Virus record (IMG/VR): IMGVR_UViG_3300031507_000022
Span: 1 to 30,669 of that record
Origin: a virus
Direction: 5' to 3' (one strand)
Length of the DNA: 30,669 nt
In this document: positions 1 to 30,669 of the stretch, piece by piece
How the letters are laid out: each line of letters starts with the position of its first letter
How positions within the stretch are numbered: the first letter of the stretch is position 1
Position numbers and translations under genes: made by a program
The notes under the pieces: model-generated
Database searches by the model: none
What the model was told of the DNA's origin: nothing
What the model saw: only the letters and a program-made list of their open reading frames with translations

Positions 1-2443
1 CCGCGGCAGCCTTCGCCGCTGCGACCTTCGCCGCTGCCGCCTCATCGGCGTGACGCTGCTTCATCTGATGCATCTCGTCCGCGTGCTGGAGGTCGAGTGC
101 ATGCTGGTCCTGCTGCGCCTGGAGGTCGACTGTGGCCGACTGCTGGTCGATCTGCGTCTGATCGTACTGCGCCTGCCGCTGGATCGCCTGGACGGCCTGC
201 TTGTGCAGGAGGTCGACCTGACCCGTCGCGCTCTTTTGCTGCGCGCCAGCCATCAAAGCCGTGATTTCGGCGCTGATCTTCTCCATTTCCATCCGGTGCA
301 TCTCGCGATCGGCCGCCAACTGCTGATCGCGCGCCTTCGCCTCGTCGGCAGCCTTCTGCATGGCCACCTTCATTTCGAGCATGATCTTCTGGATCTCGGG
401 CGGAGGTTGCCCGTTGCCCTGCGGCTTTTCCCTGAAAAACCGCTCGCCGTCCTTGTAGCCCAGCAATCCCCACGCCTCGTTCATCATCTCGGGCGCATCG
501 GGCATCACGTTGTTCGCATCGAGCACCGGCAGCAGCTTCAGCGTCATGTCGACGCCGGCATTGAACTTCGCAAGCTTCTCCTTGTTGTCGACGGCGCCCG
601 TGCCGACGTTGATTTTCACGAGAATCTGCGTGTCGTCGAGCCCGTCGAGCACCTGCGAGAGCATGATCGGCTGCTCACCTGTCTTTTGCGGCTTGTCGAG
701 CACGCCCGGCTCTGGCGGTTGCTGCTGTGGCACCGTGATCAGGCCAGCCTTCTCGCCAGCCAGCCGAATCGCCGTCTCGTTCGTCTCGAAATACTGGATT
801 GCCCTGATGCACTGCCTAAGCATCGGCTCGCACCACGTCTCCACCCATATGCGAAGGTCGAACTCGGTCAGCGCATTGGCTGCGCCGCTCATGATCTGCA
901 TGCCGCCAACCGTGTCGTTCAACTGCCGGTTCGCCTGGACGCTCGCATTCGAGAACACGCCGGCGAGCTCGTCGAAGTCCTGCGTCAGATTGTTCATCTG
1001 AAGCTGCTCGCTACCCGTTGGGCCGGGCGCGCGGTCGAAGGTGACGTCGTCGTCCTTCTCCACGAAGATCGCTGCGTCCGGCCCGCGGTTCTGCACCTGC
1101 TTCATGTCGATGCCACGACCGCGCACGATCTTGGTGATCGGCGAAATCGCCATCTTCTGCGCGTCCAACGTCAGGTTGGTGACGTCGTTCATCTCCATTT
1201 GGAGCGGTTGCCAGCTCTCCACCGGCGCCATCGGATGCGTCTTGTGCGCCTCGAGCGCGCCCATGCCCATCACGTAGGGTCGCGCACCCTTCTGCTCCGG
1301 GTAGCTGTCGCGCGTCGGCCGAGGATCGGAGAGCAGGATCGTCTCGCCCAGCATCCAGAAATGCCAGTCCTCGCCGCCGTAGCGGTAGAACCACTCGTAA
1401 ATCCAGATAATGTCGCCGTTTTTCTGGTCCTGGTGCCGGCTTTCGTAGCGGTCCTGCCCATCTTCCCGGGCCCGTCGCACCGTCTCGTTGCGCGTCGAGG
1501 CGCTGCTGCGCGTGCCCTGCATCACTTGCGCGAGGTTGATGTTGGCGCGCCAGGCACCGCCACCCATCTTCGGCCGGGACGCTTGCGCAGCGATCATCGT
1601 CTCAAGATCGTTCTTGCGCACCGGATAGCCGGCCGCGAAGTAGCCGCCCGACTGGATCGGATCGCGCCAGTCCGCCGAAACGTCCACGAATCCCATTTCG
1701 GGAGGCAGAAGGTCGATCATCAGCCGATCGGCGAGAACTTTCGTCTCCTTTCCCATCTTCTGCACCGTCTCCATGACGCCTTGGCCGGTCATGGGGTCGA
1801 CGACGGGGATGCCGTTCACGTCGATCTTCGGCTGCTGGGTGTCCGTGATGGTGTCGAGCTCCTGCGTCTCGTACTCCCAGTATTGTTTCGAGATGCAAAC
1901 TCCCGTGATCTGAGCGTCCTGGCGCGCTCCGATCGCCGTGAGAAACCACGATGGCCCTGTCATCGGCGTGTTGCGGTCGAGCCGGTAGTTCAGGTCCGCG
2001 TTGACGAAGCGCGCCGTCATGCGCTGCACGGGATCGGACTCGTTCTCCGCCGTGATCGACGTCACCTCTGCGGTCGAGAACATGGCCGACGCGGCAGTTG
2101 CGTCGTTCTTGCGCACGGCCATGCGCGTCTTTGGCTTGAACAGCTTCGAGCGGTTCTTGTAGCGGCTGCTGTCGTACTTCGATCCGCTCATATGGCGGTT
2201 CATGAAGGCGCGGTAGTTCCTCGCCCACGGGCCGCGCAGGGTCGATTGCTGGTAATCCGTCGCCGCCTTCAGCGCAGAGCGCGAGAACTGAACCCAATCC
2301 TTGTCTGTGAGGAGTTCGCCCTCGCCCATGTCATCTTTGAGCGACTCCTCGGCACCGACGGCTGGCCGAGTCCTGCCCGGTCGGCTGGAGCCAAGCAGCC
2401 CATCCTCAAGCGGATCGCCAGGGCCTTCAGTCGATGAGGGCAT
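1..2443 (-). CDS. Portal protein (C-terminus beyond the window)
   Basis: Portal proteins form the ring at the head vertex through which terminase pumps DNA. The frame is open for 814 codons from the ATG at 2443 to the window edge, so the end is missing. That ATG overlaps the upstream stop as TGATG. An acidic, flexible stretch of about 45 residues comes first. A mixed alpha/beta body follows, with an aromatic patch (YEWFYRYGGE, about residues 349-358). The last 150 or so visible residues are a Gln/His/Glu/Lys-rich helix, probably a coiled coil like the barrel or tail-plug region of long portals. Position downstream of both terminase genes fits the packaging order. No catalytic motif is expected; the call rests on overall resemblance to large podovirus-type portals plus context. 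An internal ATG at 2329 is a possible alternative start. Confidence 0.8.
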   Translation of the reverse strand, partial: MPSSTEGPGDPLEDGLLGSSRPGRTRPAVGAEESLKDDMGEGELLTDKDWVQFSRSALKAATDYQQSTLRGPWARNYRAFMNRHMSGSKYDSSRYKNRSKLFKPKTRMAVRKNDATAASAMFSTAEVTSITAENESDPVQRMTARFVNADLNYRLDRNTPMTGPSWFLTAIGARQDAQITGVCISKQYWEYETQELDTITDTQQPKIDVNGIPVVDPMTGQGVMETVQKMGKETKVLADRLMIDLLPPEMGFVDVSADWRDPIQSGGYFAAGYPVRKNDLETMIAAQASRPKMGGGAWRANINLAQVMQGTRSSASTRNETVRRAREDGQDRYESRHQDQKNGDIIWIYEWFYRYGGEDWHFWMLGETILLSDPRPTRDSYPEQKGARPYVMGMGALEAHKTHPMAPVESWQPLQMEMNDVTNLTLDAQKMAISPITKIVRGRGIDMKQVQNRGPDAAIFVEKDDDVTFDRAPGPTGSEQLQMNNLTQDFDELAGVFSNASVQANRQLNDTVGGMQIMSGAANALTEFDLRIWVETWCEPMLRQCIRAIQYFETNETAIRLAGEKAGLITVPQQQPPEPGVLDKPQKTGEQPIMLSQVLDGLDDTQILVKINVGTGAVDNKEKLAKFNAGVDMTLKLLPVLDANNVMPDAPEMMNEAWGLLGYKDGERFFREKPQGNGQPPPEIQKIMLEMKVAMQKAADEAKARDQQLAADREMHRMEMEKISAEITALMAGAQQKSATGQVDLLHKQAVQAIQRQAQYDQTQIDQQSATVDLQAQQDQHALDLQHADEMHQMKQRHADEAAAAKVAAAKAAA

Positions 2444-2787
2444 CAGGTGCCTACCTTCTCGTCTGTGCCTTGCCAGACGAACTCACCATCGGCCCCCACA
2501 GGAAAGTGTGCGCGGCATGCGACACAGAAAGTGCCGGTGTAGAAGTACGGCTCACGCGCGTAAGTCTCGGCGAGGGCTCGGCCCATCGTCGTGTCGCTAC
2601 CGCACTTCAGGTGCGTATAGGTGTGGCGCATGGGCCGGACGAAACCCTTGCCACGCTCCTCCTCAGAGAGCACGACATAAGCCTTCTGCATGCCGGTGGC
2701 TGGATTGATCTCCCGATGATCAGCCGTGACCGGAGAGCCATCCGTGAGCGTCGTGGTGGGTTTGGGATCAGTCGAGGAGGGGGGCAA
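2443..2787 (-). CDS. Small Cys/His-containing phage protein
   Basis: A 114-residue protein of unknown function between the portal and the upstream small genes. It has a Pro/Thr-rich N-terminus, then a central part with scattered Cys and His (HLKCGSD and TFCVACRAHFPVG) that could bind one metal ion. The CxxC near the C-terminus is followed by an acidic aromatic tail. Its stop overlaps the portal start (TGATG), and its own start lies 20 nt inside the upstream gene, so translation is probably coupled. I see no signal peptide. A structural or zinc-stabilised accessory role is only a guess from position. Confidence 0.75.
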   Translation of the reverse strand: MPPSSTDPKPTTTLTDGSPVTADHREINPATGMQKAYVVLSEEERGKGFVRPMRHTYTHLKCGSDTTMGRALAETYAREPYFYTGTFCVACRAHFPVGADGEFVWQGTDEKVGT

Positions 2788-3211
2788 GGTGTCCTCGTCC
2801 TAGCTGCCTCGCCTTGATCGGCATGGCATTCAGCGCCGCTCGCCAATGATCGAGCATGAAGCCCGTCCGCGGGATGTTGTAGCGCTCGAGGAGTTCGCCT
2901 GCTGCATGGAGAATGGCGCGTCGGCCGTAGATCTGGACCAGCGCGTCCTTGAGGTGGACGTGGAAATAGCGATCTGCGGGCATCAGCCCGTTCAGCCGTA
3001 TCGAAATGAGCCCGTCATCCGCGCGCTGGCCGCCGTGCGCGGTGATCTGCACCTGTACGTGCCAAGCGTGGCCGGGAAACTCACGCTCCAGCAGCGTGCC
3101 CACCCATTTCGACGTGCGCAGTTCCAACTGCTTGTAATGGTCGACGAGTTCCTTGTCCTCGCCCAGTCCGGGGCGCGTGTAGCGGATCGAGGGTTGGAAG
3201 CCGGGTTTCAT
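2768..3211 (-). CDS. Hypothetical packaging-module protein
   Basis: A 147-residue protein starting at the ATG at 3211, which overlaps the upstream stop as ATGA; the longer open frame upstream is Arg-rich and out of register with the neighbour, so I rejected it. The sequence is a compact, charged domain: an N-terminal LGEDKELVDHYKQLELR helix, a WHVQVQI strand, a YFHVHLKDALVQIYGRR segment and a C-terminal basic helix. It has no Cys, no membrane segment and no motif I can assign. Location between head-entry genes suggests a minor virion or assembly protein. Confidence 0.75.
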   Translation of the reverse strand: MKPGFQPSIRYTRPGLGEDKELVDHYKQLELRTSKWVGTLLEREFPGHAWHVQVQITAHGGQRADDGLISIRLNGLMPADRYFHVHLKDALVQIYGRRAILHAAGELLERYNIPRTGFMLDHWRAALNAMPIKARQLGRGHLAPLLD

Positions 3212-3456
3212 GTCGCGTCGAGGTCCACCACACTGGTATCGGCCGCGGCCCGCGCCGCCGTGATCTCCGCGCCGCGCACGATGTCGATCAGCATCTTCTT
3301 TGTCAGCGAGCGCAGCCGATCGACGATCTCTTGGTTCGTCATGTCGCGAAAGCCGCCGGCGCCGTCCGACACCTGGCCGAAGTTCGAGCGGCACGCCGCT
3401 TGCAGCCGCGCCACCTGCGGGCCGGGGACGTTGACGGAGAGGTCGATGACCGCCAT
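3208..3456 (-). CDS. Hypothetical small protein
   Basis: An 82-residue protein with ATG at 3456 (overlapping the upstream stop as TGATG) and stop overlapping the next start as ATGA. The centre, DMTNQEIVDRLRSLTKKM, is strongly predicted as an amphipathic helix; the C-terminal part is Ala-rich with an acidic end (TSVVDLDAT). There is no signal peptide or metal-binding motif. I do not recognise the family; it looks like one of the small conserved proteins that ride in phage head-packaging operons. Confidence 0.7.
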   Translation of the reverse strand: MAVIDLSVNVPGPQVARLQAACRSNFGQVSDGAGGFRDMTNQEIVDRLRSLTKKMLIDIVRGAEITAARAAADTSVVDLDAT

Positions 3457-3872
3457 CAGACGTTGATCCCTCGCTGGCTGCGCCACATGACCAGCTTGGA
3501 GCCGCAGAGCGGGCAATCGGGGAACGGATCGCGCAGTTTCGGCCGCTTCAGACCGTTGTGCCAGTTCCCCACCTTCCTGTCCCAGCGCTCGTCGCCGGCC
3601 TTGATGGTCGTCAGCGCCTCGCAGAGCGGATGGCCGTTCTCGCACCGGAAGATGTGCCCCTGATGCACGGCGGGGATGTGGTGCGGCGCCATGTACGGGA
3701 TGGCGTAGCCATAGTCAGCGATGTCGAGTTCGCCATAACGGAGCGGCGGGCCAGGGTGGACCGTCACAGTGCCGCCTGTTGGCGTCGGGATCTCACGCCT
3801 CGGCAGCGCCGCAGCCGCGCCAGTGCCGGCGAACAAGGCGAGGAATGACTTCAGGAACGAGCGCCGGATCAT
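3456..3872 (-). CDS. Putative Tat-exported zinc-ribbon protein
   Basis: A 138-residue protein whose N-terminus, MIRRSFLKSFLALFAG, matches the twin-arginine consensus RRxFLK. A hydrophobic core and an Ala-rich segment (GTGAAAALP) that could be a signal-peptidase site follow. The mature part carries two Cys pairs (C..GHPLC and CPLCGS), which would make a zinc ribbon. Tat exports folded, often metal-containing proteins, so the two features agree. The ATG at 3872 is preferred over a longer frame because it begins exactly at the signal and overlaps the upstream stop. What it does in the periplasm is unknown; superinfection interference or an envelope role are guesses. A second Tat-like protein lies at 5650-6141. 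Confidence 0.75.
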   Translation of the reverse strand: MIRRSFLKSFLALFAGTGAAAALPRREIPTPTGGTVTVHPGPPLRYGELDIADYGYAIPYMAPHHIPAVHQGHIFRCENGHPLCEALTTIKAGDERWDRKVGNWHNGLKRPKLRDPFPDCPLCGSKLVMWRSQRGINV

Positions 3873-3994
3873 GGCTTCACCAACATGCCGTGCAGCGCCA
3901 TGCCGCGCGCGACACGGTCCCAGTTGAACTCGGCCGGCGCCGTCATCCACGGCAGGCGAGCGACCAGCGCCCAGATCGAGACGGAGCTACGCAC
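3869..3994 (-). CDS. Small 41-residue protein, GTG start
   Basis: A short frame fits exactly between its neighbours: the GTG at 3994 lies inside the end of the upstream gene, and the stop TGA overlaps the ATG of the Tat-like gene as ATGA. The peptide is hydrophobic in the middle (SIWALVARLPWMTAP), then continues with an Asn/Trp/Arg-containing tail. It might be a small membrane-associated peptide, but the segment is short for a full membrane span. Support is the tight coupling and the absence of any other reading for this stretch. Confidence 0.5.
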   Translation of the reverse strand: MRSSVSIWALVARLPWMTAPAEFNWDRVARGMALHGMLVKP

Positions 3995-4358
3995 TGAACC
4001 CTCGCTGCTGCCGCATCACGGCAATCACCTTGCGGCGCCGATCGATCACGCGCGCGGGAATCCTCGGCTGGCGCGCTACCGGCATGCCTCTATAACTGCG
4101 CTGCGCGGACGCTGCGGCCATAACCTTGCGCGTCTCCTTAACGAGTTGCGCTCGACTGGTCAGCGCCAGCGATACCGTTCCTCTTGCCGTCCCGGCACCG
4201 AAGTGACCGTCAGGGCTCGAATCGATCTCGACGACGATCTCACGCGTGACGCGGCCTTTGGCGTAAGTGTCGCGCACCGCAACCCATGAGCCGCCAAAGC
4301 GGAAGTAGGCGCGCAGCAGGCGCTCCGCTTCAGCGCGAGGGATGGCCGGCTCATGCAT
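3987..4358 (-). CDS. Hypothetical basic protein
   Basis: A 123-residue protein starting at the ATG at 4358, inside the end of the upstream gene (8-nt overlap ATGCATGA). The N-terminal half has a helix (RAEAERLLRAYFRFGG) followed by a strand-rich segment (REIVVEIDSS). The C-terminal half is basic (VARQPRIPARVIDRRRKV), which would suit nucleic-acid or capsid contact. I do not recognise it. The first ATG at 4394 would overlap the upstream gene more and adds an Arg-rich leader, so I did not choose it. Confidence 0.65.
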   Translation of the reverse strand: MHEPAIPRAEAERLLRAYFRFGGSWVAVRDTYAKGRVTREIVVEIDSSPDGHFGAGTARGTVSLALTSRAQLVKETRKVMAAASAQRSYRGMPVARQPRIPARVIDRRRKVIAVMRQQRGFSA

Positions 4359-4530
4359 CAGGGTAAGCCGTCCCCACCTTGTTCGGATCGCCACGGAACT
4401 GGCGCCCGTTCGACCACTCGTACAGCAGCTCGTCCTTGCGCTTGGCGTAGAAGTCGCCGTCCGCGCGCAGGATCACGGACAGCCAGGTGAACTGGATGTT
4501 GCGGACAACGCCGACCGTGACTACGCCCAT
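4351..4530 (-). CDS. Hypothetical 59-residue protein
   Basis: A small gene with a good ribosome-binding site (AGGAGAGGGC upstream of the ATG at 4530). The product begins with a strand-rich, hydrophobic half (MGVVTVGVVRNIQFTWLSV) and ends with a Tyr/Trp-rich polar half (DELLYEWSNGRQFRGD). It sits immediately downstream of a strong 9-bp inverted repeat (4551-4581). It is hidden by longer out-of-frame readings but is the only frame here with a proper ribosome-binding site and clean overlap to the next gene. Function unknown. Confidence 0.65.
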   Translation of the reverse strand: MGVVTVGVVRNIQFTWLSVILRADGDFYAKRKDELLYEWSNGRQFRGDPNKVGTAYPDA

Positions 4531-4550
4531 TGCCCTCTCCTATTTTGACC

Positions 4551-4581
4551 GGCCGCCCGGCCGTCGGGGGCTCGGGCGGCC
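4551..4581 (-). terminator. GC-rich hairpin between two small genes
   Basis: A perfect 9-bp inverted repeat (GGCCGCCCG ... CGGGCGGCC) with a 13-nt loop lies between the stop of the 91-residue gene and the ribosome-binding site of the 59-residue gene. On the minus strand it is followed by GGTCAAAATAG rather than a U-tract, so it is not a classical intrinsic terminator. It could attenuate transcription or protect the upstream messenger. Confidence 0.35.
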
Positions 4582-4613
4582 TTCGACTCAGTGCACTCGG
4601 ACTCGACTTGTCG

Positions 4614-4889
4614 TTACGGTGCCGGTGCCGACGCCGTATTCTGGAGCGCATCCAGAGCGGCCTTCTGCGCGTCGATGCTGGCGCGCTCAGCCGTGAGCGC
4701 ATCCAGAGCCTCCTGGATCTTGGCCGGATCGCCGGCCGCAATCGCGTCCTTCAGCGCCTGCTCGACCAAGCCGAGACGGTCGAGGATGCCCTGCACCAGC
4801 CCCGCGATGGAGCCGATTTCGCTGGTATTCGCCTGCACTGCGGCAGCGTTGTCGGCTGCCATCTGCTTCAGATCGTCGAGAAGGGCCAT
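4614..4889 (-). CDS. Small helical/coiled-coil protein
   Basis: A 91-residue, Ala-rich acidic protein starting at the ATG at 4889 with an AGGAA ribosome-binding site. Almost the whole chain reads as helix with regular hydrophobic spacing (ILDRLGLVEQALKDAI, then ALDALTAERASIDAQKAALDAL), so a coiled coil or helical bundle is likely; it ends in a disordered Ala/Pro/Ser tail. Such proteins in head operons can be scaffolding-like or part of tail/neck assembly, but there is no specific evidence. A GC-rich hairpin follows its stop, which might stabilise or end its transcript. Confidence 0.7.
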   Translation of the reverse strand: MALLDDLKQMAADNAAAVQANTSEIGSIAGLVQGILDRLGLVEQALKDAIAAGDPAKIQEALDALTAERASIDAQKAALDALQNTASAPAP

Positions 4890-5006
4890 GATTTTCCTGA
4901 ACTCCCGTGTGAGTGGCCGGAGCAGCCATTGGCTAAAGGGCAAGGCAAGCGCTCCTGTTTCAACGCAACAGTCATAGCGCAATCGCGCCTTACCTGCCAG
5001 ACGGCT

Positions 5007-5453
5007 TCATTTCTCGTGGCAAATCGTTCGCACAGGACTATCGGCGCCGCTCGCATGCATGATCGCAGCCCAGATCGCACCCTCCGCTGTCGCGCCAGCG
5101 TGCATCGCGCACAGCGCGCCAACATTGCCGGACCCGATCGCGAAGTACGGCGCGCCTGGATAGAGTTCAGGCCCCCTCGCCGTCAGTAGTGCGATCGGTC
5201 CTCTGACCGGCACCTTCAGGACGAGTAGCGAACTGTCCCCTTTCTCCAGCGCCTCTGACTTCGGCTCCTCGCCCTCGCAACCTTTCTCCACCCAGTCCAT
5301 GTAGCGCTGCGCATGCGCGGCCCAGCCTGAGAAACCGTAAAGGGTGCCGTCGAAGCCGCGGATCAACTTGCGAGCGAACGGCGCCGCTGCATCGCCGAAC
5401 CACACTCCGCTGTCAGATGCCATGATCCCGTCGCGGTAGGCGATCGTGGTCAT
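5007..5453 (-). CDS. HslV/proteasome-beta-like Ntn hydrolase
   Basis: A 148-residue protein beginning MTTIAYRDG, the signature start of the proteasome/HslV fold. Once Met is removed, Thr2 would be the N-terminal nucleophile. Asp14 (MASDSG) and Lys29 (FARKLI) match the catalytic Asp and Lys of HslV. FAIGSGNVGALCAM (about 104-117) matches the conserved GSG loop, and a helix of the expected type follows. It is somewhat shorter than bacterial HslV (about 175). No HslU/ClpX-type ATPase is in the window, so it either uses the host unfoldase, works alone as a peptidase, or is an assembly protease. The ATG at 5453 overlaps the upstream stop as ATGA; the longer frame upstream is Arg-rich and unlike the family. 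Related genes occur in other tailed phages with unclear roles. Confidence 0.85.
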   Translation of the reverse strand: MTTIAYRDGIMASDSGVWFGDAAAPFARKLIRGFDGTLYGFSGWAAHAQRYMDWVEKGCEGEEPKSEALEKGDSSLLVLKVPVRGPIALLTARGPELYPGAPYFAIGSGNVGALCAMHAGATAEGAIWAAIMHASGADSPVRTICHEK

Positions 5454-5653
5454 CGGTGCGTTCCCCCGTTCATGATGGCGTAGGCCACGGCGCCGGCGAA
5501 CACGACGAAGATGTGCTTGCACCACTCGCAGGCGTTCTGAATACGGTCGCGCTCCGCTCCGGGCACGTCGTCCGAGAACGTCCGAGTGCAGATCGGCGGA
5601 CCTTGGCAGCAGATGATCTCGCCGGAAACCGGATCGTCGTCGTCCTCGGTCAC
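5450..5653 (-). CDS. Cys-rich small protein with C-terminal membrane segment
   Basis: A 67-residue protein starting with GTG at 5653 (overlap GTGA with the stop of the Tat-like gene). It has an acidic N-terminus (TEDDDDP), five Cys (CC, C, and CEWC) and one hydrophobic stretch near the C-terminus (HIFVVFAGAVAYAIMNGG) that is long enough to cross a membrane. The Cys arrangement could coordinate a metal or form disulfides if exported. The pairing with a Tat-type protein upstream and an Ntn hydrolase downstream is notable, but no function can be assigned. Confidence 0.65.
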   Translation of the reverse strand: MTEDDDDPVSGEIICCQGPPICTRTFSDDVPGAERDRIQNACEWCKHIFVVFAGAVAYAIMNGGTHR

Positions 5654-6141
5654 AGCCACCTCTCCAGCACGAAGCCGTCGCACATAACCCGGTCGGGGTA
5701 GCGCACGAACACGGCGCCGTCCTCCACCCAGTACGTCGCGCGCGGATCGCCGGCCAGCCACGCAGCGCGCACTCCGGGCCACACGCGCCGCAGCATCGCC
5801 TCGCGCCTGTCGATGTAGGGCAGAGCGAACTCAGGCGGCGCAGATGGTCCCCAATCCGGCTTCGACGGCACGATGATCTCCATACCGTCTGACGGAACCG
5901 TGGGCAGATAGGCTTTCGTCATGACGATGTCGTCGATGCTGAAGGAGCCAGGCACGAGCTCCCTGCCACCGGCAAACCACCTTCCACCGATCCTTGCAGG
6001 GTCAGACACGTCCCATGTGAGGCGGATCGGCGATTTCAGCGCCAGCGGCTCCGCCCAAGCGCTGATGTGCATCAGGCTCGCAGCCTTCACGATCGCCGGC
6101 GCAGCCAGCAGACCGAACAACGTGCGTCGAGTGAGTATCAT
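5650..6141 (-). CDS. Putative Tat-exported protein of the packaging module
   Basis: A 163-residue protein with an N-terminus MILTRRTLFGLLAAPAIV that fits a twin-arginine signal (RR, hydrophobic core, cleavage near VKA). Similar short-signal proteins with LLAAPAIV-type cores are familiar in phages and prophages of rhizobia. The mature part is a beta-rich domain (IRLTWDVSDP, FSIDDIVMTKAY) with Trp/Tyr-rich C-terminus. It has no Cys after the signal. The start at 6141 has a GAGGCGAC ribosome-binding site, and the stop overlaps the next start as GTGA. It is the second Tat-like product in the same operon (see 3456-3872). Function unknown. Confidence 0.75.
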   Translation of the reverse strand: MILTRRTLFGLLAAPAIVKAASLMHISAWAEPLALKSPIRLTWDVSDPARIGGRWFAGGRELVPGSFSIDDIVMTKAYLPTVPSDGMEIIVPSKPDWGPSAPPEFALPYIDRREAMLRRVWPGVRAAWLAGDPRATYWVEDGAVFVRYPDRVMCDGFVLERWL

Positions 6142-6153
6142 GGTCGCCTCGCT

Positions 6154-6354
6154 TCAGTTTTTTGGCGGATTGTACCGCCACGCTTCAGTCGTCTCGCCAA
6201 CCACCCTCGCCAACCTGCGCCCGCGCACGATGTGGGTGATCGCCACAACATTGCTCGTTGCTTGGCACTCGAACGAGCGCGCTATCCGCAGTTCCCTCAA
6301 CCCCTGGCCACAGCGCAGGCACCAATACGTGACTATGTCGATGTCGTGCTGCAT
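6154..6354 (-). CDS. Small CxxC protein after terminase
   Basis: A 66-residue protein whose ATG at 6354 overlaps the terminase stop as TGATG. A CLRCG motif near residue 12 and one more Cys near residue 30 suggest partial metal binding; the C-terminal half is basic and strand-rich. Such short zinc-ribbon-like proteins commonly follow terminase genes in alphaproteobacterial phages. No defined role. Confidence 0.7.
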   Translation of the reverse strand: MQHDIDIVTYWCLRCGQGLRELRIARSFECQATSNVVAITHIVRGRRLARVVGETTEAWRYNPPKN

Positions 6355-8063
6355 CAGACGTCCGCCTCTGCCGGAAGTTTTGGCATCTCGTCGTGGATCG
6401 ACGCCGGCAGCGCTTCCATGTCGTAGATGCGGCTCGCACTGTCTATCAGATCGTCAAACGTCGCAAATGGGAAAAACAGCATTTGTTCCATCAACAGCCG
6501 CGTCAGGTCGTAGATCTCCCCCTCCTCATTCTTTCGCGTGATCGGCTTCGCGCACAGATACTCCTGCCCGCGCTCCTTCAACTCGGCGATCGCCTTCAAA
6601 TCGCCCTTCAACTCCTTGAACGACATCTTCGCCTCGTCCATGTCCGCTTCCCATAGCGACGGTCCGATGCCCTGGACGTGCACGATGCCGGGCAGGAAGT
6701 ACGCGCCATACTCGACGTCAGGCTGCAAGCGTCCCACGCGATCGACCTTCGACCCTCCACCCTCGCGCGGCCAGGCCAACTCTGCGATCGAGAACACGTA
6801 TTTCTCCTCTCGCATGCGCTCCGTGAAATATTCATCGTCCGCCTGCTGTCCGTACCGCTCGTAGCCGGCGCGCACCATGTTGATGCCTGGCACCTTCGAC
6901 CACTTCTGATGGAAGTGCTTCAGATGGTCCCACCGCTGGCTCAGCTTCATTCGATGGCAGGCGCCGTCCAACAGGTACTTGTTCGCATTCGAGTCGATCC
7001 CCGTCACCACGATCGCGGTCCGGTCGCTCGAGGCGCTGCGGCCGCGGCTCGGATCGCACGTGATGTAGACGTTCATCGACGCCGGCCGGGTAAACCAGGG
7101 CGTGAACCACTGCGGGTAGAACATCCGCTCCTTGCCGCTCAGAGGATTCTGCAACATCTGCGCTGCCAGCGTCGAGCGTTGCGTCTTGCGCTTCGTCGCC
7201 CATATGGCTGGCGTCATGAGGACCGGCTTCCCGTCGATCTTGCCGTTGAGCGTCGCTGCGTAAATGCGCGGCGTCACAATGTCCCGATCGAGGATCGACC
7301 CATAGGTGTCGGCGAACGTGTAGCGCGTGCCTATAATTTGCAGCCTGCCCTCGCCGGCGCCAAGGTTGTCCGACATCTCGAAAGCCGTCGTCGTCTTGGC
7401 CACCTGCTCCGGCGTGCTGACCGATTCCAGCGTGACGATGTCGTCGTAAATGCGCAGGAGGAAGTGGCGCGACGTCGGTTGCCCCTTCACGAGCCCGTGC
7501 GCCTCTACCGTCGCTTCTTTCGGGTTGCCCTTGCGCCGGACCGTGAACGCCTCATTCGACCACACAGGCGCCTCGCTGGCCGGCTTTAGCCAGCAGACAT
7601 CCGCATAAAGCGAGCGCAGATCGTTGTTCGCTTCGAACTCGCGCTTGATCTGTGCGACGAACTTCTCCGAAATGTCCTTCGTGTGGCCGAAGATGCCGAT
7701 CGTGATCTCGGGATCCCGAATGATCTCCTGCACAGAGCCCGCGAATGTGATGATGGTGCTCTTTCCATGTTCGCGAGCCCACAGGTCGATGTGGAAGTCA
7801 GGGGCGAGCTCCACCTCGCGACAACGATCGTACAGCCACGGGTGCTGCATGTCCTTGCGCGCAAGGATCGCCGTCAGCAGGTAGAAGCGGTCGACGGCGC
7901 CCAAGTACGAGCGGTCCGCATCGCTCGCCACCTTCTCGAACGTCTCGTAGAAATCACACGCAGCGTCATAGTCGAGGGTGTGGAGGTCGTCGTGCTCGAC
8001 ATAGTCGACCAGCCACGGATCGGCGGCGGCACGGTAGCGATCACCGTGGTACGGAGATAGCAT
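6354..8063 (-). CDS. terL: Terminase large subunit
   Basis: This is the packaging motor: an ATPase that drives DNA into the prohead and a nuclease that cuts concatemers. In 569 residues the ATPase comes first. A variant Walker A, REHGKST, lies at about 97-103. Walker B, LLRIYDD, lies at about 202-208, with Glu213 shortly after as a possible catalytic carboxylate. A coupling-type segment (IIGTRYTF) is at about 243-250. The RNase-H-like nuclease domain begins at about 331 with NVYITCDPSRG (Asp337) and SSDRTAIVV. A late Asp pair near DDLIDSASRIYD fits the last metal ligand. Length is typical. The ATG at 8063 lies 23 nt inside the small membrane-protein gene upstream, which implies coupled translation. 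Confidence 0.95.
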   Translation of the reverse strand: MLSPYHGDRYRAAADPWLVDYVEHDDLHTLDYDAACDFYETFEKVASDADRSYLGAVDRFYLLTAILARKDMQHPWLYDRCREVELAPDFHIDLWAREHGKSTIITFAGSVQEIIRDPEITIGIFGHTKDISEKFVAQIKREFEANNDLRSLYADVCWLKPASEAPVWSNEAFTVRRKGNPKEATVEAHGLVKGQPTSRHFLLRIYDDIVTLESVSTPEQVAKTTTAFEMSDNLGAGEGRLQIIGTRYTFADTYGSILDRDIVTPRIYAATLNGKIDGKPVLMTPAIWATKRKTQRSTLAAQMLQNPLSGKERMFYPQWFTPWFTRPASMNVYITCDPSRGRSASSDRTAIVVTGIDSNANKYLLDGACHRMKLSQRWDHLKHFHQKWSKVPGINMVRAGYERYGQQADDEYFTERMREEKYVFSIAELAWPREGGGSKVDRVGRLQPDVEYGAYFLPGIVHVQGIGPSLWEADMDEAKMSFKELKGDLKAIAELKERGQEYLCAKPITRKNEEGEIYDLTRLLMEQMLFFPFATFDDLIDSASRIYDMEALPASIHDEMPKLPAEADV

Positions 8064-8178
8064 AGGGGCTCGTGAAGTAGCAGGCTGGATCGGTTCCGCA
8101 CGAAACGCCAGCCATGACGAGGACGAACAGCACGACCGCCACGGTCGCGCAGCCGACTATCACCTTGAACTCAGTCAC
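8041..8178 (-). CDS. 45-residue single-pass membrane peptide
   Basis: A tiny protein with GTG at 8178 (overlap GTGA with the upstream stop) and stop 23 nt inside the terminase gene. After a short polar start (TEFK) comes a clear membrane span (VIVGCATVAVVLFVLVMAG), then a short Cys-containing tail (SCGTDPAC). Orientation rules would put the tail outside. A larger frame starting upstream is Arg-rich and not supported by the coupling pattern. Possibly a small envelope or lysis-helper peptide; not provable here. Confidence 0.6.
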   Translation of the reverse strand: MTEFKVIVGCATVAVVLFVLVMAGVSCGTDPACYFTSPYAISVPR

Positions 8179-8480
8179 CTCTGTACCCCGAGAGCATCGA
8201 CTGCCTGGCGCAATGCGTCCTCGGCTTCGGACAGCACGTTGAGGCGCGGCAACCACTCCGGCGACTTGACGGGAAGGGCGAGCATCTCCCTGCGCGCCTT
8301 CGCCCATGCGACAGCAGCTTCGACGACGGCAGGCTGCGCGCTGGCGCGGTGGATCAGCTCTGCGCGCATTGCCTCGACGGTCGAGGCGTAGCGGATCGTT
8401 CCGATCGTGAGAATGTCGCCTGGCGCGATCGTGGTGGCCAAGCGCACACCGTTGGCATCCTCGATGGCGAGCGCGGTCAT
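8175..8480 (-). CDS. Hypothetical helical protein
   Basis: A 101-residue protein in the run of small genes between the two terminase genes. The N-terminal third is strand-rich (VRLATTIAPGDILTIGTIRY), the rest is helical and Ala-rich (PAVVEAAVAWAKARREML; NVLSEAEDALRQAVDAL). Start at the ATG at 8480 with an AAGGTC ribosome-binding site; stop overlaps the next start as GTGA. No known domain recognised. Confidence 0.75.
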   Translation of the reverse strand: MTALAIEDANGVRLATTIAPGDILTIGTIRYASTVEAMRAELIHRASAQPAVVEAAVAWAKARREMLALPVKSPEWLPRLNVLSEAEDALRQAVDALGVQR

Positions 8481-8483
8481 GGG

Positions 8484-8681
8484 TCAGACCTTCCCGATGT
8501 TCGGATACTTCTTCGCGACCTTGGCGCGCACTGCCTTCTTCTCGGCCGGTGTGCCGTGCTGCGCGACGCGAGAGAGCGCCGCTCGAGCGTGGTTCTTGTC
8601 CTCGACAGGGTAGCGCCGCCCCTTCAGAGCGAACGCCTTGCCCGGCAGCGCCTTACGCTGCTTTGCCGTCAGCTTCGCCAT
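8484..8681 (-). CDS. Small basic protein (MAKLTAKQRK type)
   Basis: A 65-residue, strongly basic protein. The sequence type MAKLTAKQRKALPGKAFAL, followed by RRYPVEDKNHARAALSRVAQHG and a KKYPNIGK end, recurs in many phages. It resembles the short domain of unknown function often fused to phage head-maturation or capsid-associated proteins. The chain is helical after residue 25. Start at 8681, 13 nt inside the end of the upstream gene. A DNA- or capsid-contact role is plausible from charge only. Confidence 0.8.
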   Translation of the reverse strand: MAKLTAKQRKALPGKAFALKGRRYPVEDKNHARAALSRVAQHGTPAEKKAVRAKVAKKYPNIGKV

Positions 8682-8857
8682 TGTCGTTCCTCAATGAGGT
8701 TGATCATCCAGATGTGCCAGCCGCGATAGCTCATCCATCTCTCGCGCTCGCCATCGTTCACCAGCACGTCATGGCCAGGATACACCCGATTCGCGATGTC
8801 GCAGTAGCGAGCTGACAGCGGGCGGATCATATCCTTCCACATCTCGGCCGTGAGCAT
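8669..8857 (-). CDS. Hypothetical 62-residue protein
   Basis: A small acidic-to-neutral protein rich in Trp, Tyr and Arg (MWKDMIRPLSARYCDIANR, then WMSYRGWHIWMINLIEER). It looks folded rather than random, and the ATG at 8857 is one base after the stop of a 16-residue reading (8859-8909). It overlaps the following basic-protein gene by 13 nt. I do not recognise the family. Confidence 0.65.
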   Translation of the reverse strand: MLTAEMWKDMIRPLSARYCDIANRVYPGHDVLVNDGERERWMSYRGWHIWMINLIEERQWRS

Positions 8858-8858
8858 G

Positions 8859-8909
8859 TCAGTACCCCGGCCGCGGCTTCGGAGGCTTCGGCTTCGTGCG
8901 CTTGCCCAT
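8859..8909 (-). CDS. Possible 16-residue Lys/Pro peptide
   Basis: A 17-codon frame (ATG at 8909) encodes MGKRTKPKPPKPRPGY, and fills the gap between two real genes. It is preceded by GGAG overlapping the stop of the upstream gene, and ends one base before the next ATG. The composition (five Lys, two Arg, six Pro) is far from the average of the window. No other reading explains the gap. It may be a genuine micro-protein that binds nucleic acid or just a translated spacer. Confidence 0.4.
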   Translation of the reverse strand: MGKRTKPKPPKPRPGY

Positions 8910-8914
8910 GTTGG

Positions 8915-9229
8915 CTACTCCACCATCGTCTCGCCACTCGGCTCGTCCCGCACGCCAATCGTCATTTGGATCTGGCCATCAGGATCGAACGCGGCGATTC
9001 TCCTCACCCGGCCAAAGCTCTCTGGAATACCGAGACGAACCTCCGGGTAATCAAGCAGAAGGTGCGCGCAGATGACAGCGACCAGCCTATCCTTGACCAA
9101 CTCGCCTCGCGGTTTTTCACCAAACGCCGTGCGCACTCGGTAGAAGCCGTGTGCCGGCTCCCACTCGGCATAGACATCACTCCCGCCAATCAGCGGGCGC
9201 ACTTCCTTCATGGGATTCGTGCGCTTCAT
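8915..9229 (-). CDS. Hypothetical protein
   Basis: A 104-residue protein of mixed alpha/beta type: YAEWEPAHGFYRVRTAFGE looks like strands, then KDRLVAVICAHLLLDYPE a helix, and a final strand pair (IAAFDPDGQIQMTIGVRDE). It has no metal motif or membrane segment. There is an alternative ATG seven codons in. It lies in the string of small genes between the terminase subunits; role unknown. Confidence 0.75.
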   Translation of the reverse strand: MKRTNPMKEVRPLIGGSDVYAEWEPAHGFYRVRTAFGEKPRGELVKDRLVAVICAHLLLDYPEVRLGIPESFGRVRRIAAFDPDGQIQMTIGVRDEPSGETMVE

Positions 9230-9232
9230 TGG

Positions 9233-9475
9233 TCAGTCTCCTTCCGCCAGCCGCAGCGCAGCCACGATCTCGGCGCGCTCGCGCTCCAGCGCCACCAGCC
9301 TAAGCCCGGCGACGATGTCGGCTGCCAACCCTGGCTCCATCACCACGCGCAGGGTGAGCCCGGCATCGGTGCTGCGGTCGCTCACCACGCTGAATAGCGT
9401 CGACCCGCCCCAGTTGTTGACGATCTCGGCCGTGCCGGCATCGATCTGTTTTACGCTGAACCGTTGCTGCGTCAT
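9233..9475 (-). CDS. Hypothetical protein
   Basis: An 80-residue protein with a beta-rich first half (RFSVKQIDAGTAEIVNNWGG, STLFSVVS) and a long C-terminal helix (AADIVAGLRLVALERERAEIVAAL). The start ATG at 9475 overlaps the stop of the ribbon-helix-helix gene as ATGA, so it may be co-translated with it. It is not a BrnT-type toxin: it lacks the expected small basic RelE-like core. Confidence 0.7.
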   Translation of the reverse strand: MTQQRFSVKQIDAGTAEIVNNWGGSTLFSVVSDRSTDAGLTLRVVMEPGLAADIVAGLRLVALERERAEIVAALRLAEGD

Positions 9476-9906
9476 GGCTTCGCCTTTCTGAGTATGTCGT
9501 CGATGCGCCCCTGCCAGCCCTTGCCGGTCGCGCGGAATGCCTCGATCACGTCAGCGCCCAAGCGAAGCGTGATCTGCTTCTTGCCGCTCGGCGGTCGCCC
9601 GCCTCGCTTCGCGGTCAGGAAGTTGATGTCGTCGAGCGCCTGGCGAGCCGTGGCCATCACCCTTTCACGCCCATCCTTGACGATCTTTCGGGGAGCCATT
9701 TCGATTGCCTTCGGAGGAGCAACCACCTGTTTCGGAGGTTTTGGCGGCGGCGTCGGCTTCGCTTTCGTGGCCTGTGGCGCTCGCGGTGCCTTCGGAGCGG
9801 CCTTGGCTACGGTCTGCTCGACCACAGCGACGGGCGAACTCTTGCATGATCGGCCACACCATCGCCACGACGAGCACACCTCACACTTTTTCGCCAAGTT
9901 GACCAT
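9472..9906 (-). CDS. BrnA-like ribbon-helix-helix protein with Cys-cluster N-terminus
   Basis: A 144-residue protein in three parts. Residues 8-21 contain CEVCSSWRWCGRSC, a possible zinc knuckle. Residues 35-75 are a Lys/Pro/Ala linker. The last 40 residues (KKQITLRLGADVIEAF, then KGWQGRIDDILRKA) closely follow the BrnA antitoxin fold, a ribbon-helix-helix DNA-binding dimer. BrnA normally sits next to the BrnT toxin; none is visible here. It could act as a DNA-binding partner of the terminase small subunit encoded just upstream, or as an autorepressor. The ATG at 9906 is chosen; an upstream TTG at 9942 would begin inside a palindrome. Confidence 0.7.
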   Translation of the reverse strand: MVNLAKKCEVCSSWRWCGRSCKSSPVAVVEQTVAKAAPKAPRAPQATKAKPTPPPKPPKQVVAPPKAIEMAPRKIVKDGRERVMATARQALDDINFLTAKRGGRPPSGKKQITLRLGADVIEAFRATGKGWQGRIDDILRKAKP

Positions 9907-9910
9907 TGGA

Positions 9911-9952
9911 GTTATGTAACCATAAAACTCATTGCGGAGCAATCGTAGTTAC
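9911..9952. promoter_or_regulatory. Palindromes upstream of the ribbon-helix-helix gene
   Basis: The 53-nt gap between the terminase small subunit gene and the BrnA-like gene holds two dyads: GTTATGTAAC (9911-9920) and ATTGCGGAGCAAT (9931-9943), flanked by a further GTTAC at 9948-9952. The stretch is AT-richer than its surroundings. Such short dyads are the usual size for ribbon-helix-helix operators, so autoregulation by the adjacent gene is a reasonable but untested idea. Confidence 0.4.
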
Positions 9953-9959
9953 AGAACTC

Positions 9960-10424
9960 TCAGCCCTTGCTACGGTCGCGGATCAAATGCGGGAACCGGA
10001 TTACCTGCACCGCCCGCTCATCCCGCTCCGCCGTCGACGTCGCAGCCTCGGCCGGCGTCAGCGGCTTGCCGCGCAAATGCTCGTGCGTCAGCGTCGGACT
10101 ATCCTCGTAACCCAGGCATTTGGCGATGTAGCGCTCGTTTATGCCCGCTTCCTTGTGGTCCCCGACCTCGTGCGCAGCATCGGCCACGGCACGGATCCGC
10201 GCGAACACGGTAGCAGCGTCATATGCCTGCGTTTCCACCAGTTTCTTGGCCGTGGCGGCCTGCAATTCGGCCACTCTGGCCATGATCCTGTCATTCCCTT
10301 TAAGGCGCCGACAGTTGGCGTCGGATGGCCGATAGCCTGCCTTCGCGTATGCAGCGGTTGAGGTGGCGCCCTTGAAAATGGCTTGGGCGAACAACTCCCA
10401 CCGTTGATTGACGAGGGCAGGCAT
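9960..10424 (-). CDS. terS: Terminase small subunit
   Basis: A 154-residue protein that recognises the packaging site and activates the large subunit. The N-terminal MPALVNQRWELFAQAIFKG, followed by TAAYAKAGYRPSDANCRRL and MARVAELQAA, is the DNA-binding helix-turn-helix pattern shared by the Terminase_2-type small subunits. The middle, ARIRAVADAAHEVGDHKEAG, is helical and fits the oligomerisation core; the tail is charged. The start at 10424 has an ideal AGGAG site five bases upstream; the longer upstream reading is a Pro/Ser-rich shadow of the preceding gene. It is separated from the large subunit by eight small genes. Confidence 0.85.
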   Translation of the reverse strand: MPALVNQRWELFAQAIFKGATSTAAYAKAGYRPSDANCRRLKGNDRIMARVAELQAATAKKLVETQAYDAATVFARIRAVADAAHEVGDHKEAGINERYIAKCLGYEDSPTLTHEHLRGKPLTPAEAATSTAERDERAVQVIRFPHLIRDRSKG

Positions 10425-10431
10425 TGGGCTC

Positions 10432-10980
10432 CTATGCGACTTTGAAGATGGTCCAGGTATTTGCGGCGGTGCGGCGGAGTCCGAGCTTGCCGGAAGTGGC
10501 GGCAGCGAAGGCGACGAAGGCGTTGCCGCCGTCGGTCCAGCCTGCGGCCGTGGCGACGGTGAAGGTGTTGCCACCCGTGTTGACGATGGCAACCTCAATG
10601 TAATCAGAGGGTTGACCCCCGGGGAACAGGGCGAGGTAAGCGGCGTCGAGGATGGTGGCAGTGTCGAGAGTGGCGACAACGGCGGCGCCAGTGGTGGAGG
10701 TGACGATGCCACCAAGCAGCAGAGCTGCGGTCAGGGTGCCGGTGGCGTTGAGCGTGCCGGCAGCAGCCTGGGTGGTGGGCATGACGGCTGCGGTCTGGCG
10801 AAAGCCGCCAATGCCCTTGTTGGCGTCGACGACAAGCGGGGAGCTCGCCACGACTGTGCCAGGCGAAGCGGCGCCGAGGCCGAGAGCGTTGAGGATTGCA
10901 GCAGTGACTCCGCTAACATCGACCTTGTCGATCGTCATTTTGCGCGAGCCGGCAAAGATGTGCCATTTCTCTCCTGCCAT
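10432..10980 (-). CDS. Head decoration or fibre-like protein
   Basis: A 182-residue protein with a charged first 20 residues, then a low-complexity Ala/Thr/Gly-rich body (TGTLTAALLLGGIVTSTTGA), and a C-terminal beta-domain (VNTGGNTFTVATAAGWTDG ... GKLGLRRTAANTWTIFKVA). This type of C-terminal repeat-like domain, with a Gly/Thr ladder ending in W-T-[IV], is common in phage capsid decoration and fibre proteins. The ATG at 10980 is chosen because it has GGAG at ideal distance; an internal ATG at 10938 lacks a ribosome-binding site. It sits directly upstream of the terminase small subunit, which is unusual for a tail fibre and fits a decoration role better. Confidence 0.6.
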   Translation of the reverse strand: MAGEKWHIFAGSRKMTIDKVDVSGVTAAILNALGLGAASPGTVVASSPLVVDANKGIGGFRQTAAVMPTTQAAAGTLNATGTLTAALLLGGIVTSTTGAAVVATLDTATILDAAYLALFPGGQPSDYIEVAIVNTGGNTFTVATAAGWTDGGNAFVAFAAATSGKLGLRRTAANTWTIFKVA

Positions 10981-10993
10981 TGGAATCTCCGAT

Positions 10994-11299
10994 TCAGGCT
11001 AGGCCGCGGGAGTGCGGCGAGCGGAGAGTAGATGGCGGACGCTGTTCTGTCCATGTGGTGAGCACGATGCCCTCGCAGACCACGCGGTGGATGCGGCAAT
11101 CGGCCTTTGGATCGAACATCGACTGGTGCTCGAACGTGAGGACGTCCATGGGTGCGATCTCTGTGACGCTGCCGTTCGGGAGCGGAGCGAAAGACTGGAC
11201 GGATTCCAGAGCCACGCGATATTTCGGCTGCTTGCCGTCCCAGCCAGCGTTGGCGCGCTCCCATGCCGCACGGATCTTGGCTTCGCGCTCCGGGGTCAT
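10994..11299 (-). CDS. Hypothetical protein
   Basis: A 101-residue protein. It starts with a helix (PEREAKIRAAWERANAG), then a beta-rich part (KYRVALESVQSFAPLPNG, SVTEIAPMDVLTFEH) and two Cys late in the chain (DCRIHRVVCEG). It begins at the ATG at 11299, overlapping the upstream stop as ATGA. No domain recognised. The Arg/Ser-rich last ten residues could be disordered. Confidence 0.75.
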   Translation of the reverse strand: MTPEREAKIRAAWERANAGWDGKQPKYRVALESVQSFAPLPNGSVTEIAPMDVLTFEHQSMFDPKADCRIHRVVCEGIVLTTWTEQRPPSTLRSPHSRGLA

Positions 11300-11529
11300 C
11301 GCTCTCCCCTCTCGATGGCGCGCGCTATGCGCTCGGCGGTCGCAGCCTTGTCGATGTGTGTCTGGTGCATCGTCGTGCCCTTGACGCGCTCGGCGATGGC
11401 TCTCTGGTGGCGCGCCTCGTCGCGGGCGATCTTCGCGCAGGCGGCGCGCTCCTTGGCGATGGCGGCGTCGATCGCCGCCTGCATCTCGGCGTTCTGCTCT
11501 GTCGTCAGGACGTCGGAGTAGAAGGTCAT
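11296..11529 (-). CDS. Small helical protein
   Basis: A 77-residue, highly helical and charged protein (TTEQNAEMQAAIDAAIAKER, CAKIARDEARHQRAIAER) that would form a helical hairpin or coiled coil. The ATG at 11529 is coupled (ATGA) to the upstream gene; a longer frame upstream is not family-like. Both ends are in four-base overlaps. Function unknown. Confidence 0.7.
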   Translation of the reverse strand: MTFYSDVLTTEQNAEMQAAIDAAIAKERAACAKIARDEARHQRAIAERVKGTTMHQTHIDKAATAERIARAIERGER

Positions 11530-11720
11530 GAAAGTTCGCTCTCCATGATCTCGGCGATCCTGCTGAGGTTCAGTCGCGGCATGATCGGTCGGCCGCGATC
11601 CCATTTCGGATCTTTGAAGGAGAGCTGCTTATCGCCATGGTGGTCAGTCTCGGCGCGGATGGTATCCGGCTGCGCTTCCATGGCGCTCACTAGGGCACGC
11701 TCAATGTCGCGTACGTTCAT
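11526..11720 (-). CDS. Hypothetical 64-residue protein
   Basis: A small protein starting at the ATG at 11720 (ATGA overlap with the upstream stop). The N-terminal NVRDIERALVSAMEAQPD is helical, the middle is polar with His and Trp (DHHGDKQLSFKDPKWDRG), and the end is again helical (LSRIAEIMESELS). Nothing diagnostic; it is a typical small accessory gene of this operon. Confidence 0.65.
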   Translation of the reverse strand: MNVRDIERALVSAMEAQPDTIRAETDHHGDKQLSFKDPKWDRGRPIMPRLNLSRIAEIMESELS

Positions 11721-11950
11721 TGGTCCCGCCACTCTGCGCGGATCGCCTTGACGTGGCGCCCGACCGCCATAGGCGAAAGGTTCAGCGCCTTAGCGCACTC
11801 GCTCTGTGTACCCCACGGGTGCGCGGTCTGCCACATGCGGATGCGCTCACGATTATCGCGGCCAGCCTCGATCTGCTTGTGGTTGACGAAGGCGTTCACG
11901 GGCGCGGTTCCTGTCTTGCGGGTGGCGTTGAGCTTGAGGGGGATGGGCAT
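11717..11950 (-). CDS. Helix-turn-helix protein
   Basis: A 77-residue protein with a basic, flexible N-terminus (PLKLNATRKTGTAP) and a C-terminal helix-turn-helix: RERIRMWQTAHPWGTQSEC, then AKALNLSPMAVGRHVKAI, which reads as supporting helix, turn and recognition helix. It may control this late operon or, like many small phage regulators, the neighbouring divergent promoter at 12.55 kb. The ATG at 11950 lies two bases after the upstream stop. The longer upstream reading is rejected because it shadows the preceding gene. Confidence 0.7.
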   Translation of the reverse strand: MPIPLKLNATRKTGTAPVNAFVNHKQIEAGRDNRERIRMWQTAHPWGTQSECAKALNLSPMAVGRHVKAIRAEWRDQ

Positions 11951-11952
11951 GG

Positions 11953-12222
11953 TCAGGCGGCCGGCTTGGCGGGATGCGACCATTCCAGGCCGATCTTGCG
12001 AGCGCAGTCCATGCCGATCGGGAAGCAACCCATGTCCCCGGCGTCCGTTACATAGTTGGCCTCGTCGTCGGGATGCAGCGCAGACATGCCGCCGTCGACG
12101 CAATGAACCATCCTGAATGGCGAGCCGGGCTTGATGTCCTTCTGGCACCGGCAACAAAAGTGGTCCGTCTTCGGATCGCGCCGGTAATCAGGGTCGATGT
12201 ACTTGGTGCGCGGGTCGGTCAT
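11953..12222 (-). CDS. Zinc-binding small phage protein
   Basis: An 89-residue protein with six Cys and a few His in a pattern fit for one or two zinc ions: HFCCRCQKDI near the start, MVHCVDGG in the middle, and GCFPIGMDCARKIG near the end. The last motif resembles the C-terminal zinc elements of several phage proteins that use a Gly-x-x-Cys pattern (compare DUF6011 at 13151-13987). The ATG at 12222 is preferred to one at 12237, which has no ribosome-binding site. Probably cytoplasmic; role unknown. Confidence 0.7.
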   Translation of the reverse strand: MTDPRTKYIDPDYRRDPKTDHFCCRCQKDIKPGSPFRMVHCVDGGMSALHPDDEANYVTDAGDMGCFPIGMDCARKIGLEWSHPAKPAA

Positions 12223-12265
12223 CGTCTCGTTTCCCATGCTGGTGAGGGCAGGTGATTGGTGGGGG

Positions 12266-12490
12266 TCAGGCGGCGGAAGGATCGGCGATGCGCTCGAAGA
12301 GGTAGCTGCGAGCCTCCCTCGACCAGTCGGCGGCTTTCTCTTGATATTCCGCAGCCTTGCTGGGCATTCCAGCATCGAACCAACGGCGCGCTTCCGCATA
12401 GAAAAACGCGGCCTTTTGCTGGCGCTTGATTGCCCGGTTTGTCAGAAACCGTTTCAGCACTGGGTTCGAATTGGCGGTGCTGGCGTTCAT
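12266..12490 (-). CDS. First gene of the packaging operon; small basic helical protein
   Basis: A 74-residue basic protein with a GGAGAG ribosome-binding site, the first gene downstream of the minus-strand promoter near 12.54 kb. The chain is mostly helical and rich in Arg, Lys and Ala (LKRFLTNRAIKRQQKAAFF, then KAAEYQEKAADWSREARSYL). The second half resembles a tetratricopeptide-like helical pair, but it is too short for certainty. Being first in the operon, it might be a regulator or simply a leader gene. Confidence 0.7.
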   Translation of the reverse strand: MNASTANSNPVLKRFLTNRAIKRQQKAAFFYAEARRWFDAGMPSKAAEYQEKAADWSREARSYLFERIADPSAA

Positions 12491-12538
12491 CTGGTCTCTC
12501 CCGGTTACGAGGGCAGGCGCTCTCGATTCGATGTACGA

Positions 12539-12567
12539 TTTATAAACTCATCTATTGACTGATGCAA
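12539..12567 (-). promoter_or_regulatory. Promoter of the packaging operon (minus strand)
   Basis: Reading leftwards: -35 TTGCAT (12567-12562), a 17-bp spacer, and -10 TATAAA (12544-12539). This is the best sigma70-type match in the intergenic space and is placed about 45 bp upstream of the first minus-strand gene. Its -35 box lies within the spacer of the plus-strand promoter. Confidence 0.6.
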
Positions 12568-12583
12568 GCAATATCTTTATGGA
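12555..12583 (+). promoter_or_regulatory. Promoter of the six-gene plus operon
   Basis: Reading rightwards: -35 TTGACT (12555-12560), 17-bp spacer, -10 TATGGA (12578-12583). Expected start is near 12590, giving a leader of about 50 nt. The leader contains GGGCC ... GGCCC, the second arm of which overlaps the ribosome-binding site of the first gene, so a weak hairpin could modulate translation. Confidence 0.5.
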
Positions 12584-12639
12584 GGGTACTCACACCGCTG
12601 GCATGGGCCGGGGTGATCTGGGCAAGGAGGCCCGACAAA

Positions 12640-12834
12640 ATGTCCTGCTACGAAAAGATCATTCTCGAACTCGATCCGACTGCTGATGCGTGTGGCGTCG
12701 AGTCCTTCATGCGCTGCCAATATGGCACGCTCGACCATCTAAGCCGCGACGACTTCCGCCGCGAGATCAAGCTGGCGAAGGCTTGCGAGCGCGAGCGTCC
12801 CGGTTTTCTTGCCTTGCTCACCTCGACTTACTGA
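12640..12834 (+). CDS. First gene of the plus operon, hypothetical
   Basis: A 64-residue protein with a strong AGGAGG site. It begins MSCYEKIILELDPTADACG and continues with a helical charged stretch (SRDDFRREIKLAKACERER), ending with a short hydrophobic tail. The start at 12640 is decided by the ribosome-binding site; an upstream ATG at 12562 in frame would lie in the promoter. No domain recognised. Confidence 0.75.
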   Translation: MSCYEKIILELDPTADACGVESFMRCQYGTLDHLSRDDFRREIKLAKACERERPGFLALLTSTY

Positions 12835-12869
12835 ACAGCGTTTCGGAAGCTTCCAACCGGAGAACCATC

Positions 12870-13148
12870 ATGCTGAACCTTCTCTCAGCCGTCGCATTCC
12901 AATGCGTCATCGTGATCCCGACGGATCAACCGCCGAACCATGCTGCGCCGGCAATCGTGCGTCGGCACGAAATGGCGCGATGCAAGGGCTACACCGGCAT
13001 CGCGATCGCCCCGAAGCGCTACGATGCAATGCCGTGGCCGCAGGGGCTCGAACTCGTCGTGGTGGATTTGCCCACTGCGGCCGCAGAGCAGGCTTGCCGC
13101 AAGGCTGGCGGCATCAGCTACGGCTGTTCTTGGTTCAACAGGAGGTGA
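12870..13148 (+). CDS. Hypothetical protein with hydrophobic N-terminus
   Basis: A 92-residue protein with GGAGAA ahead of its ATG. The first 17 residues (MLNLLSAVAFQCVIVIP) are hydrophobic and could be an uncleaved signal or a buried strand, but lack the positive charges of a normal signal peptide. The body carries three more Cys (MARCKGYTG, EQACRKAGG, YGCSWF) and a strand LELVVVDLP. I cannot assign it. Confidence 0.65.
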   Translation: MLNLLSAVAFQCVIVIPTDQPPNHAAPAIVRRHEMARCKGYTGIAIAPKRYDAMPWPQGLELVVVDLPTAAAEQACRKAGGISYGCSWFNRR

Positions 13149-13150
13149 AA

Positions 13151-13987
13151 ATGAATAGGTTTCTTGACGGCCTGGACGATGACGATTTCGGCGCCAAGCC
13201 AGCGGCGCCGGCCGGTGCGGAGGCGATCCGCGAGAACGCTCACATCACCAACGGCGGCGAGGTCGCTACCGTAGTCTGCCCGAAGTGTGGCGGCTCCGGT
13301 AGCTGGCGCGGCCGCGGCCAGTGCTTTGCCTGCAAGGGCTCGGGCCATCTGACAAACCGCCAGTTCGGCGCGCAGAAGGCCAAGGTCACGCGCGAGCGCA
13401 ACATCGATTCCTGGCAGGAGGAGCATGCGGACCTGATCGCCAGCCTGCGCGCCATTTCCGACTGGAACAACATGGCGCAGTCGTTGCTCTCCGACATCGA
13501 AGGCTACGGCACGCTGACCGAGAACAAGATCAAGGCGGCGCACACGCTGCTCGCCAAGATCGCGGCCAATCGCGAGGCAAAGCGCGCTGAGAAGCAGGCG
13601 GCGCTGCCGTCCGGTGGCAAGATCGACATCAGTCGGATCGAAGCGCTGTTCGACAAGGCACGCGCGAGCGGCCTGAAGCGACTCGCCTTCCGCACGAAGC
13701 ACATCACCATCTCCGTGCCCAAGGCGACCAGCGCCAACGCTGGCGGGCTCTACGTCAAGCACGATGGCGAATATGCCGGCAAGATCATGGGCGGCGTGTT
13801 CAAGCCGTTCAACGCCAAGCCTGATACCCTCGCGCTGGTGTGCGAGATCGCCGAGAACCCGGCAGAGCGGGCCAAACAGTACGGCATCGAGACGGGCACC
13901 TGCTCGTGCTGCGGCGCCGAACTCACTGACCCGGTGTCGATCGCCAACGGCATCGGCCCGATCTGCGCCGACAATTGGGGGCTGTGA
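13151..13987 (+). CDS. DnaJ-zinc-finger and DUF6011 protein
   Basis: A 278-residue protein with a perfect GGAGG site. An acidic start precedes two CxxCxGxG motifs, CPKCGGSG and CFACKGSG (about residues 43-65). These are the hallmark of the DnaJ/TsaA-type central zinc finger. A helical, charged middle (about 90-160) follows, and the C-terminal part ends with the DUF6011 pattern CSCCGAELTDP plus GIGPIC, a further zinc site. The middle region contains a strand pair (LAFRTKHITISV) and a KHDGEYAGKIM segment. DUF6011 proteins are widespread in phages, often with nucleic-acid-processing domains. The protein probably binds DNA or a protein partner through zinc modules. Confidence 0.75.
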   Translation: MNRFLDGLDDDDFGAKPAAPAGAEAIRENAHITNGGEVATVVCPKCGGSGSWRGRGQCFACKGSGHLTNRQFGAQKAKVTRERNIDSWQEEHADLIASLRAISDWNNMAQSLLSDIEGYGTLTENKIKAAHTLLAKIAANREAKRAEKQAALPSGGKIDISRIEALFDKARASGLKRLAFRTKHITISVPKATSANAGGLYVKHDGEYAGKIMGGVFKPFNAKPDTLALVCEIAENPAERAKQYGIETGTCSCCGAELTDPVSIANGIGPICADNWGL

Positions 13988-14211
13988 TGCGCTTCTACGA
14001 AGTCACCAGCGACGACTATGAGGAAGGGTGCCAGTTCTACGGCACCAAGGCGCAGGCCGTCTCGGACGCCAAGGCCATCGTCGGCGGTGGCGGCGGCGCT
14101 ACCGTTGATCGCGTCGAGCTGACGATCACGAGGGCGGGTATCATCGCCCTCGCCAACCAGCGCGGCTGGTGCCGGTCGCGCGAGGCCATCTGGCCGAAGG
14201 GAGCAATGTGA
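13987..14211 (+). CDS. Small protein coupled to the DUF6011 gene
   Basis: A 74-residue protein whose ATG overlaps the DUF6011 stop (TGATG). It has a beta-alpha pattern (MRFYEVTSDDYEEG, then TKAQAVSDAKAIVG), a Gly tract (GGGGG), and a strand VDRVELTIT followed by a helix. The Gly tract could be a flexible joint. There is no recognisable catalytic motif. Given tight coupling it may work with the zinc protein upstream. Confidence 0.65.
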   Translation: MRFYEVTSDDYEEGCQFYGTKAQAVSDAKAIVGGGGGATVDRVELTITRAGIIALANQRGWCRSREAIWPKGAM

Positions 14212-14309
14212 TGGACAAGCCGGTCTATCGTCCGCCCCTGTGGGTGTTCGTCGTCGCGCTCGCCATGTGGGCGCTGTGGATCTGGCTCTGGTGGAGCATC
14301 GTGTCATGA
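14211..14309 (+). CDS. 32-residue Trp-rich membrane peptide
   Basis: A complete 33-codon gene between two coupled neighbours: its ATG overlaps the previous stop as TGATG, and its stop overlaps the next ATG as ATGA. The peptide starts MDKPVYRPP and continues with a single membrane span rich in Trp (LWVFVVALAMWALWIWLWW). The positive N-terminus would keep that end in the cytoplasm. It is shorter than typical holins, and no lysis gene is near. It is real by position and composition, though function is unknown. Confidence 0.6.
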   Translation: MDKPVYRPPLWVFVVALAMWALWIWLWWSIVS

Positions 14310-14515
14310 CCCCGGAACTCCTCCAGCGCATTGGCCGGGCGCTGTACGGCCATTTCTGGCTGCCCAACCTCGCCGAAGCGCTCGACGTCAGCGAGCGCAC
14401 CATGCGGCGCCTGATGGCAGGGCAGGCGCCGATTCCCGAAGGTCTGAGCCGGGATCTCGCCATGCTGGTCGAGGGACGCTGCCGCGAGCTCGACGCGCTA
14501 CTGCTGACGTTCTAG
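14306..14515 (+). CDS. Helix-turn-helix regulator
   Basis: A 69-residue DNA-binding protein. LPNLAEALDVSERTMRRLMAG is a clear helix-turn-helix (Ala in the turn-preceding position, Ser-Glu-Arg-Thr in the recognition helix), followed by a short C-terminal helix (LSRDLAMLVEGRCRELDAL). It is the last gene of the plus operon and its stop is shared with the opposing operon (CTAG). It may regulate the divergent promoters at 12.55 kb. It is much smaller than lambda CI and lacks a dimerisation domain, so Cro-like action is more likely. Confidence 0.75.
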   Translation: MTPELLQRIGRALYGHFWLPNLAEALDVSERTMRRLMAGQAPIPEGLSRDLAMLVEGRCRELDALLLTF

Positions 14516-14772
14516 GTCGCGTGCTCGCTCTCGACGATCTGCCAGTCCAGAGCGAGCATATCCGTCTGCGAGCACAACCACGGCACAAACTTGTTGTCGG
14601 CCGTTTTCATCACGATGAACGGCGTCAGGTCGCCCTCGATGCGACCGTTGATCTTGAACGTTCCGCCGTCCGCTTCGATCAACCACATGCCTTTACCATT
14701 CCATCCCGATCTGCAAACGCGGTCGCCTCCACGCAGAAATTCGAGCGCTGCGTTGAATCCGAAGTCCTTCAT
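14512..14772 (-). CDS. tad2: Tad2-type anti-Thoeris protein (DUF2829)
   Basis: An 86-residue protein of the DUF2829 family. The diagnostic parts are all present: FNAALEFLRGGDRVCRSGWN (about 6-25), GKGMW, PFIVMKTADNKFVPWL (51-66) and SQTDMLALDW (68-77). Tad2 proteins assemble as oligomers that sequester the 1''-3' glycocyclic ADP-ribose messenger made by the TIR protein of the Thoeris defence. That blocks abortive NAD+ depletion. The length matches known members (about 90). It has AAGGAG at the start, and is the last gene of the early leftward operon. Function in this host is inferred from the family. Confidence 0.85.
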   Translation of the reverse strand: MKDFGFNAALEFLRGGDRVCRSGWNGKGMWLIEADGGTFKINGRIEGDLTPFIVMKTADNKFVPWLCSQTDMLALDWQIVESEHAT

Positions 14773-15041
14773 GAGTTTTGCTCCTTGAGGTAGAGGGCGC
14801 TGCGCAGGTAGCGCGGATCGCCCATGATCCTGCCGGTCAGGCTACGGTCATCCAGCCCGATCAGCAAGTTGATGCGCCACTCGCGCTCCGCCTTCGGCAT
14901 GGCTGGCAGATTGCTGAGCCAGCGCACCAGGCTACCGACGCGCGCGGCTTCCCTCGACGCCTTGGCGACAGCACGGCGCTGCGCCTTCTGGCGGCTGATG
15001 AGCCTGGCGCCATAGACCACAGCGAGGCGAGGAGTAGGCAT
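14769..15041 (-). CDS. Hypothetical basic protein
   Basis: A 90-residue basic protein (ISRQKAQRRAVAKASREAAR near the N-terminus, then NLLIGLDDRSLTGRIMGDP). The first half is helical and Arg/Lys-rich, so nucleic-acid contact is possible. It is coupled on both sides (TGATG at its start, ATGA at its end). It lies directly upstream of the Tad2-type gene. It has no recognisable domain; neighbouring-gene position is the only hint that it could help counter host defence. Confidence 0.65.
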   Translation of the reverse strand: MPTPRLAVVYGARLISRQKAQRRAVAKASREAARVGSLVRWLSNLPAMPKAEREWRINLLIGLDDRSLTGRIMGDPRYLRSALYLKEQNS

Positions 15042-15262
15042 CAGGCGGTCGCCTCCTTCAGCATGTCGAGGAACGTTTGAAGCCGCTCGTAGAGCGCGCG
15101 TAGGTGATGCTCCTCAAGCCAGTAGTCTTTGCCTGGATTCTCGTGGGTGGCGATGACGTGCGCCTTCGCTGCTGCGAGGTCGGACTTCGCCTTCTCCCAG
15201 GCAGCGCGAGCGTCGGCCGTGCGCTGCTCTATGATGTCGAGGTCGAGGGTGACGAGGCGCAT
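15041..15262 (-). CDS. Small coiled-coil protein
   Basis: A 73-residue protein starting at the ATG at 15262 (TGATG overlap). After a short strand (RLVTLDLDIIEQR) the chain is helical with Ala/Lys/Glu heptads (ARAAWEKAKSDLAAAKAHV). A HENPGKDYWLEEHHL segment and another helix follow. An in-frame upstream ATG is possible but would overlap the DUF3310 gene. No function assigned. Confidence 0.65.
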   Translation of the reverse strand: MRLVTLDLDIIEQRTADARAAWEKAKSDLAAAKAHVIATHENPGKDYWLEEHHLRALYERLQTFLDMLKEATA

Positions 15263-15516
15263 CACTCGGACTTCGCCGCTCCGCATTTCTCGTGCCAGAT
15301 TCGATGCTCACGCCGGCGCACCTCGATTTCACGGCGCAGATACCAAGCCGCCTTCTCCAGATCCTCGATCGCATCGCCCTTCTTGCCGGCGCGGCTGATG
15401 TACTTCACTGCGTTGCCAAGACTGAAGCCGAGTCCCCACGCCTCAATCACCTTGATCGTTTCGTAGATGTCGTCAGCACCGCCATAATGCGGCGGATGGT
15501 CAATGGTGTCAGTCAT
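15262..15516 (-). CDS. DUF3310 protein (T7 gp1.7-like)
   Basis: An 84-residue protein of the DUF3310 (SaV1-like) family. It shows the characteristic HPPHYG near residues 7-12, then YETIKVIEAWGLGFSLGNAV, followed by KYISRAGKKGDAIEDLEKAA and WYLRREI. In T7 a related domain belongs to gp1.7, a nucleotide kinase, so a link with nucleotide metabolism is possible; the small size suggests only the core domain is present. It sits between the helicase and the Tad2-type gene, in line with a DNA-replication support role. Confidence 0.8.
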   Translation of the reverse strand: MTDTIDHPPHYGGADDIYETIKVIEAWGLGFSLGNAVKYISRAGKKGDAIEDLEKAAWYLRREIEVRRREHRIWHEKCGAAKSE

Positions 15517-16952
15517 TTCAAAAAGCTCAGTTCTTCGGCTGTGATGACCGGCTCGTGCGGCTCCAGCAGCGTGTAGCGCGCGTTGAAGTTCAGCGTCTCG
15601 CGCACGCTCACGTCGCCGAATCGCACCTTGATCGCGCCGATCTCGGCTATGTCCTGCTCTCCGTTGCGAACGTCGCTCGGGAAAACCTCGAGCATCTTGC
15701 GGTCGGCATGCGTCGCGGCGATCGCCTTGCGCTCCCGGTAGAATTTCAGGAACCGATAGAGATAGAGCACTGCGTCGTAGCTCTGCTTGGCGCCCTCGCC
15801 TCCGTGGAGGTCCGCGGCGATCGGCCGTGGGTTGGCGCGCTTCATACCCTCGGTGTTCCTCTGGTTCAGCATCAGCCAGGCCACGCCCTTGGCGCCGGCG
15901 CCGGCCTTGATCTTGGCGTTGATGCCTGCGGCCTTCGCCCCATCGTGGCTGCGCTCCGTGCCCTTCTCCGGCGTCACGCGCATGATGTGGTCGGTCACGA
16001 TCAGCGTTGGCCGGTCGAAGCCCTTGTCGCGCACGAACCTGCCGGCGTAGCTCACGAGCTCGTCAGCGCCTTCGTGCCGGCATGGTTGCACTTGCCAGCG
16101 CTGCGCGTCGATCCATGTAGTGAAATTGCCGATGTCGAGCCATTCGTGCGCGCTCAGATGATCGGGGCCAAGCTCCTGCCGACGCGCTTCGATCTTGTGG
16201 TGCTGCGCGATCATCTGGCGAATGATCTGCTCCTCCGTCTGGTCGTAGGACTGGATTTGCACCGCGCACCCGGCAACGATCGCGTCATAGACGAGCTGCA
16301 CCATGAGCGAGGTCTTACCCTCGCCTGACGATGACAGCAGCCCGTAGAGGTTGCCGATCTCGAATGATCGCTCGCTTAGCACGCGCTGGATGTGCGGCAG
16401 CGCGATCGGGATGCCGACGACCGAACCGCGGAGTTGCGTCGCCTTGATCTTGTCGAGGTAGCGTGCGCCGCCGCCGCGGCGGTTGAGGCTCTGGACACGT
16501 TGCCCGCGCAATTCCTCCAGCCGCGCCTCAAGGTCTGTGCGCTCGCCCAGCACGTCGACGCCTGGCGCCGGATCGTAGGCGAAATCAAGAAATGTCAGCG
16601 TCGCCGAGATCACCTCACGTTGTATCCACGCCTCGTGGATCGCCATGCCGTAGTTCCGCGCGTTGCCGACCCCCAACCGCTCCGCCGCAAGCTTGGCGAG
16701 GTACTGCGGTATGGTCATATCGCCGATCTTCGCACGAGGGAGGAACTTGGTGATGTGGATCGGGCCGGCCGGCTTGCCCGCGCGGATCAGCTCCCCGGCG
16801 ATACCGTAAATTTTTCTGTGGATCAACTCCGAGAAGTGCCTCTCCTCGAGGAACGGCGAGACACTGGAATAGGCGCGCTCGTCCATCAGAATTTCGCCGA
16901 GTAGCGCCTGCTCGGCCTCGATATTCGAGGGCAGTTCCCGCTGTTCAGCCAT
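15513..16952 (-). CDS. DnaB-type replicative helicase
   Basis: A 479-residue hexameric helicase expected to unwind DNA at the fork. The N-terminal domain shows LPSNIEAEQALLGEIL (about 7-22), exactly as in DnaB. The RecA-like motor has Walker A SSSGEGKTS (about 207-215; the first Gly of GxxxxGKT is replaced by Ser). It also has SYDQTEEQIIRQMIAQ, a Walker B region (TLIVTDHIM) with Asp-His, and LMLNQRNTEG close to the family LSQLNR motif. The Arg-rich loop PRPIAADLHGGEG corresponds to the DnaB L1/L2 region. No separate loader or primase is seen here, so host primase may be used. The start overlaps the resolvase stop. Confidence 0.9.
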   Translation of the reverse strand: MAEQRELPSNIEAEQALLGEILMDERAYSSVSPFLEERHFSELIHRKIYGIAGELIRAGKPAGPIHITKFLPRAKIGDMTIPQYLAKLAAERLGVGNARNYGMAIHEAWIQREVISATLTFLDFAYDPAPGVDVLGERTDLEARLEELRGQRVQSLNRRGGGARYLDKIKATQLRGSVVGIPIALPHIQRVLSERSFEIGNLYGLLSSSGEGKTSLMVQLVYDAIVAGCAVQIQSYDQTEEQIIRQMIAQHHKIEARRQELGPDHLSAHEWLDIGNFTTWIDAQRWQVQPCRHEGADELVSYAGRFVRDKGFDRPTLIVTDHIMRVTPEKGTERSHDGAKAAGINAKIKAGAGAKGVAWLMLNQRNTEGMKRANPRPIAADLHGGEGAKQSYDAVLYLYRFLKFYRERKAIAATHADRKMLEVFPSDVRNGEQDIAEIGAIKVRFGDVSVRETLNFNARYTLLEPHEPVITAEELSFLK

Positions 16953-17584
16953 TATCCACTCGCCATTTGCAGCATTTTGAGTTCAACGGCATGGCCTGCC
17001 GTCCAGACCGCGATCAAGCACGCATCGCGCGAATCGACATTCGGCGAGGCGATGCGGAGCACGTTGCAATATTCCCTGGCGCGCTTCTTCGGCGCCGTGG
17101 CGTCCTTCTTGCCGTTCACCTTCGACGGAAACCGATCCTTGATCGTGGCCGGGATGATCGTCTGCCAAGTGTTCGGGGCGACGAACAGGCAGCGGATGTT
17201 CCACGTCAGGCACGCCATCATGGCAGCGCCGGCCAGGATGCCGCCCTTGACGATGGTGGCTGGCGATTCCGCTACCCACGCCGGCTTGGCGCCTTCCGCG
17301 GCCTGCTGCGCCCGCTGTAGAGGCGACAGGAGGTCAGGCTTGCCGCCCTCGGCCGTCGGGTGCTGCGTGATGAACATCCGCGGCTCCTCGATGCCGACGA
17401 ACTTCGGCTGCCACATCTTCAAGAGCGGGATAAGGTTGACGCGGAGGTCGACCAGCTTCGCCTCGAGGTCGTCGCCTTCCAAGCGAATTGATCCACTTTC
17501 GATCGCGCTCGGCGGCTTGTCGGTGTCGTAGAAAGCCCAGCCGAAGCCGTTGATCGAGGGATCGAAGCCGCCAACGATCGGCAT
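16952..17584 (-). CDS. RuvC-like Holliday-junction resolvase
   Basis: A 210-residue protein with the RNase-H-like fold of RuvC. The three acidic positions are visible: Asp8 in GGFDPSINGFGWA, Glu66/Glu67 in FVGIEEPRM, and Asp184/Asp187 in VDSRDACLIA. The order and spacing match the D-E-D(x2)D pattern of RuvC. It should resolve branched replication or recombination intermediates before packaging. The ATG at 17584 follows a GTG and is preceded by AAAGGG inside a 17-codon gene (17584-17637); its stop overlaps the helicase start as TGATG-type coupling. Confidence 0.85.
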   Translation of the reverse strand: MPIVGGFDPSINGFGWAFYDTDKPPSAIESGSIRLEGDDLEAKLVDLRVNLIPLLKMWQPKFVGIEEPRMFITQHPTAEGGKPDLLSPLQRAQQAAEGAKPAWVAESPATIVKGGILAGAAMMACLTWNIRCLFVAPNTWQTIIPATIKDRFPSKVNGKKDATAPKKRAREYCNVLRIASPNVDSRDACLIAVWTAGHAVELKMLQMASG

Positions 17585-17637
17585 CACGCCACCCTTTCAA
17601 ACAGCCCGAGTTGATCCTTTGCAGCGGGCGATTTCAT
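17584..17637 (-). CDS. 17-residue peptide with clamp-binding-like motif
   Basis: A complete 18-codon frame fills the methyltransferase-resolvase junction exactly. Its ATG overlaps the methyltransferase stop (ATGA), and its stop overlaps the resolvase start (TGATG). The peptide is MKSPAAKDQLGLFERVA. The QLGLF core matches four of five positions of the bacterial sliding-clamp binding consensus QL[S/D]LF. In a replication operon this could tether nothing by itself but might occupy the clamp groove and displace host partners. It may also be only a coupling leader for the resolvase. No ribosome-binding site other than GAG close to the ATG. Confidence 0.45.
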   Translation of the reverse strand: MKSPAAKDQLGLFERVA

Positions 17638-18842
17638 TCTCGAGCACCGAACAGCGGGCCGAGATCAATCGCATGCGGCTTAGGCTGCACCCTCCACTCA
17701 GCTTCGATGCGGGCCTGTGCCATCTCGGCATAGGCGGGGTTCAATTCGATGAGTGCGGCGCGCCGGCCGTGGCGGAGTGCTACCAGCGCTGTAGTGCCAG
17801 CGCCGCCGAATGGATCCAGCACGAGTCCACCCTTCGGGCAGCCAGCCTTAATGCATGGCTCGATCAGTCCCGGCGGGAAGGTGGCAAAATGCGCGTCAGG
17901 AAATGGATCGGTCGCAATCGTCCAGACGGATCGTTTGTTTCGCCCGCCCAAACTATCCTTGACCGCCTGCCAGCCCTCGTGACGTGCTCCCCATTTCTCG
18001 CCGGCCACAAGCTTTTCCGATTGGTTGTTCAGCCGCGCACGGGCTTCCTTGGCATCCCAGCGGTCATTGAAGCCGGCTTGGGTGCGGTCAGGCGATTGCT
18101 CGTTCTTGCCGCGGCGAGCCAGCCCCTGCACGATCTCGTTCGGTCGCCGCGATCCACTGCGTTCATTGATGCCGGCCGTCTCGTAGGCGTCCTGCTTGGC
18201 ACCGCCGCGCTGCTCATCAATGGCTGGCTGTGTTAGGCGCGCGACGCTACTGTCAGCCATCGGCTCCCTGATGGCGTTCGCATCGTAAAAATACCTTGGG
18301 GACTTCGACAGGAGATAGATCATCTCGTGGGCAGGCGTCGTGCGATCCGACACACTCGACGGCATCGGATTGGGCTTGTGCCACACGATTTCATCGCGCA
18401 CGTACCAACCATCATCGTGCAGCGCGATTGCGAGCCGCGCCGGGATCAGCATCCGATCCTTAGCTTTGAATTTGCCGCCGATGGTCGAGAAGGGCTTGTC
18501 GCGGAATGTGCGATCATCATTGCCCACGGCCTTCGTATCAGCCGCAGAGCGCCCGTTAACGCTGGTCGCGTAGCAGTCGCCGTAGTTGACCCAGCAAGTG
18601 CCTGAAGGCTTCAGGACGCGCTTAACTGCCGCAAAAACGCCAACCAAGACGGCTAGGTGTTCGCCGAGTGTGTGTTCGAGCCCAATCTGACCGTCGACCC
18701 CATAGTCACGAAGCCCCCAATACGGCGGCGATGTCACCACGCAATCAACGGACTCGGACTCCATTGTCGCCAACTGCTCGCGCACGTCACCGACGTGCAT
18801 GGTCACCCGTCCATCAAGGAAGATGGTAGCGACGACGGTCAT
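17634..18842 (-). CDS. DNA methyltransferase (N4-cytosine/N6-adenine, beta class)
   Basis: A 402-residue amino-methyltransferase. Catalytic motif TSPPYWGLRDYG (about 37-48) comes first and the SAM-binding motif LDPFGGAGTT comes late (about 344-353), the order of the beta class (as CcrM/MboII-type enzymes). SPPY rather than DPPY leans towards N4-cytosine but does not settle the base. Between them lies the variable target-recognition part (about 100-320). No restriction enzyme gene is adjacent, so it is a solitary phage methylase, likely protecting phage DNA or mimicking host methylation. Its ATG overlaps the upstream stop (ATGA). Confidence 0.85.
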   Translation of the reverse strand: MTVVATIFLDGRVTMHVGDVREQLATMESESVDCVVTSPPYWGLRDYGVDGQIGLEHTLGEHLAVLVGVFAAVKRVLKPSGTCWVNYGDCYATSVNGRSAADTKAVGNDDRTFRDKPFSTIGGKFKAKDRMLIPARLAIALHDDGWYVRDEIVWHKPNPMPSSVSDRTTPAHEMIYLLSKSPRYFYDANAIREPMADSSVARLTQPAIDEQRGGAKQDAYETAGINERSGSRRPNEIVQGLARRGKNEQSPDRTQAGFNDRWDAKEARARLNNQSEKLVAGEKWGARHEGWQAVKDSLGGRNKRSVWTIATDPFPDAHFATFPPGLIEPCIKAGCPKGGLVLDPFGGAGTTALVALRHGRRAALIELNPAYAEMAQARIEAEWRVQPKPHAIDLGPLFGARE

Positions 18843-19423
18843 CCCTTGTTCAGTCGGCCAAGGGCGAGGTCGAACGCCTCTTTCAGAGTCGTCGTCTCCG
18901 CAAGCTTTTCGTTCTCGGCCAGCAGCGCAACCTCAAAGTCGAGCGAGGCTGCGGCCATCTCCCGGTTGAATGCGCCCTTGGCTTCAAGTTCTCGCTCGGC
19001 GCGCGCTTCGTGGATCAGGGCGATTCGCCGCTCCGTCTCCGTCTTGCGCTCCATCAGCGCGTTCAGCTTGTCGGTGAAGAATCCGCGAGCCTCCTCGACG
19101 CGCGAGACTTCTACCGCCTGCGCATAAGTGGTGCCAGGAATGACGGTGACATTGCCACCCACACCCTCGGCGGTGAGAGCTTCATCGACCGTTGCCTCGA
19201 TGCCCTCAGTGATGTCTCGATTGAAATCCTCCTCGGCGACGCCGGTCGCGGCGAACGTGGTGTCGTCGACCGTTGGCGCGTCGAGCGGCCACGGGCCGTG
19301 ATCCTCATGCCCTGCCAGCAGCTCGCGCTTCTGCTGGTCGATGATGGCTGCCAGCCGCTCCTGCGCGTCGTTGCTATCGCCGCCTGCCGCCTCGCGCATA
19401 GCGCGTCGTGTCGTCGCTGACAT
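18839..19423 (-). CDS. Hypothetical protein with helical C-terminus
   Basis: A 194-residue acidic protein with GGGAG at its start. The first third is polar (SATTRRAMREAAGGDSND ... AGHEDHGPWPL), the middle is acidic and contains a short strand pair (NVTVIPGTTYAQAVEV). The last 80 residues are a long helix (MERKTETERRIALIHEARAE ... KLAETTTLKEAFDLAL), probably a coiled coil. There is a 97-nt spacer upstream and a coupled methyltransferase downstream. No domain recognised; a partner of the methyltransferase is possible. Confidence 0.7.
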   Translation of the reverse strand: MSATTRRAMREAAGGDSNDAQERLAAIIDQQKRELLAGHEDHGPWPLDAPTVDDTTFAATGVAEEDFNRDITEGIEATVDEALTAEGVGGNVTVIPGTTYAQAVEVSRVEEARGFFTDKLNALMERKTETERRIALIHEARAERELEAKGAFNREMAAASLDFEVALLAENEKLAETTTLKEAFDLALGRLNKG

Positions 19424-19520
19424 AGGTCAGTGCTCCCTCTGCTGGTGATGAAAAGCGGGCGGCGCGCTGAACGCCTAAGCTGGGGGCCTCGCGAGCCGTA
19501 CCAGACCGCCCTCGGGGTAT

Positions 19521-20243
19521 TCAGTTGAAGGCGGCGCCCGACTGCCGCTCCGCCTCGATCTCAGCGTTCGTCTTGCCGTCGTTCTCGTCGCCGGGCTTTG
19601 CCGGCTTCTTGCCCTTCGGCTTCTTCGGTGCCTCAAGCGCGGGCTTGTCAGGCGCCTTCGCCTGCGCCTCGGGCGGCAGATCGCCGTCCAGCGGCTCGCC
19701 ACCCTTGGTCGCCTTCTTCTTCGTCGCATCGCCGCTCTTGACCGCGGCCTTGTCGGCGTTCTCCATCGCATCGGCGATATTATCGAGAAAGATCCGGCGC
19801 CCGCGGTCGTAGCCGATCAGCCAGTTCTGCGTATCCTCGCTATCGGGAGCGAATGGGCTGTCGCGCTCGACGCCCAGCCCGCCAGCGATTTCACCTTGGC
19901 GCTGACGCCGCTCATCGGCCGGCTCACGATCGGCAAGCAGTGTTTCCGGGTCGAACTCGGTGATCAGACCGAGACGGACCAGGATCTGGCCTCGCTTGAT
20001 GTACTTCGCCCGTGGCAGCGCCGTGTCGGCTGTCTCGTATTCCTTGATGGCGAAATCCAGCTCATCGACCGCAAGCCCGTGGATTCGTGCCTTGAGCGCG
20101 TCTTTCTTACGCTCCCTCTGGATCTCCTCGATCGCCTCGTTGTGCGAGCGGCGTTTCTGCATGTGATAGAAAAGCAGCGATTTCGCCTCGTCCTCGGCCT
20201 TCTTGTCGCTGTTCACTGGGCTGTTAGCCTTCCTGCCTGCCAT
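19521..20243 (-). CDS. Protein with RMF/CrpP-like domain
   Basis: A 240-residue protein. Residues 10-70 are charged and helical (KKAEDEAKSLLFYHMQKR ... LKARIHGLAVDELDFAI). Residues 115-150 read RQGEIAGGLGVERDSPF, then WLIGYDRGRR. This follows the ribosome-modulation-factor/CrpP pattern G-x2-AG-x2-G-x5-[NS]P[YF] ... W-x2-G[YW]. In bacteria RMF binds the 30S-50S interface and silences ribosomes. The last 70 residues are Lys/Pro/Ala-rich and disordered. Its start lies inside the preceding small gene. Domain similarity is clear by eye; action on ribosomes is inference. Confidence 0.65.
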   Translation of the reverse strand: MAGRKANSPVNSDKKAEDEAKSLLFYHMQKRRSHNEAIEEIQRERKKDALKARIHGLAVDELDFAIKEYETADTALPRAKYIKRGQILVRLGLITEFDPETLLADREPADERRQRQGEIAGGLGVERDSPFAPDSEDTQNWLIGYDRGRRIFLDNIADAMENADKAAVKSGDATKKKATKGGEPLDGDLPPEAQAKAPDKPALEAPKKPKGKKPAKPGDENDGKTNAEIEAERQSGAAFN

Positions 20244-20367
20244 GCGGTTCTCTCCTTCGGTGGTCCGCCAACTCGTGCGTTAGCTTGATGATTTCCTCGA
20301 CCGGAGCGTTCCCGATCCTAGCGATGTCCGTGAGCGATAGATCGTTGTCATCCAGCAGGACTTTCAG
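20224..20367 (-). CDS. Small HTH-like reading without an ATG (CTG start or frameshift)
   Basis: A 47-residue reading, KVLLDDNDLSLTDIARIGNA, then PVEEIIKLTHELADHRRRE, has the look of a small helix-turn-helix protein, yet its frame has no ATG, GTG or TTG ahead of it. A CTG at 20367 overlaps the stop of the upstream gene as CTGA, just as other junctions use ATGA or GTGA. Alternatively a ribosomal frameshift or an assembly error joins it to the 49-residue gene upstream. It overlaps the next gene by 20 nt. Confidence 0.4.
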   Translation of the reverse strand: MKVLLDDNDLSLTDIARIGNAPVEEIIKLTHELADHRRREPHGRQEG

Positions 20368-20513
20368 CGCATCGTCTCTGCCAGCCGCTTGCGGAATGCC
20401 TTCACGACTTCGTCGAGCTGCTGCGGCTTCTTCATGCCTTCGCGCCGCGACCAGTTCATCACCGCGAACGCATCCTCGGCCAACAGGCGCAGCATGGCGT
20501 CGTCGATCTTCAT
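20364..20513 (-). CDS. 49-residue helical protein
   Basis: A small gene with ATG at 20513 overlapping the upstream stop (ATGA). The peptide has three short helices (MLRLLAEDAFAVMNWSR; QQLDEVVKAFRKRLAETM) and is basic at its C-terminus. It is hidden by longer wrong-frame readings. The following gene begins at or overlaps its stop without a standard start codon (see 20224-20367). Unknown function. Confidence 0.6.
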   Translation of the reverse strand: MKIDDAMLRLLAEDAFAVMNWSRREGMKKPQQLDEVVKAFRKRLAETMR

Positions 20514-20770
20514 CCCTGCCCCGCTGCTGGCGTGTCGCGCAGTGCGGCGATCGCCATTTCGTTGCCGATCTCAAGATTGCCCAGCACGATGTTCAGCGCC
20601 TTCTCCCGCGTCATCGTCCGCTGATCCTGATAGGCAATGCACATGCCCACGACTTGGGCGGCGATCGCCAACGTCTCCTGCGCCGACAGGTGCGCCGCGT
20701 GCTTGCGGAACAGCTCGTCGAAGTCCGCCTTGAGCGCTTGGTGGTGCGCGTTGGTCGGGCGGAGGCTCAT
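20510..20770 (-). CDS. Hypothetical 86-residue protein
   Basis: A helical protein starting at the ATG at 20770 (ATGA overlap). It begins MSLRPTNAHHQALKADFDEL, with a second helix AQETLAIAAQVVGMCIAYQD and a third NIVLGNLEIGNEMAIAALRD. The hydrophobic spacing fits a helical bundle that may dimerise. The longer frame upstream shadows the preceding gene. No domain recognised. Confidence 0.7.
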   Translation of the reverse strand: MSLRPTNAHHQALKADFDELFRKHAAHLSAQETLAIAAQVVGMCIAYQDQRTMTREKALNIVLGNLEIGNEMAIAALRDTPAAGQG

Positions 20771-21096
20771 GCTTCCACCGTCGACAAAGGCGACACGCGC
20801 TTGGCGATCTCGCGGAACACGTCGATCGCCTTCGGGTCCACAGGAACGAACCTCTCGGCCGGGAACGCTGGCTGTGTCGCGTAGTCCCAGTTGCCGTAAC
20901 GCCGCTTCGGGTTGGGCAGCTCGCGGAGCGTGAGCACAGTCTCGGCACTCCGCACACACACGCCAACCTCGCGGATCGTGTAGAGCGTTCCCTTCACCGG
21001 CAGCAACTCGTCGCCGTGCGCAAAGACCGACGGCCGCGCCGTGTATAGGCAGCGCACCAGAAGGCCAGGAACAGGGTTGTACGTCAGCTTGCTCAC
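20767..21096 (-). CDS. Hypothetical early protein, GTG start
   Basis: A 109-residue protein directly after the repressor gene; the GTG at 21096 overlaps its stop as GTGA. It is beta-rich (GLLVRCLYTARPSVFAHGDEL, VKGTLYTIREVGVCV, ETVLTLRELP) and ends with a helix (PKAIDVFREIAKRV). The first 70 residues resemble small SH3/Tudor-like barrels often seen in phage early proteins, but this is an impression only. No metal motif. Confidence 0.7.
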   Translation of the reverse strand: MSKLTYNPVPGLLVRCLYTARPSVFAHGDELLPVKGTLYTIREVGVCVRSAETVLTLRELPNPKRRYGNWDYATQPAFPAERFVPVDPKAIDVFREIAKRVSPLSTVEA

Positions 21097-21293
21097 GACT
21101 GCGTTTCCTTCGGCACCACCAGATCGTCAACCTTGAGGCCGGTCACGTTCACTATCCTCACCGCCAGCGGCAGCTTCGGAGTTAACTTTCCGTGCCGCAT
21201 CTTCGATATGACCGATCGGTCGCACCCGACCTGGGCAGCGAGCTCGACGTCTCGCGTCTTTGACTTCTTCATCCAGTCGTCGAGCTTTGTCAT
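21093..21293 (-). CDS. Cro/CI-type repressor
   Basis: A 66-residue XRE-family helix-turn-helix protein and the first gene of the leftward early operon. TRDVELAAQVGCDRSVISKM is the HTH: a Val/Leu-rich first helix, Gly in the turn and a Ser-Val-Ile-Ser recognition helix. RIVNVTGLKVDDLV completes the five-helix core. There is no C-terminal self-cleaving domain, so it resembles Cro or a YdaS-type regulator. The ATG at 21293 is preferred over frames starting up to 21482 because the promoter at 21301-21329 would place transcription start almost on this ATG (see the leaderless finding). Confidence 0.8.
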   Translation of the reverse strand: MTKLDDWMKKSKTRDVELAAQVGCDRSVISKMRHGKLTPKLPLAVRIVNVTGLKVDDLVVPKETQS

Positions 21294-21300
21294 ACTCGAA

Positions 21301-21329
21301 ACCCTGTGCGAGCCGCGCACGAATGTCAA
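21301..21329 (-). promoter_or_regulatory. Promoter of the repressor and leftward early operon
   Basis: Reading leftwards: -35 TTGACA (21329-21324), 17-bp spacer, -10-like CAGGGT (21306-21301) with the key A at position 2 and T at 6. The expected start falls at about 21294-21293, on the ATG itself, which predicts a leaderless or nearly leaderless message. GTCAAT, part of the box, recurs about 30 bp further upstream. Confidence 0.55.
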
Positions 21330-21944
21330 TAGTGTTTCTGGTGGAAGGCTAGCAGGGTCAATGTGGCGCACTGCCGACGCAGCTCCGAATGTTCCCGAAT
21401 TGGCGTGCTGATTCATCCGCTTGCACTTCGCGCCCCACGACACGATCGATTTCGGCTTGCCGACCACAGCACCTAACCTCAACCCTTAGAGCCTATCTTC
21501 ATAGTTCTCAGAAAGACCGTGCTCTCCGCAACCTCAAGGCGGGGGCACGTTCCTCAATCGATAGTCGCCACATCCATACTGCCGGCAGGCCCTTTGATTT
21601 CGGGGTGCCTCATCCCCGCTCCGCCCGCAGGCGCCATCCTGCGGTCTGTGCTCGTTGCGTCGGTAGAGCCGGTTTTGGTTCGGTCGGTCTTGCTTCCCGT
21701 GGACACTGGCCGAGCGTGTTGAGCCCTCGGCTGGCCGTTGAGGTTTGATCCGTGCTGCGCAGCACCAGGGCTAGAGCAAGCCTGCAAAAAGACTGCCCTG
21801 AAGCCTTTCGCTCTGATTCGCGTGGCGGGAACATCCGAGCTGACCCACACGTCGCGGCGATCGACCGGCACCGAGAGAGTGGGCGGAATCGAAGCGCGAA
21901 AAGCCTTAGATGCTGCCGGAGTTTATTGAAAAGCCGCTGAATAT

Positions 21945-22151
21945 ATGCCAATTAGGCTTCAGGACTTGACCGTTCGAGCTTGGCAGCATTCGGTCAGTTC
22001 GCGCCTCGGGATAGAGCAAGTTGCTCTCTCGGGGCGCAATCATTTTGTGCGCTCGCCATCCCCTGTTCGTCAACCGATTTTGCAAAATCGCGTATGGCCG
22101 CTTGACTATCCTGTGCTTGACGCGCACATTGAGCGCGTTCTTCTGGGGTAG
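21945..22151 (+). CDS. Possible 68-residue protein in the control region
   Basis: An open frame from ATG at 21945 to TAG at 22151, five bases before the HNH gene. The composition is not the Arg-rich type of shadow frames (for example PILQNRVWPLDYPVLDAH), so it may be real. Against this, it has no ribosome-binding site and would contain the 22002-22036 dyad and the rightward promoter boxes. No resemblance recognised. Confidence 0.25.
   Translation: MPIRLQDLTVRAWQHSVSSRLGIEQVALSGRNHFVRSPSPVRQPILQNRVWPLDYPVLDAHIERVLLG
22002..22036. repeat. Large imperfect dyad in the control region
   Basis: AGAGCAAGTTGCTCT is a perfect 7-bp inverted repeat about a single central base. Outside it, CGCC ... GGCG adds four more pairs with a few mismatches, giving a 35-bp element centred near 22020. 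There is no T-run after it, so it is better explained as an operator or origin element than as a terminator. The half sequence TAGAGCAAG recurs once at about 21772. Confidence 0.5.
22102..22130 (+). promoter_or_regulatory. Promoter of the rightward early operon
   Basis: -35 TTGACT (22102-22107, within CTTGAC, the alphaproteobacterial consensus), 17-bp spacer and -10-like CACATT with A at position 2 and T at 6. A start near 22137 leaves a 20-nt leader before the ATG at 22157. A second CTTGAC lies 15 bp downstream at 22116-22121. Confidence 0.45.
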
Positions 22152-22156
22152 AAGCG

Positions 22157-22513
22157 ATGCGAGCAGCAACCGGCGAAGCGCAGAAATTCTTGCGCGAAGT
22201 AGTCCTTCCTTACGATGGCACGGAATGCCTGATCTGGCCATTTGCCAAGACAAAGAAGGGCTATGCGCAGATCGGAATCGACGGCAAGACGAGGCTGGTT
22301 TCCCGCGTCGTCTGCGAAAAGGCACATGGCCCGTCGCCATCTCCGCGACACCACGCAGCGCATAATTGCGGCCACGGCTATGATGCATGTGTCGCGCGGC
22401 GTCATCTTGCATGGAAAACCCCAGCCGAGAACGAGGCTGAAAAGCGAGATCATGGCAAATACGAACGCCGTGGTCGGCAGTTTTCAAAGGCAAAGGGACG
22501 CTACTATGCTTAA
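22157..22513 (+). CDS. HNH endonuclease
   Basis: A 118-residue HNH nuclease of the kind found free-standing in phages. The N-terminal part (ECLIWPFAKTKKGYAQIGID) is the usual small beta-sheet domain that binds DNA. The catalytic core follows: HHAAHNCGHGYDACV, then RRHLAWKTPAEN, with His69 and His83 as likely metal/general-base residues and Asn92 as the third. A basic tail ends the chain. It opens the rightward early operon. It may be a homing nuclease or a packaging/DNA-processing aid; a second HNH gene lies at 29290-29706. The end overlaps the next start by eight bases. Confidence 0.8.
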   Translation: MRAATGEAQKFLREVVLPYDGTECLIWPFAKTKKGYAQIGIDGKTRLVSRVVCEKAHGPSPSPRHHAAHNCGHGYDACVARRHLAWKTPAENEAEKRDHGKYERRGRQFSKAKGRYYA

Positions 22514-22838
22514 ACCCAATCCTTACCTTCTCGTCGACAAGGACCGGCACGGCTGGTCGGAGATCGAGGTCGCGCAGTTCGAGCGCGCCCGGCGCCGTGG
22601 CACCGTTGACACGTTCGAGCGCTGCCGGTCGTACAACGCGGTGCTGAACTTCCTCAACAAGCGCCCGGCCTATTCGCACGCGCCGTTCCTGACCTTCGGC
22701 GAGGCGGCACACGTCCTTGGCGTGCTGGTACGGAGCACTCGCATCGGGCAGGGAAACGCTGACGGCCTGCGCGAGCGCTACATCGTCGCCCGCTACTTCG
22801 CGCGCAAGCGCTTTGCACGACCGGAGGCTTGGAACTGA
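22506..22838 (+). CDS. Hypothetical 110-residue protein
   Basis: Starts at the ATG at 22506 inside the end of the HNH gene (ATGCTTAA overlap) and stops at TGA shared with the next ATG (TGATG). The chain is basic and helical (SEIEVAQFERARRRGTVDTF, then FLTFGEAAHVLGVLVRST and RERYIVARYFARKRF). FGEAAHVLGVLVRST could be a helix-turn-helix, making it a possible DNA-binding protein, though the turn Gly is not in a firm position. Longer upstream readings shadow the HNH gene. Confidence 0.7.
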   Translation: MLKPNPYLLVDKDRHGWSEIEVAQFERARRRGTVDTFERCRSYNAVLNFLNKRPAYSHAPFLTFGEAAHVLGVLVRSTRIGQGNADGLRERYIVARYFARKRFARPEAWN

Positions 22839-23194
22839 TGGACATTCGCGAACTGAAACTGTCGCCCCGCACTCGCAATACCCTACGCAACATGGGCGTG
22901 ACGACGATTGAGCAAGCTAGAGCGCTTGACGATGCTGCGTTGCTTCGTGAGCCGAGTTTCGGACGCAAGTCGCTGCGCGAACTCAGAGAGGCGATCGCGT
23001 CGATTCCGAAGGAAGCTGTCGCTCGTCGCCAGGATCATCGCCGGATGATCGCGATGTGCGTCATGGGGGAATGCTTGGTGCAGGCGTTCAAGACCCCTTC
23101 TGAAACCGAAGAAAGGACATGCGACCGGGCTGCCAAATGGGCCGTCATATCGGCCAACGCGCTCCTCGCCCAACTGGATAAGAACCGTGGCTGA
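22838..23194 (+). CDS. RNA polymerase alpha C-terminal-domain-like protein
   Basis: A 118-residue protein whose first 55 residues are an alpha-CTD fold: MDIRELKLSPRTRNTLRNMG, then TTIEQARALDDAALL and FGRKSLRELREAIASI. Arg11, Asn14, Gly42, Lys44, Ser45 and Glu48 correspond, with identical spacing, to E. coli alpha Arg265, Asn268, Gly296, Lys298, Ser299 and Glu302. Those residues contact UP-element DNA or activators. The C-terminal 60 residues are helical and unlike alpha. Phage protein mimicking alpha-CTD could compete for UP elements or bind sigma/activators and so redirect host polymerase. It is early and coupled (TGATG) to its neighbour. Confidence 0.8.
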   Translation: MDIRELKLSPRTRNTLRNMGVTTIEQARALDDAALLREPSFGRKSLRELREAIASIPKEAVARRQDHRRMIAMCVMGECLVQAFKTPSETEERTCDRAAKWAVISANALLAQLDKNRG

Positions 23195-24242
23195 CTCGTA
23201 CGACTGGTGGAAGCGCGCTCTCGCCAACCCGAAGGGTATCGGCAAGGGCGATCTGATCGCGACGACGGAGCCGCAATGCGGTTTCTACAAGAGGCGCATG
23301 GTCAAGGGCGGCGCCTGGGTGCCGGTCTGGATATTCGTCAAGCCGGACACCGACAGCGAACTCGGCGCTCGCATTACCGTTGACGGTCGCACCAAGGATG
23401 TCGGCGCGTCCGAGCAGTGGGAGGGTGGAGTTTACCAGCGCCCAATCGCAATGGACGTCTATGAGGCCGTCGCCGAGCGCGGCGAGCCGTGGCCGGATGC
23501 CGATCCTGACGTGAGCGAATCGCGCTTCGGTGCCAAGTCGAACGAGCCGGAGGACGAGGCGGAAATCCTCGCCAGCCAGATCGAGTCGGCCGGCGCCGCG
23601 GCGAACAAGTACGCCAAGTTTGAACGCTGGACCGGCACGAGCAAGGCGCGCAAGCCGATCGTTCAGTCGCTCATCAAGACCGACGCGGACGCGGCGAAGG
23701 CGCAGGAGGTCCGCTCTCGGCTGCTGGAGCTCTACCGTGAGGGCGAGAAGAAATTCGAGACGGAGAAGCGGCCGGTCAACGAGGAGGCGCACCGCATTGG
23801 CGAGCGCTGGCGCTTCCGCCAGGACGCGCAGGACAAGGCCGACATCGTGCGGGCCGCTCTGTCCGTCTACGAGACGGAGAAGCTTCAGAAGCAGCGCGCC
23901 GCCGAGGAAGCCTCGCGCAAGGCGCAGGAGGAAGCGGCCAACCGTGAGGCCGAAATCGACTTCATGAACGACGAGCCAGAGCCGGAGGTCGTTGCGCCGC
24001 CACCCGCGACCGCGCCAGTCGAGACGACGATCAAGGGCTCGAGCGGTCGCGCCGCGACCAAGACGACGGTGTTCCAAGTGACGGAGGTCACGGACGTCGA
24101 CGTGCTGTTCGCGTGGAAGCCTATCCACGATCATCGGGAGATGGTGCCCTTCCTGCTCAACTTGGCGCGCCGCGCCTACAAGGATGGTGGTCACCGGGGC
24201 ATCCCCGGCGTCAAGATCGACGAAGTCGTCGACGTTCGCTGA
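23187..24242 (+). CDS. Large coiled-coil early protein near RecT
   Basis: A 351-residue protein with GTG at 23187, eight bases inside the end of the alpha-CTD-like gene. The first 110 residues look folded and beta-rich (GGAWVPVWIFVKPDTDSEL). Residues 120-260 are a highly charged coiled coil (EKKFETEKRPVNEEAHRIG; KLQKQRAAEEASRKAQEEAA). A Pro/Ala linker then leads to a conserved-looking end (DVDVLFAWKPIHDHREMVP ... GIPGVKIDEVVDVR). Proteins ending in PGVK-type tails commonly accompany RecT-type genes in phages and may act in recombination. No catalytic motif recognised. Confidence 0.7.
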   Translation: MADSYDWWKRALANPKGIGKGDLIATTEPQCGFYKRRMVKGGAWVPVWIFVKPDTDSELGARITVDGRTKDVGASEQWEGGVYQRPIAMDVYEAVAERGEPWPDADPDVSESRFGAKSNEPEDEAEILASQIESAGAAANKYAKFERWTGTSKARKPIVQSLIKTDADAAKAQEVRSRLLELYREGEKKFETEKRPVNEEAHRIGERWRFRQDAQDKADIVRAALSVYETEKLQKQRAAEEASRKAQEEAANREAEIDFMNDEPEPEVVAPPPATAPVETTIKGSSGRAATKTTVFQVTEVTDVDVLFAWKPIHDHREMVPFLLNLARRAYKDGGHRGIPGVKIDEVVDVR

Positions 24243-24255
24243 AAGGAGCGATCCT

Positions 24256-24921
24256 ATGCTGAAGTATCTGGTTTTCGACACCGAGACGTCCGGCCTGCCG
24301 GATTACGCAGCGCCGGCCGACGATCCCAACCAGCCGCGGCTCGCCGAGTTCGCAGGCATCACCGTCTCGTTCGATCCAGAGGACGGTGCGCCAGCGGTCA
24401 TCGCGACCGAACCGTACCTCGTGAAGCCCGACGGCTGGGTCATGGAGGCGCAGGCGACGGCGGTGAACGGTCTTACGACCGAATACCTCATCGAGCACGG
24501 CAAGCCGCTCTCCGGCCTGCTGGCAGCCTACGTCGAGGCGATCAAGGCCGGCTGCATCATGGTCGCCTTCAACGCGCGCCACGACTTGAAGGTCATGCGC
24601 GGCGAACTGCGACGGGCCGGCATGGAGGATATGTTCGAGCAGACTCCGAACATCTGCCTCATGCGCTCGTCCTGGCAGAAGGCGCTCGACATGAGGAAGG
24701 CGGATGGCTCGCGCCGCGGCTGGCCGGCTCTCACCGATGCCTGCCGTCACTTCGGGCTCGATCATGCCGACGATCACCGCGCGGCCAGCGGAGCGCGCAA
24801 CGCTCTCGGTGTGTTCCTGAAGCTGCGTGAGATCGGCATGCTGCTGCCGGCCGAGATTCACTACGCCAAGAACAAGCCGCAGCCGGACCCGCAGGGCAGC
24901 CTGCCCACGATGGACTTTTAA
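24256..24921 (+). CDS. DEDDh-type 3'-5' exonuclease with a variant third motif
   Basis: A 221-residue protein with GGAG ahead of its ATG. It is a DnaQ/PolC-epsilon-type fold: motif I FDTETSGL (Asp8, Glu10), motif II AFNARHDLKVM (Asp110), and motif III HRAASGARNAL (His174). The family pattern is HxAxxD, but residue 179 is Gly, not the metal-binding Asp. So activity may be lost or altered. The extreme C-terminus LPTMDF is weakly like a clamp-binding hexapeptide. Between RecT and the coiled-coil gene it fits phage recombination or proofreading. A palindromic repeat follows the stop. Confidence 0.85.
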   Translation: MLKYLVFDTETSGLPDYAAPADDPNQPRLAEFAGITVSFDPEDGAPAVIATEPYLVKPDGWVMEAQATAVNGLTTEYLIEHGKPLSGLLAAYVEAIKAGCIMVAFNARHDLKVMRGELRRAGMEDMFEQTPNICLMRSSWQKALDMRKADGSRRGWPALTDACRHFGLDHADDHRAASGARNALGVFLKLREIGMLLPAEIHYAKNKPQPDPQGSLPTMDF

Positions 24922-24945
24922 CCGGGTTATTACCGGGTTTTAACC
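24919..24945. repeat. ACCGGGTT repeats between exonuclease and RecT genes
   Basis: TAACCGGGTTA (24919-24929) is a perfect 11-bp palindrome that includes the exonuclease stop codon. A second TACCGGGTTT follows at 24931-24940, then TAACC at 24941-24945. The spacing of about 11 bp is one helical turn. It might be an operator controlling RecT, or a small RNA-level element. The RecT ribosome-binding site (GAAGGAACGA) lies just after it. Confidence 0.45.
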
Positions 24946-24958
24946 GAAGGAACGAACG

Positions 24959-26011
24959 ATGAGCGACCATGCCGACCACGATCCGAAGCTTCTTCCGACA
25001 CTCCAGTCAGGCGGCAGCGTGCGCGCGATCATTCCGCAGGACTTCGACAGCGCCTATCGCATCGCCAAGGCTGTGTGCGTCGCCGGCATGGCTCCATTCG
25101 GCCTGGACACGGCGGAGAAGGCGACGGTTGCCATCCTGCACGGGCTCGAGGTTGGCCTATCGCCGATGATCGCGCTTCAGTCGATAGCCGTCATCAACGG
25201 TCGACCGAGCCTGTGGGGCGATGGCGCTATGGGCCTGGTGCAGTCGAGTGGCAAGCTTGAGACGATCAAGGAATGGATCGACGGCGAGGGCGACAAGCGC
25301 ACGGCCTATTGCCGCGTGATTCGCCGGGGCGATCCCGAGCCGAAGATCGGAAAGTTCAGCGTCGCCGACGCGAAGCTTGCCAAACTGTGGGGCAAGACCG
25401 GGAAAACCGGACAGCCGACGCCGTGGGTGACGCACCCTGATCGCATGTTGCAGATGCGCGCTCGCGCATTCGCTCTCCGTGATGCCTTCGCCGACGTGCT
25501 GCGCGGTTTGGCGATCGCTGAGGAGATGCGCGACGTCGAGACGACGAACGCCCAGCCGGTCGTCCAGCCGGCGAAGCCTACCGAGACGGCACCAGCGAAG
25601 CCCGCGGCCACAGCGAAGCCGAAGGAGGCTGCAAAGCCCGCCCAGGTGTCCGAGAACACAGGCAAGAACGTGGTCGACGCGCAGGCTGAGGACATCGACT
25701 TCACGCGCGGCGAGCCGGAGCCCGGCACCGTCGAGCAGGACGAGGCCGATGCAGCGGAGGCCGGCGAGGTGATCTACGGCCGCGACGCAGAGGGCAACGT
25801 GCTGACGTCTGGCGATCTTCTCAGCGCGCTCCACGATGCGCTGAGCCAGTCTCCTACCGCTGCCGCGTGCGAGGAGGTGTTCGGCCAGCACGACTTGATG
25901 GCGATCTTCAGCGGCAAGGCGGCGCAGGATCCAGACAGCGAGCAGAACATGCAGATCGCCAACGGCATGCTCGCCACGCGACTGCGCGAGATCAAGAAGG
26001 GCGGGAAGTGA
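24959..26011 (+). CDS. RecT-type ssDNA-annealing recombinase
   Basis: A 350-residue protein of the RecT/Red-beta superfamily as found in many phages. The diagnostic stretch is AILHGLEVGLSPMIALQSIA, then NGRPSLWGDGAMGLVQSSG (about 58-98), and the second part of the domain ends near WVTHPDRMLQMRARAFALRDAF (about 155-178). The protein should anneal complementary single strands during replication or repair, usually with an exonuclease; the neighbour at 24256 is a candidate though it lacks one Asp. A long Ala/Pro/Lys/Thr linker (200-270) leads to a helical C-terminal module, which is longer than the core family and may contact partners. Confidence 0.9.
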   Translation: MSDHADHDPKLLPTLQSGGSVRAIIPQDFDSAYRIAKAVCVAGMAPFGLDTAEKATVAILHGLEVGLSPMIALQSIAVINGRPSLWGDGAMGLVQSSGKLETIKEWIDGEGDKRTAYCRVIRRGDPEPKIGKFSVADAKLAKLWGKTGKTGQPTPWVTHPDRMLQMRARAFALRDAFADVLRGLAIAEEMRDVETTNAQPVVQPAKPTETAPAKPAATAKPKEAAKPAQVSENTGKNVVDAQAEDIDFTRGEPEPGTVEQDEADAAEAGEVIYGRDAEGNVLTSGDLLSALHDALSQSPTAAACEEVFGQHDLMAIFSGKAAQDPDSEQNMQIANGMLATRLREIKKGGK

Positions 26012-26334
26012 TGGCCAAGGTTGAGGGCGCTACCCCGATGGACATGGCCGATCTGCTGAAGTGCGCCATCTGCGGGAAGGGCATGATGCACAACGGAGAC
26101 ATGACCTTTTACGAGATCACGATCAGCCAGTGCGTCGTCGACATTCCCAACGTCCAACGCATGCACGGTATGGAGTTGATGATGGGTGGCGCTGTGCCAT
26201 TGGCGCGGGTGCTCTCTCCCGACAACACCGTGGCTCACCGACTCGGGACGCCGACGCGGCTGCAATTCTGCTTTACGTGCGGGCTTACCGAGACTCTGCC
26301 CGCCGCCATTCTATTGGAGAAAGCCGGTGGCTAA
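26011..26334 (+). CDS. Zinc-binding small protein after RecT
   Basis: A 107-residue protein with ATG overlapping the RecT stop (TGATG). Two Cys pairs, CAICGK (about 18-23) and CFTCGL near the C-terminus, enclose a beta-rich central part (MTFYEITISQCVVDIPNVQR), so a split zinc ribbon is likely. No catalytic motif. Such proteins often accompany phage recombination genes; role unknown. Its last codons overlap the GTG of the next gene. Confidence 0.75.
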   Translation: MAKVEGATPMDMADLLKCAICGKGMMHNGDMTFYEITISQCVVDIPNVQRMHGMELMMGGAVPLARVLSPDNTVAHRLGTPTRLQFCFTCGLTETLPAAILLEKAGG

Positions 26335-27430
26335 GCGCACGCAGAAGGAAAACCCGATCTTCGGCATCGTGAAGAACGGCACGATCACCGGCGCCTTTCA
26401 GTACGATCAGGAGAGGCTGCTGTCGTTCCGCAACGGCGCCCAGGTCGCCATCCACGTCCAGTACCACGGCGCCAGGCCGGCCGAAGCGAAATGGTATGTC
26501 ATCATCGCCACGGCCATGAAGGTGGGGGGCCTGCCGTGGACGACGAAGGAATCGGCTGACGAAGGGCTGCGGGAGGCGCTGAACATGTTCACGCCGGTCC
26601 CGCCTGTGGTGAAGGGCGGCAAGTGGACGCGCGAGCGGATGAGCCTCCACGACCTCGACGACGACGAGCTCGAGGAAAAGACCGAGCTGCTGATGCTGCT
26701 GATCTACCGCCTGACGGGTGTGAACCCCGATGACTTCAAGGCAGCAATGCCTCACCACGCCGACAAGAATTTCAAGACGATCACGAGAACGCCTGCTGCC
26801 GACAATGCAGGCGAAGGCGGCGCCGAGTTGTCACCTCCGAATACCTCCCCGGAGAGCGGCGCCGCCACCATTTCGTCGGATCTCAACAGTCCTAACCAAC
26901 TGGCCGACGAGAGCCCTGCCGCCAGCGAACCAGCTTCTACCCCGGAGCCCGCTGGCGGTGGGGAACCAGATGCGATGGAGAGTACTGCCCCGGAAACGGG
27001 TGCTCCGTCGAACAGCAGCAACGCCGACGCGCAACCTGTCGACATTGCTGCGACTCCGGCCGGCACGTCGGGGGCCACTGATGTGCCGGCCGCCGTACTC
27101 ACCGACGCTGACAAGAAGTGGCTGCGCGAGAGCGCGATGCTGATGCTCGCCGCGCAGCCGAAGCACGAGACTGACCCAGCGCTGGCAAGGGAAGCCCACG
27201 ATGTCCTGATGGGCCAGATGAAGGTGGCGCTAAGCCTGATGCCACGGACAGCCACCACGGAGGCACGGCAGCGCGCCCAGGCCATGAAGGACCACTGCAA
27301 AGCCGTAAACGAAGGTCGGCTTCAGTTAGACCCGTTGCTGTTGGCGAAGTGGGCAGAGGCCGGCGTGGCGCAGATCACTCCGCCGAAGCCGATCATCCGA
27401 GATCTTGTGACTGGGAAGCTGATGCTATGA
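26327..27430 (+). CDS. Two-domain early protein with long disordered linker
   Basis: A 367-residue protein starting with GTG at 26327 (inside the previous gene). Residues 1-90 form a compact domain (NPIFGIVKNGTITGAFQYDQ, EAKWYVIIATAMKVGGLPWT). Residues 100-125 are acidic and helical (LHDLDDDELEEKTELLML). Residues 140-260 are low-complexity Ser/Ala/Pro/Thr/Glu and disordered. A helical C-terminal domain ends the chain (LTDADKKWLRESAMLMLAAQ ... LLLAKWAEAGVAQITPPKP). I could not assign either domain; the first faintly recalls phage DUF1367 proteins, but not enough to name it. Confidence 0.7.
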   Translation: MAKRTQKENPIFGIVKNGTITGAFQYDQERLLSFRNGAQVAIHVQYHGARPAEAKWYVIIATAMKVGGLPWTTKESADEGLREALNMFTPVPPVVKGGKWTRERMSLHDLDDDELEEKTELLMLLIYRLTGVNPDDFKAAMPHHADKNFKTITRTPAADNAGEGGAELSPPNTSPESGAATISSDLNSPNQLADESPAASEPASTPEPAGGGEPDAMESTAPETGAPSNSSNADAQPVDIAATPAGTSGATDVPAAVLTDADKKWLRESAMLMLAAQPKHETDPALAREAHDVLMGQMKVALSLMPRTATTEARQRAQAMKDHCKAVNEGRLQLDPLLLAKWAEAGVAQITPPKPIIRDLVTGKLML

Positions 27431-28053
27431 CCGACGCATTTCCCCTGAAGTGGCCAGCGAACCGGCCTCGCAAGCCGGCTGGACTGCGCAAATCCGGCAA
27501 GTTCTCCGTGAAGGCGTACAACGGCAATTACAACGCCGCGGTCGACATCACGGTCGCGTCGGCGATCAAGCGCATCCAGAATGAACTCGATATGATCGGC
27601 GCTCGCTATCCGGTCATCAGCAGCAATGTTGAGCTACGGCTGGACGGGCTGCCCCGGAGCGACCGACGCGAACCAGATGATCCTGGCGTCGCCCTCTATT
27701 TCGACCTCGCCGGCAAGCCGCACTGCCTGCCCTGCGATACCTACAATCGCGTCGCGCAGAACATGGCGGCGATCGCCGCACACATGGAGAAGGCCCGCGC
27801 GATCGAGCGCTATGGCGTAGCCTCTCTGGCCGAGATGTTCGCCGGGTTCGTGGCGCTGCCTGCGCCCGGCCAAGCTGAGAGCCAGAAGTGGTGGCGCGTG
27901 ATGGGGTTCGATCCACACTCGCCGCCGTCGGAGGAATTGATCCGCATGCGCTATCGCGAGTTGGCGAAGAAGGTCGCCGACAGCGAGCCGGCGCTGGCCG
28001 AACTCAACGTGGCGCGCGACGAGGCGCTGAAGATCATCAGGGCGGTGGCGTGA
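27427..28053 (+). CDS. Protein with degenerate J-domain-like C-terminus
   Basis: A 208-residue protein (ATG overlaps previous stop as ATGA). The N-terminal 100 residues (PLKWPANRPRKPAGLRKSGK, then NYNAAVDITVASAIKRIQNE) look like a DNA- or nucleotide-related phage domain, followed by CLPCDTYNRVAQNMAAIA. The last 55 residues, WWRVMGFDPHSPPSEEL, RMRYRELAKKVADSE and LAELNVARDEALKII, follow the helix II-III-IV pattern of J domains. Where J domains have HPD, this one has VADS, so Hsp70 (DnaK) stimulation is unlikely by the normal route. Family resemblance is clear, but function is open. Confidence 0.65.
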   Translation: MTDAFPLKWPANRPRKPAGLRKSGKFSVKAYNGNYNAAVDITVASAIKRIQNELDMIGARYPVISSNVELRLDGLPRSDRREPDDPGVALYFDLAGKPHCLPCDTYNRVAQNMAAIAAHMEKARAIERYGVASLAEMFAGFVALPAPGQAESQKWWRVMGFDPHSPPSEELIRMRYRELAKKVADSEPALAELNVARDEALKIIRAVA

Positions 28054-28385
28054 TGAGCGACGATCAGAAAGACCGGCTTTACAAGCTCAACCTGGAGAAT
28101 TTCGCGCGGCGAATCGCGGCGAAGAAGATGGGCCTTGAGGATGATCGCGAAGGCAGGAAACTGCCGGACGACCTCTGGCAGCAGGCCATCCCCGAAGCGG
28201 AGCGCTGGATGCAGTTCGAGGTCACGCAGCGCAGCCCCGGCTACGCGCACATGCGCGTGAGCGGAACGTGCCCGACTGACGCGACCGTCAAGGAGGTCGA
28301 GGAGCGCTTTTACCACGGGTATTTCGGTGGCCGCGACGCTTGGGTCAAAGACGGCCGCTTCGGCTGCACCATCCACACGGACTGA
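28053..28385 (+). CDS. Hypothetical 110-residue protein
   Basis: Coupled to the J-like gene (TGATG). The N-terminal half is basic and helical (LENFARRIAAKKMGLEDDRE). The C-terminal half has a conserved-looking pattern, GYAHMRVSGTCPTDATVKEV, then GYFGGRDAWVKDGRF and GCTIHTD, which resembles a small sandwich fold. No metal motif is convincing (two Cys, two His). Function unknown; early operon position suggests DNA metabolism or host modulation. Confidence 0.7.
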   Translation: MSDDQKDRLYKLNLENFARRIAAKKMGLEDDREGRKLPDDLWQQAIPEAERWMQFEVTQRSPGYAHMRVSGTCPTDATVKEVEERFYHGYFGGRDAWVKDGRFGCTIHTD

Positions 28386-28389
28386 TCTG

Positions 28390-28587
28390 ATGGGCAAGTT
28401 CACCGCACTGGAAAAGGCCGATGCTGCCAAGCGCGAGGCAGGCTATCGCCGCTATGTCTACCCGCGGCGCGTCAGCGACGGGAAGATGTCGCAGGAGAAC
28501 GCCGACAAGCAGATCGCCATCATGGACGAGATCGAGGCTGAGTACCGCGCCCAGGTTCCTCCGCCGGCGCAGGGAGAATTGCTATGA
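28390..28587 (+). CDS. Small early protein
   Basis: A 65-residue protein (ATG at 28390, four bases after the previous stop). A helical start (KFTALEKADAAKREAGYRR) leads into YVYPRRVSDGKMSQENADKQ, then another helix (IAIMDEIEAEYRAQV). Short phage proteins with a Y-x-Y-P-R-R-V core are common in alphaproteobacterial phages. Charge pattern suggests partner binding. The stop overlaps the next start as ATGA. Confidence 0.75.
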   Translation: MGKFTALEKADAAKREAGYRRYVYPRRVSDGKMSQENADKQIAIMDEIEAEYRAQVPPPAQGELL

Positions 28588-28913
28588 TCGGCGAGCAGCG
28601 CGACCTTTTCGACAACCCCGTGCCAGAGCCGCCCGCTCGCTATCCCGATGCGCCAGGCTGGAAAGAGAACGATACATCGCGCGAAGCCGCGGAGGCGATC
28701 GCACCGCGAGTCGGACGGTTGCAGGCTTTGGTATATGCGTTTCTCCAAGAGCATCCCGGCTATACGGCTGACGAGATCGCCGACGCGATCGGCGAGGATT
28801 TCATGGCGATCCGTCCGCGTGTGAGCGAGTTGCGCAAGATGGGTCGCATCGCTCCCGACGGTCGAGGGCTCAGCCGGTCGAACAAGGCGTGCCACACATG
28901 GAAGGTCGTCTGA
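28584..28913 (+). CDS. Winged-helix protein with clamp-motif-like N-terminus
   Basis: A 109-residue winged-helix protein: RLQALVYAFLQEHPGYTADEI, then DFMAIRPRVSELRKMGRIAPD, which gives the recognition helix and wing. The first residues read GEQRDLFDNP. QRDLF matches Q1, D3, L4 and F5 of the sliding-clamp motif QL[S/D]LF. A DNA-binding domain with a clamp-interaction tail could target replication forks or host clamp-loading partners. It might also be a plain transcription regulator, with the motif fortuitous. The start overlaps the previous stop. Confidence 0.75.
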   Translation: MIGEQRDLFDNPVPEPPARYPDAPGWKENDTSREAAEAIAPRVGRLQALVYAFLQEHPGYTADEIADAIGEDFMAIRPRVSELRKMGRIAPDGRGLSRSNKACHTWKVV

Positions 28914-29293
28914 TGGTCGCCTATAGTTTCAAACGCCAATTCGTCGAGCCGATCCTTGCCGGCACCAAGCGGCAGACGATCCGCGCAGATCGCCGCCGGC
29001 ACGCGCGGCCGGGCGAGGAGATGCAGCTCTACACCGGAATGAGGACGAAGCACTGCAAGCTGATCGGCCGGACGACGTGCGAGAGCATCGAGCCGGTACT
29101 GCTAATCGTCTCCGGTGCCGGCGTCATCAAGATCAACGGCACAGTGCTCTTTTCCGACCAGCGTATGCAGGAGTTCGCTCGCAGCGACGGATTCACGTCG
29201 TGGGCGGAGATGTGCGCCTTCTGGCGCGACGTCAACGGCGTCACCGACGAGTGGAACGGCGTGCTGATCCGGTGGGGAGAACTGCGGACATGA
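28913..29293 (+). CDS. ASCH-domain-like protein
   Basis: A 126-residue protein with the ASCH/PUA-type fold: SFKRQFVEPILAGTKRQTIR near the start, then RPGEEMQLYTGMRTKHCKLI and the strand pattern that follows. A C-terminal helix-rich segment (EFARSDGFTSWAEMCAFWRD) ends the family signature. ASCH proteins bind RNA or modified nucleosides and some act as amidohydrolases. The QTIR and Y-G-[MT]-R parts are the strongest features. It overlaps the previous stop as TGATG. A link to RNA binding in the host is plausible. Confidence 0.8.
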   Translation: MVAYSFKRQFVEPILAGTKRQTIRADRRRHARPGEEMQLYTGMRTKHCKLIGRTTCESIEPVLLIVSGAGVIKINGTVLFSDQRMQEFARSDGFTSWAEMCAFWRDVNGVTDEWNGVLIRWGELRT

Positions 29294-29706
29294 GACGCCG
29301 CGAGTTCACCCGCCAGGTCAAAGCCGAGATCGTGCTTCGCGCCACCAATGCGCAGGGCCGGGTGACATGCGAAGGCTGCGGCGCGGTGCTGAAGCGCGGG
29401 CGCCGATTCTATGAGGTCGACCACATTATCGCCGAGGCGCTGTTCCTGGACAAGAGCCGCAAGCTCACAGCGAAGGACGGCCAACTTCTCGGCAAGGCGT
29501 GCTGTCACCGGGGAGAGGACGGCAAGACCGCGAAGGATGTCGGGATCATCGCCGAGGCCAAGCGGCGCGAGGCCAGCCATCTCGGCATCACCGGGCCGAA
29601 GCAGAAGATCAGGTCTGCCGGCTTCCGCCCCACTCGCGCCCCACGGGCTCCAAAGCCAAAGCTGGCACCGAAGACCATTTTCGCAGCAAAGGACACCGCG
29701 CCATGA
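29290..29706 (+). CDS. HNH endonuclease (second)
   Basis: A 138-residue HNH nuclease. Structural Cys pair CEGCG (27-30), then the catalytic YEVDHIIAEALF (Asp44, His45), and the last zinc/His part GKACCHRGEDGKTAKD (Cys72, His73, Lys79). This is the simple phage type in which the His of DH is the general base. The C-terminal 40 residues are Lys/Pro/Arg-rich. It is distinct from the 22157 HNH protein in core layout. It might help DNA cutting for packaging or resolve branches, or attack host DNA. Coupled with ATGA overlaps on both sides. Confidence 0.85.
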   Translation: MRRREFTRQVKAEIVLRATNAQGRVTCEGCGAVLKRGRRFYEVDHIIAEALFLDKSRKLTAKDGQLLGKACCHRGEDGKTAKDVGIIAEAKRREASHLGITGPKQKIRSAGFRPTRAPRAPKPKLAPKTIFAAKDTAP

Positions 29707-30314
29707 CCGATCCAGCCCAGTCTGAAGCACCGGCAGAGCGCCCGATCTCGTCGCCGCTGCCTGATGACGGGAGGCCGATGTGGCAGCAGGTCAATGACCT
29801 ATTCCGCAAAAACGGAGCGCCAGCGCCAAACACGCTGTTGCGCGATGAGATTGTGACGATGTGGTCGTGGGCTCTCTACGGACAAGTTCTCGCCACCCGC
29901 GCCAGTTCCGCAGTGAGCGAGGAGATGGTGCGTAGCTACTGGAAAGGGCTGCTCAAGCGCCCTGATGGCGCTGCAATTGTCACATTCAACGAACTATTCT
30001 GCATCCTCACCGCCGCCCTGCATCTTTCCCCCGTCCGTCCAGAGGTGAGCGAGCCGGTATGGCGGACGATGGACTCGGCTCCGAAAACAAGTGACGACTT
30101 CACGTCCGGCGCACTCGATTTCATTGCTTGGTGTCCCGACAAGACCGCTCGTCACGGTGGCGATCGCCGCATCGTCTGGTGGGAGCCGAAGCTTGGCCAG
30201 GACAAGAAGGGATGCTGGTGGTGCGACGGCGACTTTGAGGTAAGCCCGACACACTGGATGACGTTACCCGCCGCTCCCGTCCGTCCTGCCGAAGCCGGGG
30301 AGACGAGCAAATGA
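29703..30314 (+). CDS. Protein with C-terminal DUF551-like domain
   Basis: A 203-residue protein. Pro/Ser-rich N-terminus, then a helical part (MWQQVNDLFRKNGAPAPNTL; MVRSYWKGLLKRP), and at about 115-195 the DUF551 pattern: WRTMDSAPKTSDDF, FIAWCPDKT, and near the end THWMTLPAAP. DUF551 modules in phages end in THWMPLP. Their function is not known. The start at 29703 is coupled (ATGA) to the HNH gene, and its stop overlaps a 29-residue membrane peptide gene. Confidence 0.75.
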   Translation: MTDPAQSEAPAERPISSPLPDDGRPMWQQVNDLFRKNGAPAPNTLLRDEIVTMWSWALYGQVLATRASSAVSEEMVRSYWKGLLKRPDGAAIVTFNELFCILTAALHLSPVRPEVSEPVWRTMDSAPKTSDDFTSGALDFIAWCPDKTARHGGDRRIVWWEPKLGQDKKGCWWCDGDFEVSPTHWMTLPAAPVRPAEAGETSK

Positions 30315-30400
30315 GTGCGATAGATTTGCTCGGCGGCACCATGCTTTGCATTGGTGTTCTTATTCTTATTATAGCTTTTGGAGGCATCAATGGCCGCTGA
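30311..30400 (+). CDS. 29-residue membrane peptide
   Basis: A complete 30-codon gene whose ATG overlaps the previous stop (ATGA) and whose end overlaps the next start. The chain MSAIDLLGGTMLCIG continues with VLILIIAFGG, a single hydrophobic span with very short flanks. The stretch is AT-rich against the surrounding genes. The next ribosome-binding site (GGAGGC) lies inside this gene. It could be a small membrane peptide or mainly serve translation coupling. Confidence 0.5.
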   Translation: MSAIDLLGGTMLCIGVLILIIAFGGINGR

Positions 30401-30669
30401 CCCCGCCGCCGTGCCCGCCCATGCGGAACTGCGAGAGAGGCCGGTAACATATCTCGCCGAAGATGGAACACTGTCTGCCACCGAGGACAGCCCGATCAAG
30501 GCGCTGATGGATGCAATCCCGCCTGCACCATTCGGCAAGAAGTTGCTGCCGCTCTATTCCGCTGCCCAGATCGCCACGCTGGAGCGGGAGCGAGACGAGG
30601 CGCTTATCGCCCGAGCAAAATGGAAAGAGCAGGCCGAGAAATACAACACCGCTATCGAGGAGCTCGAGG
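30390..30669 (+). CDS. Hypothetical protein, runs off the right edge
   Basis: ATG at 30390 with an excellent TGGAGGC ribosome-binding site; open to the window end (93 codons seen). The N-terminal part is polar (ELRERPVTYLAEDGTLSATE), the middle is helical (IKALMDAIPPAPFGKKLLPL), and from about residue 65 a charged coiled coil begins (QIATLERERDEALIARAKW). Family not recognised; phage early proteins of this style are often partner-binding. Start overlaps the end of the membrane peptide gene. Confidence 0.7.
   Translation, partial: MAADPAAVPAHAELRERPVTYLAEDGTLSATEDSPIKALMDAIPPAPFGKKLLPLYSAAQIATLERERDEALIARAKWKEQAEKYNTAIEELE

Follow-up and report, generated by a model that had tools for sequence, protein, structure and literature searches.

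The window, the whole stretch of 30,669 nucleotides that was analyzed, is a viral IMG/VR entry (IMGVR_UViG_3300031507_000022) with genes for a terminase large subunit, DnaB, an N4/N6 methyltransferase, RecT, a RuvC-like protein and an HslV-like protease. It contains a small gene whose product resembles the C-terminal domain of the RNA polymerase (RNAP) alpha subunit (alpha-CTD). This gene and its surroundings are arranged as follows.

21093-21482, minus strand: divergent helix-turn-helix regulator, Cro/CI-like (PF01381, E 1.9e-4, just under the cut-off; phrog_1373)
22157-22513, plus strand: HNH endonuclease, first gene of a rightward, putatively early cluster (phrog_1872, E 2.5e-15)
22506-22838, plus strand: preceding gene, about 110 aa (open reading frame; stop codon overlapping the alpha-CTD gene start)
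22838-23194, plus strand: gene for the alpha-CTD-like protein, 118 aa (open reading frame, Pfam, PDB sequence search, predicted structure)
22841-23008, plus strand: RNA_pol_A_CTD domain, residues 2-57 (Pfam; AlphaFold2 with alignment; VIA-align Z 10-12 to solved alpha-CTDs)
23033-23188, plus strand: helical hairpin module of the phrog_2201 C-terminal type, residues 66-117 (phrog_2201 match, HMM, hhalign)
23187-24242, plus strand: exonuclease-like protein, 351 aa, first 8 bases shared with the alpha-CTD gene (phrog_10477, E 2.2e-6)
24256-24921, plus strand: RNase T/DnaQ-type exonuclease (PF00929, E 1.2e-11)
24959-26011, plus strand: RecT-type single-strand annealing protein (PF03837, E 1.7e-7; phrog_561, E 2.7e-30)

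The ATG of the alpha-CTD gene is preceded by GGAGG and overlaps the stop codon of the preceding gene (TGATG). Since the gene overlaps both neighbors, it is embedded in the cluster, and its translation is likely to be coupled to that of the preceding gene. For the 100-aa part of the latter (22536-22838), no Pfam or PHROG match was obtained, and no relatives of the 351-aa exonuclease-like protein were found in viral contigs. Judging from the kinds of genes present, the cluster probably consists of early genes. The 674 bases between the regulator and the HNH gene (21483-22156) are without a convincing gene and include the lowest G+C content of the region (0.51 at 21900-22049); that of the window is 63%. 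Upstream, a promoter scan revealed nothing conspicuous in the way of an UP-like A+T tract or a sigma-70 promoter. Relatives of the RecT protein include those of Komagataeibacter and Rhizobium phages, while most matched records are Salinibacter phages. That the host is an alphaproteobacterium is no more than a guess. When synteny was followed through the RecT relatives L068 and L069, an alpha-CTD was found in neither record.

The alpha-CTD is a main upstream DNA contact of bacterial RNAP and is targeted by phage proteins. RNA_pol_A_CTD (PF03118) was the sole Pfam-A family matched by the 118-aa protein (E 1.2e-9; residues 2-53 correspond to profile positions 14-65 of 67), and the score of 38.2 bits clears the gathering score of 23.8 bits. 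All phmmer matches among PDB chains up to E 0.6 were RNAP alpha subunits, the top match being 9zum (E 1.1e-6), the alpha-CTD of Caulobacter bound to AT-rich DNA, and identity to alphaproteobacterial alpha-CTDs reached 43%. As far as sequence comparison goes, the likeness to RNAP alpha-CTD far exceeds chance. Full-length relatives of the protein were not detected in phages, plasmids, viral contigs, genome contigs or 289 alphaproteobacterial genomes; the alpha-CTD half alone was matched. Nearly all genome matches to this half were rpoA, and an alpha-CTD family search of 385 genomes revealed few extra copies other than rpoA.

An AlphaFold2 model based on 27 sequences had a mean pLDDT of 86.8, with residues 1-60 in blocks of 90-98; since the underlying alignment contains alpha-CTDs, the model is only partly independent of the sequence evidence. 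A single-sequence model with the same helix order was set aside for its low quality (pLDDT 53). The top Foldseek and VIA-align matches were solved alpha-CTDs (7vpd, Z 12.2; 1lb2, Z 10.2; 9zum, Z 10.0), which overlaid 57 residues of the model at about 1 Å. The N-terminal domains of RAD51/Dmc1-type proteins also overlaid the model (VIA-align Z 8.6-9.4). Thus, the fold by itself cannot separate alpha-CTD from a RAD51-type helix-hairpin-helix.

This likeness and the RecT and exonuclease neighbors make a role in recombination or replication a live rival explanation, according to which the hairpin half would bind RecT or the exonucleases while the helix-hairpin-helix half binds DNA, duplex or branched, with transcription uninvolved. 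The clustering of an HNH nuclease, two exonucleases and RecT in overlapping genes would fit such a helper. However, the sequence profile is alpha-CTD-specific, and no HHH_5 or RAD51-type Pfam family was listed for the 118-aa protein up to E 10, although most matches weaker than about E 0.1 are removed by the HMMER filters. Moreover, small early phage genes often adjoin recombination genes without a common function. We regard a recombination helper as possible but rather unlikely.

In the structural alignment, residues 1-57 corresponded to E. coli residues 255-311; with all 57 residues aligned, the alignment is ungapped. It confirmed the residue pairs proposed in the preliminary description, in which Arg11, Asn14, Gly42, Lys44, Ser45 and Glu48 were placed on R265, N268, G296, K298, S299 and E302. 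A seventh DNA contact omitted there, Asn294, is Ser40 in the 118-aa protein. The DNA-binding face described as intact is therefore retained at six of its seven contacts, N294 being replaced. That the protein is devoid of an assembly domain, as had also been stated, is borne out by its length of 118 aa and the start of the CTD at residue 2; the N-terminal assembly domain of RNAP alpha (about 235 aa) is absent. The profile match above the cut-off and the predicted alpha-CTD fold likewise support the original domain assignment.

Besides R265 and N268, positions N294, G296, K298, S299 and E302 are known DNA contacts of the alpha-CTD. R265 and N268 are critical to DNA binding in E. coli (PMC11434276). 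When compared with a residue consensus built from 76 non-identical RNAP alpha-CTDs, the protein agreed at 6/7 contacts versus 15/47 other positions (Fisher p 0.011). When the comparison was confined to the 16 non-contact positions with a conservation of 80% or more, 8 agreed (p 0.18 for contacts versus these). The DNA face is thus retained, though its conservation does not clearly exceed that of the remaining well-conserved sites. Apart from N294 (S), differences from the consensus include E261 (K), V264 (P) and C269 (T). Position 261, a sigma contact and Glu in 93% of the RNAP sequences, is occupied by Lys7. Since this sigma-facing position is reversed, the protein probably acts from DNA and not as a working alpha-CTD substitute inside the polymerase. 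At the activator face (positions 285-288), it has D-D-A-A, compared to T-E-A-E in the RNAP consensus. Lys7 and D-D-A-A argue mildly against a full stand-in role. An alpha-CTD surrogate brought to phage promoters by host activators or sigma would be in line with the intact fold and with Glu5, which retains the acidic residue of position 259, but both substitutions and the absent link to the polymerase core make it very improbable.

The preliminary description had suggested recruitment by host activators or competition for UP elements, which are two among several candidate roles. The kept DNA face and the absent assembly domain would also suit a strict mimic, in which the free alpha-CTD displaces its host counterpart at the UP elements of strong promoters, those of rRNA included, and reduces host transcription in a dominant-negative manner. 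However, a single free alpha-CTD binds UP DNA weakly, so that such a mimic would need high expression or self-association, and Asn294 is lost. Phages are known to modify RNAP alpha (T4 ModA, ModB and Alt) or to cut off its CTD (Rac of LUZ19) (PMC7552054). The Rac case establishes alpha-CTD removal as a phage takeover route and speaks for the strict mimic, which we nevertheless consider quite unlikely. The same enzymes could lend some sense to a decoy for proteins that modify or cut the host alpha-CTD, or to another protein-binding role without DNA binding. Since no such enzyme was identified in the window, this speculative idea is the most improbable that we weighed.

The C-terminal half is modeled as two long helices (residues 58-84 and 89-117; blocks at pLDDT 68-90). 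A direct PHROG scan of the 118-aa protein yielded phrog_2201 (E 0.004), and a weak tblastn match in Vibrio phage 1.246.O (E 5) opened the route to a hairpin family of small phage proteins, present in 312 phage records and characterized by the pattern GLTKREMFAMHAM...ADALLKELEK. The four tested family members matched phrog_2201 (E 2e-13 to 1e-18). A ten-member HMM, from which the seed member found through the 118-aa protein was left out, scored this protein at 20.6 bits (E 1.7e-4), while the best of 7702 control ORFs reached 6.3 bits. Comparison of the residues 66-117 module with the family by hhalign gave 94.8%, with that seed included in the family alignment. Residues 66-117 thus match the C-terminal module of standalone phrog_2201 proteins such as NVP1246O_35 (AUR98042.1) of Vibrio phage 1.246.O. 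The usual members begin with a short leader (MKNADMPAMP), whereas the 118-aa protein has its alpha-CTD there. A phrog_2201 search of 115 alphaproteobacterial genomes gave zero matches, with the controls equally silent.

Small alpha-CTD proteins are also common in other viruses. One IMG/VR scan with a broader alignment detected relatives in 105 viral contigs, 80 of which were kept and read. All 80 proteins are small (ORFs of 75-288 aa) and form 45 clusters at 70% identity. The alpha N-terminal domain was matched by none of them (best E 2.9) but by 89 rpoA controls, and PF03118 was matched by all 26 proteins tested. In a scan of 27, HHH_5 was additionally present in five and sigma-70 region 4 in one. 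The R265 position is kept in 76/80 and the N268 position in 61/80. Since the search pattern selected for residues around 293-302 and the 118-aa protein served in the confirmation, conservation in that stretch is biased, at 265 and 268 less so. Many further alpha-CTD matches in phage collections were set aside as full rpoA genes, probably host DNA. Six records filed under bacteriophages (MT835508, MT836419, MT837142, MT837602, MT837710 and MT839913; read in L099-L102, L104 and L105) contain a full-length alpha gene and therefore probably represent host DNA.

In four clusters (21-23 contigs), profile comparison yields matches between the hairpin family and the region N-terminal to the alpha-CTD. 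First-round E values of the best module-first members lay between about 0.005 and 0.03, and the remainder matched only after these had been added to the profile. The hhalign comparison of this group with the hairpin family gave 92.5%, the best of 40 column-shuffled controls 7.4%. These fusions (L245, L226, L231 and L239 types) combine a hairpin module and an alpha-CTD in one small protein, as does the 118-aa protein, but with the module first and the alpha-CTD last; L232 possibly has the order of the 118-aa protein (E 0.11). Direct profile comparison of the module-first modules with the residues 66-117 module gave no match, and the kinship therefore runs solely through the standalone hairpin family. 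That hairpin and alpha-CTD are fused in both orders points to a joint function. L245 (327-530) and L239 (194-409) have a standalone hairpin copy near the fusion (phrog_2201, E 6.9e-19 and 4.5e-8). As stated in the preliminary description, the last 60 residues are unlike alpha; they do, however, recur in other small phage proteins. The alpha-CTD protein is no singular case either, given the 105 viral contigs and several proteins so named in UniProt/BFVD.

The company of these fusions bears on both main readings. Near the module-first fusions lie an exonuclease and a replication initiation gene (L231), genes for RusA and a Ref-like nuclease (L226) and a DNA polymerase gene (L245), in line with the recombination helper. 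On the other hand, sigma-70 region 4 is the partner of the alpha-CTD in further viral proteins. This holds for L005 (4259-4849) and L004 (5749-6201; sigma match just below the Pfam cut-off) and, judged by eye only, for L103 (850-1863) and L300, with region 4 or a similar helix-turn-helix. In L014 (3710-4174), the terminal portion of an alpha-CTD comes after a weak match to a late activator (Mor-like). Such joining suggests that the domain is tied to transcription in these viruses. A further match, to the MzaA anti-phage sigma-like protein, covers the sigma part of L005. An alpha-CTD-like domain near the start, with 7/7 contact residues and an unrelated longer part after it, is found in gp23 of Ruegeria phage vB_RpoS-V16 (L007, 2923-3789), annotated as a helix-turn-helix protein in one record and as a pyrophosphatase in the other. 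Genomes G150 and G238 (L126 and L127) share a protein of roughly 600 aa that has an alpha-CTD-like domain close to its N-terminus and a sigma-like stretch recognized by eye.

We tentatively favor, though we give it somewhat less than an even chance of being right, an early phage DNA-binding protein in which an alpha-CTD is fused to a phage-specific hairpin and which alters transcription. DNA binding is the most likely property predicted for it. The alpha-CTD half would bind A+T-rich DNA in the minor groove, at sites lying upstream of promoters, and the hairpin half could pair copies of the protein or tether it to a phage partner. At its sites, the protein would change transcription early in infection, either by occupying UP-like sequence otherwise used by the alpha-CTD of the polymerase or by marking phage promoters. 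This reading is favored by the overlay of the model on DNA-bound alpha-CTDs, including 9zum, and by the alpha-specific Pfam and PDB matches. The contact residues not being clearly better kept than other well-conserved positions (p 0.18), the RAD51-type fold match, the recombination neighbors and the promoter scan without a conspicuous UP-like tract or promoter count against it. A bolder proposal, which we deem unlikely at present, is that small free alpha-CTD adaptors are widespread in bacterial viruses, are repeatedly joined to the same phage-specific hairpin module in both orders and, early in infection, direct the host polymerase or obstruct its upstream contacts, as an unrecognized class of transcription takeover factors.

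Several phage proteins in UniProt/BFVD bear the name "RNA polymerase, alpha subunit, C-terminal", for example A0A5Q2WLP1 of Mycobacterium phage Mithril and two entries from uncultured Caudovirales phages, A0A6J5L490 and A0A6J5NZM6. The kind is therefore already annotated; these proteins are small and share the fold of the 118-aa protein. Among the open-licence papers searched, we found none on phage-encoded alpha-CTD proteins or their function. The present analysis adds what the second half is, that alpha-CTD and hairpin are fused in either order, and how many viral relatives were counted. If phages commonly carry free alpha-CTD copies tied to a phage module, this would add a takeover route to those acting on the host alpha subunit, and the recurrent fusion gives a handle on the phrog_2201 module. 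In summary, the 118-aa protein has in common with the RNAP alpha C-terminal domain (PF03118) the family assignment above the cut-off, the fold and 6/7 DNA contacts, but it differs from the RNAP alpha subunit in being without the N-terminal domain and in having an extra helical module.
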